A DNA stretch of 48,147 nucleotides, from positions 1 through 48,147 of the forward strand of contig JANWYJ010000035.1 in NCBI GenBank assembly GCA_025055115.1. Direction: 5' to 3'. Positions 1 through 48,147 of the stretch are shown piece by piece. Made by a program: the position numbers and the translations under genes. This DNA is from Gemmata sp. (lineage in GTDB: Bacteria; Planctomycetota; Planctomycetia; Gemmatales; Gemmataceae). How positions within the stretch are numbered: position 1 is the stretch's first letter; each line of letters begins with the position of its first letter. The notes beneath the pieces were generated by a model. The model was not told the origin of the DNA and ran no database searches. It worked only from the letters and a program-made list of their open reading frames with translations.

Positions 1-209
1 TGCAGCGTTTGAATCAGGATCAGGATCGGATTCGCAAGAATCTGCGGGACACGCCGCGGGATGCGGAGGTGTATGAGGTGTATTTGAAGAAGTTGTCGGC
101 GCAGGAGAAGGAGATTGACCAGTTGACGGACAAGCAGAAGAGGCTGATGGATGAGGAGTTCCGGGCTCGCAAGAAGTATGAAGACTTCCTCAGCAACATC
201 AGCGACTGA
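1..209 (+). CDS. C-terminal end of a coiled-coil protein, DUF4139-like (5' truncated)
   Basis: The reading frame is open from the left edge (first full codon at base 3) and stops at 207-209, so the true start lies outside the window. The visible ~68 residues are charged and helical, with heptad-like spacing (RIRKNLRDT, VYLKKLSAQEKEIDQL). This resembles the C-terminal helix of DUF4139 proteins, where a similar RIRxNL...YLKKLxxQExEI pattern occurs; that is a memory-based family match, not a search. The role of the family is poorly known. A strong intrinsic terminator follows 62 bases downstream, so this is the last gene of its transcript. A different coiled-coil protein cannot be excluded. Confidence 0.55.
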   Translation, partial: QRLNQDQDRIRKNLRDTPRDAEVYEVYLKKLSAQEKEIDQLTDKQKRLMDEEFRARKKYEDFLSNISD

Positions 210-271
210 GAATCCGTACGACACGCGGTGTCAACAACATCAGCGGTGAAGCCCTGATGTTGCGAAGCAAC

Positions 272-310
272 GAAGGCCGTCAGAGTTTTCTCCGACGGCC
301 TTCATTTTTT
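272..310 (+). terminator. Rho-independent terminator after the first gene
   Basis: A perfect 10-bp stem (GAAGGCCGTC at 272-281 with GACGGCCTTC at 294-303) is extended inward by GAG/CTC pairing around a TTTT loop and followed by ATTTTTT. It ends the plus-strand transcript of the left-edge gene. The stem is symmetric, so it may also act on minus-strand transcription arriving from the cytochrome gene. Confidence 0.9.
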
Positions 311-417
311 CCAGGAGCTAACGTGTGTGGTCGCCGTGAGGATGGGAAGACCAGTTGGCTGCCATGCATTCCTCGGCTCGGGATTTCCGACGCAAGAAGG
401 AATTCCCCCAGTCGTTG

Positions 418-1062
418 TTACTTCAAACTGAGCAGATAATCGACCAATTTATTCAGATCATCATCATTGATTTTGTCTTTGCCAAAGGGGGGCATTTTAC
501 CATCGGGTTTGTGTTTGCGGGGGTCGCGGATTTGTTCGATCAGCCATTCGCGGGTATGTAGGTCTTCCGCGGCGACGTGGGTAAGCTCCGGTCCGAGAGG
601 GGGCAGGGGGGGCGCTGGTATATCCGGAGGGCCGCCCGGAGGGCCACCCGGGGGGCCTTTGGGGGGAAAACCCGGAGGGCCACCGGGGGGGCCACCCGGA
701 GGGCCACCGGGGGGGCCGCCGGGGAAAGTGGGAAGATCGATTTTCGCCACTCCGGTTTCGCCCAGTTTATGGCAACGGTAACAGTTATTGTCGGTGTAGA
801 TTTTCTTACCTGCGTCGAATTCTTTGTCGCCGGGGAGTTTCGCCAAGACTTCTTCGGGATTGACGCTCAGGGGCAAAGTCGGTGGTTGCGGCAGACTTGG
901 CGGCTGGGGTGGACCACCGGGCGGTTGAGGGCCGCCCGGTGGTGGGGGGCCGCCCCCGGGGGCGTTATTAGCCTTTTGGCCGCAACCGATGATGGCGATA
1001 AAACTGAAAACCACGCTCAGACACACAATTACCCGAATGTTGGGCCGCGTGGGTGCAAACAT
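418..1062 (-). CDS. Lipoprotein c-type cytochrome with a Gly/Pro-rich insert
   Basis: The 214-residue protein begins with a lipoprotein signal (hydrophobic residues 10-25, lipobox IIGC with Cys27). One haem-binding motif CYRCH lies at 94-98, and a likely axial methionine sits in DGKMPPFG (Met190), so this is a monohaem cytochrome c anchored outside the cytoplasmic membrane. Residues 36-66 and 114-157 are almost pure Gly/Pro; the second tract separates the haem motif from the methionine and is encoded by a 12-base imperfect DNA repeat (about 620-725). The start at 1062 has an AAGGG Shine-Dalgarno. Planctomycetes carry many small cytochromes of this kind, but the redox partner is unknown. The gene could be transcribed with the DUF413 gene upstream. 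Confidence 0.85.
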   Translation of the reverse strand: MFAPTRPNIRVIVCLSVVFSFIAIIGCGQKANNAPGGGPPPPGGPQPPGGPPQPPSLPQPPTLPLSVNPEEVLAKLPGDKEFDAGKKIYTDNNCYRCHKLGETGVAKIDLPTFPGGPPGGPPGGPPGGPPGFPPKGPPGGPPGGPPDIPAPPLPPLGPELTHVAAEDLHTREWLIEQIRDPRKHKPDGKMPPFGKDKINDDDLNKLVDYLLSLK

Positions 1063-1241
1063 GATACGCCCTTTCCGAGGAGGATGAAAGCGAACAGTGG
1101 ATGGGTCATCACGACGAATGGTTCGTCTTCAGGAAACATTCATATCTCGGCGGGCCGGGGATGTCACGGGAAATTCATCCCCTTGTTGCAAATATTCGGC
1201 GAGCCGGGTACGGTGACTGGTGGTGTGTTGTGGAATTGGTA

Positions 1242-1670
1242 TTACCACCAACAGCGGTCGGCATCGAACTCGATCATGCCATAGTCTTCCGGGGGGGCCG
1301 GCGGTGGCTTTTCTTTCTGCTCGCGTTCGTACTCGCGCCGAGCTTTCAGGCGCAGCCATGCTTTCTCGGCCAACGTGTGGGGTTTTTCTTTTTCTTGATG
1401 AACCCGGATGAACCGTTTTTCTTCGGGTGTCACGGGGTGAGCCTGACCGGTGGCCAGTGCTTCAAACCGGGCACCATGCCGTTGTAACGCTTGCAGTTCC
1501 GCTTCGGAGAAGATCGCAACATCGCAGCCGAAAACAAACGGTTCCGTTGCCTCCGCGGGCTTTTTCCGCCGGGGGGATACCGTTTGCGGTTTCGGGGATG
1601 GCGTTCGCCCATGGTTTTTTTTGGCCTTCGCCACAACAACGACCTCCTCGGCAGCGGGGGGAACGAACAT
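1242..1670 (-). CDS. DUF413 / MaoP-like protein
   Basis: The 142-residue protein has a basic, low-complexity N-terminus (KAKKN, PRRKKP) and a C-terminal half matching the DUF413 family pattern: F(G)CDVAIFSEAELQALQRHG, then PVTPEEKRF, then LAEKAWLRL. The E. coli member YifE/MaoP shows the same order (EAQLLERHG, PVTEEEKLF, TEAERVW); MaoP acts with the maoS site in organising the origin-proximal chromosome. Whether that role holds here is inference. The ATG at 1670 is the first ATG after an in-frame TGA and follows GGCGGAGA. A different frame directly upstream is also protein-like, so the true N-terminus could be disturbed by a frameshift. The protein ends in the aromatic tail CWW. Confidence 0.7.
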   Translation of the reverse strand: MFVPPAAEEVVVVAKAKKNHGRTPSPKPQTVSPRRKKPAEATEPFVFGCDVAIFSEAELQALQRHGARFEALATGQAHPVTPEEKRFIRVHQEKEKPHTLAEKAWLRLKARREYEREQKEKPPPAPPEDYGMIEFDADRCWW

Positions 1671-1807
1671 ACGCCATTCTCCGCCCAGCGAGCGGCGAAG
1701 TCAATTCGCTGATCAGTTTTTGTACAGATGGCCAGCGATAGTTCGCCTCTCGACGCGACTTGGCCAGTGCCGAGGGGATCGATTCCGCGGGTGGGGCCTC
1801 CATGAGC

Positions 1808-1852
1808 GATGGCTCGGTTCTCCCGTGAAGATCGTGTGGGTACCGAGCCATC
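1808..1852. other. Inverted repeat between two minus-strand genes
   Basis: GATGGCTCGGT at 1808-1818 pairs perfectly with ACCGAGCCATC at 1842-1852 across a 23-base loop. It lies just downstream of the stop codon of the giant surface protein gene (minus strand). There is no T-run on the expected side, so it is either a weak terminator or an mRNA-stabilising 3' hairpin. Confidence 0.5.
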
Positions 1853-1880
1853 GGTCGGTATTTTTAGGATGGAATCCGCA

Positions 1881-4800
1881 TCATGCGACTTTGAGCAGGA
1901 TAGCCCCTTCGCCATTGCGGAGGGTGATCGATGTGACAAAGGCCCCTAATGTTCCGTTGCTGTTGACGATCCGGTAGGTTCCGCCGAGCTGGTGGGTGGT
2001 GGCGGTGGTGTTGGCCGTGGTGCCGGTCCCTTGCCCCAGAGTGTAGGAAAGAGGTTTGTAGAGGATCAGAGCGTTTTCATATTCGCGGGCATAGACGCGA
2101 TAGGTGAGGGCGGCATTGGCTGGGTCGTTGCCTGTGGCAAAAACCCGCATTGCGCCCGTGGGAAGCCCGACATTCACCTCCACCGCGGGTGACCAGCGAC
2201 CCGTCCACGACGACGACGGACTGTCGCCACCATAGAACATCAGGAAGGTTCGGTCAGGGTCAGCAAGTAAGTAGTAGTAGGCCAGAGTGGCCATCTGGGT
2301 ACGTCCATCGAAGCGCGACCCACCTTGGGGGCTGCTGTCGAGAACGACATAGGGGCGATTGTCACTATTGAGGCGGCGATTCACAAGTTCCGCAGCATCC
2401 AGAACTTGTGACCAATTGGCTGCCAGCGGTCGCAGCAGAAATTCTTCCAAGACGCCGGCAGAATAGCGGGTGATGGCGTCGGCCGTGGTGGCTCCACCGG
2501 CGGTGTTGGCCAAGACCCACTTCGGTGCAATAGCCCGCGAGACAACGGCCATCAGAGCGCCGGAATCGTCGCTGAAGGTGGCCGTCGGCTCGAGGACATT
2601 CACCCCGGGGAAGGGGACTTTGCCGGTGGCGTTGTCCATGAATAGGCCATCGGCTAACGGATTGGCTTCGAGTAAGCGCACATGATAATCGGCGGCCCAC
2701 CGGCGCACCGCGGAAGCGGACGGATTGGTGACAAAGCGCATCTGTCCGTAATACGGGTAGAATAAGCGCGATTCATAAACGAAGCGGGCATCCATCCCCG
2801 GTTGGCGATTGGCATATTCGGTATCGTTGAGGTAGCCATCGCCATCGACATCGGCTGTATAATCGAAGGCGGGAATGATGCCGCTGGAGCGTCCGTTAGC
2901 GCCCACATAGTCGCGGCCGAGTACCGAGAAGAGTTCAGCGCCCTGAGTGGCGGTTCCTTGGGTGGCGCGGAAACGAACGTAATAGAGCCGCTCGCCGCCG
3001 GAAAGCATCGCGGCCGGTACCCAATCGGCGGGGGGGTCAAAGGTGATGCGACCGGAAGAACGCAGGGCATTGGTGGTGTCTTGGAGAAGGGTCAGCGATT
3101 TCCATTGCGTGGGCAAGCCTTGGGCATCGGTTGCCGTGACATATTCCCAAACCCCCGACCAGCCCGTACTCGCTCCGCGGGTCAGGGTGATGTTCATTTC
3201 GCGGAATTTCTCCAGGTAGCCGATTGCGGTATTCGTTCCTGCGCCACCGAATTGCACAAAGAAGTTCCGACCAGCCCGAGCCGCCGAGGTGACATCCGTG
3301 GGCGTGTTATTCCCGCTCCATTGATAGGTACCCCAGAACCATGTTACCGGTTGCGACGAGGGACTCGATCCCTGAAACGCCGTCGCTTCCGTGACATGAT
3401 AGAAAGCCAATTCTCGTGACACGCCGACGCGATCGGCATAGTTGAGCCAATCGATCAACAACTGCTGGTACAGATTCGAGACATTGCTGTAGATGAGTTG
3501 GGGCGTATTCGGGGCAACCTCATCAATTGTGCCAAGAAACCGCGGATTGGCGACGACCAGGTCGACACTGTTTTTCAACAGGTTTTGCTCGAAGGAATTG
3601 GTTATCGGTGTGCCCGTATACGCAAGCTGGGCGATGCGAATATGGGGGTAATGCCGAGGAATCTCCGGGGTTGGCAACGGGTCCATATTGGGGTTGACGA
3701 CGTTGAGAACCAGCTCTGCGGTGCCGACATTCCCCGCGGCGTCGAAGGCCCGTACTACCAGGTTGTAGCGGCCATTGGCGACGGTGGTACTATCGAAGGT
3801 CCATGTGGCCGGCGCGGCGGCCGAAATAGCGCGGACCACGTTGTTCAAACGGAATTCGATTTTGGTGAAAGCTCCCGTGACCTGGGCTTGGAAGGTTACT
3901 TCCCCGGTCACGTCGCCGTGGCCGGTCAAGCGGCTGATACGGACACGTGGTCCGCTATCGACACCGGCCGGCTGCGCTTCAAAATCATCGATAGTCAAAG
4001 TCCCCGCCACCGCGGCCCGACGACCGATACCAGCATGACCGGGACCCGTAATGCTCGTATCGCGGATTTCGAGAGCAAAATCGGGGCTACTGCTCCAATT
4101 CCCATCGGGGGCAAGCCATTGTTGCGTATCCGGGCGATAGATTTGCAGTCGTAACCGGTCGCCGTCCGCAATCAGCCGGACCCGTGCCCAACGGCCGCTG
4201 AAGTAAGCGTTCGATTTGATGGAGGCTAGGGTGGTTTCCGTTCCTTCAACCACCTTGACTAATTGGGCCTCCAGGCCGCGGGTAATCTGAACCGCGTAAA
4301 ACGTGGGTCTGGATGTGTCCAGATTTGATCCACGAACGAAAATTTGTGCCGGGATCAGACTATCAAGGTAGATGGCCGCCGCGGCGTTGACATCCGCCGG
4401 CAATTTCGTGTCGGCCCACGAGCGCGCGGTCGTATTGGATTGTCCGTGGGAGGCATAACCGTGGGACGGGCTATTGGAGCGCGTGGAGGAAACGCTGAAA
4501 GCCCCGGTGGCCGTGTTCACCCAGCTCATCCATCCCTGAGGGCGTTGACCGGAGTTGGTGGTATCGAAGGATTCGCGGATTGGATCGTAGGAAATCGTTG
4601 GATCGGTCACGGCGGCGAAGTTGTCGAGCGCGACGGCACCGAAGTACAAGGCGTTTCGCCCCACGCCCACATGGCCTGTTCGCGGCGTGAGGGTCGTGGT
4701 GGCCGTGATGGCCGAAGTCGGCGTGGTCTGCCAGGTGCCCGACGCATTGAGGTATTGCCCGGTATCATGCCGGGTCACCTCCACCTGCACTGTGGTACCC

Positions 4801-5291
4801 ACCGGAATGAGGGAAACCCGGACCCAACCGTTCGAAAAGTACGCGGCATTGGGTGAACTGACGCTGCCGAGGACTTTCGCTGTCGTTCCTGTCACTTCCA
4901 GCAATTGCACGCGCAGCCCCCGGGTGACGACAGCCGCCAGATAACTCCGCGTCGCCGGATCACTCAGATCATTGCCGCGCGTGAAGATGAACACGGGAAC
5001 AAGCGAATTGGCGAAGATCGACGCTGCTACGCCGGTATCGCCGGTCACCGCCTCGGGGTGCCAGGTGATTCCGGCTGTGCGGCTTCCGGCTTGGCTGACC
5101 AAGCTGTTGCTATTATTCAGCCCGCTATTGGCCGCAGTGCTGAACACGGTGGTGGTGTCGCTCGACCAGCTGGACCAACCGCGGGGCAGCGTGGGGGGGG
5201 AGAGGTGATCGAAGCTTTCGGTGAATAAGGTGGTGGGGTTTTCGCGAGTTTCGAGAATTTCACAATGCAGGGGGGGGCGCGAATCAGCCAT
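1881..5291 (-). CDS. Giant surface protein: two lectin-like repeats, Ig-like domain, putative glycoside-hydrolase-like domain
   Basis: The 1136-residue protein starts with the planctomycete surface-protein signature LETRENP (13-19) instead of a normal signal peptide. Residues about 24-228 and 239-438 are two homologous beta-rich modules (ESFD...PxGWxSW..., then a VTRGLRVQL/ITRGLEAQL strand, then LDNF/IDDF). Residues about 448-533 form a bacterial Ig-like domain (RISRLTGHGDVTGEVTF ... VVRAFDAAGNVG). Residues about 548-1035 resemble a TIM-barrel putative glycoside hydrolase (IYSNVSNLY, DGLFMDN, WVLANTAGG) interrupted by a calcium-type EF-hand loop DVDGDGYLNDTEY. The C-terminal ~100 residues look like a beta-sandwich. 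The catalytic assignment is tentative. The best GAGGAG lies 12 bases before the ATG, which is a long spacing. Confidence 0.65.
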   Translation of the reverse strand: MADSRPPLHCEILETRENPTTLFTESFDHLSPPTLPRGWSSWSSDTTTVFSTAANSGLNNSNSLVSQAGSRTAGITWHPEAVTGDTGVAASIFANSLVPVFIFTRGNDLSDPATRSYLAAVVTRGLRVQLLEVTGTTAKVLGSVSSPNAAYFSNGWVRVSLIPVGTTVQVEVTRHDTGQYLNASGTWQTTPTSAITATTTLTPRTGHVGVGRNALYFGAVALDNFAAVTDPTISYDPIRESFDTTNSGQRPQGWMSWVNTATGAFSVSSTRSNSPSHGYASHGQSNTTARSWADTKLPADVNAAAAIYLDSLIPAQIFVRGSNLDTSRPTFYAVQITRGLEAQLVKVVEGTETTLASIKSNAYFSGRWARVRLIADGDRLRLQIYRPDTQQWLAPDGNWSSSPDFALEIRDTSITGPGHAGIGRRAAVAGTLTIDDFEAQPAGVDSGPRVRISRLTGHGDVTGEVTFQAQVTGAFTKIEFRLNNVVRAISAAAPATWTFDSTTVANGRYNLVVRAFDAAGNVGTAELVLNVVNPNMDPLPTPEIPRHYPHIRIAQLAYTGTPITNSFEQNLLKNSVDLVVANPRFLGTIDEVAPNTPQLIYSNVSNLYQQLLIDWLNYADRVGVSRELAFYHVTEATAFQGSSPSSQPVTWFWGTYQWSGNNTPTDVTSAARAGRNFFVQFGGAGTNTAIGYLEKFREMNITLTRGASTGWSGVWEYVTATDAQGLPTQWKSLTLLQDTTNALRSSGRITFDPPADWVPAAMLSGGERLYYVRFRATQGTATQGAELFSVLGRDYVGANGRSSGIIPAFDYTADVDGDGYLNDTEYANRQPGMDARFVYESRLFYPYYGQMRFVTNPSASAVRRWAADYHVRLLEANPLADGLFMDNATGKVPFPGVNVLEPTATFSDDSGALMAVVSRAIAPKWVLANTAGGATTADAITRYSAGVLEEFLLRPLAANWSQVLDAAELVNRRLNSDNRPYVVLDSSPQGGSRFDGRTQMATLAYYYLLADPDRTFLMFYGGDSPSSSWTGRWSPAVEVNVGLPTGAMRVFATGNDPANAALTYRVYAREYENALILYKPLSYTLGQGTGTTANTTATTHQLGGTYRIVNSNGTLGAFVTSITLRNGEGAILLKVA

Positions 5292-5556
5292 GGCGCGTGG
5301 TCACTCCTCAATGAGGTCCATCTTCCGCAAATCCGTGCGACGCTCATGCGGCGGTTGAGGCCCACAACGTCGCGTGCGGGGGCTGATCCTTGCCAAGCGG
5401 ATGGGTGTGACAATGTTTCGGCAAGGCGAAGGGATGGAACCGAGGCAATGTGTCGGCTGGGCGCGCTTTGGGTGCCCAGCGTGCCGTTACCGCACAGACG
5501 ACAGGCGCAAAAAGTACAACGCGAAAGGCTTAACAACAGCGGGAGGTATGCGGCGA

Positions 5557-6996
5557 TCAGGGTTCACCCGGTGTGCCATCGTCGCCCACACGAACCACCC
5601 GCACCGTGGGCGAACGACGGCCACCCGCGATGGGATGCCCAGCCAGGACGACAACACGCTCACCGGCTTGGATGGTTCCGGCCCCAAAGGCGTCGCGGAC
5701 GGCGGTATTCATACGGTCGTGCCCCGGTTCGAGGGCCGACATCCGCACTGCGGTAATCCCCCACACAAGTGCTAAGCGTTGTAAAACGGTTTCACTGGGA
5801 GAAACTGCGATAATCCGTGCCCATGGCCGACAACGGGAGGCGAAGCGAGCAGTGCGTCCAGAAAGGGTGGGCGTGATGATCGCAGCGGCATTGATTTCGT
5901 CGGCCAAACTGCAGGCCGATAGAGTGATGGCATCGTCAATTTCGTTGCCGCTGGGGTCGTAGAGGGTGGTGGGCGATCGGCGTTGGAAGCGCATGTGCAT
6001 TTCCGTTTCAACGGCGATACGGTGCATACAGGCGACGGCTTCGACGGGGTAAGAACCAATGGCGGTTTCGCCGGAGAGCATCACGGCATCGGTGCCGTCG
6101 TAAATCGCATTGGCGACGTCGCTGGCCTCGGCGCGTGTGGGGCGGGGATTGGTCCGCATCGAATCGAGCATATCGGTGGCGATAATGACCGGTTTGCCAG
6201 CGGCGCGGGCTTCCGCGATCAGTTGCTTTTGGACTGTCGGGACACGCTCTAAAGGCAGCTCCACGCCTAAATCCCCCCGGGCCACCATGATGGCATTGAA
6301 GGCTGCGACAATCGCTGCCGCACGCCCGACTGCTTCCGGGCGCTCAATTTTTGCCAAGACGGGGGCCGTCAAACCCACGGCCTGACAAGCGTCGCGCACT
6401 TCGTCGGCGGCTTCGGGTCCGCGCACAAACGACACGGCCACCCAGTCGACCCCCGCTTGGGCAGCAATGCGAATCGCCTCGTGATCGCGGGCCGTGAGGG
6501 CGGGCATCGTCAGCGGCGTATCGGGCAGGTTCAGCCCTTTGTTGGGGTGAAGAGTTCCTCCTACCAGCACCCGCGCGGCCAAACGCCCCGGGTGTATCTG
6601 AACCGCTTCCAATTGCAACCGGCCATCGTCCAGGAGCATCCGTTGCCCTGGTCGCACATCGGCCAGCATTTCGGGTTCTGTGAGCACCAAATCCCCCGGT
6701 TCGGTGGGTGTGGCCCCAAGGGAGAAGTACACCATGTCGCCGTGATTGAGAAACCGTAACGCCGGCATTTTCACCCGCATCTTGGGGCCGGGTAAATCCG
6801 CCATGACCGCGACGATTTTGCCCACGCGCTGCGCCGCGGCGCGGAATTGGGCGACGCGGGTCAGATGTTCCTCCGCGGTTCCGTGCGAGAAGTTCACCCG
6901 GGCGACGTCAACACCGGCGCGTAAGGCGGCTTCCAACACCTCGGGGGAATCCGTGGATGGACCCAGTGTCGCCACAATCTTGGTTCGTCGCGTCAC
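5557..6996 (-). CDS. pyk: Pyruvate kinase
   Basis: The 479-residue protein catalyses the last step of glycolysis, phosphoenolpyruvate plus ADP to pyruvate plus ATP. It has the N-terminal RRTKIVATLGP motif, RVNFSHG, the active-site lysine segment VLAKIERPEAV and the phosphate-binding segment MVARGDLGVELPLE, then a C-terminal effector-type domain (residues about 345-479). The GTG at 6996 is chosen because GGAGGAG sits 5 bases upstream and the conserved homology begins at once. A longer in-frame extension to 7182 exists but runs through a duplicated spacer sequence. The gene lies between the surface-protein and superoxide dismutase genes, all on the minus strand, with no obvious operon partner in glycolysis. 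Confidence 0.95.
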   Translation of the reverse strand: MTRRTKIVATLGPSTDSPEVLEAALRAGVDVARVNFSHGTAEEHLTRVAQFRAAAQRVGKIVAVMADLPGPKMRVKMPALRFLNHGDMVYFSLGATPTEPGDLVLTEPEMLADVRPGQRMLLDDGRLQLEAVQIHPGRLAARVLVGGTLHPNKGLNLPDTPLTMPALTARDHEAIRIAAQAGVDWVAVSFVRGPEAADEVRDACQAVGLTAPVLAKIERPEAVGRAAAIVAAFNAIMVARGDLGVELPLERVPTVQKQLIAEARAAGKPVIIATDMLDSMRTNPRPTRAEASDVANAIYDGTDAVMLSGETAIGSYPVEAVACMHRIAVETEMHMRFQRRSPTTLYDPSGNEIDDAITLSACSLADEINAAAIITPTLSGRTARFASRCRPWARIIAVSPSETVLQRLALVWGITAVRMSALEPGHDRMNTAVRDAFGAGTIQAGERVVVLAGHPIAGGRRSPTVRVVRVGDDGTPGEP

Positions 6997-7063
6997 GCGA
7001 ACTCCTCCAGGAGTGGCAGGGGGATGACGCCCAGTGCGGGCAATCGGCCAAACCCAGCCCAAC

Positions 7064-7166
7064 CCCGCCGACCACGCCCTCAGCATGCAGGAAGAGGGCC
7101 GATTCGGCCGACGCGAGTTGCGCTCATGCCAGTACAATCCCGCCGACCACGCCCTCAGCATGCAGG
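7064..7166. repeat. 28-bp direct duplication upstream of pyk
   Basis: Two identical 28-base copies lie at 7064-7091 and 7139-7166 (core CCGACCACGCCCTCAGCATG), 75 bases apart start to start. They sit in the sod-pyk spacer, upstream of the pyk ribosome-binding site, and so may lie in its promoter or leader. The copies being identical implies a recent event or ongoing conversion. Confidence 0.9.
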
Positions 7167-7275
7167 GGTGGTGGTGATACACCCAGACGCATCGGGTGTT
7201 CAGAAATGCCTGCGAGGGCCGAACGGAACCCTGAACCGGCGGCGGTGTTCAGGGTCCACCGACTCCTCCTCGACG

Positions 7276-7899
7276 CTATCGGCCAGCTTTCGCCGCGACA
7301 TACTTCTCCTCAACGGCTTTCCAGTTCACCACATTCCACCACGCGTCGATGTAAGAAGCCCGCAAGTTCTGATACTTCAGGTAGTAGGCGTGTTCCCAGA
7401 CATCGATTCCCAACACCGGGATCAGGCCCTCCATCAGGGGGCTATCCTGATTGGGTCTCTTGATGGCGTCGAGTTTCCCGGTGGTGGGATTGTAAACCAC
7501 CCAGCTCCAGCCGCTGCCGAACTGCGTCAGGCCGTTGTCCTTCACCTTGGCTTTGAAGCTGGCAAAATCCCCGAAAGCCTCCCGGATGGCATCGGCGATT
7601 TGTCCGGTCGGTTCCCCACCGGCGTTGGGGCCCATGATTTCCCAAAACAGCGAATGGTTGTGGTGACCACCGCCGTTATTGATGACCGCTTGGCGGATCG
7701 TCGCCGGGACGTTGTTGATATTGCGCAAAAGGGTGACGATATCGAGGTTGGCCAGGTCTGGAGCCGATTCGAGGGCTTTATTGAGGTTGTCGACGTAGGC
7801 CTTGTGGTGTTTTTGGCTGTGGATTTCCATGGTTCGGGCGTCGATATGGGGTTCCAACGCATCGAACGCATACGGCAGAGCAGGCAAGGTGTGTGGCAT
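7276..7899 (-). CDS. sodA: Superoxide dismutase, Mn-type
   Basis: The 207-residue cytoplasmic enzyme dismutates superoxide. All four metal ligands are present: His27, His82 (GGGHHNHSLFW), Asp166 and His170 (DVWEHAYY). Gly77/Gly78 and Gln151 (NQDSPL) are the residues typical of manganese rather than iron enzymes, although cambialistic use cannot be ruled out by sequence. Length is normal for the Fe/Mn family. No signal peptide is seen. The ATG at 7899 follows CGAGGAG at a proper distance and matches the family N-terminus PHTLPALPY. An in-frame upstream extension is not needed. Confidence 0.96.
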   Translation of the reverse strand: MPHTLPALPYAFDALEPHIDARTMEIHSQKHHKAYVDNLNKALESAPDLANLDIVTLLRNINNVPATIRQAVINNGGGHHNHSLFWEIMGPNAGGEPTGQIADAIREAFGDFASFKAKVKDNGLTQFGSGWSWVVYNPTTGKLDAIKRPNQDSPLMEGLIPVLGIDVWEHAYYLKYQNLRASYIDAWWNVVNWKAVEEKYVAAKAGR

Positions 7900-8479
7900 C
7901 GGAACAACTCCTCGCAGGGGAAAATTCACGCTGGGGACTGGGCGACTGTTGCAGTTCAGTGTATCAATCCGCAAGCGCGACTGCAGGCTCTCGTAACACA
8001 GCCACCCTCACAATCCGGGGGACGCAGCGGACGGATACCAGCCGTGGATCGAATGGTGCCCTCGCGACGCCACAGCCCCCCGACTGGCGCGACAAGCCCA
8101 CACCGGCCATCAACGATCACCAGAGAGTGACCTTAACCCGTAGCGGCTCCCTCGGAACCCGCTGGTGTGAACCCGCCGTGAGCCAAATCGGTCTGGAAAA
8201 GAACCCGACGACCGCGCGGATGGTAGGTCACCGAGCGACCCCAGCAGATGAAGGCGTAGCCCACAGCAGAAGAACATTCGACGACCGCGTGGATGGCCGG
8301 CCACCGAACGACTCTAGAACCGCGGGGCGCGAGGGGGATTTTTCATCGCCTTTTGGGTAGTCTGCGGCAGACGCCACCGAACGACTCCAGAGCCGCACGG
8401 CGCGCGAGCCGCGGGGCGCAAGAGGGATGTTGGGGATGGATTTTGTGGAGGAGGAAGTCCCCCGGGAAGTTACTGCCGC
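7900..8479. other. Long spacer without a gene
   Basis: The 580 bases between sodA and the tRNA promoter hold no reading frame with protein-like composition. The right half contains three diverged copies of one GC-rich sequence, listed separately. sodA promoter elements must lie in its left end, but no clear consensus is visible. Confidence 0.6.
8201..8429. repeat. Three diverged copies of a GC-rich spacer repeat
   Basis: Copies at about 8201-8250, 8272-8340 and 8366-8429 share GACGACCGCG(C/T)GGATGG followed by CACCGA(A/G)CGACTC. The second and third also share a tail GAGCCGCGGGGCGC(A/G)AGAGGG or close to it. Identity is roughly 70-85 percent by eye, so these are older duplications than the perfect ones elsewhere. 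Confidence 0.7.
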
Positions 8480-8485
8480 TATAAT
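8480..8485 (+). promoter_or_regulatory. Consensus -10 element for tRNA-Ser
   Basis: A perfect TATAAT at 8480-8485 lies 24 bases before the tRNA, which places transcription start near 8492. No convincing -35 hexamer is visible 16-18 bases upstream. Confidence 0.6.
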
Positions 8486-8509
8486 AGAGAAGTGCCTTAT
8501 CCCCACGGA

Positions 8510-8596
8510 GGAAGGGTGGCAGAGTGGTCGATTGCACCGGTCTTGAAAACCGGCAACGACGCAAGTCGTTCGAGGGTTCGAATCCCTCCCCTTCCG
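8510..8596 (+). tRNA. tRNA-Ser (anticodon TGA)
   Basis: The 87-base sequence folds as a class II tRNA. Acceptor GGAAGGG (8510-8516) pairs with CCCTTCC (8589-8595) with discriminator G8596. The anticodon stem CCGGT/ACCGG encloses loop CTTGAAA with anticodon TGA at 8544-8546. A long variable arm (CAACGACGCAAGTCGTT) is followed by the T arm GAGGG-TTCGAAT-CCCTC. The long variable arm and discriminator G fit serine. CCA is not encoded. It reads UCA codons (and others by wobble). Confidence 0.97.
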
Positions 8597-8669
8597 CTCT
8601 CATGTCTCGCGAAAACCCCTGTTGGAGCGCAGTCGTCCTCCGGCCCAAGCCCCATCTTCTGTGCTCTTT

Positions 8670-8717
8670 CCGCGCAAAATCCCAGGTTGTGCTCCGCGCA
8701 AAATCCTAGGTTGTGCT
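8670..8717. repeat. 24-bp tandem duplication
   Basis: Adjacent copies at 8670-8693 and 8694-8717 (core CGCGCAAAATCC, then AGGTTGTGCT) differ by one base. They lie 74 bases after the tRNA. Confidence 0.9.
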
Positions 8718-8839
8718 GGCTGTTCGCGTTGTTGTCGTTCGAGGCCGTTCCAAAACCCGAAAAAATGCCCCCAATAAGCCCCCTGGCCGCCGTCCGGTAT
8801 CTCCTCGCCTCGGATACCGAGTTGCGAAACCCCCAAAAA

Positions 8840-8995
8840 GCCGAAAGATCAGCCGTATTCGGCAACCATCCCAGTTGTTTGGAAACAACCTCCGATAACT
8901 CCCGCTCATCGGGAATCAATGCTCGTGGTTAGGGTATCAATAACGTTTTTGAGTGTTTTGACACCACCTCGCGCAACTCCCGCTCACGGGGCCTA
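8840..8995. repeat. Dispersed spacer repeat, copies 1 and 2
   Basis: Copy 1 (about 8840-8912) runs GCCGAA...ATCAGCCGTATTCGGCAA...ATCCCAGTTGTTTGG...ACTCCCGCTCA. It contains an internal inverted repeat GCCGAA/TTCGGC. Copy 2 (about 8950-8990) repeats only the second half (TGTTTTGACACCACCTCGCG, then CAACTCCCGCTCA). A third copy lies 3.6 kb away at 12499-12560. Confidence 0.65.
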
Positions 8996-9102
8996 TCCAT
9001 ACGCGTTGCGAAACGGTTCAGGGGGGCCAGGGACTGAGAGTCTCCGAGCCGGTTCTCGGAGTCAAGCCGCGAAACCGTTGACGTGAGGGGCGACGGTAGC
9101 GG

Positions 9103-9210
9103 CGAGCCGCGGGTGGAGGTAGCGGCGAAAAGTCTCATGGTGTGATGGTGTCACAACAGAAACGAGTCGAGCCGCGGGTGGAGGTAGCGGCGAGCCGCGG
9201 GTGGACGGTA
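9103..9210. repeat. GC-rich direct repeat array
   Basis: Two identical 26-base copies at 9103-9128 and 9168-9193 (core CCGCGGGTGGAGGTAGCGGC) are followed by a partial third at 9191-9210. A shorter related piece precedes them near 9090. The set lies in the spacer before the DUF1559 gene. Confidence 0.85.
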
Positions 9211-9514
9211 CGATCCTTGGAGTTGACCCGCGAAACTGTTGAGGTGGGGGTTCGTTCCAGTGGTTTGCGCTCGTGTGCCCCGGAGCCAATGCCGACGGAC
9301 GACGGGAGCTACCCATGCCATAAACAAGTACAAACCCACTGGGAGCCGGAATGGCGAGTTTTCTCATCGTTTTTTAATATGTGAGCATCTTGTAATGGAG
9401 GCTCGGGGTAGGTAATTATGGATCCAGTTAACTCGCAATTGTCGCCGGTGCAAATCCGGTGCAAATCCCGCGGTAGCTCAGCCCATCGCGACTCATTCTT
9501 CAAGGAGATGTTTT

Positions 9515-10510
9515 ATGACTCAGCAGATCCATAATCGCTTTCGATGTCGATCTGGTTTTACTTTGATCGAGTTATTGGTCGTCATTGCGATTATTGCCAT
9601 TCTGATCGGGCTACTTCTGCCGGCCGTTCAGAAAGTGCGCGAAGCGGCGGCCCGGATGAGCTGTCAGAATAACCTCAAACAGATAGGCTTGGCGATTCAC
9701 AACCACCACGACTCGACCGGTTATCTGCCAACGGGAGGCCAACACTGGTCGATGGCACCCACGTATGGCAATCCGATTGTCGGCACGGCACCCGATCCAT
9801 CGCAGCCTGCAGGTCCACCGGCGGGGGTATTGGAACAACGGGCGGGCTGGCTCTTCCAAATCCTGCCCTATGTCGAACAAGCCCCGATTTATAATGGCGG
9901 CGGGCAAACGACCTTGGGTGGGCAAATGAGCCAAGCCCGGGCGGCGGTCATCAGAACCTACTTCTGCCCCTCGCGGCGCGCCCCCACAGCGTGGACGCAA
10001 GGATCCTCCTGGTATATTCCTCAGTCGAACTTCCCCTTCACCGGGACGCACGGTCAAACGGATTACGCCGGATCGATCGGACCCAACAGCGCAGACCTCG
10101 GTGCGATTGTGCGAACCTTCAACCATGACCTGGGTGACAGCGTCCCGGGGACGCGGCGGCGCCCACCCATTCGCATTCAAGACTTTCTGGATGGTACCTC
10201 CGCCACCTTGGTTGCCGGCGACAAAAAACTCATCCGCGGTATCAGCGGTTTCCGCGGCGACGATAACGAAGGCTACTCGGCGGGCTGGGACCACGATACC
10301 GTTCGCCGCACCGATCTCGCTCCCATGGCGGATGATGCCGGTGATGGTGGCGGTCGCTTCGGGGGGCTTCATCCCAATGGCTTCAATGCCTTGCTGGCCG
10401 ATGGCTCGGTGCGCTTCATCAACTTCAACATCAGTTGTTGTGATGCGAACACAACTTTCTGGCGGCTTGGCCATCGCACCGATGGTGGCGTGCTGGGTAA
10501 CGATTGGTAG
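9515..10510 (+). CDS. DUF1559 pseudopilin-like protein
   Basis: The 331-residue protein has a type IV pilin/pseudopilin N-terminus: a basic leader ending in Gly, then [20 protein letters not shown] as the hydrophobic helix (residues about 15-36), then [20 protein letters not shown]. It ends with the family H-X9-DG signature ([12 protein letters not shown]). DUF1559 genes are greatly expanded in planctomycetes and are thought to form envelope-associated structures processed by prepilin peptidase; the exact function is unknown. AAGGAGATGTTTT gives a clear ribosome-binding site. A lipoprotein gene follows, the usual planctomycete arrangement. The last 23 bases, including the stop codon, are tandemly duplicated. 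Confidence 0.93.
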
Positions 10511-10533
10511 GCGTGCTGGGTAACGATTGGTAG
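10488..10533. repeat. 23-bp tandem duplication spanning a stop codon
   Basis: The end of the DUF1559 gene with its TAG (10488-10510) is repeated exactly at 10511-10533 (core GCGTGCTGGGTAACGATTGG). Because the first copy keeps the stop codon, the protein is unaffected. Confidence 0.98.
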
Positions 10534-10584
10534 AAGAAACGACGGCGTCTTCACCTCACAGACGCCTCCAACCAATAGCTCTGG

Positions 10585-10620
10585 AGCGACCCGTTGATGA
10601 GCCGTCACGGGTCGCTTTCT
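10585..10620 (+). terminator. Intrinsic terminator after DUF1559
   Basis: AGCGACCCGT (10585-10594) pairs perfectly with ACGGGTCGCT (10607-10616) around a 12-base loop and is followed by TTCTG. The T-run is short, so the strength is uncertain. It separates the DUF1559 gene from the lipoprotein gene. Confidence 0.7.
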
Positions 10621-10755
10621 GCCTGCAAGCTCCGCAATACTCCCCAAGGCTTGCGGATCGATCCCAGAATCCATTGATCCCTTGCGATTGACTTCGTACC
10701 GTGTTACTTCTCTCGCCCAATCGTCCCAACGGTACACTGAGGAGTTGTCTTCACT

Positions 10756-11211
10756 ATGATGCCGGCCATCCGTCTTGTGCAACGCTTTGGTCTTTCGGGA
10801 TTGTGCCTGTGTCTTTTCGTTGTGGTCGGCTGCTCCAACCCAGCGCCGGTGGCTGAAGGACGCACGAAACCCCGCGGGCGAATCTTGGATAATGGCCTAC
10901 CGATCAAAGTCGATACGTCCAACCTCCCCCCGGGTGATCCGGGCCTGCAAGTCACCTTCATCAAAATCGGTGGCGTGGACGCCGGTACCGAATACGAAGC
11001 CACCATCACCGACTCGACCAACGGCAGCTTTGAACTGATTGGCACCGATGGTAAAGGGATTCCACCCGGCGAATATCGGGTCGCTATCGTTCTGGCCCCG
11101 TTTGGTAGCAATGATTTGCTCAAGGGGAAATTCAGTCGCGAGAAATCGAAAATCCATGTTGAAGTCAAACCGAACGAAAACGTGGTCATCGATATTGCGA
11201 AGTACAAATGA
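10756..11211 (+). CDS. Small lipoprotein, carboxypeptidase-regulatory-like fold
   Basis: The 151-residue protein has a lipoprotein signal (hydrophobic 13-24, lipobox VVGCS). The mature part is a single beta-rich module with GSFELIGTDGKGIPPGEYRVAIV, the pattern of carboxypeptidase-regulatory/transthyretin-like domains. Such lipoproteins commonly follow DUF1559 genes in planctomycetes, so a shared envelope role is likely but unproved. A GAGGAG lies 11 bases before the ATG; a second ATG follows at once, which would give a slightly better spacing. Confidence 0.8.
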   Translation: MMPAIRLVQRFGLSGLCLCLFVVVGCSNPAPVAEGRTKPRGRILDNGLPIKVDTSNLPPGDPGLQVTFIKIGGVDAGTEYEATITDSTNGSFELIGTDGKGIPPGEYRVAIVLAPFGSNDLLKGKFSREKSKIHVEVKPNENVVIDIAKYK

Positions 11212-11229
11212 TCCACAATCCTTTTGCCT

Positions 11230-11272
11230 TTCCCCGTGTCGGGACCGCCGGCGATCGTGCGACACGGGAAAA
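11230..11272. terminator. Hairpin between convergent genes
   Basis: TTTCCC/GGGAAA and CCCGTGTCG (11233-11241) with CGACACGGG (11260-11268) form a long stem between the plus-strand lipoprotein gene and minus-strand psuG. It lacks a T-run on either side, so it may be a bidirectional 3'-end hairpin rather than a classical terminator. Confidence 0.55.
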
Positions 11273-11374
11273 TCCCCACCAACAGCCTGAACCTTGCCAC
11301 GCAGGATAAACGCAACGCCGCTGCAATCAATACGGCCCCGGGCGATGCACAGGCAGCGAATCGATCGTTCGTCC

Positions 11375-11414
11375 GAGAGAAAACGTGCTAGGTTGAGAGA
11401 AAACGTGCTAGGTT
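11375..11414. repeat. 20-bp perfect tandem duplication
   Basis: GAGAGAAAACGTGCTAGGTT occurs at 11375-11394 and again at 11395-11414, 34 bases beyond the psuG stop codon. Confidence 0.98.
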
Positions 11415-11448
11415 CTCGACCGCAGGTTTTCCTTTCTCGCGACCATTC

Positions 11449-12393
11449 TCAGAATCGGCCGGGATTCCGCAACTCCGCAGCTTGAGCGGTGAGAGCCACG
11501 GCCACTTCGGCCGCCAAGCGCGCATTGGCCACAATGAGAGCCCGGTTGGCTTGCAGCGTTCGTCCGCCGCTGGCTTCGGCGATCCGAGCCAGCAAAAACG
11601 GAGTCAGCCTCGGCCCGCCGATACCCTGGACTTGGGCCTGGTGCGTGGCCTGTGCCAGCCATGCGTCAAACTCCACCTGGGGAATGGCCAACTCGGCGGG
11701 GCAAGCTTGGGCGAGAAGCGCTCCCCCGCCGCCCAGCCGAACGTGGGTGGCGAAGATCGCTGCGGCTTGTTGGGGCGTTTCCACACGGGCGGAAACGGGC
11801 AATGTTGGCACTGGGTCGCCGACATAAAACGCCGGGAACGTCTCCGTTTGGTAACCGAGCACTGGCACTCCCAAGGTTTCGAGTATTTCCAACGTCCGCG
11901 GAAGATGAAGAAGGCTTTTTGCACCTGTACAAATTGTGAACACCGGGGTCCGGGCTAATTCCACGACATCGGCCGAAATGTCGAACGGTTCCGCGTCGCG
12001 ATGCGCCCCGCCGATGCCGCCGGTGGCGAACACGCGAATCCCGGCGGCGGCGGCCAGGGCCATAGTGGCCGCCACGGTCGTCGCGGCCGTTTGCTGCAAC
12101 GCGATCACCGCGGCCAGATCGCGGCGACTGGCTTTCCGAACCTGCTCGCGGCGAGCCAACTCCGCGATCTGCGCTGGGGACAACCCCACCGTAGGAACCC
12201 CAGCCAGAACCGCAATCGTTGCCGGAACGGCCCCGGCGGCACGAATAACCTCCTCAGCTTCCAGGGCCGTTTCCTGATTCACCGGATACGGTAAGCCATG
12301 CGCTATCAATGTGGATTCCAACGCGACGACCGCTTGGCGGTTGTGCAACGCCTGCCGCACTTCGTCCGACATGGCCCATTCCTGGGGAAACAT
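11449..12393 (-). CDS. psuG: Pseudouridine-5'-phosphate glycosidase
   Basis: The 314-residue enzyme cleaves pseudouridine 5'-phosphate to uracil and ribose 5-phosphate in nucleoside salvage. Family motifs are all present: VVALESTLIAHG with Glu26, the lysine in VRKASRRDL, ATGGIGGAHR, FDISADVVEL and CTGAKSLLHLPRT with the Schiff-base-type Lys159. Length matches the family. The ATG at 12393 follows GAGGGG; a second ATG seven codons on (12372) is an alternative start. The usual partner pseudouridine kinase (psuK) is not in the window, so the substrate phosphate may come from an unlinked kinase. Confidence 0.94.
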   Translation of the reverse strand: MFPQEWAMSDEVRQALHNRQAVVALESTLIAHGLPYPVNQETALEAEEVIRAAGAVPATIAVLAGVPTVGLSPAQIAELARREQVRKASRRDLAAVIALQQTAATTVAATMALAAAAGIRVFATGGIGGAHRDAEPFDISADVVELARTPVFTICTGAKSLLHLPRTLEILETLGVPVLGYQTETFPAFYVGDPVPTLPVSARVETPQQAAAIFATHVRLGGGGALLAQACPAELAIPQVEFDAWLAQATHQAQVQGIGGPRLTPFLLARIAEASGGRTLQANRALIVANARLAAEVAVALTAQAAELRNPGRF

Positions 12394-12406
12394 ACACCAC
12401 CCCTCG

Positions 12407-12453
12407 ACCTCAAATGCAACGGTATCCCTGAACCTCAAATGCAACGGTATCCC
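12407..12453. repeat. 22-bp direct duplication upstream of psuG
   Basis: Identical copies at 12407-12428 and 12432-12453 (core CCTCAAATGCAACGGTATCC), offset 25 bases. They begin 14 bases upstream of the psuG start codon, in its 5' leader. Confidence 0.95.
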
Positions 12454-12498
12454 GGAGCCACCACTTCCGCGTCCACATTCTGAGAGGCAGTTCCCATA

Positions 12499-12560
12499 GC
12501 CGAAAACAACCAAAAAATCAGGCGTATTCGGCAAGTATCCGGGTGTTTTGCAACCACATA
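12499..12560. repeat. Dispersed spacer repeat, copy 3
   Basis: GCCGAA...AATCAGGCGTATTCGGCAAG...ATCCGGGTGTTTTGCAACCAC matches the copy at 8840-8912 at most positions and keeps the same GCCGAA/TTCGGC inverted repeat. It is the only repeat in the window clearly shared between distant spacers. Confidence 0.65.
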
Positions 12561-12665
12561 GGGGGAAATGCATCACCTCTTTGCGCGATCTTCTCACAGC
12601 GTCGGCTGGCGGTGGTATATACTCACCTCGGGTGACAGCACAGATACGTCTTCTGTGTAGCACAA

Positions 12666-12695
12666 AAAGTCGCGCTCCTGAAAGTCGCGCTCCTG
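12666..12695. repeat. 15-bp perfect tandem duplication in a leader
   Basis: AAAGTCGCGCTCCTG occurs at 12666-12680 and 12681-12695, ending right at the GGAGG Shine-Dalgarno of the metallophosphatase gene. It could alter leader structure or spacing of the promoter. Confidence 0.97.
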
Positions 12696-12705
12696 GAGGT
12701 GAACT

Positions 12706-14589
12706 GTGGCCTCTATCTCCACCAAACTCGCCAGTGCCGGTGTGTGTATCGTGGTCCTTGGCACGGTCATCCTCTTCCGGCACCAGCTGACGTCGGCGGC
12801 GGCGAAACCCGATCTGAAACCCTTGGCCCACTGGGTTTTCGATCCGGAACTGCTCCAGGGCAAAACGATCCCCGACCGGTGTGGCCGATTGTCTGCTACC
12901 CTCATGGGTGCTGCCACGATCAGCAGCGAGGGGCCAACCCCCCACCTGTTACTCACTGGTCCTGATGATGGCGTGATGGTGAAGCCCCGCGTCAGCCCCG
13001 ATGCGGCCTTCTTGCCCAAAGACGCTTTGGCGGTCATTGCCTGGGTACGGATCGACGAACCCAATGAGTGGGGGGCATTTCTCGGCTGCTTCCAAGACAA
13101 CGGCCCATCGGAATTCGGCTTTGTGGCTGGTTTCAACAACAAAAAGTTCTACCTCGGTCTGACCAGTGTCAACACCAAGAAGATGACCTACCTGGAGTCG
13201 CGAACCGAATACGTGCGGGGCCAGTGGTATCACTTCGCGGGGGTCTACGACGGTCAAGAAATGCGGCTATACATCAACGGCCAGTTGGAATCGACCAGCC
13301 GCGAACAATCTGGGGCTGTCCTGTACGCCAAGAGCGCTCCGCTAGTGATTGGCCGTTACAAAGACGATAACGAAGATTATCCCCTCTGTGGAGCCATCAA
13401 GGAGTTGATGCTTTGCGGTCATGCGGTAGAAGCTGAAGCCATCGCCGCCCACTTTGAAGCCGACCGGCCACTGGCCGCGGCCCCCTCGGTGGTTCCTGAG
13501 GGGCCACGCTTTCTCATCGAGCCGTATCTGCAGTACGTTACGCGCACTAGCATCGTTGTGATGTGGGAGACGGAAGAACCGGCCCAGGCGGTAGTCGAGT
13601 ACGGCAAGAAGTACCCCCCCGATCAGCAGGTGGCTGTTCAGAAAATGGTCACGCTCGGCGAGGTGGCCCTGACGAATCTCGAACCGCACACGAAATACTA
13701 CTACCGGGTGGTTTGCACCGACGCCAACGGACGGAAGCTCGAAAGCAAAATCCTGACCTTCCTGACGGCCGTGGGCTTCAACGATGCGTACAGTTTCACC
13801 GTGATTGGTGATACGCAGCGGAACCCGATCATCACGGGGAAAGTCGCCAAGCTGATGTGGGAGCGGCGGCCCCATTTTGTCATTCACAATGGGGATGTGG
13901 TCAATGATGGCGATCAGAAATGGCAATGGGTGAAAGACCTCTTCAAGCCGTGCAACGAACTTTTCGGCCGAGTCGCGATGTTCCCGTGTATTGGCAATCA
14001 CGAGAAAGACCACCCCTACTACTACAAATACTTCTCCTTGCCCAAGCCCGAATATTACTACTGTTTCACTTACGGCAACGCGGAATTCTTCGTGCTTGAC
14101 ACCAATACCAAGCGGAATCTGACACCCGAGGGTGAACAGTATCGCTGGCTCGACAAAGCCCTGGCTGCTTCCACGGCGAAATGGAAGTTCTGCTACCATC
14201 ACCACCCACCGTACTCGTCTGATTCCGACGATTACGGCAACACCTGGAAAGGCCCCTCGACTGAGGGGGATGTCCGGGTGCGGCACTTCGTCCAACTCTA
14301 TGAGAAGTACAACGTGGACGTGGTCTTCAGCGGGCACATTCACCTCTACGAACGAACATGGCCGATCCGCGAGGGCCGGGTGGATCAAAAAAATGGTGTC
14401 GTGTATGTCACCAGTGGTGGTGGCGGCGGACGGCTCGAAGACTTCAGCCCGACCCCGGCGTTCTTCAAGCGGGAAGGCCGCGTCGATTACCACTTCTGCT
14501 ATGTCACGATCCACAACGGCACATTCAACCTGAAGGCCTTCGATCACGAAGGGCGGTTGTTCGATGAATTTTCATTAAAGAAAGACTGA
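12706..14589 (+). CDS. LamG plus purple-acid-phosphatase-like metallophosphoesterase
   Basis: The 627-residue secreted protein starts at GTG after GGAGGTGAACT and has an N-terminal hydrophobic signal/anchor (residues 8-24). Residues about 40-245 form a LamG/concanavalin-like domain (VRGQWYHFAGVYDGQEMRLY). Residues about 268-360 are an Fn3-like purple acid phosphatase N-domain (YLQYVTRTSIVVMWET, YYYRV). The catalytic domain has the metallophosphoesterase series GDTQ, NGDVVNDG, GNHE, CYHHHPPY and SGHIHLYER. It probably removes phosphate from an extracytoplasmic ester while the LamG domain binds glycan or surface material; the substrate is unknown. It stands alone on the plus strand. Confidence 0.88.
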   Translation: MASISTKLASAGVCIVVLGTVILFRHQLTSAAAKPDLKPLAHWVFDPELLQGKTIPDRCGRLSATLMGAATISSEGPTPHLLLTGPDDGVMVKPRVSPDAAFLPKDALAVIAWVRIDEPNEWGAFLGCFQDNGPSEFGFVAGFNNKKFYLGLTSVNTKKMTYLESRTEYVRGQWYHFAGVYDGQEMRLYINGQLESTSREQSGAVLYAKSAPLVIGRYKDDNEDYPLCGAIKELMLCGHAVEAEAIAAHFEADRPLAAAPSVVPEGPRFLIEPYLQYVTRTSIVVMWETEEPAQAVVEYGKKYPPDQQVAVQKMVTLGEVALTNLEPHTKYYYRVVCTDANGRKLESKILTFLTAVGFNDAYSFTVIGDTQRNPIITGKVAKLMWERRPHFVIHNGDVVNDGDQKWQWVKDLFKPCNELFGRVAMFPCIGNHEKDHPYYYKYFSLPKPEYYYCFTYGNAEFFVLDTNTKRNLTPEGEQYRWLDKALAASTAKWKFCYHHHPPYSSDSDDYGNTWKGPSTEGDVRVRHFVQLYEKYNVDVVFSGHIHLYERTWPIREGRVDQKNGVVYVTSGGGGGRLEDFSPTPAFFKREGRVDYHFCYVTIHNGTFNLKAFDHEGRLFDEFSLKKD

Positions 14590-14619
14590 GCTTCTTCCAT
14601 CCGACTTGGGACAGGGAGG

Positions 14620-14721
14620 CTTGGCACGATGCCATCAAGGGTGCGTCCTCTGGATAACTTCCAGAGTTTCTTCGACGAGAAGAGCACACGCTTGGCACGA
14701 TGCCATCAAGGGTGCGTCCTC
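14620..14721. repeat. 31-bp direct duplication after the metallophosphatase
   Basis: Identical copies at 14620-14650 and 14691-14721 (core CTTGGCACGATGCCATCAAG). Each copy contains GGCA-CGA-TGCC, a small hairpin. A terminator-like stem lies between them. Immediately after, CCTTGACCGCC is also repeated in tandem (about 14736-14761). Confidence 0.95.
14648..14670 (+). terminator. Probable terminator of the metallophosphatase gene
   Basis: CTCTGGA (14648-14654) pairs with TCCAGAG (14660-14666) around a five-base loop, followed by TTTCTTC. It lies 59 bases after the stop codon. Confidence 0.6.
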
Positions 14722-14787
14722 CTCACCCAACTAATCCTTGACCGCCCTCCTTGACCGCCCCGACCTGCACCCGGGAGGCTGCGTCCG

Positions 14788-15065
14788 ATCAGGGGGGAGA
14801 ACCATAAGAGCCGAAGAGACACTTCTGTAAGCGCTAGGCGCATCGAAAAGAATCAGGGGTTGGGGGGCGAGAACCATCAGAACCGAAGGGGGCGATGCGA
14901 CCCCGCGAGGCTGCCGTCGGGAGTCAAAACCGTCTGAGGGTATCCACCTTCTTCGCAGGATGGTGGGCCATTGTGGAAACCGAGACGACTGTAGACAGGT
15001 CAAAAAGGTCAGAAGGTATTCACCTTTTTCACTGGGGGCCATGCGACCCGGCGAGGCTGACGTCA
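14788..15065. repeat. Decayed segmental duplications in a 550-base spacer
   Basis: The spacer 14590-15141 has no gene. GGGGGGAGAACCATAAGAGCCG near 14792 recurs as a close variant near 14862. GGGGGCGATGCGACCCCGCG (14888 on) recurs near 15034, and the GTCAAAACCGTCTGAGGGTA type sequence (14923 on) recurs near 14999, with swapped order. These are diverged copies of roughly 60-110 base blocks. Confidence 0.6.
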
Positions 15066-15141
15066 CGAGGGCGTGATTTGTCGGTGACAGTCAGGTCGGT
15101 GATGCTGGCCCCCGGCCACCGTGAGGTGGAGGCTTTCCCCG

Positions 15142-18100
15142 TTAGGGCCGAACGCGATCCAGTTGATCGCGGACGTCGCCCTGAATCGGGGCGATGGCCA
15201 AACTGATGAGGCGGGCCGGTCGGTGGGACACTTTTTCGCGTTCTGCGCCTTGTTGGAAGTCTTTGCGGGCTTGTTCGGTTTGCCCCATCGCCCAGCGGGC
15301 GGCCCCGAGGTAATACCATGCCACCGGGTCGGCCGGATCGTTTTTGGCGGCTTCGAGGAGGGCTTGTTCGGCTGCGGGGTAACGGCCGGCGCGGTAGGCA
15401 GCAATGCCCGCGTCGAGCGCGCGGGCCGCGAGTTTGCTATCGACCGCCGGGGCCACGACGGGTTGACGATACAACGCCAAGGGATCGTCGATCGCTTGCA
15501 GTCCGTTTTCGACCACTTGCGCCCACGGTTTGTCCTGAGCGAATGCGGGGCTGCGGCGGGCGGCCAGGAACTCGTCTTTGGCCTGGGCGTATTGGCCTTT
15601 GAGCAAAAAGGCCATGCCTTGCAGCGTCCGAGCTTTGGCGGCCTCTTCCGAATCCGGCAACGAACTGGCGAGCGACCGTTTGGCGATTTCCAATGCACTT
15701 GCGGCATCCGTGGGCCGGCGCAGGTCGGTCAGCACGGGGAGCCACAGATCAATCGCTTGCGACGGTGTGATGACGTTGGCGAGCTGTTTTTCGATGGTCG
15801 CCACTTTCACGGCTGCGGCCTTCTTCTCGGCTTCGAGTTTGGCCTCTACGGCCTTGAGGGCGGTGGCGTGCTCCTCGGTGAGCTTTTGGATGGTCAATTG
15901 TTGCTCGCGGAGGATTTTTTGCGTGTCGGCGGTGTATTTTTCGGTCAGTTTCTTGACTTCCGCGGCGTGGCTGTCCTGGAGTTTGGTGATTTGGGTGTTG
16001 TAGTTATCCTTGAGCGTTTTGATTTCCGCGGTGTGGGTAGCGGTGAGGTTTTTCAGTTTCGTCTCGTATTGCTCGGTGAGGCGTTGGGTTTCGCGGGTTA
16101 GCTTGTCGGTGGCGGCTTTGGCGTCAGTCTCGGCTTTTGTGAGCCGCTCCAGCAGCGTTTTGACCTCTTTATCGTTAGCCAGGGCCGCGAGGTTTTTGAC
16201 GGCATTGGCAATATCGGCGGTCGTCCATTTTTCGGGCAGCTTGACCGCGGGAGCCAGCGCCGCCGCGATTTGCCCAAGGTCTTTATTGAGCTTGGTCAGT
16301 TCAGTGAGGGCCGTGGTTTTCTCCGCGGTGGTGGTTTGCAGTTCTTTGCGCAAGGCCAATTCCGATTCGGTGAGTTGGGCCTTTTCCATTTCGAGCTTCT
16401 TGAGAGAGTTTTTGGTTTGCGTTAGCTCCTTGGCTGTGTTGGTCAGGTCGGTTTCGAGTTTTTTGAGTTTGTCGTTGGCCGTGGTGAGGTTGTCTTGGGT
16501 CTTTTTCAGTTCGGTGGTTGTCCTTTCGAGGAGCGTGGTGGCTTTTTTGAGTTCATCGTGCGTTTTTTTCAGCTCGTCCTTGGCCGTTGCGAGTTGATCG
16601 AGTGCCAGTTTCGCATCAGCTTGGGCTTTCATCGCCTCGGTTTTGGCGGAGGCCAAGGTATTGAGGACCTTGCCCAGGCCATCTTTTTGGATGGCTTCGG
16701 CCAAGGCGGGTTGGCGGTACAGTTCTTTCCACACGGCGGCGAGTTCTTCGCAGGCGGTGGGGAACATCTGTTCGAGGGGGTCTGTGAGCGGGTTGAGGCC
16801 GCGACCGGCGAAGGCTTTGGCGCGCCGCTGGTGCGCGGCCTTGGCTTGGTCGATGAGTTCAACGGCCTCTTTGTAGTGTCGTTCGCGAGCAAGTTTGATG
16901 GCTTTCCAGAAGTAGAGACCGGGTTCGCCATCGGCGGGGGGCTTGGGGTTGTTGTCTTGCAGCAAAAGGCTGACGGCGAGGGCGATGGACGTGAGTTCCT
17001 GAGGCGTTGACCGGGGGGCGTGCAGGGAGCTGCCCGCGGCGTTGGGCGGAGCGGCCAGACGATCAAGCAGGGCGTCGAAAATCGCGGCGTGGTCTTTGAA
17101 TTTCTCTTTGGCTTCAGTGAAGAGCTTCTTGGCGGCCTCAGTATTGCCGGTGGCTTCGTAGGAAATGCCGAGGTCGACGGTGGCTTGGATGGCCCGTTGG
17201 AGCATTTCGGGGCTGTGATCTTTTTCTGCGGCATCGATCACGTCGCGTAAATCGGCCTGGGCCTGTTGGAAGTCGTCGTCGGTGGCTGTGCCGTGGATTT
17301 TCGCGTAGACGCGGATGCGGCCGGCGATAGCTTTGGCTTCCACGGTGTCCGCGTTCCGGGCCAATTCGAGGGCTTTGGTCCAATCGCCGAGGGCGAAGGC
17401 GGTTTTGGCATCCACCGTGGGGGTGGTAGGAGCGCCGGGGGGTGTGGGTAGCCCGGGGGGCAGCGGCGGCATCGGCATTTGCGGTGGCGACGGCGGGCCG
17501 GAGTTGGAAACCCGCTCCTGATTCGGCACCAAGCCACTGAGGTAAATCGCAGCACACGCAACGCTTGCTAACACACCGCCCAATACCCCTCCGAGAACCA
17601 ATCCGCTACCAGATTTCGCCCGGGTGGGTCGGGGGGTGAGCTTGTCTGCAGTTGCCGACGAATCGTCGCGGGCCGTCAGTTCTTCTGCTGTGCCGGTGGT
17701 GCTGTCCGGACGACGGGGGGACGTTCGGGTCACAACCGGAGGAGCGGTGGTATCGCCCGCAGACCGGGTCAGTTTGGGGACAGGCTGCGCGAAGGTTCGC
17801 GAGCCGAACTCCGGATCGGTTCTACTCGGATCGTGAAGTGCGGAACCTTCCGCCGAACCAGCCATCCAATCGACGGTGACCACCGGTTCACTGGTTGCAT
17901 CCACCGGTTGTTCCGGCAAGGCGCGGGAATCTTTGGTGGGGCTTTCCGAGGAGTCGTCGGCCAGACTTTTCATCAGTTCAGTCAGACTTCCTTCCTGAGG
18001 TGATGCGACAGGAGCCTCAGCGCTGTCGGCGACGTCGGCCGATAGCTCAAAGTCGGATGAACTGAGACCATAGGGGAGACGGGGGCCGGGTTGCGGTGGG

Positions 18101-20046
18101 CTGGCCGACGCGCCGTGCGGGTCGCGTTCCACAGTTTCACTGAGATGCGGTGCATCGGTGAATTCGACGGCGTCGGAAGAATCGCCGCTGACCCAATCGA
18201 CGGCGGGTACCGGTGGCTCCCCCTGGTGCAAATCGCTGGGTTCGTCCTGAGCCGGAGCTGATGAGAAGATGCTCGATTGCGAAGGATGCTCACTGTCCGG
18301 CGTTCCTCCCAGGCTGATCTCGGGCTGGCTGGGGGGAGGGGCGAACAAGTCGGAAGTGGGTTGCGCGGAAGATGAGGTCATTTCCGGGGAAAGCTCTTCG
18401 GCCGAGTCTTCAAACAATCCGGCGGGCAGGGGGCTTTCGGGAACCGTCAGTTCGAACATCGGTCCGTGGCCGCCATCGCCGGACGGTTGCACGGCACTGC
18501 CCGAATCGGCCGTGAAATCGGGATGGCTCAGGTCGGCGAGAATGCTGGAGGCCGCTTCGGTTTCCACGGGAGCTTGACCATAGTCGGGAGCGTCGCTGGC
18601 CGGCGGTACGCTTTGCGAATCGTCCGAATCGAAAAGCGGATCGCGGGATTGCGGATCTGGCAGATCGTGAATCGACGTGGAATCGGCCACCGGCAGGGCG
18701 AATTCAAGCGAACTACCCGCTTCCCGGCCGATAGGCAGCTCACTACTGCCTGTTTCGCTGCCCATGGCTTCAGGCACGGAAGCATCGGCAGCGGCTGCGG
18801 CTTGGGGCGGATGGATGAATTCCGAGGGCCGAGCCAGATCGGAACGGGACATGCCGTATGCCGTCGCCGCGATGACATCGGAAGGCTCCACCGGTTCTGC
18901 CGCGGGAACATGACCACCACTGAAGATGTCCGAACTTTCAACCACCGGGGACAACAGTGGTTCGCTGGCAGCTTCCGCAGCGATCCAATCGGCCACCGGT
19001 GCCACCGGAGACGCTGACGCAGCTGCGCCCTCGCCCGGGGTCGGACTCCCAGCCCCTGGCGCAGAGGCTTCAGGATGGTAGATACCCTCGAATGAACCTG
19101 TTGGCGACGTCGCTGGCAACGACGGTGGAACAGCTGCCGGAGAACTTCCCGTTTCCGCCGTCGTGATGGGGCTTTCAGGGAGTTCAAAATCCCCTGAGGA
19201 ACGACCAGCGTTCGAGGAAATCACCACTGCGCCATCGCCTGGGGCCGCGGTCGGTTCAGGCCATCCCGACGTGGCGGGCACCGGCGCCGAAGGTTCTGAG
19301 CTTGGCGCAGGCTCCTCAGGCAACAACCATTCGCCAATCGGTGTGGGTGTGGTGGTGCGGTCTTGGCTGAGCGGCTCAGCGGATGCCAACGACGAATCAT
19401 CCCGGCCCGAGCTTAGGGAAGGGGGAGGCACAAAGTCCTGAGACCCCCCCTCCACCGGTGGTAAATCCATCTCCGGCATTGAACCTGGGTTCAACAGCGA
19501 GACTTCAGAATCGGACGACGAAGCGGCAGGGCGTTCCGGGGGAAAGAGCGTCGCAATATCCGGGACACTCCTCTGGCTGGACGGTGGCTCCGGTAAGAGG
19601 TCTGCCGGGTTGGGCATCGCTCCCAAATCCAGGCCACTTCCCCCCAACTGGAAGGTGGTCGGGTCTGCGTCCGACGCTGGCCCCAATCCCACCGTGCTAT
19701 CGCTGGTGGCCGGGAGTTGCCCTGGCGGTTCCGATGAGGCGGGGGATGCACTCACCTCCGGTAAGCCAGGACCCGATAACGGACCCATCTCAGCCTCAGG
19801 CAAAGCCAGGAAATCGAAGGTATTCGCCGCAGGGCGGAGTGTGTTCGGTCGCGGGGGAACGGCGGCCTTATTGACGAAGGTCGAATCGGCCTCCTCGGGC
19901 TGCGGCACGGGGGGAATATCGCTATACGATTGCGCACCTTCTGGCAAAACAAATTCAAACGTTGAGTGTTCAACCGCGGCTTGTTCGGTCGATTGCGGCG
20001 GTTGTTCCTGGGGCTTGTTGGAATTGGGATCGTGAGGGTTCGACAT
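15142..20046 (-). CDS. Large scaffold-like membrane protein: disordered region, one TM helix, TPR and coiled coil
   Basis: The 1634-residue protein has a long acidic Ser/Pro-rich, presumably disordered region (1-805), one transmembrane helix (about 814-838, VLGGVLGGVLASVACAAIYL), a Pro-rich stretch, TPR-like helices (about 880-1000 and 1100-1160), a long coiled coil (about 1170-1440) and C-terminal TPR units (AARALDAGIAAYRAGRYPAAE). The disordered part repeats two short motifs: (F/L)(D/E)(F/L)xLPE at about 30, 77, 287, 447, 531 and 666, and (D/E)W(I/V/L/M) patches at about 239, 353, 617 and 726. Function is unrecognised. Orientation is probably N-terminus cytoplasmic and coiled coil outside, an inference from the basic residues before the helix. 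The ATG at 20046 has GGAG upstream. Confidence 0.85.
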   Translation of the reverse strand: MSNPHDPNSNKPQEQPPQSTEQAAVEHSTFEFVLPEGAQSYSDIPPVPQPEEADSTFVNKAAVPPRPNTLRPAANTFDFLALPEAEMGPLSGPGLPEVSASPASSEPPGQLPATSDSTVGLGPASDADPTTFQLGGSGLDLGAMPNPADLLPEPPSSQRSVPDIATLFPPERPAASSSDSEVSLLNPGSMPEMDLPPVEGGSQDFVPPPSLSSGRDDSSLASAEPLSQDRTTTPTPIGEWLLPEEPAPSSEPSAPVPATSGWPEPTAAPGDGAVVISSNAGRSSGDFELPESPITTAETGSSPAAVPPSLPATSPTGSFEGIYHPEASAPGAGSPTPGEGAAASASPVAPVADWIAAEAASEPLLSPVVESSDIFSGGHVPAAEPVEPSDVIAATAYGMSRSDLARPSEFIHPPQAAAAADASVPEAMGSETGSSELPIGREAGSSLEFALPVADSTSIHDLPDPQSRDPLFDSDDSQSVPPASDAPDYGQAPVETEAASSILADLSHPDFTADSGSAVQPSGDGGHGPMFELTVPESPLPAGLFEDSAEELSPEMTSSSAQPTSDLFAPPPSQPEISLGGTPDSEHPSQSSIFSSAPAQDEPSDLHQGEPPVPAVDWVSGDSSDAVEFTDAPHLSETVERDPHGASASPPQPGPRLPYGLSSSDFELSADVADSAEAPVASPQEGSLTELMKSLADDSSESPTKDSRALPEQPVDATSEPVVTVDWMAGSAEGSALHDPSRTDPEFGSRTFAQPVPKLTRSAGDTTAPPVVTRTSPRRPDSTTGTAEELTARDDSSATADKLTPRPTRAKSGSGLVLGGVLGGVLASVACAAIYLSGLVPNQERVSNSGPPSPPQMPMPPLPPGLPTPPGAPTTPTVDAKTAFALGDWTKALELARNADTVEAKAIAGRIRVYAKIHGTATDDDFQQAQADLRDVIDAAEKDHSPEMLQRAIQATVDLGISYEATGNTEAAKKLFTEAKEKFKDHAAIFDALLDRLAAPPNAAGSSLHAPRSTPQELTSIALAVSLLLQDNNPKPPADGEPGLYFWKAIKLARERHYKEAVELIDQAKAAHQRRAKAFAGRGLNPLTDPLEQMFPTACEELAAVWKELYRQPALAEAIQKDGLGKVLNTLASAKTEAMKAQADAKLALDQLATAKDELKKTHDELKKATTLLERTTTELKKTQDNLTTANDKLKKLETDLTNTAKELTQTKNSLKKLEMEKAQLTESELALRKELQTTTAEKTTALTELTKLNKDLGQIAAALAPAVKLPEKWTTADIANAVKNLAALANDKEVKTLLERLTKAETDAKAATDKLTRETQRLTEQYETKLKNLTATHTAEIKTLKDNYNTQITKLQDSHAAEVKKLTEKYTADTQKILREQQLTIQKLTEEHATALKAVEAKLEAEKKAAAVKVATIEKQLANVITPSQAIDLWLPVLTDLRRPTDAASALEIAKRSLASSLPDSEEAAKARTLQGMAFLLKGQYAQAKDEFLAARRSPAFAQDKPWAQVVENGLQAIDDPLALYRQPVVAPAVDSKLAARALDAGIAAYRAGRYPAAEQALLEAAKNDPADPVAWYYLGAARWAMGQTEQARKDFQQGAEREKVSHRPARLISLAIAPIQGDVRDQLDRVRP

Positions 20047-20694
20047 GGAGGCTGCTCCGTGTGGGCGAGAAGCCAAGACGCATACCAGCCAATCACTTGC
20101 GCTAAAGGCCATAGTAACCAAGCCGGGGCGATCCCGCGCGGGGGAGGTTGTATTTTTTTTCCGAATTCCTCACGCGGCCACGGAATCGTCGGAACTGCTT
20201 GGGGATGGCTCCTGAGGGCTACCCACCCCCCAGTGCTTGCACCAACCCAACGCCCCATGGGCCGGCCCGATGCTCCTTTTCGCAGCATCACGCGCTAGCC
20301 CATGCGGGCAGCGCCCCACGGCAGTGATGGGTTGGTGGTCAACTGTTGCGAGGTTACTCCAATTCTTGAGCAAAGTTGCGTAGAAATTGTGCGGAAGCAT
20401 TTGTACAAAATCTGTACGATGAAGTTTGTCTGATTGCAAGTCTTTGGAATTGTGGGTTTTGCGTAAAATTTTGCTCCGTGCTCCCAGTGTGGCATTCGCC
20501 TTGCTTATGACCCAACACGTGTTCGGCTTCGCGGTTCTGGCCAAGTTGGGGTTTCTGTGATCCACTCGGGGCTTGCTTATCGGCAAACGAATGGTTACCA
20601 TGCTTTTCAGCGTGGAGCCTCTGGAGATAGGAGCTTGACCCGAAATTCTCGCGGTGACAATCCGCCTCCCACGCCTTCCAAGGTAGGTGATGCC
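20047..20694. other. 648-base spacer between divergent genes
   Basis: This region lies between the scaffold gene (minus) and the small plus-strand gene, so both promoters should be here. An AT-richer stretch around 20380-20480 stands out from the GC-rich surroundings. I find no clean sigma-70 pair, terminator or additional gene. Confidence 0.5.
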
Positions 20695-20895
20695 GTGCAA
20701 CCGTTGTTCGACGCTGTTCATCCGGCCACGGCCCGAACAGATCAGGAAGTGGTTGAAGTGGCCTTGTTGTTGCCCTTGTGGCAAGCGGTGGAACTCGAAG
20801 CGGCTGCCAGCCGCCGCGGTATGACCACCGGACAGATGCTCCGCCGCGTCATCGGGGATCTCCTAGCCGCTCAGCCAGCCGCCGGAACTTCCTGA
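20695..20895 (+). CDS. Small hypothetical protein, ribbon-helix-helix-like
   Basis: The 66-residue product (GTG start at 20695 after AAGGTAGG; an ATG at 20557 in the same frame is possible but that extension is low-complexity) ends in EVALLLPLWQAVELEAAASR, then RGMTTGQMLRRVIGDLLAA. A beta strand followed by two helices with a GMTTGQ turn is reminiscent of ribbon-helix-helix DNA-binding proteins, where the strand sets specificity. No toxin-like partner is adjacent. The assignment is weak; it may simply be a conserved planctomycete small protein. Confidence 0.55.
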   Translation: MQPLFDAVHPATARTDQEVVEVALLLPLWQAVELEAAASRRGMTTGQMLRRVIGDLLAAQPAAGTS

Positions 20896-21005
20896 TGCAT
20901 AAACACTTCCGGCGATAACACCAATCCCGGCAACCACTCCTCCGGGACGCACGTGTCCGCTTTGTGCATCACTTTCCTCTACCGCCTTCCCTACGCCACG
21001 ATGCA

Positions 21006-21110
21006 CTGCGACCTGTCGATCTGCAGCGATGTCACGCGCCGGTGGTGGAGGGGCTACAGTGCTCATCCTCTGTGTCCTGCGACCTGTCGATCTGCAGCAG
21101 CGATGTCACG
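21006..21110. repeat. Imperfect 31/34-bp duplication
   Basis: GCGACCTGTCGATCTGCAGC followed by GATGTCACG occurs at 21006-21036 and, with a 3-base CAG insertion, at 21077-21110. Both lie in the 445-base spacer before lptB, which has no gene. Confidence 0.9.
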
Positions 21111-21215
21111 GGCCGTGCCCGCCTTAGCACCTCGCCCCCGTCACGACTCACTCCGACCAGCTCCCCAACCAGCCCCTCGAGGGTCGTGTGGACCGACCTG
21201 CGACTAAGAATCAGC

Positions 21216-21261
21216 GCCTTGCCTGCGTCACGACTCACGCCTTGCCTGCGTCACGACTCAC
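21216..21261. repeat. 23-bp perfect tandem duplication upstream of lptB
   Basis: Adjacent identical copies at 21216-21238 and 21239-21261 (core CCTTGCCTGCGTCACGACTC), 80 bases before the lptB start codon. A related GTCACGACTCAC also occurs near 21138. Confidence 0.97.
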
Positions 21262-21340
21262 GCGGAGCAGCCTCCAACTGCATCTTGCACAAATCATAGC
21301 CTTCGGGTAATCACTCCCGTCCCCAATTGTGAGGATCGCG

Positions 21341-22843
21341 ATGCCGCTTCTCGAAGTAGAAGGGCTGGTCAAATATTACGGCCGCCGAGCCGTCGTTAAC
21401 GGCGTGTCGTTCAACGTCCATGCCGGAGAAATCGTCGGCTTATTAGGACCCAACGGGGCCGGGAAAACGACCAGCTTCCGCATGACCACCGGGCAGATCA
21501 CTCCCAACGATGGCCGGGTTCTCTTCAACGGCGAAGATGTTACAACGTTGCCGATGTACTTGCGGGCACGTCGGGGTATGGGTTATTTGTCGCAAGAGCC
21601 GAGCGTGTTTCGCAAGTTGACTGTCGAGGGCAATCTGCTAGCGATCCTGGAAGCCCTGCCACGCAGCCGCAAACTCGGCCGCCGACTCACCAAAGCCGAA
21701 CGCTGGCAGCGAACGAACGAAGTGCTAGCCCGCTTCAAGTTGGAGCATGTCCGCAAGAATATCGCTGGCCGTTGTTCCGGAGGTGAGAAACGCCGCTTAG
21801 AAATTGCCCGTTGTCTGGTTTGTGAGCCGCTTTTGATTCTGCTCGACGAACCCTTTGCCGCTGTTGACCCCAAAACCACCGAAGACATCCGCGAGAACAT
21901 CCGCGAACTGGCCAACTCGGGGATTGGCATTCTGATCACCGATCACAACGTTCGCGAGGTCTTTCGCACGGCCGATCGGGTCTATTTGATCACGGAAGGC
22001 AAAGTGGTCACCCATGGAACACCGCTTGAGCTGGTCAACGACCAAGTGGCAATTGATGCCTATCTAGGTCGCAGTTTTGAAGAAGACGGCTTTACGCGGC
22101 ACTTCGATGCCCGCTTTGCGGCAGCACAGCGAGCCACTGCTGCGGGTTCAACCGTCAGAACAGCTCCTGCCCCAGCAACGGTTGCACCCAGGGCCACCGC
22201 CGCAACGGCCGCCAATGCTCCGACCTCTCCTGCGGTGGAAGTGCCCACGTCCATTCCCGCGCCGCCGGCCCCACCCGCAACAGCCCCGGCCCCGTCCACG
22301 GTATCCGCAACGCCCAGCGTCCCGTCTGCTCCAGAACCGCGGCCTACGACCGGTTCTGCCGTCAATCCGGTTGTGACAAAGGCTTCTGCCCAGCCACCCC
22401 AAGCCGAGAATCTGCCGCCCGGCTCGGTCCTGACTGCACCCGAGACCCTCAGCGAACCCACTTGGCCGCCGTCGAAGCCCGTCGCGAACAGTGAAGCGCG
22501 CGCCGTTGATACTCCCACACCACCCCCAGCGACCATTCCCAATCGGGGCGCACTGCATGCGATTTTGGAACTGGAAAAACTTCGCCGGGCTGTGGAAAAT
22601 CTCACCAACGACCACGCAGTGAAGGCTTCGGCTTTGGAAATTGTCGCCCGGGGCGCTGCAGCCATTCCGGTTTTACTCGAAGCCATGGAACGCCGCGATG
22701 CTCTTCTCCGGCAACGAGCCTTCGAGATGCTCAAATTGGTCGCCAAGGAACACGCCCCATTCGATTACGACCCCAACGCGACCATGGACATCGTCTTGCG
22801 GCAAGTGGCCTACCTCCGTGTGCGCCTGGAACACCGCCGCTAG
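21341..22843 (+). CDS. lptB: LPS-export ATP-binding protein LptB with a C-terminal extension
   Basis: The first ~250 of 500 residues are a full LptB-type ABC ATPase: Walker A GPNGAGKT (36-43), Q-loop YLSQEPSVF, signature CSGGEKRR (145-152), Walker B LLILLDEP, and switch His202 (ITDHNVRE). It would power LPS transport from inner to outer membrane with LptFGC, which are not in the window. Normal LptB is about 240 residues. Here a Pro/Ala/Thr-rich linker (about 265-400) leads to a helical HEAT-like domain (about 405-500, SALEIVARGAAAIPVLLEAM). The ATG at 21341 follows GAGG. A role other than LPS for this ATPase is possible, but the core is closest to LptB. Confidence 0.88.
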   Translation: MPLLEVEGLVKYYGRRAVVNGVSFNVHAGEIVGLLGPNGAGKTTSFRMTTGQITPNDGRVLFNGEDVTTLPMYLRARRGMGYLSQEPSVFRKLTVEGNLLAILEALPRSRKLGRRLTKAERWQRTNEVLARFKLEHVRKNIAGRCSGGEKRRLEIARCLVCEPLLILLDEPFAAVDPKTTEDIRENIRELANSGIGILITDHNVREVFRTADRVYLITEGKVVTHGTPLELVNDQVAIDAYLGRSFEEDGFTRHFDARFAAAQRATAAGSTVRTAPAPATVAPRATAATAANAPTSPAVEVPTSIPAPPAPPATAPAPSTVSATPSVPSAPEPRPTTGSAVNPVVTKASAQPPQAENLPPGSVLTAPETLSEPTWPPSKPVANSEARAVDTPTPPPATIPNRGALHAILELEKLRRAVENLTNDHAVKASALEIVARGAAAIPVLLEAMERRDALLRQRAFEMLKLVAKEHAPFDYDPNATMDIVLRQVAYLRVRLEHRR

Positions 22844-22862
22844 CATCAACGACACAATGAAC

Positions 22863-22889
22863 GACTTATCGACGAAAGACTTATCGACG
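22863..22889. repeat. 12-bp direct duplication after lptB
   Basis: GACTTATCGACG occurs at 22863-22874 and 22878-22889, 19 bases after the lptB stop codon. Confidence 0.85.
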
Positions 22890-23021
22890 CCTCTGGGTCG
22901 ATGCTGCGACAACCCGAACTCTCCACCAACTCCAGAAAACAACCCCGACCATCCGGATATTCACATCATGAGCAACTCGCAGACACGCAAAGCCACACGA
23001 CTCACAGGAGCCTACCAATAA

Positions 23022-23093
23022 CCAGCATCCGCTAGCCAGCATCCGCTGGAAATTCTCGTGCCGATTGGGTGCTGGTTCAGACTTGGTTCAGAC
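23022..23093. repeat. Two short tandem duplications beside the parS-like element
   Basis: CCAGCATCCGCT occurs at 23022-23033 and 23036-23047, and TGGTTCAGAC occurs at 23073-23082 and 23084-23093. Both sit just left of the inverted-repeat element. Confidence 0.85.
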
Positions 23094-23095
23094 AA

Positions 23096-23251
23096 TGTCT
23101 ACTTTTGTCTAGTTAATCTCGCGTGCCAATTCGGGGGCCAAAATGGTGAAAATGTGATGAGTATTCATATGTTCATATATTTTCGGCACTTCGGCGCGAC
23201 ATTCTAATATTGGCTGACGTTCCACGTGGAACATTTCAACAAAAGTAGACA
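23096..23251. mobile_element. 156-bp AT-rich segment bounded by 13-bp perfect inverted repeats
   Basis: TGTCTACTTTTGT (23096-23108) is matched exactly in reverse complement by ACAAAAGTAGACA (23239-23251). The ends begin TG and end CA, as in several transposon families, so a MITE or IS remnant is possible, but I see no target-site duplication. The interior is much more AT-rich than its surroundings, carries ATTCATATGTTCATATATTT and the parS-like palindrome, and is crossed on the minus strand by a 47-codon frame that begins in one repeat and ends by the other. It may instead be a specialised DNA site. Confidence 0.5.
23218..23233. promoter_or_regulatory. parS-like ParB-binding site
   Basis: CGTTCCACGTGGAACA matches the bacterial parS form TGTTCCACGTGGAACA at 15 of 16 positions, and its inner 14 bases (GTTCCACGTGGAAC, 23219-23232) are a perfect palindrome. 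ParB/Spo0J loads at such sites to build the partition complex, normally near the replication origin. parA/parB are not in the window. Confidence 0.75.
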
Positions 23252-23411
23252 TCCTGCGATAGCCACAACGCCCATCCCATACCCGAGACGCAGCCTTTGT
23301 TGATAGCATCCGTTCCTGTCACCCTTCCTTCGTCCAACGTCTTTCCCTTCGGCTTGCTACAACAACCACTGACGTTTTGGCTTCTCGCATTCCTCGAAGG
23401 AGTCATTCAAC

Positions 23412-23888
23412 ATGGCTACCACACACGAATTGGCGGAACAACTTCTGGCTGGTGCCGCTCAACTTCGCCAGGCCGTCGCGGGAATGACCCGTGAGCAACT
23501 CCTGGCTCGGCCCATCCCAGGACGCTGGAGCACGCTCGAAGTCGTCTGCCACATCGCCGACTTCGACCCCATTCTCGTAGAACGGATGAAACGGATTATC
23601 GCGATGGGGCCGGACACACCGTTATTGCTAGCAGCCGATGAAAACGCCTTCGTCGCGCAGTTGAAATATCACGACCGCGATCTCGAAGAAGAACTTGCCC
23701 TCATCGAGCTGACGCGGCGACAAATGGCTCGCATCATTCGCCAACTAACTCCTGAACAGTTACAACTCACTGGCAATCACAGCAAAAAAGGATTGCAAAC
23801 ACTCGAAAAAGTGATTCAAACGGCGATCAACCATATCCCACACCATGTGCCGTTTATCGCAGAGAAGCGGAAAGCCTTGGGCGTCTGA
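23412..23888 (+). CDS. DinB-family (DinB_2) protein
   Basis: The 158-residue four-helix-bundle protein carries the DinB-superfamily metal triad: His47 (VVCHIADFD), His141 and His145 (INHIPHH). The RWSTLEVVCHIADFD and TLEKVIQTAINHIPHHV segments are typical. Members include bacillithiol- and mycothiol-dependent transferases and uncharacterised stress proteins, so the reaction cannot be assigned. AAGGAG lies 11 bases before the ATG. The last bases and the stop codon are duplicated downstream. Confidence 0.88.
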   Translation: MATTHELAEQLLAGAAQLRQAVAGMTREQLLARPIPGRWSTLEVVCHIADFDPILVERMKRIIAMGPDTPLLLAADENAFVAQLKYHDRDLEEELALIELTRRQMARIIRQLTPEQLQLTGNHSKKGLQTLEKVIQTAINHIPHHVPFIAEKRKALGV

Positions 23889-23924
23889 TCCTTCCCGCAA
23901 GCTTGGGCGTGTGATTCGTGCCGC
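23872..23924. repeat. Imperfect 27-bp tandem duplication spanning the DinB stop codon
   Basis: Copy 1 (23872-23898) covers the last codons and TGA of the DinB gene; copy 2 (23899-23924) follows directly with one deleted base and about four substitutions (AAGCCTTGGGCGTCTGAT against AAGCTTGGGCGTGTGAT). Confidence 0.85.
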
Positions 23925-23971
23925 AAGGGTGTGGTGATGAACGAGTATTCGACGTCACCCCGGCAGCCGCT

Positions 23972-24155
23972 GAGACGCAGGTTCGTTCGGGTACTCTACG
24001 TCAGCCTGGTCGCCCCTGAGACGCAGGTTCGTTCGGGTACTCCCCATTACTGGCTTATCGGGTCATCAGCCCCATGCGCTTCGTTCGATCAGAGATGCAG
24101 GTTCGTTTGGGTACTCTACGTCAGCCTGGTTGGCCTCGAGATGCAGGTTCGTTGG
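23972..24155. repeat. Four-copy spacer repeat array
   Basis: A 39-base unit (GAGA(C/T)GCAGGTTCGTT(C/T)GG then GTACTCTACGTCAGCCTGGT) occurs complete at 23972-24010 and 24092-24130 and truncated at 24018-24042 and 24138-24155. Long-short-long-short order suggests an ancestral two-unit block that was itself duplicated. Confidence 0.93.
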
Positions 24156-24283
24156 CTGCTGTGATAACCCTAGTAACCCCAGCCAGTCGCGATTCACCGC
24201 GGGGGGGAACAGCGCAGGCGACAGCAAGAAACCACGATGGCCGATGCCAACCATCCCATCGTGATTTACCGGAGAGGTGAACC

Positions 24284-24486
24284 GTGCCTCGGGTTCCCGA
24301 TCGTTGGGGCTGGCTGGCCGCTCATCGACTTGAAGCTGGTAGCTCATCGGCTTGAATCCAAAACCGCGACCCTCGCCGACCGAAACGGTGTTCTCATCGA
24401 CTTGAAGCTGGTAGCTCATCGGCTTGAATCTGTTGCCATACGACACGTCGCGTGCCTAGGGTTCCCGATCTTTGGGACTGGCTGGC
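24284..24486. repeat. Nested duplication overlapping the end of the ATPase gene
   Basis: A 35-base outer pair (24284-24318 and 24452-24486, three mismatches) includes the last codons and stop of the minus-strand ATPase-HflK gene. Inside lies a perfect 38-base pair at 24321-24358 and 24393-24430 (CTCATCGACTTGAAGCTGGT core), each made of two near-identical CTCATCG(A/G)CTTGAA half units. Confidence 0.93.
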
Positions 24487-27400
24487 AGGGATGGGAGCCG
24501 CAGGAGGTCGGGTTCCATGAGGAACAGATGCCGCCGGCCGGGGATGTCGGTAGTGTCGATCAGCACTTTATCTCGGCCACGGAGGACATCGACGAGGGTT
24601 TGGTAGGTCAAACGGATTTCGATAATCGCGCGCCGCTCGGCGAGGATTTTTTCGCGGCGGGTGGCCAAGTCGCGGTCCACGTTGGCTGCATCCTCGCCCG
24701 CGCGGATGCGACTGTCGCGTTCAGCGGCCAGGATTTTCTCTTCCGCCGCGGTGAGCTTGTGTCGAACCGCCGACCATGCCAGAAACGCGTCGCGATCGGC
24801 ACGAGCGGCTTCCAACTTGGCGTGAGCTTCGGCCAGAGCTTGATTTTTCACTCGCCGTTCCTCTTCTTCGGCACGGCGGATAATCCGCGTGGCATCGGCA
24901 GTGGCTTCGTTGATCATCCGGTCGCGTTCTTGAATCGCTTTGGCGACGGAGTGATACGCATCGACAACTTCCGGCGGTGGGTGCAGATCATGCAACGTGA
25001 AGCTATCGAGCGTTACCCCCAAGCCCTCAGGGGCTACCTCGCCAAGCCGCTGTTGCAATCGACGCAGGGCCAGATGCTCCAACTCCACCCGGCGCAAGGT
25101 GAGTAGCTCCAGAAATCGATGGCTCGCCACCAATTCGCGTAAAACCGATTCCGCGCTCGAACGCACCAGGGCTTCGGGGTTGCTGCTGGCGAGGAGGAAT
25201 TGCCGGGGTTGCGTCGTTCGATAACGAACCGTGGCCAACACCACAACCAAATCACCATCTCCAGTGATCATGACGGCTTCATCGGTCAGAGGAGTGATTT
25301 CGTTACCGTGGGGGCTGGCCCACCAATTCCCCGTCGTTGGCCCCTTGGGGCTACCGGCGACATAGCGGAAGCCAATCTCCAGTGTGCGGACTTCACCTGG
25401 TCGAATGCGGGTGATGGTTTCGATGGGCCACGGCCAGCGCAGGTGGAGGCCGGCTTCCAAATCGGCTTCGACAGCGCCAAAACGGCGAACGATACCGACT
25501 TCCCCCGTCTCGATCAGGGTCCAGCTGGTTCCTAACCAGCTCAAGGTGACCACAGCCGCAGCCACGGCACCGACGGTTCGCCACCGGTGTGTCAGTTCAT
25601 GAAGAACGTCATTGATCGAAAACCGCTCCAGCCACTCTTCGAGCTGTTGGGCCGCCGATTTGACACGTGCGAATGTGCGGTGCGAGCCGATACGCTCGAA
25701 AGCCAGTAAGCGCAGGGAATTCAACAGCACTGCCAGAGATGCGAATTGATGATAGATGACGCCCACCAATGGCGCTGATTCGTACCAATCCGGCGCTGTC
25801 GCAACAAGCGGCCACAGCCAACCGGTCAGCAGCACGCCCACAAGATTGACGGCGAAGGCAAAGATGAGGATGTTTTGGCGAATAATACGCACCGTTTCGC
25901 GTGCCAGGCGCACCAACAACGGCAGTGGTTTGAGCGGTTCGCCCATCAGCACAATGTCGCCGGCTTCCGCGGCAATGTCGGTGCCACGACCGCCGCCAAT
26001 AGCGATGCCCACGCCAGCCCGGGCTAACGCTGGCGCGTCGTTGATGCCATCGCCCACAAACGCCACATAAGAACCGGTGGTCGCGGTTTTCTCACTCTGG
26101 GCAGCGATCCATTCCGCTTTTTGAACCGGAGTCAGTTCGGCGTGAAATTCGGTCACTGGCAGCTGTTCGGCCACGGCGCTGGCTGCGGCAGTGCGGTCGC
26201 CGGTCAGCAACGCGAGGGGGGCGATGCCCAACGCGCGCAAGTCGGCCAGTACGGCAGCCGCTTCCGCCCGCAGAGTGTCGCGCGCACCTATCACCCCCAG
26301 AACCTGACTGTTGCGTGCGACCAGCAAGGCTGTTTGCCCCGTGGTATCGAGCTGTTCGAGGGCCGCCAGTGCTTCGGGAGGAATCCACAGACCGTGTTCT
26401 TCAAGGAATCGACGTGTTCCGACCACGATCGTCGAACCACCGGCCTTGGCCGTGATGCCAGCGCCGGGGTGGGCTTGGAATTCTTCGACCCCCGGGAGAG
26501 AGCCATTCCTTTCCATCGCCTGCTGCACCAAGAGCCGGGCGATGGGGTGTTCGCTGCGTTGCTCGGCGGTCGCCGCAGTGATCAGTAGTTCATCGCTGTT
26601 GCCCTGGAGGGGAATAACATCGCCCAGTTGTAATCGGCCTTCGGTCAGAGTACCAGTTTTGTCGAAAGCAAAGGCTGTGGTGTGGGCGAGGCGTTCGAGG
26701 GCTGAGCCACCTTTGATCAGAACCCCGGTGCCAGCTAACCGGCCCAGGGCGGCGATCACCGCCGCCGGTGTGGCCAAAATCAGCGCACAGGGGCAGGCGA
26801 CGACCAATACGGCCAACGCGGGGTAGGCGGCCACCTTCGCCGCAGCGCGAAATGTTGGGGGGGGAAAACCTGGCGGGGGAGTCCCCGAAAGTTGATAAGC
26901 GACGTTACCCGCAAAGGTCAGCAACGCCAGGGCCAAGACCACCGGCAGGAAGTAGCGGGCGAGTTTGTCGGCATAGCGTTCGAGGGGGGCTTTGTCCTTG
27001 AGGGCCTGCGCGGTCAGTTCGATCACCTGACCGGCGACGGTTTCTTTGGCCACTTTTTGGGCTTCGATCGTCAAGGCCCCATGCTGCACGATGGAGCCAG
27101 CCAGAATGGTATCGCCGGGGCCTTTATCCACGGGCAGGCTTTCCCCCGTCAGGGCGCTGGTATCCACAGCCGAGCGGCCCTCTAACACCACGCCATCGAC
27201 CGGCACACGGCCCCCGGGCTTGACCACCACCTTATCACCCACAATGACATCTGCGGTGAAGGTGCGAACCTCGACCCCATCCCGGAGAACCCAACAGCGT
27301 TTCGGGAATAACTCCGCCAACTGACCCAACGCCCGCTGTGTCCGCGCAAAAGTGTAGGCTTCCAAAGATTCGCCGACCAAACCGATGAAGACCACTTCCG

Positions 27401-27728
27401 CCGCCACAACGGGTTCCTTCATCAGAATGGCGGCCAATGCGGCAATCGCTAGCGCCAGATCGGCGCCGATGCGTCCCTCAAAGAGCGATTCGAGTGACGT
27501 GTACAGTACGCGCGCGCCACCCAGGATGGCCGCGAGCAGGGCGTAGCGGAAGCCACGAATCTCGCGGGGCCACGAGACGGTTTCCATCCCTTGCGCGCTC
27601 AGCCAGTTCGCTACCACCGGCCACAAATCGGCCGCCAACAACACCCCGATGATGGCGGTGAACACATACAACCCCAACGGCGATTCTGACCGGAAGGGGT
27701 CATCAACAGTCCGAATCTCCCGATGCAT
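24456..27728 (-). CDS. P1B-type metal ATPase fused to an HflK-like SPFH protein
   Basis: In this 1090-residue protein residues 1-680 are a heavy-metal P-type ATPase: actuator TGES (194-197), metal-site CPC (312-314), phosphorylation DKTGT (Asp356), SEHP (His394) and hinge GDGINDAP (559-566). No N-terminal HMA domain or Cys-rich metal tail is present. The last membrane segment reads HQFASLAVLLNSLRLL, unlike the usual copper (MxxSS), zinc (DxG) or cobalt (HEGGT) signatures. Residues about 700-1080 resemble HflK: one membrane helix (719-736), SPFH region (TGEVGIVRRFG, EAVMITGDGDLVVVLATVRY, DPE-like NPEALVRSSAESVLREL) and a long helix rich in Glu/Arg/Ala. HflK normally forms a cage around FtsH with HflC; no hflC is adjacent. 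There is no stop or frame change between the halves. Confidence 0.9.
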   Translation of the reverse strand: MHREIRTVDDPFRSESPLGLYVFTAIIGVLLAADLWPVVANWLSAQGMETVSWPREIRGFRYALLAAILGGARVLYTSLESLFEGRIGADLALAIAALAAILMKEPVVAAEVVFIGLVGESLEAYTFARTQRALGQLAELFPKRCWVLRDGVEVRTFTADVIVGDKVVVKPGGRVPVDGVVLEGRSAVDTSALTGESLPVDKGPGDTILAGSIVQHGALTIEAQKVAKETVAGQVIELTAQALKDKAPLERYADKLARYFLPVVLALALLTFAGNVAYQLSGTPPPGFPPPTFRAAAKVAAYPALAVLVVACPCALILATPAAVIAALGRLAGTGVLIKGGSALERLAHTTAFAFDKTGTLTEGRLQLGDVIPLQGNSDELLITAATAEQRSEHPIARLLVQQAMERNGSLPGVEEFQAHPGAGITAKAGGSTIVVGTRRFLEEHGLWIPPEALAALEQLDTTGQTALLVARNSQVLGVIGARDTLRAEAAAVLADLRALGIAPLALLTGDRTAAASAVAEQLPVTEFHAELTPVQKAEWIAAQSEKTATTGSYVAFVGDGINDAPALARAGVGIAIGGGRGTDIAAEAGDIVLMGEPLKPLPLLVRLARETVRIIRQNILIFAFAVNLVGVLLTGWLWPLVATAPDWYESAPLVGVIYHQFASLAVLLNSLRLLAFERIGSHRTFARVKSAAQQLEEWLERFSINDVLHELTHRWRTVGAVAAAVVTLSWLGTSWTLIETGEVGIVRRFGAVEADLEAGLHLRWPWPIETITRIRPGEVRTLEIGFRYVAGSPKGPTTGNWWASPHGNEITPLTDEAVMITGDGDLVVVLATVRYRTTQPRQFLLASSNPEALVRSSAESVLRELVASHRFLELLTLRRVELEHLALRRLQQRLGEVAPEGLGVTLDSFTLHDLHPPPEVVDAYHSVAKAIQERDRMINEATADATRIIRRAEEEERRVKNQALAEAHAKLEAARADRDAFLAWSAVRHKLTAAEEKILAAERDSRIRAGEDAANVDRDLATRREKILAERRAIIEIRLTYQTLVDVLRGRDKVLIDTTDIPGRRHLFLMEPDLLRLPSLPASPKDREP

Positions 27729-27848
27729 ACTGCCATCTTACAGGTTGTGGCCGTGAGAGCAGGTGAGGATTCTGTGTGAACAAACGAAGTTGGCATCCGG
27801 CGGTTTTCGTAAATCGAACAAGAGGAATAGTTGTGTTGTGAGGAACGC

Positions 27849-29108
27849 ATGCTCCGGGTGTTGCAAGCCACTACCTTCCGCTCCCTGCGGCACCGGCATT
27901 ATCGGCGCTACTTTACCGGACAAATTGTCTCGTTTGTCGGCACCTGGATGCAGTCGGCGGCGCTGATGTGGCTGATGTACGACCGTACGCACGATCCGCG
28001 CTGGCCGTCGTGGTTGATCGTTGCCCAGATTGGGCCGACGATTCTTTTGGGTCCGTGGGGTGGGGCTTTGGCCGATCGCAACCCCAAACGGCAGTTGGTT
28101 TTCACCACACAATCTGCGTTTCTGCTCAACGCCATCGCCCTCACCGCGGTTGTCGCGACCGGTTTGGCGCTGCCCGCAGTGGTGTTGGTGTTGGTGGCGA
28201 TCAACGGGGTGATTCAAGCGGTCGATTTGCCAGCGCGGCTAGCCTTTGTCCCCGATTTGGTTCCCAAGGAAGACCTGATCAATGCTGTGGGGTTGAATTC
28301 CTTGGTGTTCAATGGGGCACGGATGCTCGGTCCGGCGCTGGCGGGCGTGTGCTTCATCCTGGCCAACGCCGCGCAACCGTGGCTTCCGGCGGATGCGAAC
28401 CCGGTCACCGTTGGCGCCACGGCTTGTTTCGCGGCCAATGCCCTGAGCTTTGTGGCGGTGTTGCGCGCGTTGTGGGGTATTCCCGAACCGCCTCAGCATG
28501 ACCCGACCCAGCGCGGCTCGATGTGGGATGGCTTCCGCTATTTGCGTGGCCATCCGGCGTTGGGGGGATTGGTCGGTTTAACCTTCTTTGTCTGCATCTT
28601 TGGCTGGCCAGTGATTAGCGTGTTGCCGGCCTACACCCGGCTGCGGCTAGGATTGAAGGAAGACGCTTACAGTTTGCTTCTGAGTGCTTTGGGAGCCGGC
28701 GCCTTGCTGGCGGCATTGGCAACGGCCACATTCGGCAATGTGCGGCGGCGAACGACATTTCTCCTGTTGGGCGTCGTGTGTACCGCGTTAGCGCTATTCG
28801 GCTTAGGTGTAGCGGCCGACGCTCTGAGCGCCGGCGTGTGTTGTACCGCGACAGGGTTTGGCCTTATTCTTTATCTCTCGACGGGTCAATCGGTTCTGCA
28901 GCTGGCGGTGCCCGATGCGATGCGCGGCCGGGTGATGGCCTGGTGGGCGATGACGCTCAGTGCCAGCGCGCCGTTGGGGCATTTGCTCGTAGGCCAGATG
29001 ATTGCCACACTCAACGAAGTGGGTTGGGTCCTGTGGGGAATGGCGGCCGGGGTCGCAACGGCTGCGACGGGCTTGGCTGTTCTGTTAGCCCTCCGCAAGC
29101 CCTCATAA
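27849..29108 (+). CDS. MFS transporter, EntS/MFS_3-like exporter
   Basis: The 419-residue membrane protein has about 12 hydrophobic segments. N-terminal FRSLRHRHYRRYFTGQIVSFVGTWMQSAAL and the loop GGALADRNPKRQLV are typical of the MFS_3 (enterobactin-exporter-like) group, as is DLPARLAFVPDLVPKEDLINAVGLNSLVFNGARMLGP, which is abbreviated here as DLPARLAFVPDLV with later NARMLGP-like residues. The substrate is unknown. The ATG at 27849 follows TGAGGAACGC; an upstream TTG in frame is less likely. It diverges from the ATPase-HflK gene with about 120 bases between starts, so the two may share a control region. Confidence 0.85.
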   Translation: MLRVLQATTFRSLRHRHYRRYFTGQIVSFVGTWMQSAALMWLMYDRTHDPRWPSWLIVAQIGPTILLGPWGGALADRNPKRQLVFTTQSAFLLNAIALTAVVATGLALPAVVLVLVAINGVIQAVDLPARLAFVPDLVPKEDLINAVGLNSLVFNGARMLGPALAGVCFILANAAQPWLPADANPVTVGATACFAANALSFVAVLRALWGIPEPPQHDPTQRGSMWDGFRYLRGHPALGGLVGLTFFVCIFGWPVISVLPAYTRLRLGLKEDAYSLLLSALGAGALLAALATATFGNVRRRTTFLLLGVVCTALALFGLGVAADALSAGVCCTATGFGLILYLSTGQSVLQLAVPDAMRGRVMAWWAMTLSASAPLGHLLVGQMIATLNEVGWVLWGMAAGVATAATGLAVLLALRKPS

Positions 29109-29142
29109 GAACACAATGCCTCGCGACACAGCCGAAAACCGC

Positions 29143-30078
29143 TCAGGAGTCGCGCCAATGGCCGCTAGGCCAGGTCCAATCGCGGATGGGGTCGAGCAGT
29201 TTCATCACCTCGGTCAGAAGTTGCGTATCTATCGGTTCGGTCATAGCACGCAGGTTGACTTCCAGTTCGCTGCGGCGCGCCGCACCGGTGATGGTGCATG
29301 GAATGCGTTTTTGCGCATAGGCGAATTGCATGCCCAGAAAGCTGATGTCGGCGCCGCGATGGCGGCACAGCTCGGCCGCTTGGCGGCAGGCCGCAACAAT
29401 CTCAGGCTGCCCGGGGAACCACGGTTGCGGGCCTTGGTTCGTCAGAAGCCCCATGGCCAGAGGGCTGGCATTCATCACCCCGGTGCCGCGCGCTTCTGCT
29501 ACTGGCAGAAGCTCGGTAAGAAGTCGCGTGTTGAAGAGGTTGTAGTGCGCGTAACTGATCACTGCGTCGAGTTCGCAGCGTACGATCGCCTGTTTCAAGA
29601 GTCCCAGTGGGTAGCATGACATGCCGATGTAGCGGGTTTTGCCTTCTTGCTTGAGGTCTTGCAATACTCGATAGGTTTCGTGGAAAACATATTCGTAATC
29701 GTCGGCAAATTCGATGTCGTGGGCCAGAAGAATATCGACATAATCGGTGCGCAGCCGCCGCAGCGAGGCTTCCACACAGCGGCGCGTGCCGGCGGGGGTG
29801 AAGTCGAATTCGGCTTTGTCGAGCCGGCAGGCTTTGGTGCAAATGAAGACCTTCTTGCGCAGGCCGCCCTCGAGAGCCTGGCCCAGATAGTCTTCGGCCA
29901 GTCCCCGGCCGTAATACGCGGCTGTGTCGAAGAGGTTCACGCCGGCGTCGATGGCGGCATGAACGCAGTCGCGGACCTCGTCGAAGGCTACTGGGCCGTA
30001 CTGTTGACCGAAGGCCGCGCCTCCTTGGGCCAAGCTGGAGACCAGCAAATCCGTTTTTCCCAACTTGCGGTAGTCCAT
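29143..30078 (-). CDS. Aldo/keto reductase, L-galactose-dehydrogenase-like
   Basis: The 311-residue NAD(P)-dependent oxidoreductase has the AKR tetrad Asp51, Tyr56, Lys82 and His120. Several segments follow plant L-galactose dehydrogenase closely: LAHDIEF, LKQEGKTRYIGM, SPLAMGLLTNQGPQPW and the C-terminal LLDPIRDWTWPSG. It probably oxidises an aldose at C1, though the sugar is not certain. GGGAG precedes the ATG. It is the second gene of an operon, 19 bases after the Gfo/Idh gene, which fits a small sugar-oxidation pathway. Confidence 0.9.
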   Translation of the reverse strand: MDYRKLGKTDLLVSSLAQGGAAFGQQYGPVAFDEVRDCVHAAIDAGVNLFDTAAYYGRGLAEDYLGQALEGGLRKKVFICTKACRLDKAEFDFTPAGTRRCVEASLRRLRTDYVDILLAHDIEFADDYEYVFHETYRVLQDLKQEGKTRYIGMSCYPLGLLKQAIVRCELDAVISYAHYNLFNTRLLTELLPVAEARGTGVMNASPLAMGLLTNQGPQPWFPGQPEIVAACRQAAELCRHRGADISFLGMQFAYAQKRIPCTITGAARRSELEVNLRAMTEPIDTQLLTEVMKLLDPIRDWTWPSGHWRDS

Positions 30079-30097
30079 GGGAAACTCCCGAGGGCCG

Positions 30098-31078
30098 TTA
30101 GAGCGTGACGATGCACTTCTGCGCGATACTCTTCTCCGCGGCTTCGATCATCCGTTGCGCCATCAGCGCATCATCGAGCGTGGATAGCGGTGCACGGCCC
30201 AGCCGTAAGCACTCGACGAGGAAGTGCCGCACTTCATTGGTAATGGAACCTTGATATGCAGTATACGTTTGTGAATGCACTAAGCCTGGTTTGATTTCGA
30301 CATGATCGCGATAGCTATAGCGGGTGCTGCCCCCGGTGCCGATGACCTTGACCATAACCGTCCAGGGGTCGGCGGCGTGATCGTCGGCGGCGAAACTGGC
30401 GCAGAAGTGGGCCAGTGCTCCATTGGCGAGGCGCATCTGGACCATGGCAATATCTTCTTCAGTGTATTGCTGGTAGTGCAAAGTCGCTTTCATCGCACAC
30501 AGTTCCACCGGCGGGCCGACAAGATACAGCAGAATGTACGAGTGGTGGGTGAGGATTTGCCGGACGACACCGGGATAGCGTTGGGCCACCTCTTCGGGGT
30601 GATGGATGTTGTACATCACATAGGCTGAGACGATCCGACCCAAATCCCCGTTTTCGACCAATTCCCGGGTTCGCTGCATGCTCTGTTCATAAATATAGTT
30701 ATGACCCGGCATGCAGATCAGGTCTTTGGCTTCGGCCAGCGCTTTCATCCGCTCGATTTCGGCGACATTGACCCCGACCGGTTTCTCGACCAGAACGTGT
30801 TTGCCGGCCCCCAGCGCCAGCGCGGTGTATTCCAAGTGGGTTTCCAGATTGGTCAGGACAAAGACCGCATCAATGGCCGGATCGCTGACCAATTCTTCTG
30901 CGCTGGGGTAGCTTCGGCAACCAAACTGTTCGGCACGCTGTTGGGCGCGATCCGGATTGCGGTTCCATAAGCCCACAAGCCGCGCCCCGGGGCATTTCTT
31001 CACCGCGGCCGCATGAAGAATCGAAACATCCCCGGCACCAATAAACCCCACACCGAGCGTTTCTTTGCGGATGGGCAT
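30098..31078 (-). CDS. Gfo/Idh/MocA-family oxidoreductase
   Basis: The 326-residue protein has an N-terminal Rossmann fold (GFIGAGDVS, 11-19), the EKPVGVN motif with catalytic-type Lys99, and a C-terminal alpha/beta domain with HHSYILLYLVG. Family members oxidise or reduce sugars, inositols or their derivatives with NAD(P). No Tat signal is present, so it is cytoplasmic, unlike many planctomycete paralogues. AAGGAGG lies 7 bases before the ATG. It heads an operon with the aldo/keto reductase and likely acts on the same substrate route. Confidence 0.9.
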   Translation of the reverse strand: MPIRKETLGVGFIGAGDVSILHAAAVKKCPGARLVGLWNRNPDRAQQRAEQFGCRSYPSAEELVSDPAIDAVFVLTNLETHLEYTALALGAGKHVLVEKPVGVNVAEIERMKALAEAKDLICMPGHNYIYEQSMQRTRELVENGDLGRIVSAYVMYNIHHPEEVAQRYPGVVRQILTHHSYILLYLVGPPVELCAMKATLHYQQYTEEDIAMVQMRLANGALAHFCASFAADDHAADPWTVMVKVIGTGGSTRYSYRDHVEIKPGLVHSQTYTAYQGSITNEVRHFLVECLRLGRAPLSTLDDALMAQRMIEAAEKSIAQKCIVTL

Positions 31079-31096
31079 ATGGCATCCTCCTTACTC

Positions 31097-31188
31097 ATGG
31101 TAGCGTTGTCACTCTATCAACTGGCCGGGGTGTGGCGCTGAATTCTTGTCACGATCGGGGAAGACTATTAGCATGGTAACGGTGTCAC
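31097..31188. repeat. 17-bp imperfect direct repeat between divergent genes
   Basis: CATGGTAGCGTTGTCAC near 31097 recurs as CATGGTAACGGTGTCAC near 31172 with two differences. They flank the divergent promoter region of the oxidoreductase operon and the next gene and could be operator copies or another spacer duplication. Confidence 0.6.
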
Positions 31189-31225
31189 GTCACGTGTGTC
31201 GATTCCTTCGTGGAGGTCTGGTCCC

Positions 31226-32086
31226 ATGTTCGCCGTCCCCCTGGTTGCCTTTCTGATGGCCGCGCCAACGGAACAACATACGTTGGAATGGAAGTTCAAG
31301 GAAGGGGATGTGTTCTACAGCCAGTCCACCATGGTGTTAGATCAAACCATTGAGGTGGGCGGACAGAGCCTTGAGCAGAAAATGGAAATGGAGATGGTCA
31401 TGCGTTTTCGTGTCAAAAGTGTCAAACCCGGCGCGAAAGTGGTGGAAATGACCTATTTGCAATATTCCATGAATGCTGCCAATCTGCCCGCGCAAGACCT
31501 CGCCGACAAATTCAAGGGGCTGACCTTCACAGCCACTCTCGATGACAAACTCCACGTCACCAAACTCGAAGGCTACGACAAGTTCATCGATGCCCTCTCC
31601 GACGGCAACGATGATCTCAAAAAAATGATGAAATCGCTGCTACCTGAGAATACGCTGCGGCAATCGTTCAGTCAGACGTTTCTCGTCACGCCGGGCAAGC
31701 CGGTAGCGGTGGGGGACAAATGGGAGCATACCGACAAAATGGCGATCGGTTTCCTGGGCGACATTGAATCGAAAACGAAGTATCAACTCGCCTCGGTGAA
31801 AGATAACATCGCCACCATCAATCTGACTGGCGACATGACGTTCAAGGCCGGCCAAGCCGACAACTCCCTTCCCTTCCAATTCAAGAAATTGGATATGAAA
31901 GTGGAGAAGTACACCGGTACGCACACCTTCGACCTTCAAATCGGTCGTGTCGCGCAAACCAAGATCGCACTGGAGATGAGCGGTACGATGACGATCGAAG
32001 CCGGTGGAATGGAAGTTGAGGCGAAGCTCCGGCAGAAGATGACGATGGTCGGCAAGAATACGGATAAAAACCCGATCAAGGATTGA
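31226..32086 (+). CDS. Secreted protein, DUF6263-like
   Basis: The 286-residue protein begins with a short signal peptide (FAVPLVAFLMAAPT) after GGAGG; the ATG at 31226 is preferred over an upstream GTG at 31196. The mature part is beta-rich with alternating strands (LEWKFKEGDVFYSQSTMVL, VGDKWEHTDKM, YTGTHTFDLQIGRVAQTKI), the pattern I associate with DUF6263 secreted proteins of planctomycetes. Function is unknown. It is transcribed away from the oxidoreductase operon. Confidence 0.65.
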   Translation: MFAVPLVAFLMAAPTEQHTLEWKFKEGDVFYSQSTMVLDQTIEVGGQSLEQKMEMEMVMRFRVKSVKPGAKVVEMTYLQYSMNAANLPAQDLADKFKGLTFTATLDDKLHVTKLEGYDKFIDALSDGNDDLKKMMKSLLPENTLRQSFSQTFLVTPGKPVAVGDKWEHTDKMAIGFLGDIESKTKYQLASVKDNIATINLTGDMTFKAGQADNSLPFQFKKLDMKVEKYTGTHTFDLQIGRVAQTKIALEMSGTMTIEAGGMEVEAKLRQKMTMVGKNTDKNPIKD

Positions 32087-32171
32087 CCTTCCCGCACAGT
32101 TACCAGCGCCGGTGGGGGGCGTGCTTTGTGCGGCCAGAGCGGAGTCGGGGAACCCTGGCAGGGAAGGGGAG

Positions 32172-32648
32172 TTAGTCTCGTCGCCACAGCCGTTCTTCGA
32201 TGCGTTCCTTGCGGCGGCGGATGATGCCCGGGGTAAAGTTCGGTGGCGGAGGAAGCGAAGGCCCCGAAGAGAAGGAGAAGAAGTCTTTGATCTTCTGGCT
32301 GAGCCGGTCGAGGGCGTCGGGCGGTGTGATGGGCTTGCCATCGGGGCCAATGACCGGAGCCAGAACGTTTTTGGGGTCGATTGTGGTTCCGCGGAAAATA
32401 TCGTAGGGGCGACTGGGATCGTAGGGTCGGGAGGGTTGGCCGGTCGCCGGCAGCGCGGCAGGGGGCGCCGCCGGTGGCAGTTGTTGCCCGACGCGGGGGA
32501 ATTGCCCTATACCCGTGAATGTGCTGACGACCTGCCCCGGCATGGCCGAGTTGCCGATCTGGGGGGTGACCGTCGGAGGTTGGGCGATTCCCGGTGTCGC
32601 CAACAGCAGCGCGCAACCCGCGATGCCACTGACCGCCCATTTTCGCAT
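32172..32648 (-). CDS. Hypothetical secreted Pro-rich protein
   Basis: The 158-residue product has a signal peptide (WAVSGIAGCALLLATPGIAQ, cleavage near AQ-PP). The mature part is Pro/Gly/Gln-rich with RPYDPSRPYDIFRG (an internal RPYD repeat), then a short helix (ALDRLSQKIKDFFSF) and a basic tail RRRKERIEERLWRRD. AGGGGGG gives a good ribosome-binding site for the ATG at 32648. I recognise no domain. The basic tail suggests contact with an acidic surface, DNA or membrane, which is speculation. Confidence 0.6.
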   Translation of the reverse strand: MRKWAVSGIAGCALLLATPGIAQPPTVTPQIGNSAMPGQVVSTFTGIGQFPRVGQQLPPAAPPAALPATGQPSRPYDPSRPYDIFRGTTIDPKNVLAPVIGPDGKPITPPDALDRLSQKIKDFFSFSSGPSLPPPPNFTPGIIRRRKERIEERLWRRD

Positions 32649-32867
32649 GGCGTACCCCCCTACAGATTCATCCCACGGTTGGGGCGTGATATGCCGTCGG
32701 CCCTTCGCGCCGTCAAGAGCAACCGCAAAAAAAGGGAAAAATCCACTCCCTACCGACCATTCCGATACCGCTTCTCGCTCGCGTGGAAGTAGGCGAGGCG
32801 ACGGTTGACGCGGAAAGAAGCGCCGTAGCGCTGATGGGACAATCGTTGGCAGGCCCGGCGCGTCCGA

Positions 32868-32940
32868 AATGGTCAGCAGGCTCAACAATCAGAATGGTCA
32901 GCAGGATCAACAATCAGAAATGGTCAGTAGGATCAACAAC
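32868..32940. repeat. Three-copy 25-bp tandem array upstream of the cupin gene
   Basis: Copies at 32868-32892, 32893-32917 and 32919-32940 share GGTCAGCAGGATCAACAATC with one to three differences. The array ends 24 bases before the cupin start codon, so it lies in the promoter or leader. Confidence 0.95.
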
Positions 32941-32964
32941 CCTTCACGGAGTGAAAAGCGTCGG

Positions 32965-33294
32965 ATGTCGCGGTTCTTTCCAACAGCGGATGAGTGCGGC
33001 CGGCACACGATCTTCGGGAATGTGACGATCCGCACGTTCGCCGGCGATCATGCCCAACTGTCGTTCGTGGATGTGCCCGCGGGGGGTGTCGTCGATTGGC
33101 ACAGCCACCCCCATGAACAGCTCGGCATGGTTATCTCCGGCACGCTCACCTTTTTCATAGGCGACGAAGAGAAAACATTGACCGCGGGAGATTTCTACTT
33201 CATCCCCGGCGGAGTGCGGCACCGGGTGGTCGCCGTCGGGGGGCCGGCGCAGGCGTTGGACGTCTTCTTCCCCATCCGCGACGAATACCGTTGA
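32965..33294 (+). CDS. Small cupin-domain protein
   Basis: The 109-residue single-domain cupin has the metal-binding motif WHSHPHEQLG and the second motif FYFIPGGVRHRV. Conserved cupin His and Glu residues are present, so it should bind a divalent metal. Small cupins act as sugar isomerases, dioxygenases or sensors, and this one cannot be narrowed. The ATG at 32965 begins the homologous region; the longer in-frame start at 32869 would translate the tandem repeat and is unlikely. GGAG is 13 bases upstream, a loose spacing. Confidence 0.85.
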   Translation: MSRFFPTADECGRHTIFGNVTIRTFAGDHAQLSFVDVPAGGVVDWHSHPHEQLGMVISGTLTFFIGDEEKTLTAGDFYFIPGGVRHRVVAVGGPAQALDVFFPIRDEYR

Positions 33295-33402
33295 AGGGCA
33301 GCATCATCGGGTACAAAGCCTCTTGTGGCCTCCCATCACAACTGGCTGCCCTTGTTGCGCCGCGCCCCGGTGAAATCCTCGGACGCAAGGCCCTTGTGCC
33401 GC

Positions 33403-34752
33403 TTACGCGCGGCTAAAGACCGGCTTGCGGGCTGTCGATGCGGTTGCCGCCACCGGCGGTTCGGTGGCAGTTTCCACCACCTTGGCGCTGGGGGGGGGTG
33501 GTGCAGGATTCTGGCATCGTTCGATGAACGCGGCCATGCGGGCCAAGCCTTCGCGCAATCGGCCGTCGTCAGTGGCACAACTGACGCGAACGTAGCCATG
33601 ACCGCTGGGTCCGAAGGCCACCCCCGGGCCGATAAGAACCTTTTCCGCCTTCAGCAAGCGTTCCGCGAACGTGCGGCCATCCATGCCCAAGGGGTGAACC
33701 GGTACCCACAGAAAGTAACCTGCGCTGGGCATCTCGGGTTCTAGCCCCATGGCGCGGAGTCGGTCGTAAGTGTATTGCCGTTTCATCCGGAATCGGTCCT
33801 GCAGGTCGGGCACCGGGGAGTGAGCGAGTAACTTCGCCGCCGCGTGTTGGCAAACCGGCGGTACATAGGGAGCCTGCAAATGGCCCATCAGTTGGCAGGG
33901 CCGGACCAGATGTTTCGGCCCGGCCAGCCAGCCCACGCGCATGCCGGGTTGCCCAAATTCCTGCGATACGGAGCCTGCAGTGATGGTCAGCTGATCCGCT
34001 CCGGGCCGGTTCGCCAACGATTGTGGAGCAGCGCCGCAGCGGAACGCGGCCAAGCATTCGTCGAGGTAGACCAGCACTCGATAACTGCTGGCGATCCAGG
34101 CGATGTGTTCGAAGTCTTCGTTGGCCAGGCAGCCGCCGGTGGGCGAAGCGGGATCACTGAGAATGAGCATTTTCGCCCCGCGCATGGCCTGTTCAAATTC
34201 TTTCGTCAGATAACGCAACCGCCCCTCTTCGAGCCAAGTCGGAATCCAGCGGACTTTCGCCCGCCGTGATTTCGCACCCAAGGCGAACAAGGGTGAACAG
34301 GGGTCGAAGAGCACCACACGATCCCCCGGGTTGACAAAAGCCTCCAACGCCGCCGCGAGCGCCCCGGTGGCTCCCGGCATGATCGCTACTTCGGTATCTG
34401 GGGTGAACTTGCGGCCCGCTTGTTGATAACGGTCGAGAAGGGCTGCGCGCAATTCGGGCAGAACGACCGGTACCCGACCCGGCGATGCCAGAAGCTCACT
34501 TCGCCCCACACTCACCGCGCCGCGCGCCGGCGGGGCATCGGGGGTGGGCTGATTGAGATCGAGAACATCCCCACCAGGCGGATACGGTACGACTGCAGGA
34601 TCGAGCAATTCCTCCACAGGTGCGGTGAGCACACGATCGGAGTAAAATCGGAGATAGGCCGTGCCACCCTCGGTGAGCCGCCGTGCTCGCGGCAGCCAAC
34701 CGGCGACCCGGGCACGAATAAGAAGTTTCGTGAACCACAAGGGAAGTGCCAT
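33403..34752 (-). CDS. Class I aminotransferase-fold protein lacking the PLP lysine
   Basis: The 449-residue protein has the overall class I/II aminotransferase layout (PGATGALAAALEAF; LSDPASPTGG; VYLDECLAAF; GQPGMRVGW; VRVSCATDD). The Schiff-base lysine position reads SVSQEFGQPGMRVGW with Gln264 in place of Lys. The cofactor-contact Asn of NPxNPTG is Ser203 and the Tyr of DExY is Leu234, while Asp231 and the substrate Arg of VRVS remain. It therefore probably cannot transaminate and may be a pseudoenzyme or use another chemistry. The final ~40 residues are a disordered Pro/Ala tail. It stands alone on the minus strand, divergent from the BatE-like gene. Confidence 0.88.
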   Translation of the reverse strand: MALPLWFTKLLIRARVAGWLPRARRLTEGGTAYLRFYSDRVLTAPVEELLDPAVVPYPPGGDVLDLNQPTPDAPPARGAVSVGRSELLASPGRVPVVLPELRAALLDRYQQAGRKFTPDTEVAIMPGATGALAAALEAFVNPGDRVVLFDPCSPLFALGAKSRRAKVRWIPTWLEEGRLRYLTKEFEQAMRGAKMLILSDPASPTGGCLANEDFEHIAWIASSYRVLVYLDECLAAFRCGAAPQSLANRPGADQLTITAGSVSQEFGQPGMRVGWLAGPKHLVRPCQLMGHLQAPYVPPVCQHAAAKLLAHSPVPDLQDRFRMKRQYTYDRLRAMGLEPEMPSAGYFLWVPVHPLGMDGRTFAERLLKAEKVLIGPGVAFGPSGHGYVRVSCATDDGRLREGLARMAAFIERCQNPAPPPPSAKVVETATEPPVAATASTARKPVFSRA

Positions 34753-34966
34753 GATTTCGCCTCCGTGCGCGCACGGAATTGTGACAAAGCACCCGGGTTG
34801 TTGTAAAGAGCGATATTCTTCGGGTTCCGGCCCCAGTGCCGAGGAAGTAGCATTCCCGCAAGCCCCCCGAGGGTGTGAACATCATCATACTCCATCTCCC
34901 TCTGAACCCCTTCCCTTGGCTTTTCGCCACGGTGGCTCGAAGAATGATGACGGCGTGGACTACAAA

Positions 34967-35074
34967 GCGGAGACATGTGGTAACGCGGCGACATGTGGTA
35001 ACGCGGGGACAGGTGATAACGCGGCGACATGTGATAACGCATGTGTATGTGATAACGCGGGGACATATGGTGAG
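34967..35074. repeat. Six-copy 18-bp minisatellite upstream of the BatE-like gene
   Basis: Six contiguous 18-base units (34967-35074; consensus near GCGG(C/G)GACATGTGATAAC) with a few substitutions each; unit 5 is the most diverged. The array ends 30 bases before the start codon at 35105. There are no spacers, so it is not a CRISPR. Confidence 0.97.
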
Positions 35075-35104
35075 GAAAGGTAGGAATCTGTCACGGAGTA
35101 GCGA

Positions 35105-35962
35105 ATGAGCGGTAGTGGGGCCTGGGTTGGGTACTGCGGAGCGGTTATGCTGGCAGTATTTCTCTTCGATGGGGATGTTTCCGCATCGGCTAGCGACTAT
35201 CTGGCGCAAGCGGAAGCCGCCTTCGCCGAGGGAGTTTCCCTCCGCAACGACTCGGTCAAGGCTCGGCAGGCTTTCGCGAAGGCCGCTGCCGCCTACGACG
35301 CCCTCTGGCACGCGGGCTACCACTCCCCGGCGTTGGCGATCAACCGCGCCCGGGCGCACCGGCTGGCGGGCGATTTGCCCCGCTGCCTGGCGGCCCTTCA
35401 TAGCGGACTCGCCGTGACCCCGTATTCCCGCCCATTGCAAGTAGAACTGGAAGACGCTCGCGCTGCGGTGCAATATCCCCTGGATCGCGAACTCGTTCAA
35501 CAAGCCCAACCGCCCCCCATCCGCGGATGGAACAGTCGCGTCGCGCCGACCGATCAGTGGATCGCTGTTGGGGGGCTGTGGTTGTTACTGTGGCTGGGTG
35601 TCGCCCGTTTCCTCATGACGCGACGGATGGTGTGGCTTCTGCTGAGCCTACTGGGAACCGCCGCGTTGATCGTGTGGGGCTTGCTGTGGTGGTACGATGT
35701 TCAGAGATTTCACCACGACCATTCGCGGCCACTGTTGATCGTCACACACGAGACGCTTCTCCGTCGGGGCAATGCGGTGGTTTATCCGCCGCGCTGGGAG
35801 GTGGTGCTTCCTCGGGGGACGGAAGTTCGAGAATTGACCCGCCGTGGTGGATGGGTGCAGGTGCAATTAGCTGGTGGAGCGGTTGGCTGGCTTCCGGAAG
35901 GGGCGATTGTCGCTGTGGAACCCGAGCGGCGGCCTCTCAACGCGCGGCATGCTGCCGAGTGA
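35105..35962 (+). CDS. BatE-like TPR / membrane / SH3 protein
   Basis: The 285-residue protein has a signal-like N-terminus, a TPR-like helical region (about 28-125, YLAQAEAAFAEGVSL), two transmembrane helices (about 152-172 and 177-197) and a C-terminal SH3-type domain (VTHETLLRRGNAVVYPPRW, GGWVQVQLAGGAVGWLPEGAI). This order is that of BatE, part of the Bat aerotolerance system with von Willebrand-factor proteins, although batA-D are not nearby. GGAG sits at the proper distance before the ATG. The end of the gene and its stop codon are duplicated downstream. Confidence 0.7.
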   Translation: MSGSGAWVGYCGAVMLAVFLFDGDVSASASDYLAQAEAAFAEGVSLRNDSVKARQAFAKAAAAYDALWHAGYHSPALAINRARAHRLAGDLPRCLAALHSGLAVTPYSRPLQVELEDARAAVQYPLDRELVQQAQPPPIRGWNSRVAPTDQWIAVGGLWLLLWLGVARFLMTRRMVWLLLSLLGTAALIVWGLLWWYDVQRFHHDHSRPLLIVTHETLLRRGNAVVYPPRWEVVLPRGTEVRELTRRGGWVQVQLAGGAVGWLPEGAIVAVEPERRPLNARHAAE

Positions 35963-36046
35963 GCCGCGTTCGCTGCTCAGCGCGGATTAAGGCCACCAGA
36001 CGGTGTTGCCTCTCAACGCGCGGCATGCTGCCGAGTGAGCCGCGTT
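35932..36046. repeat. 39-bp perfect duplication spanning the BatE-like stop codon
   Basis: Copies at 35932-35970 and 36008-36046 (core CTCAACGCGCGGCATGCTGC) are identical over 39 bases, 37 bases apart. The first includes the last nine codons and the TGA at 35960-35962. Confidence 0.98.
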
Positions 36047-36079
36047 GACCTGAGTTGTGTCGAGTGCTGGAACCGGCTG

Positions 36080-36116
36080 TGGTGAATCGGGTGTGGGTTG
36101 GTGAATCGGGTGTGGG
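36080..36116. repeat. 18-bp tandem duplication
   Basis: TGGTGAATCGGGTGTGGG occurs at 36080-36097 and 36099-36116 in the spacer after the BatE-like gene. Confidence 0.95.
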
Positions 36117-36204
36117 GTTGGCTCGTTGAGTCTGGGCGAGCCGGTGCCGGGCGGCAAGCCTTTGGCTGCAGAATGGCGGCGGAAAAACGGCTTCGTGACT
36201 CGAT

Positions 36205-36450
36205 CTAGTCATCCTGCCGCGCCTTCAACTCGGGTTCAAGGAGCTGGCGTAAGCGTGCTTCAAATGTCGCGGGGAGGCGACCGCATTTGGGTAACGCCCG
36301 CGCGACTTTGACGGTTTGGGTGTAGGAGGCCACATACACCTCACAGCGGGGGCAAGCGCGGATGTGCAGTTCGACCGTTTCCCGCCGCTCTTGAACGAGT
36401 TCGCCCCCGAGGAAATCGACCAATAAACTCATCAACTCCGAGCAGTTCAT
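36205..36450 (-). CDS. Anti-sigma factor, zinc-finger (zf-HC2) type
   Basis: The 81-residue protein has the zinc-binding anti-sigma pattern: N-terminal MNCSELMSLLVDFLGGEL, then HIRACPRCEVY (His-x3-Cys-x2-Cys). It should hold the adjacent ECF sigma factor inactive until released by a signal. No transmembrane helix is present, so this is a soluble anti-sigma factor, probably responding to redox or metal state through the zinc site. Its ATG overlaps the sigma stop codon (ATGA), a sign of translational coupling. Confidence 0.9.
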   Translation of the reverse strand: MNCSELMSLLVDFLGGELVQERRETVELHIRACPRCEVYVASYTQTVKVARALPKCGRLPATFEARLRQLLEPELKARQDD

Positions 36451-37013
36451 GAGGCTAACTCTCCCTCGAAATGCGGGGCGAGCAAGTCACGCATCCGCAT
36501 GCGGGCCCGGTGCAGGCGGCTTTTCACCGCCGGGACACTCAGCCCTAGCATCTCCCCAATTTCGGCGTTCGGCAGTCCTTCCACATCGGCCAAGACGTAT
36601 ACATCGCGAAATGGCTCGGGTAGTTGGGCAATGGCCTTTTCAATCACGTCTTGTTGTTCTGCCGCCAAGATCGGCTCTTCCGGCGAGATGTTCCACCGCT
36701 TGACGGCCGATTCCGGAGCAGTGGTTTCCATCAGATCATCCGCCAGATCACCGGTTTCATGGCGTTGTCGGTTGGCGCGTTTCTGCCGGTGAGCCAAGGC
36801 GGCATTCACCGTGACACGATGAAGCCACGTCGATAACTGCGACTCGCCGCGGAAAGTGTCCAATTTCCGTACAACCTGCAATAAGACATCTTGGGTGACA
36901 TCTTCCGCATCGGCATCATTACCCAGCATCCGGCGAGCGATGTTGTAAATCCGCGGAGCATATTCGCGAAACACCAGTTCCGGCGTCAGTTTTTCCGGGA
37001 TTGGAGCAACCAT
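36447..37013 (-). CDS. ECF RNA polymerase sigma factor, RpoE-like
   Basis: The 188-residue protein has sigma region 2 (ARRMLGNDADAEDVTQDVLL, then FRGESQLSTWLHRVTVNAAL) and region 4 (LPEPFRDVYVLADVEGLPNA, then GLSVPAVKSRLHRARMRMRDLL). It directs RNA polymerase to a small stress regulon and is controlled by the anti-sigma protein encoded by the overlapping downstream gene. The ATG at 37013 is preferred; a GTG at 37025 is an alternative, and neither has a strong Shine-Dalgarno. The regulated promoters cannot be read from this window. Confidence 0.95.
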   Translation of the reverse strand: MVAPIPEKLTPELVFREYAPRIYNIARRMLGNDADAEDVTQDVLLQVVRKLDTFRGESQLSTWLHRVTVNAALAHRQKRANRQRHETGDLADDLMETTAPESAVKRWNISPEEPILAAEQQDVIEKAIAQLPEPFRDVYVLADVEGLPNAEIGEMLGLSVPAVKSRLHRARMRMRDLLAPHFEGELAS

Positions 37014-37122
37014 GCATACACTCACGAGGCATCGGGGTGAGCCATTGATACGATAGCGAGAACTCTCCCCATGCGTAAGCCCCTACCGCTGGAACCGTAC
37101 CTCCTTTCGCCACAACGACACA

Positions 37123-37812
37123 ATGACCCAGGCGATACTCTTCGATTTCGATGGCACCCTGGCCGATAGTTTCGCCGCCATCACAGCGAGTACTAATCAT
37201 GTTCGCAACTGCTACGGACTTCCGCCGTTGTCCGAAGCCGAGGTCCGGCAATTTGTCGGCTACGGCTTGGTTCACCTGATGACCACGTTGGTTCCAGGTG
37301 TGCCTGTCGAGGAAGCAGTGGCCCGTTATCGCGAACATCACCCCTATGTGATGATGACCCAGACACGCCTGATGCCCGGAGTCGCTGAAACGCTCCCTCA
37401 ACTGGCCCACCGGGGCTATCGGATGGCCGTTTGCAGTAACAAGCGCGTGGAATTCACGCAGCAACTCGTTACTGCACTGGGACTTAAGGATTATTTCGCC
37501 TGCATTCTGGGACCCGACGACGTTCAGCAACGCGCCAAACCCGATCCGGCTATGCTGTTAGAAGCTCTCAACCGCCTGAAGGTTTCGCCCCAGCAGGCTG
37601 TCTACGTCGGCGATATGGTGGTGGATGTGCAAACGGCACGGGCCGCGGGAGTACCCGTCTGGCTGATCCTGCCCCCTGAGAGTCCACTGCGCCTCCAATT
37701 TAGGACAAATTCCCCGGCCAGCGCCCTCCCACCACCCGACCGCATTCTCGACACGTTCACCGATCTTTTGCGGTTCCTCTCCCAACCGGATGTTCCTCCC
37801 CCAACCGGATGA
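37123..37812 (+). CDS. HAD phosphatase, phosphoglycolate-phosphatase-like
   Basis: The 229-residue enzyme has all HAD motifs: DFDGTLADS (nucleophile Asp8, Asp10), CSNKR, the lysine in AKPDP, and VGDMVVD. The cap between motif I and II fits the Gph/PpaX subgroup that removes phosphate from phosphoglycolate or pyrophosphate. It diverges from the ECF sigma gene. The final residues DVPPPTG result from a 19-base tandem duplication that shifted the frame, so the C-terminus is not ancestral. Confidence 0.9.
   Translation: MTQAILFDFDGTLADSFAAITASTNHVRNCYGLPPLSEAEVRQFVGYGLVHLMTTLVPGVPVEEAVARYREHHPYVMMTQTRLMPGVAETLPQLAHRGYRMAVCSNKRVEFTQQLVTALGLKDYFACILGPDDVQQRAKPDPAMLLEALNRLKVSPQQAVYVGDMVVDVQTARAAGVPVWLILPPESPLRLQFRTNSPASALPPPDRILDTFTDLLRFLSQPDVPPPTG
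37774..37811. repeat. 19-bp tandem duplication that rewrites a C-terminus
   Basis: Copies at 37774-37792 and 37793-37811 (TTCCTCTCCCAACCGGATG and TTCCTCCCCCAACCGGATG, one difference). Nineteen is not a multiple of three, so the second copy is read in another frame and reaches TGA at 37810-37812. Confidence 0.95.
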
Positions 37813-38182
37813 TGTGTGATCGTTCTGGGTTTCTATTATCACAACAAGCATTCGTATTGTCGGGAATTCCACGGCCAAGCGAGAAAATCGCCAGAAGCCG
37901 TCCGTATGATGGAAGAAACGGGATGTGCCGGGAGAAGGGGTTCTCGCGGCGCTACCGGCTGTTTGTATTGACCCTTATTTCAACCCGCCTTAGATTGGGC
38001 TTCGGACGGAGTGTGCGCACCCGAAGAACTCGGCCCCCGCGGGATTTCCAGGAGTCGCGGCTTTCCGAACAACCAGCGCCGATCCTCTGCTTGCCAATGC
38101 CAAGGCGCGCTCTGCTTGCCAATGCCAAGGCGCGGTTGTGACCAGCGAATCTCTGGTGCAAAATTTGATGGAGTAAAGAGTT
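37813..38182. other. Spacer before secA
   Basis: The 370 bases contain the secA promoter region and leader. No other gene is seen. The only structured feature is the 25-bp tandem duplication ending 48 bases before the secA start. Confidence 0.55.
38085..38134. repeat. 25-bp perfect tandem duplication in the secA leader
   Basis: Adjacent identical copies at 38085-38109 and 38110-38134 (core CTTGCCAATGCCAAGGCGCG). This is where SecA-regulating leader structures often lie in other bacteria, but no SecM-like arrest peptide is visible. Confidence 0.98.
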
Positions 38183-42082
<3,900 letters not shown>

Positions 42083-42126
42083 GCAACGCCCAATGCCCCC
42101 ACGCAGTTAGGATCGCGTCGGAGTGG

Positions 42127-42151
42127 CCGGCAGCCCCTGCCGGTCTTCTGG
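42127..42151 (+). terminator. Weak terminator-like hairpin after secA
   Basis: CCGGCAG (42127-42133) pairs with CTGCCGG (42137-42143) around a CCC loop, then TCTTCTGG. The T content is low, so partial read-through into waaA 24 bases later is likely. Confidence 0.5.
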
Positions 42152-42166
42152 AGGGGATGGAATCCC

Positions 42167-43534
42167 ATGCTTTTCGACCTCCTTTACTTCCTGGCGTTGA
42201 TTGCCTTGTCGCCGTGGCTTCTCTGGCGGGCTGCAACCACCGGCCGCTATCGCCGGGAATGGGCCGCGAAGCTTCTGGGGCGTGTCCGCCTCCCCCCTGC
42301 GCAACCAGGCCCCGTGGTGTGGTTCCATGCCGTCAGTGTTGGCGAAATCCATCTTCTGGGAACACTTGTGCCAGCGTTTCGCCAACGACATCCTGATTGG
42401 CGTGTCGTCGTTTCTTCGACAACCGATTCGGGCTTGGCCGAAGCCCGGCGGCGGTTCCGCGATCTGCCGGTTATCGCTTGGCCTTTCGATTTCTCATGGG
42501 CGGTTGCATCGGCTCTGCAGGCGATTGCCCCTTCTCTGATTGTGTTGGTAGAAAGTGAGTTGTGGCCGAATTTTCTGGCCGCCGCGGGCCGGCGCCACAT
42601 CCCGGTTGTGGTGGTCAATGCTCGGCTCAGTCCGCGGAGCTTCCGCCGCTGGTGCCGCGTGGGTCCCAGCGCCTACCGATTCCTCTTTCGCTACATCAGC
42701 TGCTGGGCTGCTCAGGATGGCGATTATGCGTGGCGGCTGCAACAGCTGGGGGTGCCGGCGCGGTGCGTCCATGTGACCGGATCGATCAAATACGATGGTG
42801 CGACGGGGCTGCCCCAATCCCTGAAGACCGCCCATCTCGCCGAACTCTTGGGCCTGCGCCCACGATCGATTCCGCAGCGCCGCGCCGGTGGTGAGACTGC
42901 CCACCATGCCGAAAACGATGATGCCCCGCGGCCGTTGGTGTGGCTGGCGGGCAGTACTCATGCTCCTGAAGAAGCGATTGTTCTCGATGTCTTCGCTCGG
43001 TTGCGGGTTCGTTTTCCCCATTTGCGGTTACTTCTTGTGCCGCGGCACCCGGATCGCTTTGACGAAGTAGCCCGGTTGATTGCCGCCCGCGGCTGGCCGT
43101 GGGTTCGCCGTTCGAGCTTGCACAGTCCGTTGCCGGAGATGCCGCCAGTGGTACTGCTCGATACGGTCGGCGAACTGGCAACCGCGTGGGGGCTGGCTGA
43201 TGTGGGCTTCACCGGCGGCAGCTTGGATGGCATTCGCGGCGGGCAGAGCATGATCGAACCCGCCGGCTACGGGGTGCCGTGCCTGTTTGGCCCGCATGTG
43301 TGGAACTTCCGCGACGCCGCGCAGCGCTTGCTCGAAGCTGGAGGTGCCGTGATGATTCACGATGCCGCGGAATTAGAAGCGGCATTGACGCAACTGCTCA
43401 GCGACTCCCAGCGGCGGCAGCGGATGGGGCAAGCCGCCCGAGCATTGGTGGAACGGCAACAAGGGGCCACTGCCCGCACCCTGGAGCTTCTGGATCGCGT
43501 CATGGGTCGGTCGGCGTTGGCGCGAGCGGCCTGA
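42167..43534 (+). CDS. waaA: 3-deoxy-D-manno-octulosonic acid (Kdo) transferase
   Basis: The 455-residue glycosyltransferase adds Kdo from CMP-Kdo to lipid A precursor, an early step of LPS core synthesis at the inner membrane. It has an N-terminal membrane anchor (DLLYFLALIALSPWLLW), FHAVSVGEI, LVESELWPNFL, VVVNARLSPRSF, HVTGSIKYD, WLAGSTHAPEE, LLLVPRHPDRF and GGSLDGIRGGQSMIEPAGYG, all typical of the family. This confirms an LPS-bearing outer membrane, together with lptB. The start follows GGAGGGG at a long spacing. It probably shares transcripts with secA. Confidence 0.95.
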   Translation: MLFDLLYFLALIALSPWLLWRAATTGRYRREWAAKLLGRVRLPPAQPGPVVWFHAVSVGEIHLLGTLVPAFRQRHPDWRVVVSSTTDSGLAEARRRFRDLPVIAWPFDFSWAVASALQAIAPSLIVLVESELWPNFLAAAGRRHIPVVVVNARLSPRSFRRWCRVGPSAYRFLFRYISCWAAQDGDYAWRLQQLGVPARCVHVTGSIKYDGATGLPQSLKTAHLAELLGLRPRSIPQRRAGGETAHHAENDDAPRPLVWLAGSTHAPEEAIVLDVFARLRVRFPHLRLLLVPRHPDRFDEVARLIAARGWPWVRRSSLHSPLPEMPPVVLLDTVGELATAWGLADVGFTGGSLDGIRGGQSMIEPAGYGVPCLFGPHVWNFRDAAQRLLEAGGAVMIHDAAELEAALTQLLSDSQRRQRMGQAARALVERQQGATARTLELLDRVMGRSALARAA

Positions 43535-43638
43535 AGGCTTCACCGGCCGAAGGGAGCTAAAGGCTTCAGCAACAAATTGTCACAATATTCATCGATAATA
43601 AGAATAATCGCCCCCAAGCTATCATCATCCCCTGAACC

Positions 43639-43732
43639 AGCTGTTGGCAACGACGCTGTACCAACCACACAGCTGTTGGCAACGACGCTGTACCAACCAC
43701 ACAGCCGTTGGCAACGACGCTGTGGCAACCAC
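43639..43732. repeat. Three-copy 32-bp tandem array
   Basis: Copies at 43639-43670 and 43671-43702 are identical (core CTGTTGGCAACGACGCTGTA); a third at 43703-43732 has a few changes. They lie in the 447-base spacer between waaA and the class IV aminotransferase, which has no gene. Confidence 0.97.
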
Positions 43733-43831
43733 GGCCAGACCGCGAATCCCCCACGCCACAGCGTGCTGAACCGTACTCTGGCGTGTACGGTTGAGTGCCG
43801 AGCATGGCCAGAGCGCGAATCCCCCACGCCA
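43733..43831. repeat. 26-bp direct duplication with a hairpin between copies
   Basis: GGCCAGA(C/G)CGCGAATCCCCC followed by ACGCCA occurs at 43733-43758 and 43806-43831 with one difference. Between them CCGTAC and GTACGG (43771-43790) form a short hairpin. Confidence 0.93.
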
Positions 43832-43879
43832 TCATCGCCTGATGAAATAGCCACTGGCAGAGGATAAGAAGGGCGGTTT

Positions 43880-43949
43880 GCCGTCAAGGTGTGGTTGCTT
43901 CCAAGCCCTAGTAGCCGTCAAGGTGTGGTTGCCGTCAAGGTGTGGTTGC
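43880..43949. repeat. Three copies of a 19-bp repeat
   Basis: GCCGTCAAGGTGTGGTTGC occurs at 43880-43898, 43914-43932 and 43931-43949, the last two overlapping by two bases. The array ends 32 bases before the aminotransferase start codon. Confidence 0.96.
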
Positions 43950-43981
43950 CCTTCGGATTGTGCGGGATAATCATCACCGTT

Positions 43982-45025
43982 ATGAAACAGCCGCTGGTGT
44001 ATTACAACGGTCGGTTCATCCCGTTTGCGGAAGCCGCGTTACCCCTGGACGATGCTGGCTTTGTTTCGGGGGCGACGATCGTTGATAATGCTCGTACATT
44101 TCGTCACAAACTTTTCCGCTGGCCCGATCACCTCGCCCGTTTCCGGCAAGATTGCGCCGCGTGTTATGTTCCGTTGGAATGGACCGATGCCGAACTGACT
44201 GCGATTGCTGAGGAGCTGGTCGCCCAGAATGCACCGTTTGTGCCCCCTGGTGGCGAGTTCCAATTGGTGACCTTTGCGACACCAGGGCCGGTGGGTTACT
44301 ATCGTTCGGCAGCGAAGGATGCCGCGGGGGGAGAATCCTCGTCCCGCCGGGGCACGTTGGGCATGCTGACCTATCCGCTGCCGTGGAAGCGTTACCAGAA
44401 GTTTTTCACCCACGGTGTTACTTTGGCCATCGCCGGGATTCAGCCAACGGATCAGTTGGCGTTGGTACCTCCCCGTATCAAGCACCGTAGCCGGTTGCAT
44501 TGGCATGTGGCCGCGCAGGTCATCCGCGATCCGCATTCCGATTACCACTGGCAGCTCGACCCTCCGGCATCCGATCCGTCGGTTGTACCGGTCGTCATCA
44601 ACGGGTCATCCGCGGATACTGCGATTGGTTCCATTATCGCTGTGTTTGGCGAGACCGTCATTTTCCCAGATGAACGGAATGTTCAAAAAAGCATCAGCGT
44701 TCAGGTGATCCGGGAACTCTGCGACACGCTGGGATTGAAGCACTCCACAGCAGCTCTCGACATCAGCGGACTAGTTCGCCCGGACTGGCGCGAAGGACTC
44801 ACCGCCCATGAGCCGCTGCCCACGGAACTTTTACTCGCGGGTACGGCCTTCTGTGTTGCGGGGGTGCGGCGGTGGGGTGTTCGCGATCGCTATTGTGATT
44901 TCGTCTGGCCAGGTCCGCTCCTGCGCCGGTTGCAAGCGGCTTGGAGTGAGATCGTCGGAGTGGATATTGTTCAACAGTTTGTGGGTGGAGAAACCCCGGT
45001 GGACGCTGGCAGGACCTCTAACTAA
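43982..45025 (+). CDS. Class IV aminotransferase (branched-chain / aminodeoxychorismate-lyase fold)
   Basis: The 347-residue protein has the class IV features YYNGRFIPFAEAALPLDDAG, VDNARTFRHKLFRWPDHLARF, and a candidate PLP lysine in PPRIKHRSRLHWH. VINGSSADTAIGSIIAVFG and the PDERNVQKSISVQVIRELC region match the strand that binds cofactor phosphate in this family. It could be a branched-chain aminotransferase, D-amino-acid aminotransferase or ADC lyase; sequence alone does not decide. The ATG at 43982 is where homology begins; upstream in-frame codons are repeat sequence. It lacks a strong Shine-Dalgarno. Confidence 0.8.
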   Translation: MKQPLVYYNGRFIPFAEAALPLDDAGFVSGATIVDNARTFRHKLFRWPDHLARFRQDCAACYVPLEWTDAELTAIAEELVAQNAPFVPPGGEFQLVTFATPGPVGYYRSAAKDAAGGESSSRRGTLGMLTYPLPWKRYQKFFTHGVTLAIAGIQPTDQLALVPPRIKHRSRLHWHVAAQVIRDPHSDYHWQLDPPASDPSVVPVVINGSSADTAIGSIIAVFGETVIFPDERNVQKSISVQVIRELCDTLGLKHSTAALDISGLVRPDWREGLTAHEPLPTELLLAGTAFCVAGVRRWGVRDRYCDFVWPGPLLRRLQAAWSEIVGVDIVQQFVGGETPVDAGRTSN

Positions 45026-45041
45026 TCTTAGCTCTCTTGAC

Positions 45042-45065
45042 AGCTTGTGAAGTTTGTCACAAGCT
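45042..45065 (+). terminator. Hairpin after the class IV aminotransferase
   Basis: AGCTTGTGA (45042-45050) pairs exactly with TCACAAGCT (45057-45065) around a six-base loop, 16 bases after the stop codon. No T-run follows, so it may be an attenuator or 3' stabiliser. Confidence 0.5.
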
Positions 45066-45178
45066 ACGTGGTTATTCCAACCGGCCGGGCGTGTGGGGAG
45101 TTCGACCTCTCCGAACCCCACGTTTGGCCCCCGGTTGGCAGGTTACTGAAGGTTTGTAGACACGCTCAGGATTGCCCC

Positions 45179-48142
45179 ATGTCTCTCTCACGCTCTCGCT
45201 GGCAACGACTTCGTTTTCCCTGGTGGCTTGCGCTGGTGTGTGTGTTGCCGTTGGGCTTGCTGGGTGCGGCTCCGACGCATTCCCTGAGTCTGTTGGGCGA
45301 TAGTTGGCAGCCATTCGGCTTCATCACCTCAAGCGCCTATGGCATCGGTGAAAAGCTGGGTTTGCTGGCGTGCCTTCTCGTAGCTATTGGTGGCCTGGGG
45401 TATGCCGGTTGGCTGATGAAGCAGGTTTACGCCGCCGATACCGGGACCGCGGCGATGCAAAAAGTGGCCGATGCGGTGCGCCAGGGGGCCAATGCGTATT
45501 TGTATCGGCAATTCTCGGTGGTCATCATTTTTGTTCTGGTTTTGTCGTTCGTGATTGGGGCGGTGAAATGGCCGGATGATTCCAGCCCGGGTATTCACTC
45601 GGCCAGTGAACTGAAGACGGTGGCCCTCGGGCGGGCCTTGGCGTTCTTCATGGGGGCTGCGTTTTCGGCGGCGGTGGGTTTCACCGGCATGCGCTTGGCC
45701 ACGGCCGGCAACCTGCGGGTCGCCGCGGCGGCGCGGGCAGCGCGAAGCGACTTTCGCGAAAACTTCGGCGATGCCATGCGCATGGCCTACCGCACCGGGA
45801 CGATCACCGGGATGTTCACCTGTGGATTGGGCCTTTTGGGCGGAGTGCTCATTTTGTTGGTTTTTGGCGAATTAGCCTATGAAATTTTGATCGGTTATGG
45901 TTTCGGCGGCTCGCTGTTGGCGTTGTTCATGCGGGTCGGGGGGGGGATTTACACCAAAGCTGCGGATGTCGGGGCGGACTTGGTCGGCAAAGTGGAAGCC
46001 AACGTGCCCGAAGACGACCCCCGCAATGCCGCGACCATCGCCGATAACGTGGGGGATAATGTCGGCGATTGTGCCGGCATGGCCGCCGACGTGTTTGAGA
46101 GCTACTCGGTCACGATGGTGGCCGCGGTCATGCTCGGTTACGCGGCCTTTGGCTATAAGGGGATGATTTTCCCCCTTTTGGTTCAAGCCGTGGGGGTGGT
46201 GGCCAGCATTCTCAGTACGGCCCTGGTGGGTCGGGGTATCACGATCGGCGATAGTGCCATCGCCATGCACAGCATCAACCGCGGTTTCTGGCGCAGTGCG
46301 GTCATCAGCACCTTGGGTTTCATGTTTTTGGGCTTGATCTACCTTCAGTTTGATGAAGCCTACATTGTCGAACGGGGCATCGACCGCGGGATGTATGCGG
46401 AACTGTACGATAACCGCGACATTCGCACGCAACTGCAACTTCCGGCTCCCCCCAACGAAGCTCGTCTGGCCGAATTGGTGCAACAACTGCGGCGGAAGCG
46501 CAGTGGTCCTGAACGCAATGCCGAAAGTACCTTGACGCTGGAAGCGGAAGTGGATCGTTACCGCGCCGTGGCCTTGGCGGCATGGCGACAATTGGATGAA
46601 GCGAAAAAGAAAGAACTGGCCAACACCAAGGTGAAGCTGGCTCATAGCGATGACGAGCATCTGCGGGAATTGGTGAGCGAGTTACGCAACCGGGGCCTGC
46701 CCCAAGATGGCGACAACCGCGGCTATGCCACGCTACTGCAACTGGCGCAATTCCGCTATCACGTTCCCCTGCGCAATGGCACGAATCTGGCGGTCGCCTG
46801 GTGCTGCTTGCTGGGCATTCTGTTGGCCGTAGCCTTAAACAAATGCACAGAGTATTGGACGAGTACGGAATACAGCCCGGTCAAGGAAGTGGTCCGCTCC
46901 AGCAGCACCGGCCATGCAACCAACATCATCTCCGGCTTGGCGTTGGGGCTGGAAAGTTCCGTGTGGGCGGTACTGATCATCTCCGCGGCCATTTTGGGGG
47001 CTGTTTTGGTTTGCGGCGATACCGATAATTTGCTCTTCATCGCCTTCGGAGTGGCTATGGTGGGCATCGGCATGCTTACGCTGACCGGCGACACGATCAG
47101 CATGGACGTGTTCGGCCCCATCGCCGACAACGCCAATGGCATCGGGGAGATGGGTTACAACCGCCGTGTCGATGGCAGCCCGTTGCGTGAAGGTGAACCA
47201 GAATTCCTCAGCGACACCGAAAACAAAGCGGCGCGGCAAATTCTGGCCGACCTCGACGCCGTTGGTAACACCACCAAAGCCATCACCAAAGGCATCGCTA
47301 TCGGTTCGGCCGTGATTGCGGCCGTTTCCCTGTTTGCCAGTTTTATTGCCGTTTTGGTCACCGGCTCGGAAGAGAAAATCGGTCAGTTGCTCATCGGTGA
47401 TTTCACGGCTGGAGCAGCCCGGCTGACCGTGGCCGAACCACTGGTGTTCATTGGTATGCTTATTGGCGGGGCGGTACCGTTTCTTTTCAGCAGCATGACC
47501 ATCCGTGCCGTCGGTCGGGCGGCCTATCTGATTGTCTTTGAGTGCCGCAAGCAATTCCGCAACCCGGACATCATGTCGGGCAAGATACCGCCCGACTACA
47601 GTACAGTGGTCCGTATTTGCACGGGCAGCGCCCAACGGGAGTTGATCGGCCCTGGTTTCTTGGCGATCGGCACCCCCTTGGTTGTGGGCTTCCTCTTGGG
47701 GCCGTTTGCCTTGGGGGGCTTTCTGGCGGGCATGATTCTCAGCGGGCAATTGTTGGCGGTCTTTATGTCGAACGCGGGGGGTTCGTGGGATAATGCGAAA
47801 AAGATGATCGAAGACGAACCCAAAGATCCTATCCGCAACACCGGCAAAGGGAGCGAGAAACACAAAGCCGCGGTCACCGGCGACACCGTGGGCGACCCCC
47901 TCAAAGATACCAGCGGCCCAGCCATCAACCCGCTCATCAAGGTGATGAACATGGTGAGTTTGCTGGCTTTGCCGCTGGTCATTCTCCACAACGTCAAAGA
48001 CGGAATGGGCAACACCCTCATGGGGGGAGGAATAGCCGCCGTCGCTGCACTGGCTGTACTTTACGCATGGTGGCAATCGAAAAAGGAACCGGCCGAACTC
48101 AGTGCGATGGACCAAACGCCACCGCCTACCGAAAGTCCCTGA
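45179..48142 (+). CDS. hppA: Membrane-bound proton-translocating pyrophosphatase, expanded
   Basis: The 987-residue integral membrane enzyme couples pyrophosphate hydrolysis to ion pumping. Active-site segments are intact: AADVGADLVGKVEANVPEDD, DNVGDNVGDCAGMAADVFES, and the C-terminal DNAKKMIED and GDTVGDPLKDTSGPAINPLI regions. Lys700 in GNTTKAITKG marks the potassium-independent, proton-pumping subfamily (potassium-dependent enzymes have Ala). Family members are usually 660-800 residues. Here a soluble, charged, helical insert of about 130 residues (about 398-528) interrupts two membrane segments, and an extra hydrophobic N-terminus (14-32) precedes the family start. The ATG at 45179 is used; an earlier ATG at 45047 lies in hairpin sequence. 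The stop lies five bases from the window edge. Confidence 0.96.
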   Translation: MSLSRSRWQRLRFPWWLALVCVLPLGLLGAAPTHSLSLLGDSWQPFGFITSSAYGIGEKLGLLACLLVAIGGLGYAGWLMKQVYAADTGTAAMQKVADAVRQGANAYLYRQFSVVIIFVLVLSFVIGAVKWPDDSSPGIHSASELKTVALGRALAFFMGAAFSAAVGFTGMRLATAGNLRVAAAARAARSDFRENFGDAMRMAYRTGTITGMFTCGLGLLGGVLILLVFGELAYEILIGYGFGGSLLALFMRVGGGIYTKAADVGADLVGKVEANVPEDDPRNAATIADNVGDNVGDCAGMAADVFESYSVTMVAAVMLGYAAFGYKGMIFPLLVQAVGVVASILSTALVGRGITIGDSAIAMHSINRGFWRSAVISTLGFMFLGLIYLQFDEAYIVERGIDRGMYAELYDNRDIRTQLQLPAPPNEARLAELVQQLRRKRSGPERNAESTLTLEAEVDRYRAVALAAWRQLDEAKKKELANTKVKLAHSDDEHLRELVSELRNRGLPQDGDNRGYATLLQLAQFRYHVPLRNGTNLAVAWCCLLGILLAVALNKCTEYWTSTEYSPVKEVVRSSSTGHATNIISGLALGLESSVWAVLIISAAILGAVLVCGDTDNLLFIAFGVAMVGIGMLTLTGDTISMDVFGPIADNANGIGEMGYNRRVDGSPLREGEPEFLSDTENKAARQILADLDAVGNTTKAITKGIAIGSAVIAAVSLFASFIAVLVTGSEEKIGQLLIGDFTAGAARLTVAEPLVFIGMLIGGAVPFLFSSMTIRAVGRAAYLIVFECRKQFRNPDIMSGKIPPDYSTVVRICTGSAQRELIGPGFLAIGTPLVVGFLLGPFALGGFLAGMILSGQLLAVFMSNAGGSWDNAKKMIEDEPKDPIRNTGKGSEKHKAAVTGDTVGDPLKDTSGPAINPLIKVMNMVSLLALPLVILHNVKDGMGNTLMGGGIAAVAALAVLYAWWQSKKEPAELSAMDQTPPPTESP

Positions 48143-48147
48143 ACAAA

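Follow-up and report, generated by a model that had tools for sequence, protein, structure and literature searches.

How SPFH cages serve membrane transporters is for the most part an open question. It is raised here by a single gene of Gemmata sp. that joins a metal pump to an HflK-like protein. The gene lies on the minus strand of the window, by which we mean the whole 48,147-nucleotide stretch of DNA that was analysed. A sequence-only reading had described one uninterrupted 1090-codon frame with a complete P1B ATPase and an HflK-like SPFH domain, and this was borne out by the reading frame, Pfam and NCBIfam. The complete fused ORF (24456..27728) encodes 1090 aa plus stop with zero internal stops, and frame 1 of the plus strand has many stops over the same interval. 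In the product, Pfam recognizes E1-E2_ATPase (residues 140-332, 1e-52) and Hydrolase (351-572, 6.7e-27), both above cut-off, as well as the expected SPFH homology in the form of Band_7 (739-946, 2.4e-20; 73.8 bits against a gathering cut-off of 23.6), which makes the protein a member of PF01145. Among the NCBIfam models, TIGR01525 (heavy-metal P-type ATPase, 1e-161) scores 539.7 bits against a cut-off of 346.25, and TIGR01933 (hflK, 1.2e-33) scores 116.7 bits, below its equivalog cut-off of 159.4. No promoter-like site was found in 24300-28000, and a literature search found no published description of this fusion assembly. Gene comparisons demonstrate the fusion, its conservation, a gene order that many relatives share, and an exporter part that is exchanged. 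We consider it probable that the fusion provides subunit A in an HflK/HflC-like SPFH assembly of three components that carries transition-metal exporters, the others being B, which is HflC-like, and C, a third, HflK-like SPFH protein.

The fused frame is found far beyond the window. A homologue that is 88% identical (genome G017) is open across 1-1090, and in 27 further genomes a single open frame of roughly 1,000 codons or longer contains the two halves. Loci from named assemblies contain 64 fused ORFs that are open for 1030 codons or more and clear of contig edges; these overlap partly, as the same records, with the list of G017 and the 27 others. The fusion is present in 74 of the 80 named loci kept from the genome scan, is conserved across family, order and class, and occurs in 12 of 201 genomes of a second phylum. 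A survey of Planctomycetota, as the sequence-only reading had proposed, thus finds it conserved in many genomes, and we reject the view that it is an oddity of one genus, as it is found widely and also in a second phylum. A missed stop at 25600-25700, which according to that reading would overturn it, is very unlikely because the fused open frame is conserved in homologues.

The P1B ATPase (residues 1-678; 25695..27728, minus strand) was delimited by domains, motifs and Foldseek. It has two helices ahead of the ATPase core and the catalytic motifs TGES (194-197), DKTGT (356-360), SEHP (392-395) and GDGINDAP (559-566); Foldseek ranks the zinc-transporting PIB ATPase 4umw first. The metal site combines CPC (residues 312-314; 26787..26795, minus strand), present in 70 of 70 sequences of type I, the P1B-fused kind of SPFH-A to which that of the window belongs, with HQxxS in the last ATPase transmembrane helix (residues 660-664; 25737..25751, minus strand), where H660, Q661 and S664 are invariant in all 64 aligned fused proteins. 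In the second phylum this position reads HQ in 12 of 13 cases and HE in one (L282). Like ZntA (P1B-2, 4umw) and CopA (P1B-1), the fused ATPase has a full P1B core and CPC. Unlike these, it carries His-Gln-x-x-Ser, with His in place of the Asp of E. coli ZntA and the Met of CopA, it bears a C-terminal SPFH part, Pfam found no HMA domain in the 1090-aa protein, and the fused ATPases form a clade of their own in a P1B tree that used 22 of the 70 type I rows, the incomplete L196 and L197 being left out. Copper ATPases of class P1B-1 have Met-x-x-Ser-Ser in the last transmembrane helix; here the alignment reads HQFAS where CopA reads MALSS, and TIGR01511 (P1B-1 copper ATPase) gives 377.7 bits, below its cut-off of 397. 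The P1B-2 pumps ZntA and CadA have a Lys in the helix before the last one. They combine CPC with an Asp in the last transmembrane helix (PMC10800456). The fused ATPase has the CPC, but relative to aligned E. coli ZntA the Asp is His and the Lys is Asn; the cut-off of the 'cadmium family' TIGR01512 is passed all the same (402.3 against 313.5). The P1B-4 motif is given as SPC plus HEGGT(x5)N (PMC10800456), and the fused ATPase matches this motif in the position of the His in the last transmembrane helix, but has CPC rather than SPC and HQ rather than HEGG. Two loci, L246 and L294, have SPC with HEGST. Judged by its motifs, a CPC plus HQxxS ATPase would be a P1B subclass of its own. It would pump a soft or divalent transition metal from the cytoplasm to the periplasm, most likely of the Zn2+ class and possibly Cu+, but the substrate is a guess because this metal-site combination fits none of the compared P1B classes.

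The ATPase is followed by a linker and a ninth transmembrane helix, TM9 (residues 679-735; 25524..25694, minus strand; model helix 716-733). The linker is short, with about 40 residues from the last ATPase helix to TM9 in the AlphaFold model, and TM9 is predicted to carry the chain into the periplasm. The SPFH (Band 7) domain (residues 736-918; 24975..25523, minus strand), placed by Pfam and by a VIA-align match to E. coli HflK, closes with an HPP motif (916-918) that is conserved without exception in the 64 aligned fused proteins. A long helical region and C-terminal tail complete the protein (residues 919-1090; 24459..24974, minus strand), with AlphaFold model helices at 919-990, 994-1009 and 1014-1049 and a tail, KVLID...HLFLMEPDLL, that by eye is similar to KVLV...LMVLPLDQML in the C-terminal part of E. 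coli HflK. Since the best 50 matches of a full-length fold search were all P-type ATPases, the SPFH part was modelled alone. Its best matches are the HflK chains of HflK/C structures, as befits an SPFH fold, and in 9cz2 HflK 79-355 is matched by model residues 14-365 (9cz2_XA: VIA Z 16.5, 277 aligned, rmsd 12.2). With pTM values of 0.58 and 0.54, the relative placement of domains in the models is unreliable. When fused relatives were compared with NCBIfam, L088 (186.4) and L089 (159.6) passed the hflK cut-off and L174 (145.4) fell short of it. In a quick SPFH tree, supported by SH-aLRT only and with 76 of 175 rows left out for size, a canonical clade (support 95) unites 14 of 16 'plain' rows, including E. 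coli HflK, with L176, and a type I A clade (support 98) holds 16 of 18 rows, the window included. Both SPFH-A and SPFH-C fall outside the canonical HflK clade. The HflK-like SPFH domain proposed earlier is borne out; its place outside that clade could not be seen by the sequence-only reading.

Canonical HflK acts with HflC, and the question is whether A has partners as well. In 40 of the 62 loci with room, the 4.5 kb downstream contain at least two further SPFH matches on the same strand; 5 of the 62 have one only and 17 have none. In the second phylum the order A-B-C is found in 12 of 13 loci. The window's genome has B and C on another contig, away from the fused gene, and its B passes the hflC cut-off; a separate hflC-like gene, which the sequence-only reading had suggested to look for, is therefore present, as is an ftsH gene over its family cut-off. 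C occurs in 32 of 33 genomes with A against 2 of 8 without it (Fisher p 4e-5), and B in 31 of 33 against 3 of 8 (p 1.4e-3), counts in which relatives are not independent. One locus, L199, has A and B and lacks C. Among 139 SPFH ORFs of trios, 11 have His-rich stretches, as compared with 0 of 50 canonical ones, and 7 of these 11 are exporter-bearing A proteins; in B and C alone they are not significantly commoner (4/92 against 0/50, p 0.17).

The scaffold is not tied to one kind of pump. Among the matches listed, A is fused to an ArsP_1/SO_0444-type permease in 13 loci, with B and C adjoining in all 13, and to a CDF transporter in 2; the second phylum has a single CDF-SPFH fusion. SO_0444 Cu/Zn efflux permeases and CDF transporters are, like the P1B pump, metal exporters, and in other Planctomycetota they are fused to the same kind of SPFH-A, yet they are unrelated to P1B ATPases. 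To our knowledge, known members of both families have no SPFH fusions. Fused parts that Pfam can name belong to a metal-exporter family every time (P1B, CDF, ArsP_1). The earlier view was correct for the P1B fusion and too narrow in being restricted to it. Further complete trios, which we call type IV, have an unfused P1B gene adjoining in 19 of 21 cases among the matches listed; in two of this type, L190 and L198, no P1B gene was found in the DNA examined. A separate P1B gene stands beside the trio in 4 of 4 second-phylum loci looked at. The loci represent most long frames among the matches listed, those left out including G089:C362 (667 aa) and G156:C653 (463 aa). Four profile sets of the type IV N-terminal extensions match one another in hhalign, and a PDB profile search with the extensions gave nothing significant. 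Set e4 matches CDF (E 7.6e-8 global and 5.1e-6 local; prob. 92 and 86), but a CDF origin of the extensions is only a hint, because e1 to e3 gave no CDF match in hhalign.

Control loci look different. All 25 canonical hflK-hflC loci have two SPFH genes, K then C, and such exporters were found in 0 of the 25. Around the 20 top-scoring unfused P1B genes, which represent the higher-scoring unfused matches, SPFH genes were found in 0 of 20. A lower-scoring unfused P1B match (G034:C1:6764002) adjoins B- and C-like matches in a type IV-like arrangement. At least one genome, G096, combines a canonical hflK-hflC pair (L057) with a trio (L175), which suggests separate jobs. A simple replacement of canonical HflK by A is rejected, as the 25 canonical loci differ in having two SPFH genes and no exporter and G096 has both kinds.

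That the same scaffold is joined to unrelated metal exporters suggests a machine, so far undescribed, by which metal export is organised or enclosed. If TM9 crosses the membrane, the SPFH and long-helix part would stand in the periplasm. A, B and C may co-assemble into an HflK/C-like ring or dome, so that exporters would gather within a periplasmic chamber or at its base. Such a chamber could receive the expelled metal and limit its re-entry or hand it on, and metal could be collected by the His-rich stretches that occur in a number of the A, B and C proteins. This leads to a tentative model of a 'metal-efflux dome', an A-B-C SPFH cage covalently loaded with interchangeable exporters, in which metal might be pumped into a cage-closed periplasmic compartment and not into the open periplasm; we see it as possible, with the odds somewhat against it. 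E. coli HflK/HflC-FtsH (9cz2, 7vhq, 7wi3) resembles the proposed assembly in the alignment of its HflK with A, in the HPP motif, in the HflC-like partner gene that comes next in many relatives and in a compatible topology, N-terminus inside and SPFH outside. However, E. coli HflK has no transporter part, whereas A has an N-terminal P1B ATPase, stands outside the canonical clade and goes with a third SPFH gene. The stomatin dome, which faces the cytoplasm, offers another comparison. An SPFH ring around membrane transporters is the working principle proposed here as well, but the dome described in PMC12407830 is human and non-covalent and its cargo is not a metal exporter.

SPFH proteins are known membrane organisers, and the A part might only cluster or stabilise pumps in a lipid microdomain, without a chamber or a metal-specific role of B and C. 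That aquaporin-1 or UT-B is reported to be held by the human stomatin dome (PMC12407830) is in line with such a generic scaffold, and the His-rich stretches are not numerous enough in B and C to establish a metal role. However, clustering alone would hardly be expected to favour metal exporters in this way, and we consider this reading unlikely. About equally unlikely, if anything slightly more so, is a role in quality control, with the SPFH part bringing the pump to FtsH so that proteolysis sets pump abundance or clears damaged pumps. In E. coli, FtsH hexamers are described as surrounded by HflK/C (PMC12048511), and FtsH is present in the genome; however, all 14 control genomes have FtsH matches too, and thus its presence says little. 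HflK Arg191 is reported to touch FtsH (PMC12048511), and the HflK RefSeq sequence used has Ala at that position. The placement of SPFH-A and SPFH-C outside the canonical clade and the coexistence of pair and trio in G096 argue against this role, and degradation alone leaves the sharing of the scaffold by unrelated exporters unexplained. A regulatory subunit of the ATPase, similar to KdpC or a beta subunit and acting on single pumps without large oligomers, would agree with the one-to-one fusion through a short linker; it is very improbable, given a model that keeps the long helix and the C-terminal part aligning with HflK chains of a 24-subunit assembly, and two more SPFH subunits encoded alongside in many relatives. 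Finally, a frameshift, misassembly or chance fusion, for which one relative with the gene in two frames of 844 and 576 aa (G015, a 68% complete MAG) might speak, is rejected as practically negligible, as the same fused open frame occurs in many assemblies and two phyla.

A pump carried by a scaffold, as the sequence-only reading suggested, stays the best interpretation, to which the three-SPFH unit, missed by that reading, has to be added. Because the cage-type subunit is joined to its cargo, the gene itself reveals cargo and orientation, and the cargo comes from no fewer than three unrelated families that share a functional class. The fusion makes the enclosure or organisation of transporters by SPFH cages directly testable, supplies an unclassified P1B metal site, and adds a role in metal homeostasis to the HflK/C-like proteins.

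The reading frame at 24456-27728 on the minus strand runs stop-free through 1090 codons in the ORF reading of the window and joins a P1B ATPase to an HflK-like domain, as the sequence-only reading had described. Pfam places E1-E2 ATPase, HAD hydrolase and Band 7 domains on it, each over its cut-off, so that the SPFH homology holds in a domain search. The cut-off for heavy-metal P-type ATPases is passed by far, and a match to the hflK equivalog model (1.2e-33) stays under that model's cut-off. The catalytic motifs of the ATPase are present in residues 1-678, and Pfam finds no HMA domain in this part. Of 64 fused proteins, 61 begin with MHRE, a count for which start codons were picked with this string in view.

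AlphaFold models the full-length protein with a pLDDT of 81.7 and a pTM of 0.58, and Foldseek ranks the zinc-transporting ATPase 4umw first. In the model a ninth transmembrane helix (residues 716-733) precedes the SPFH domain. With the eight ATPase helices and this additional one, the SPFH part would be periplasmic, and HflK/C likewise stands in the periplasm (PMC2636767, PMC12048511). When the SPFH part is modelled separately (pLDDT 84.9, pTM 0.54), its top structural matches are HflK chains from HflK/C complexes of E. coli: Foldseek finds chain 9cz2_XA at 1.4e-17, and VIA-align gives 7vhq_E (Z 17.4, 240 aligned, rmsd 11.6) and 9cz2_XA (Z 16.5, 277 aligned over chain residues 79-355, rmsd 12.2). 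Because of rmsd values of 11.6-12.2, the modelled likeness to HflK is claimed for the segment-wise fold only.

Direct repeats lie at 23876-24486, where the fused gene has its 3' end. For example, a 38 nt copy occurs twice, at 24321 and 24393, and 36 nt copies at 24283 and 24451 are 92% alike; the last copy overlaps the terminal codons of that gene. Convergent to the fused gene and downstream of it is a gene for a DinB_2 family protein (23412-23888, plus strand); the near relative G017 has a 158-aa gene in the corresponding place. The plus strand also encodes a putative ABC ATPase (21329-22843), LptB-like by eye and extended at its C-terminus by a long Pro/Ala-rich stretch, a SecA of 1299 aa (38183-42082) and a 1031-aa member of the H+-pyrophosphatase family (45047-48142). 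The usual forms of the latter two are shorter.

The fusion is spread across Planctomycetota. By manual count the fused gene occurs in 33 of 41 genomes (its product is here termed A, as are SPFH proteins of the same kind joined to other exporters), comprising the window's own and 40 relatives (G000-G006, G008-G032, G036). The 33 include G020 and G026, where a contig end leaves only the ATPase part visible, and G015, in which the gene is broken into two frames. When named genomes were scanned with the C-terminal part of the protein, beginning at the last ATPase helix, 154 candidates were confirmed. Of the 80 loci kept, 74 have the fused ORF; copies at L097, L103, L137 and L149 are cut or split, and L169 and L173, labelled Thermotogae, are plain HflK-HflC pairs without fusion. 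Labels of Gemmataceae, Isosphaeraceae and other Planctomycetota predominate. The Bacteroidales-labelled contig L117 has an A, a C and an ATPase that fall among Gemmataceae in the SPFH and P1B trees, and it is probably misbinned. The profile finds matches at 1e-10 in 186 genomes out of a phylum sample of 392, and many of these have SPFH proteins that are plain or otherwise extended; among the matches listed, the fused P1B form is found in G000, G032, G409, G252 and G197. The other outlying label belongs to L168, an Armatimonadetes MAG, from which alone we name the second phylum. In 201 genomes of that phylum, L168's included, 42 match at 1e-10, 12 have a match spanning the last ATPase helix, and G432 is a thirteenth fused genome; with 13 such genomes the fusion cannot be put down to contamination in a single MAG.

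Two further SPFH genes lie downstream of the fused A, in the same orientation, at many loci: first B, which is HflC-like, and then C, which is HflK-like. The genes nearly touch in most loci; gaps of 1.8-2.8 kb occur in a few, for example L125 and L172. Downstream DNA of 2.6 kb or more is available at 62 loci. Within 4.5 kb, two or more SPFH matches start at 40 of them (two at 39; three split frames at L124), one at five and none at 17, the window's own genus accounting for at least nine of the 17. In the second phylum A, B and C stand in order at 12 of 13 loci, no C being found near L289. The separate hflC-like gene sought in the window's genome lies on another contig than A: on C66, B (72224-73234) passes the hflC cut-off (137.4 vs 134.4) and is adjacent to C (73279-74223), which is under that of hflK (121.7 vs 159.4). 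Besides A, B and C, a Band 7 search of this genome finds two more matches, five in all. Of the 33 genomes with A, 32 have C and 31 have B; of the eight without A, two have C and three have B (Fisher p 4e-5 for C and 1.4e-3 for B); these tests ignore phylogenetic dependence, and the eight genomes without A are mostly more distant. Canonical hflK-hflC loci of the phylum sample (7.9-16 kb each) contain exactly two SPFH genes in 25 of 25 cases and no P1B, ArsP or CDF match in any, as judged with local profiles and, for CDF, a single-sequence query. Likewise, none of 20 unfused P1B loci (7.6-13 kb), taken from the higher-scoring unfused matches in the 41-genome search, has an SPFH match. A lower-scoring unfused P1B gene of G034 (C1:6764002) adjoins B- and C-like matches, as in the type IV loci described below.

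A is also joined to other exporters, at loci where HflK-like matches were fetched for frame length and not for neighbours. At L088 the exporter joined to the SPFH part is a CDF transporter (Cation_efflux 3.8e-33), and the protein passes the cut-offs of both TIGR01297 CDF and hflK. An ArsP_1-type permease is fused to A at 13 loci (L089, L090, L091, L174, L175, L177-L181, L193, L194, L202), recognized by Pfam in nine and by a local profile only in L090, L179, L180 and L194, and B and C adjoin in all 13. An NCBIfam search of two of them, L089 and L174, places both over the cut-off for SO_0444 Cu/Zn efflux. A second CDF-SPFH protein, L294 of the second phylum, is over cut-off at 1.4e-8, and a separate P1B ATPase with SPC and HEGST follows its trio. 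In type IV (24 loci: L092, L093, L182-L192, L195-L201, L203-L206) the N-terminal extension of A has no Pfam name in any of the 14 examined. This region of about 270 aa is a multi-helix membrane region; its profile sets match each other, and one matches CDF by hhalign while the others do not. Three SPFH genes are in view at 21 of 24 type IV loci, the exceptions being L199, L200 and L201, the latter two running into a contig end. An unfused P1B gene adjoins 19 of the 21 complete trios, 17 times after C and twice upstream (L204, L205); none was found near L190 and L198. All four fetched CDF or type IV trios of the second phylum (L292-L295) have one as well. An ArsP_1 permease is also found upstream in L092, L184 and L185.

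A quick SPFH tree of 99 rows places 14 of 16 plain rows, including E. coli HflK, in one clade together with L176 (95); the remaining two, L207 and L208, fall among C and belong to B-C pairs of G409 and G252, where A is elsewhere. One clade each is formed by 16 of 18 rows of A fused to a P1B ATPase, or type I (98), 9 of 10 permease-fused rows (99) and 14 of 14 type IV rows (88). The backbone does not resolve in this tree and so leaves the number of fusion events unsettled; three unrelated exporter families on one scaffold nevertheless need separate joining events, by fusion or swap. The L176 protein (5180-7498, minus strand) has about 450 residues without a Pfam name ahead of its SPFH part, and no third SPFH gene was found in the 11 kb examined.

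The CPC motif is present in 70 of 70 type I sequences, and H660, Q661 and S664 of the HQxxS motif in the last transmembrane helix are invariant across 64 aligned fused proteins. In the alignment the position of H660 is taken by Asp in E. coli ZntA and by Met in CopA; a P1B-4-like relative has its His within HEGST, together with SPC (for the P1B-4 motif see PMC10800456). By sequence, the combination of CPC and HQxxS matches none of these three classes. In a P1B tree the 22 fused rows and the 17 trio-adjacent rows all fall into two clades (98 and 100), both apart from CopA and from ZntA/CadA relatives. Given the substrate range of ZntA-like, CDF and SO_0444 exporters, Zn2+ is the likeliest common metal. 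Among 139 SPFH ORFs of the trios, 11 have a stretch with 9 or more His within 30 residues, vs 0 of 50 canonical ones, and seven of the 11 belong to A proteins including the exporter part; for B and C alone the count is 4 of 92 (L083, L186, L204, L206) vs 0 of 50, which is not significant (p 0.17). His-rich N-terminal tails of SPFH-B or SPFH-C are found at L083:6490-7911 (minus), L204:5114-6583 (minus) and L206:8305-9528 (plus).

The sequence-only reading had suggested that the fusion may tie metal export to membrane protein turnover or form a ring of ATPases in a microdomain. Its observation of the fusion is confirmed and its interpretation supported in part; the chamber and the metal are proposals. 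Beyond the observed gene fusion, gene order, co-occurrence and exporter exchange, A, B and C would co-assemble in the manner of HflK and HflC, the alternating subunits of a 24-subunit chamber in the periplasm (PMC12048511). The exporters would sit at the base of this assembly and release metal into a partly closed compartment. That an SPFH ring can enclose transporters has a precedent in the stomatin dome, which holds aquaporin-1 or UT-B (PMC12407830). Titles and abstract openings of the papers listed, with subscription journals mostly outside reach, gave no description of HflK/SPFH-exporter fusions, and the word ATPase is absent from the main text of a 2009 survey of prokaryotic SPFH proteins (PMC2636767). 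Database annotations may already label such fused proteins. As far as literature searches reach, the fused system is undescribed; it is real and widely conserved.
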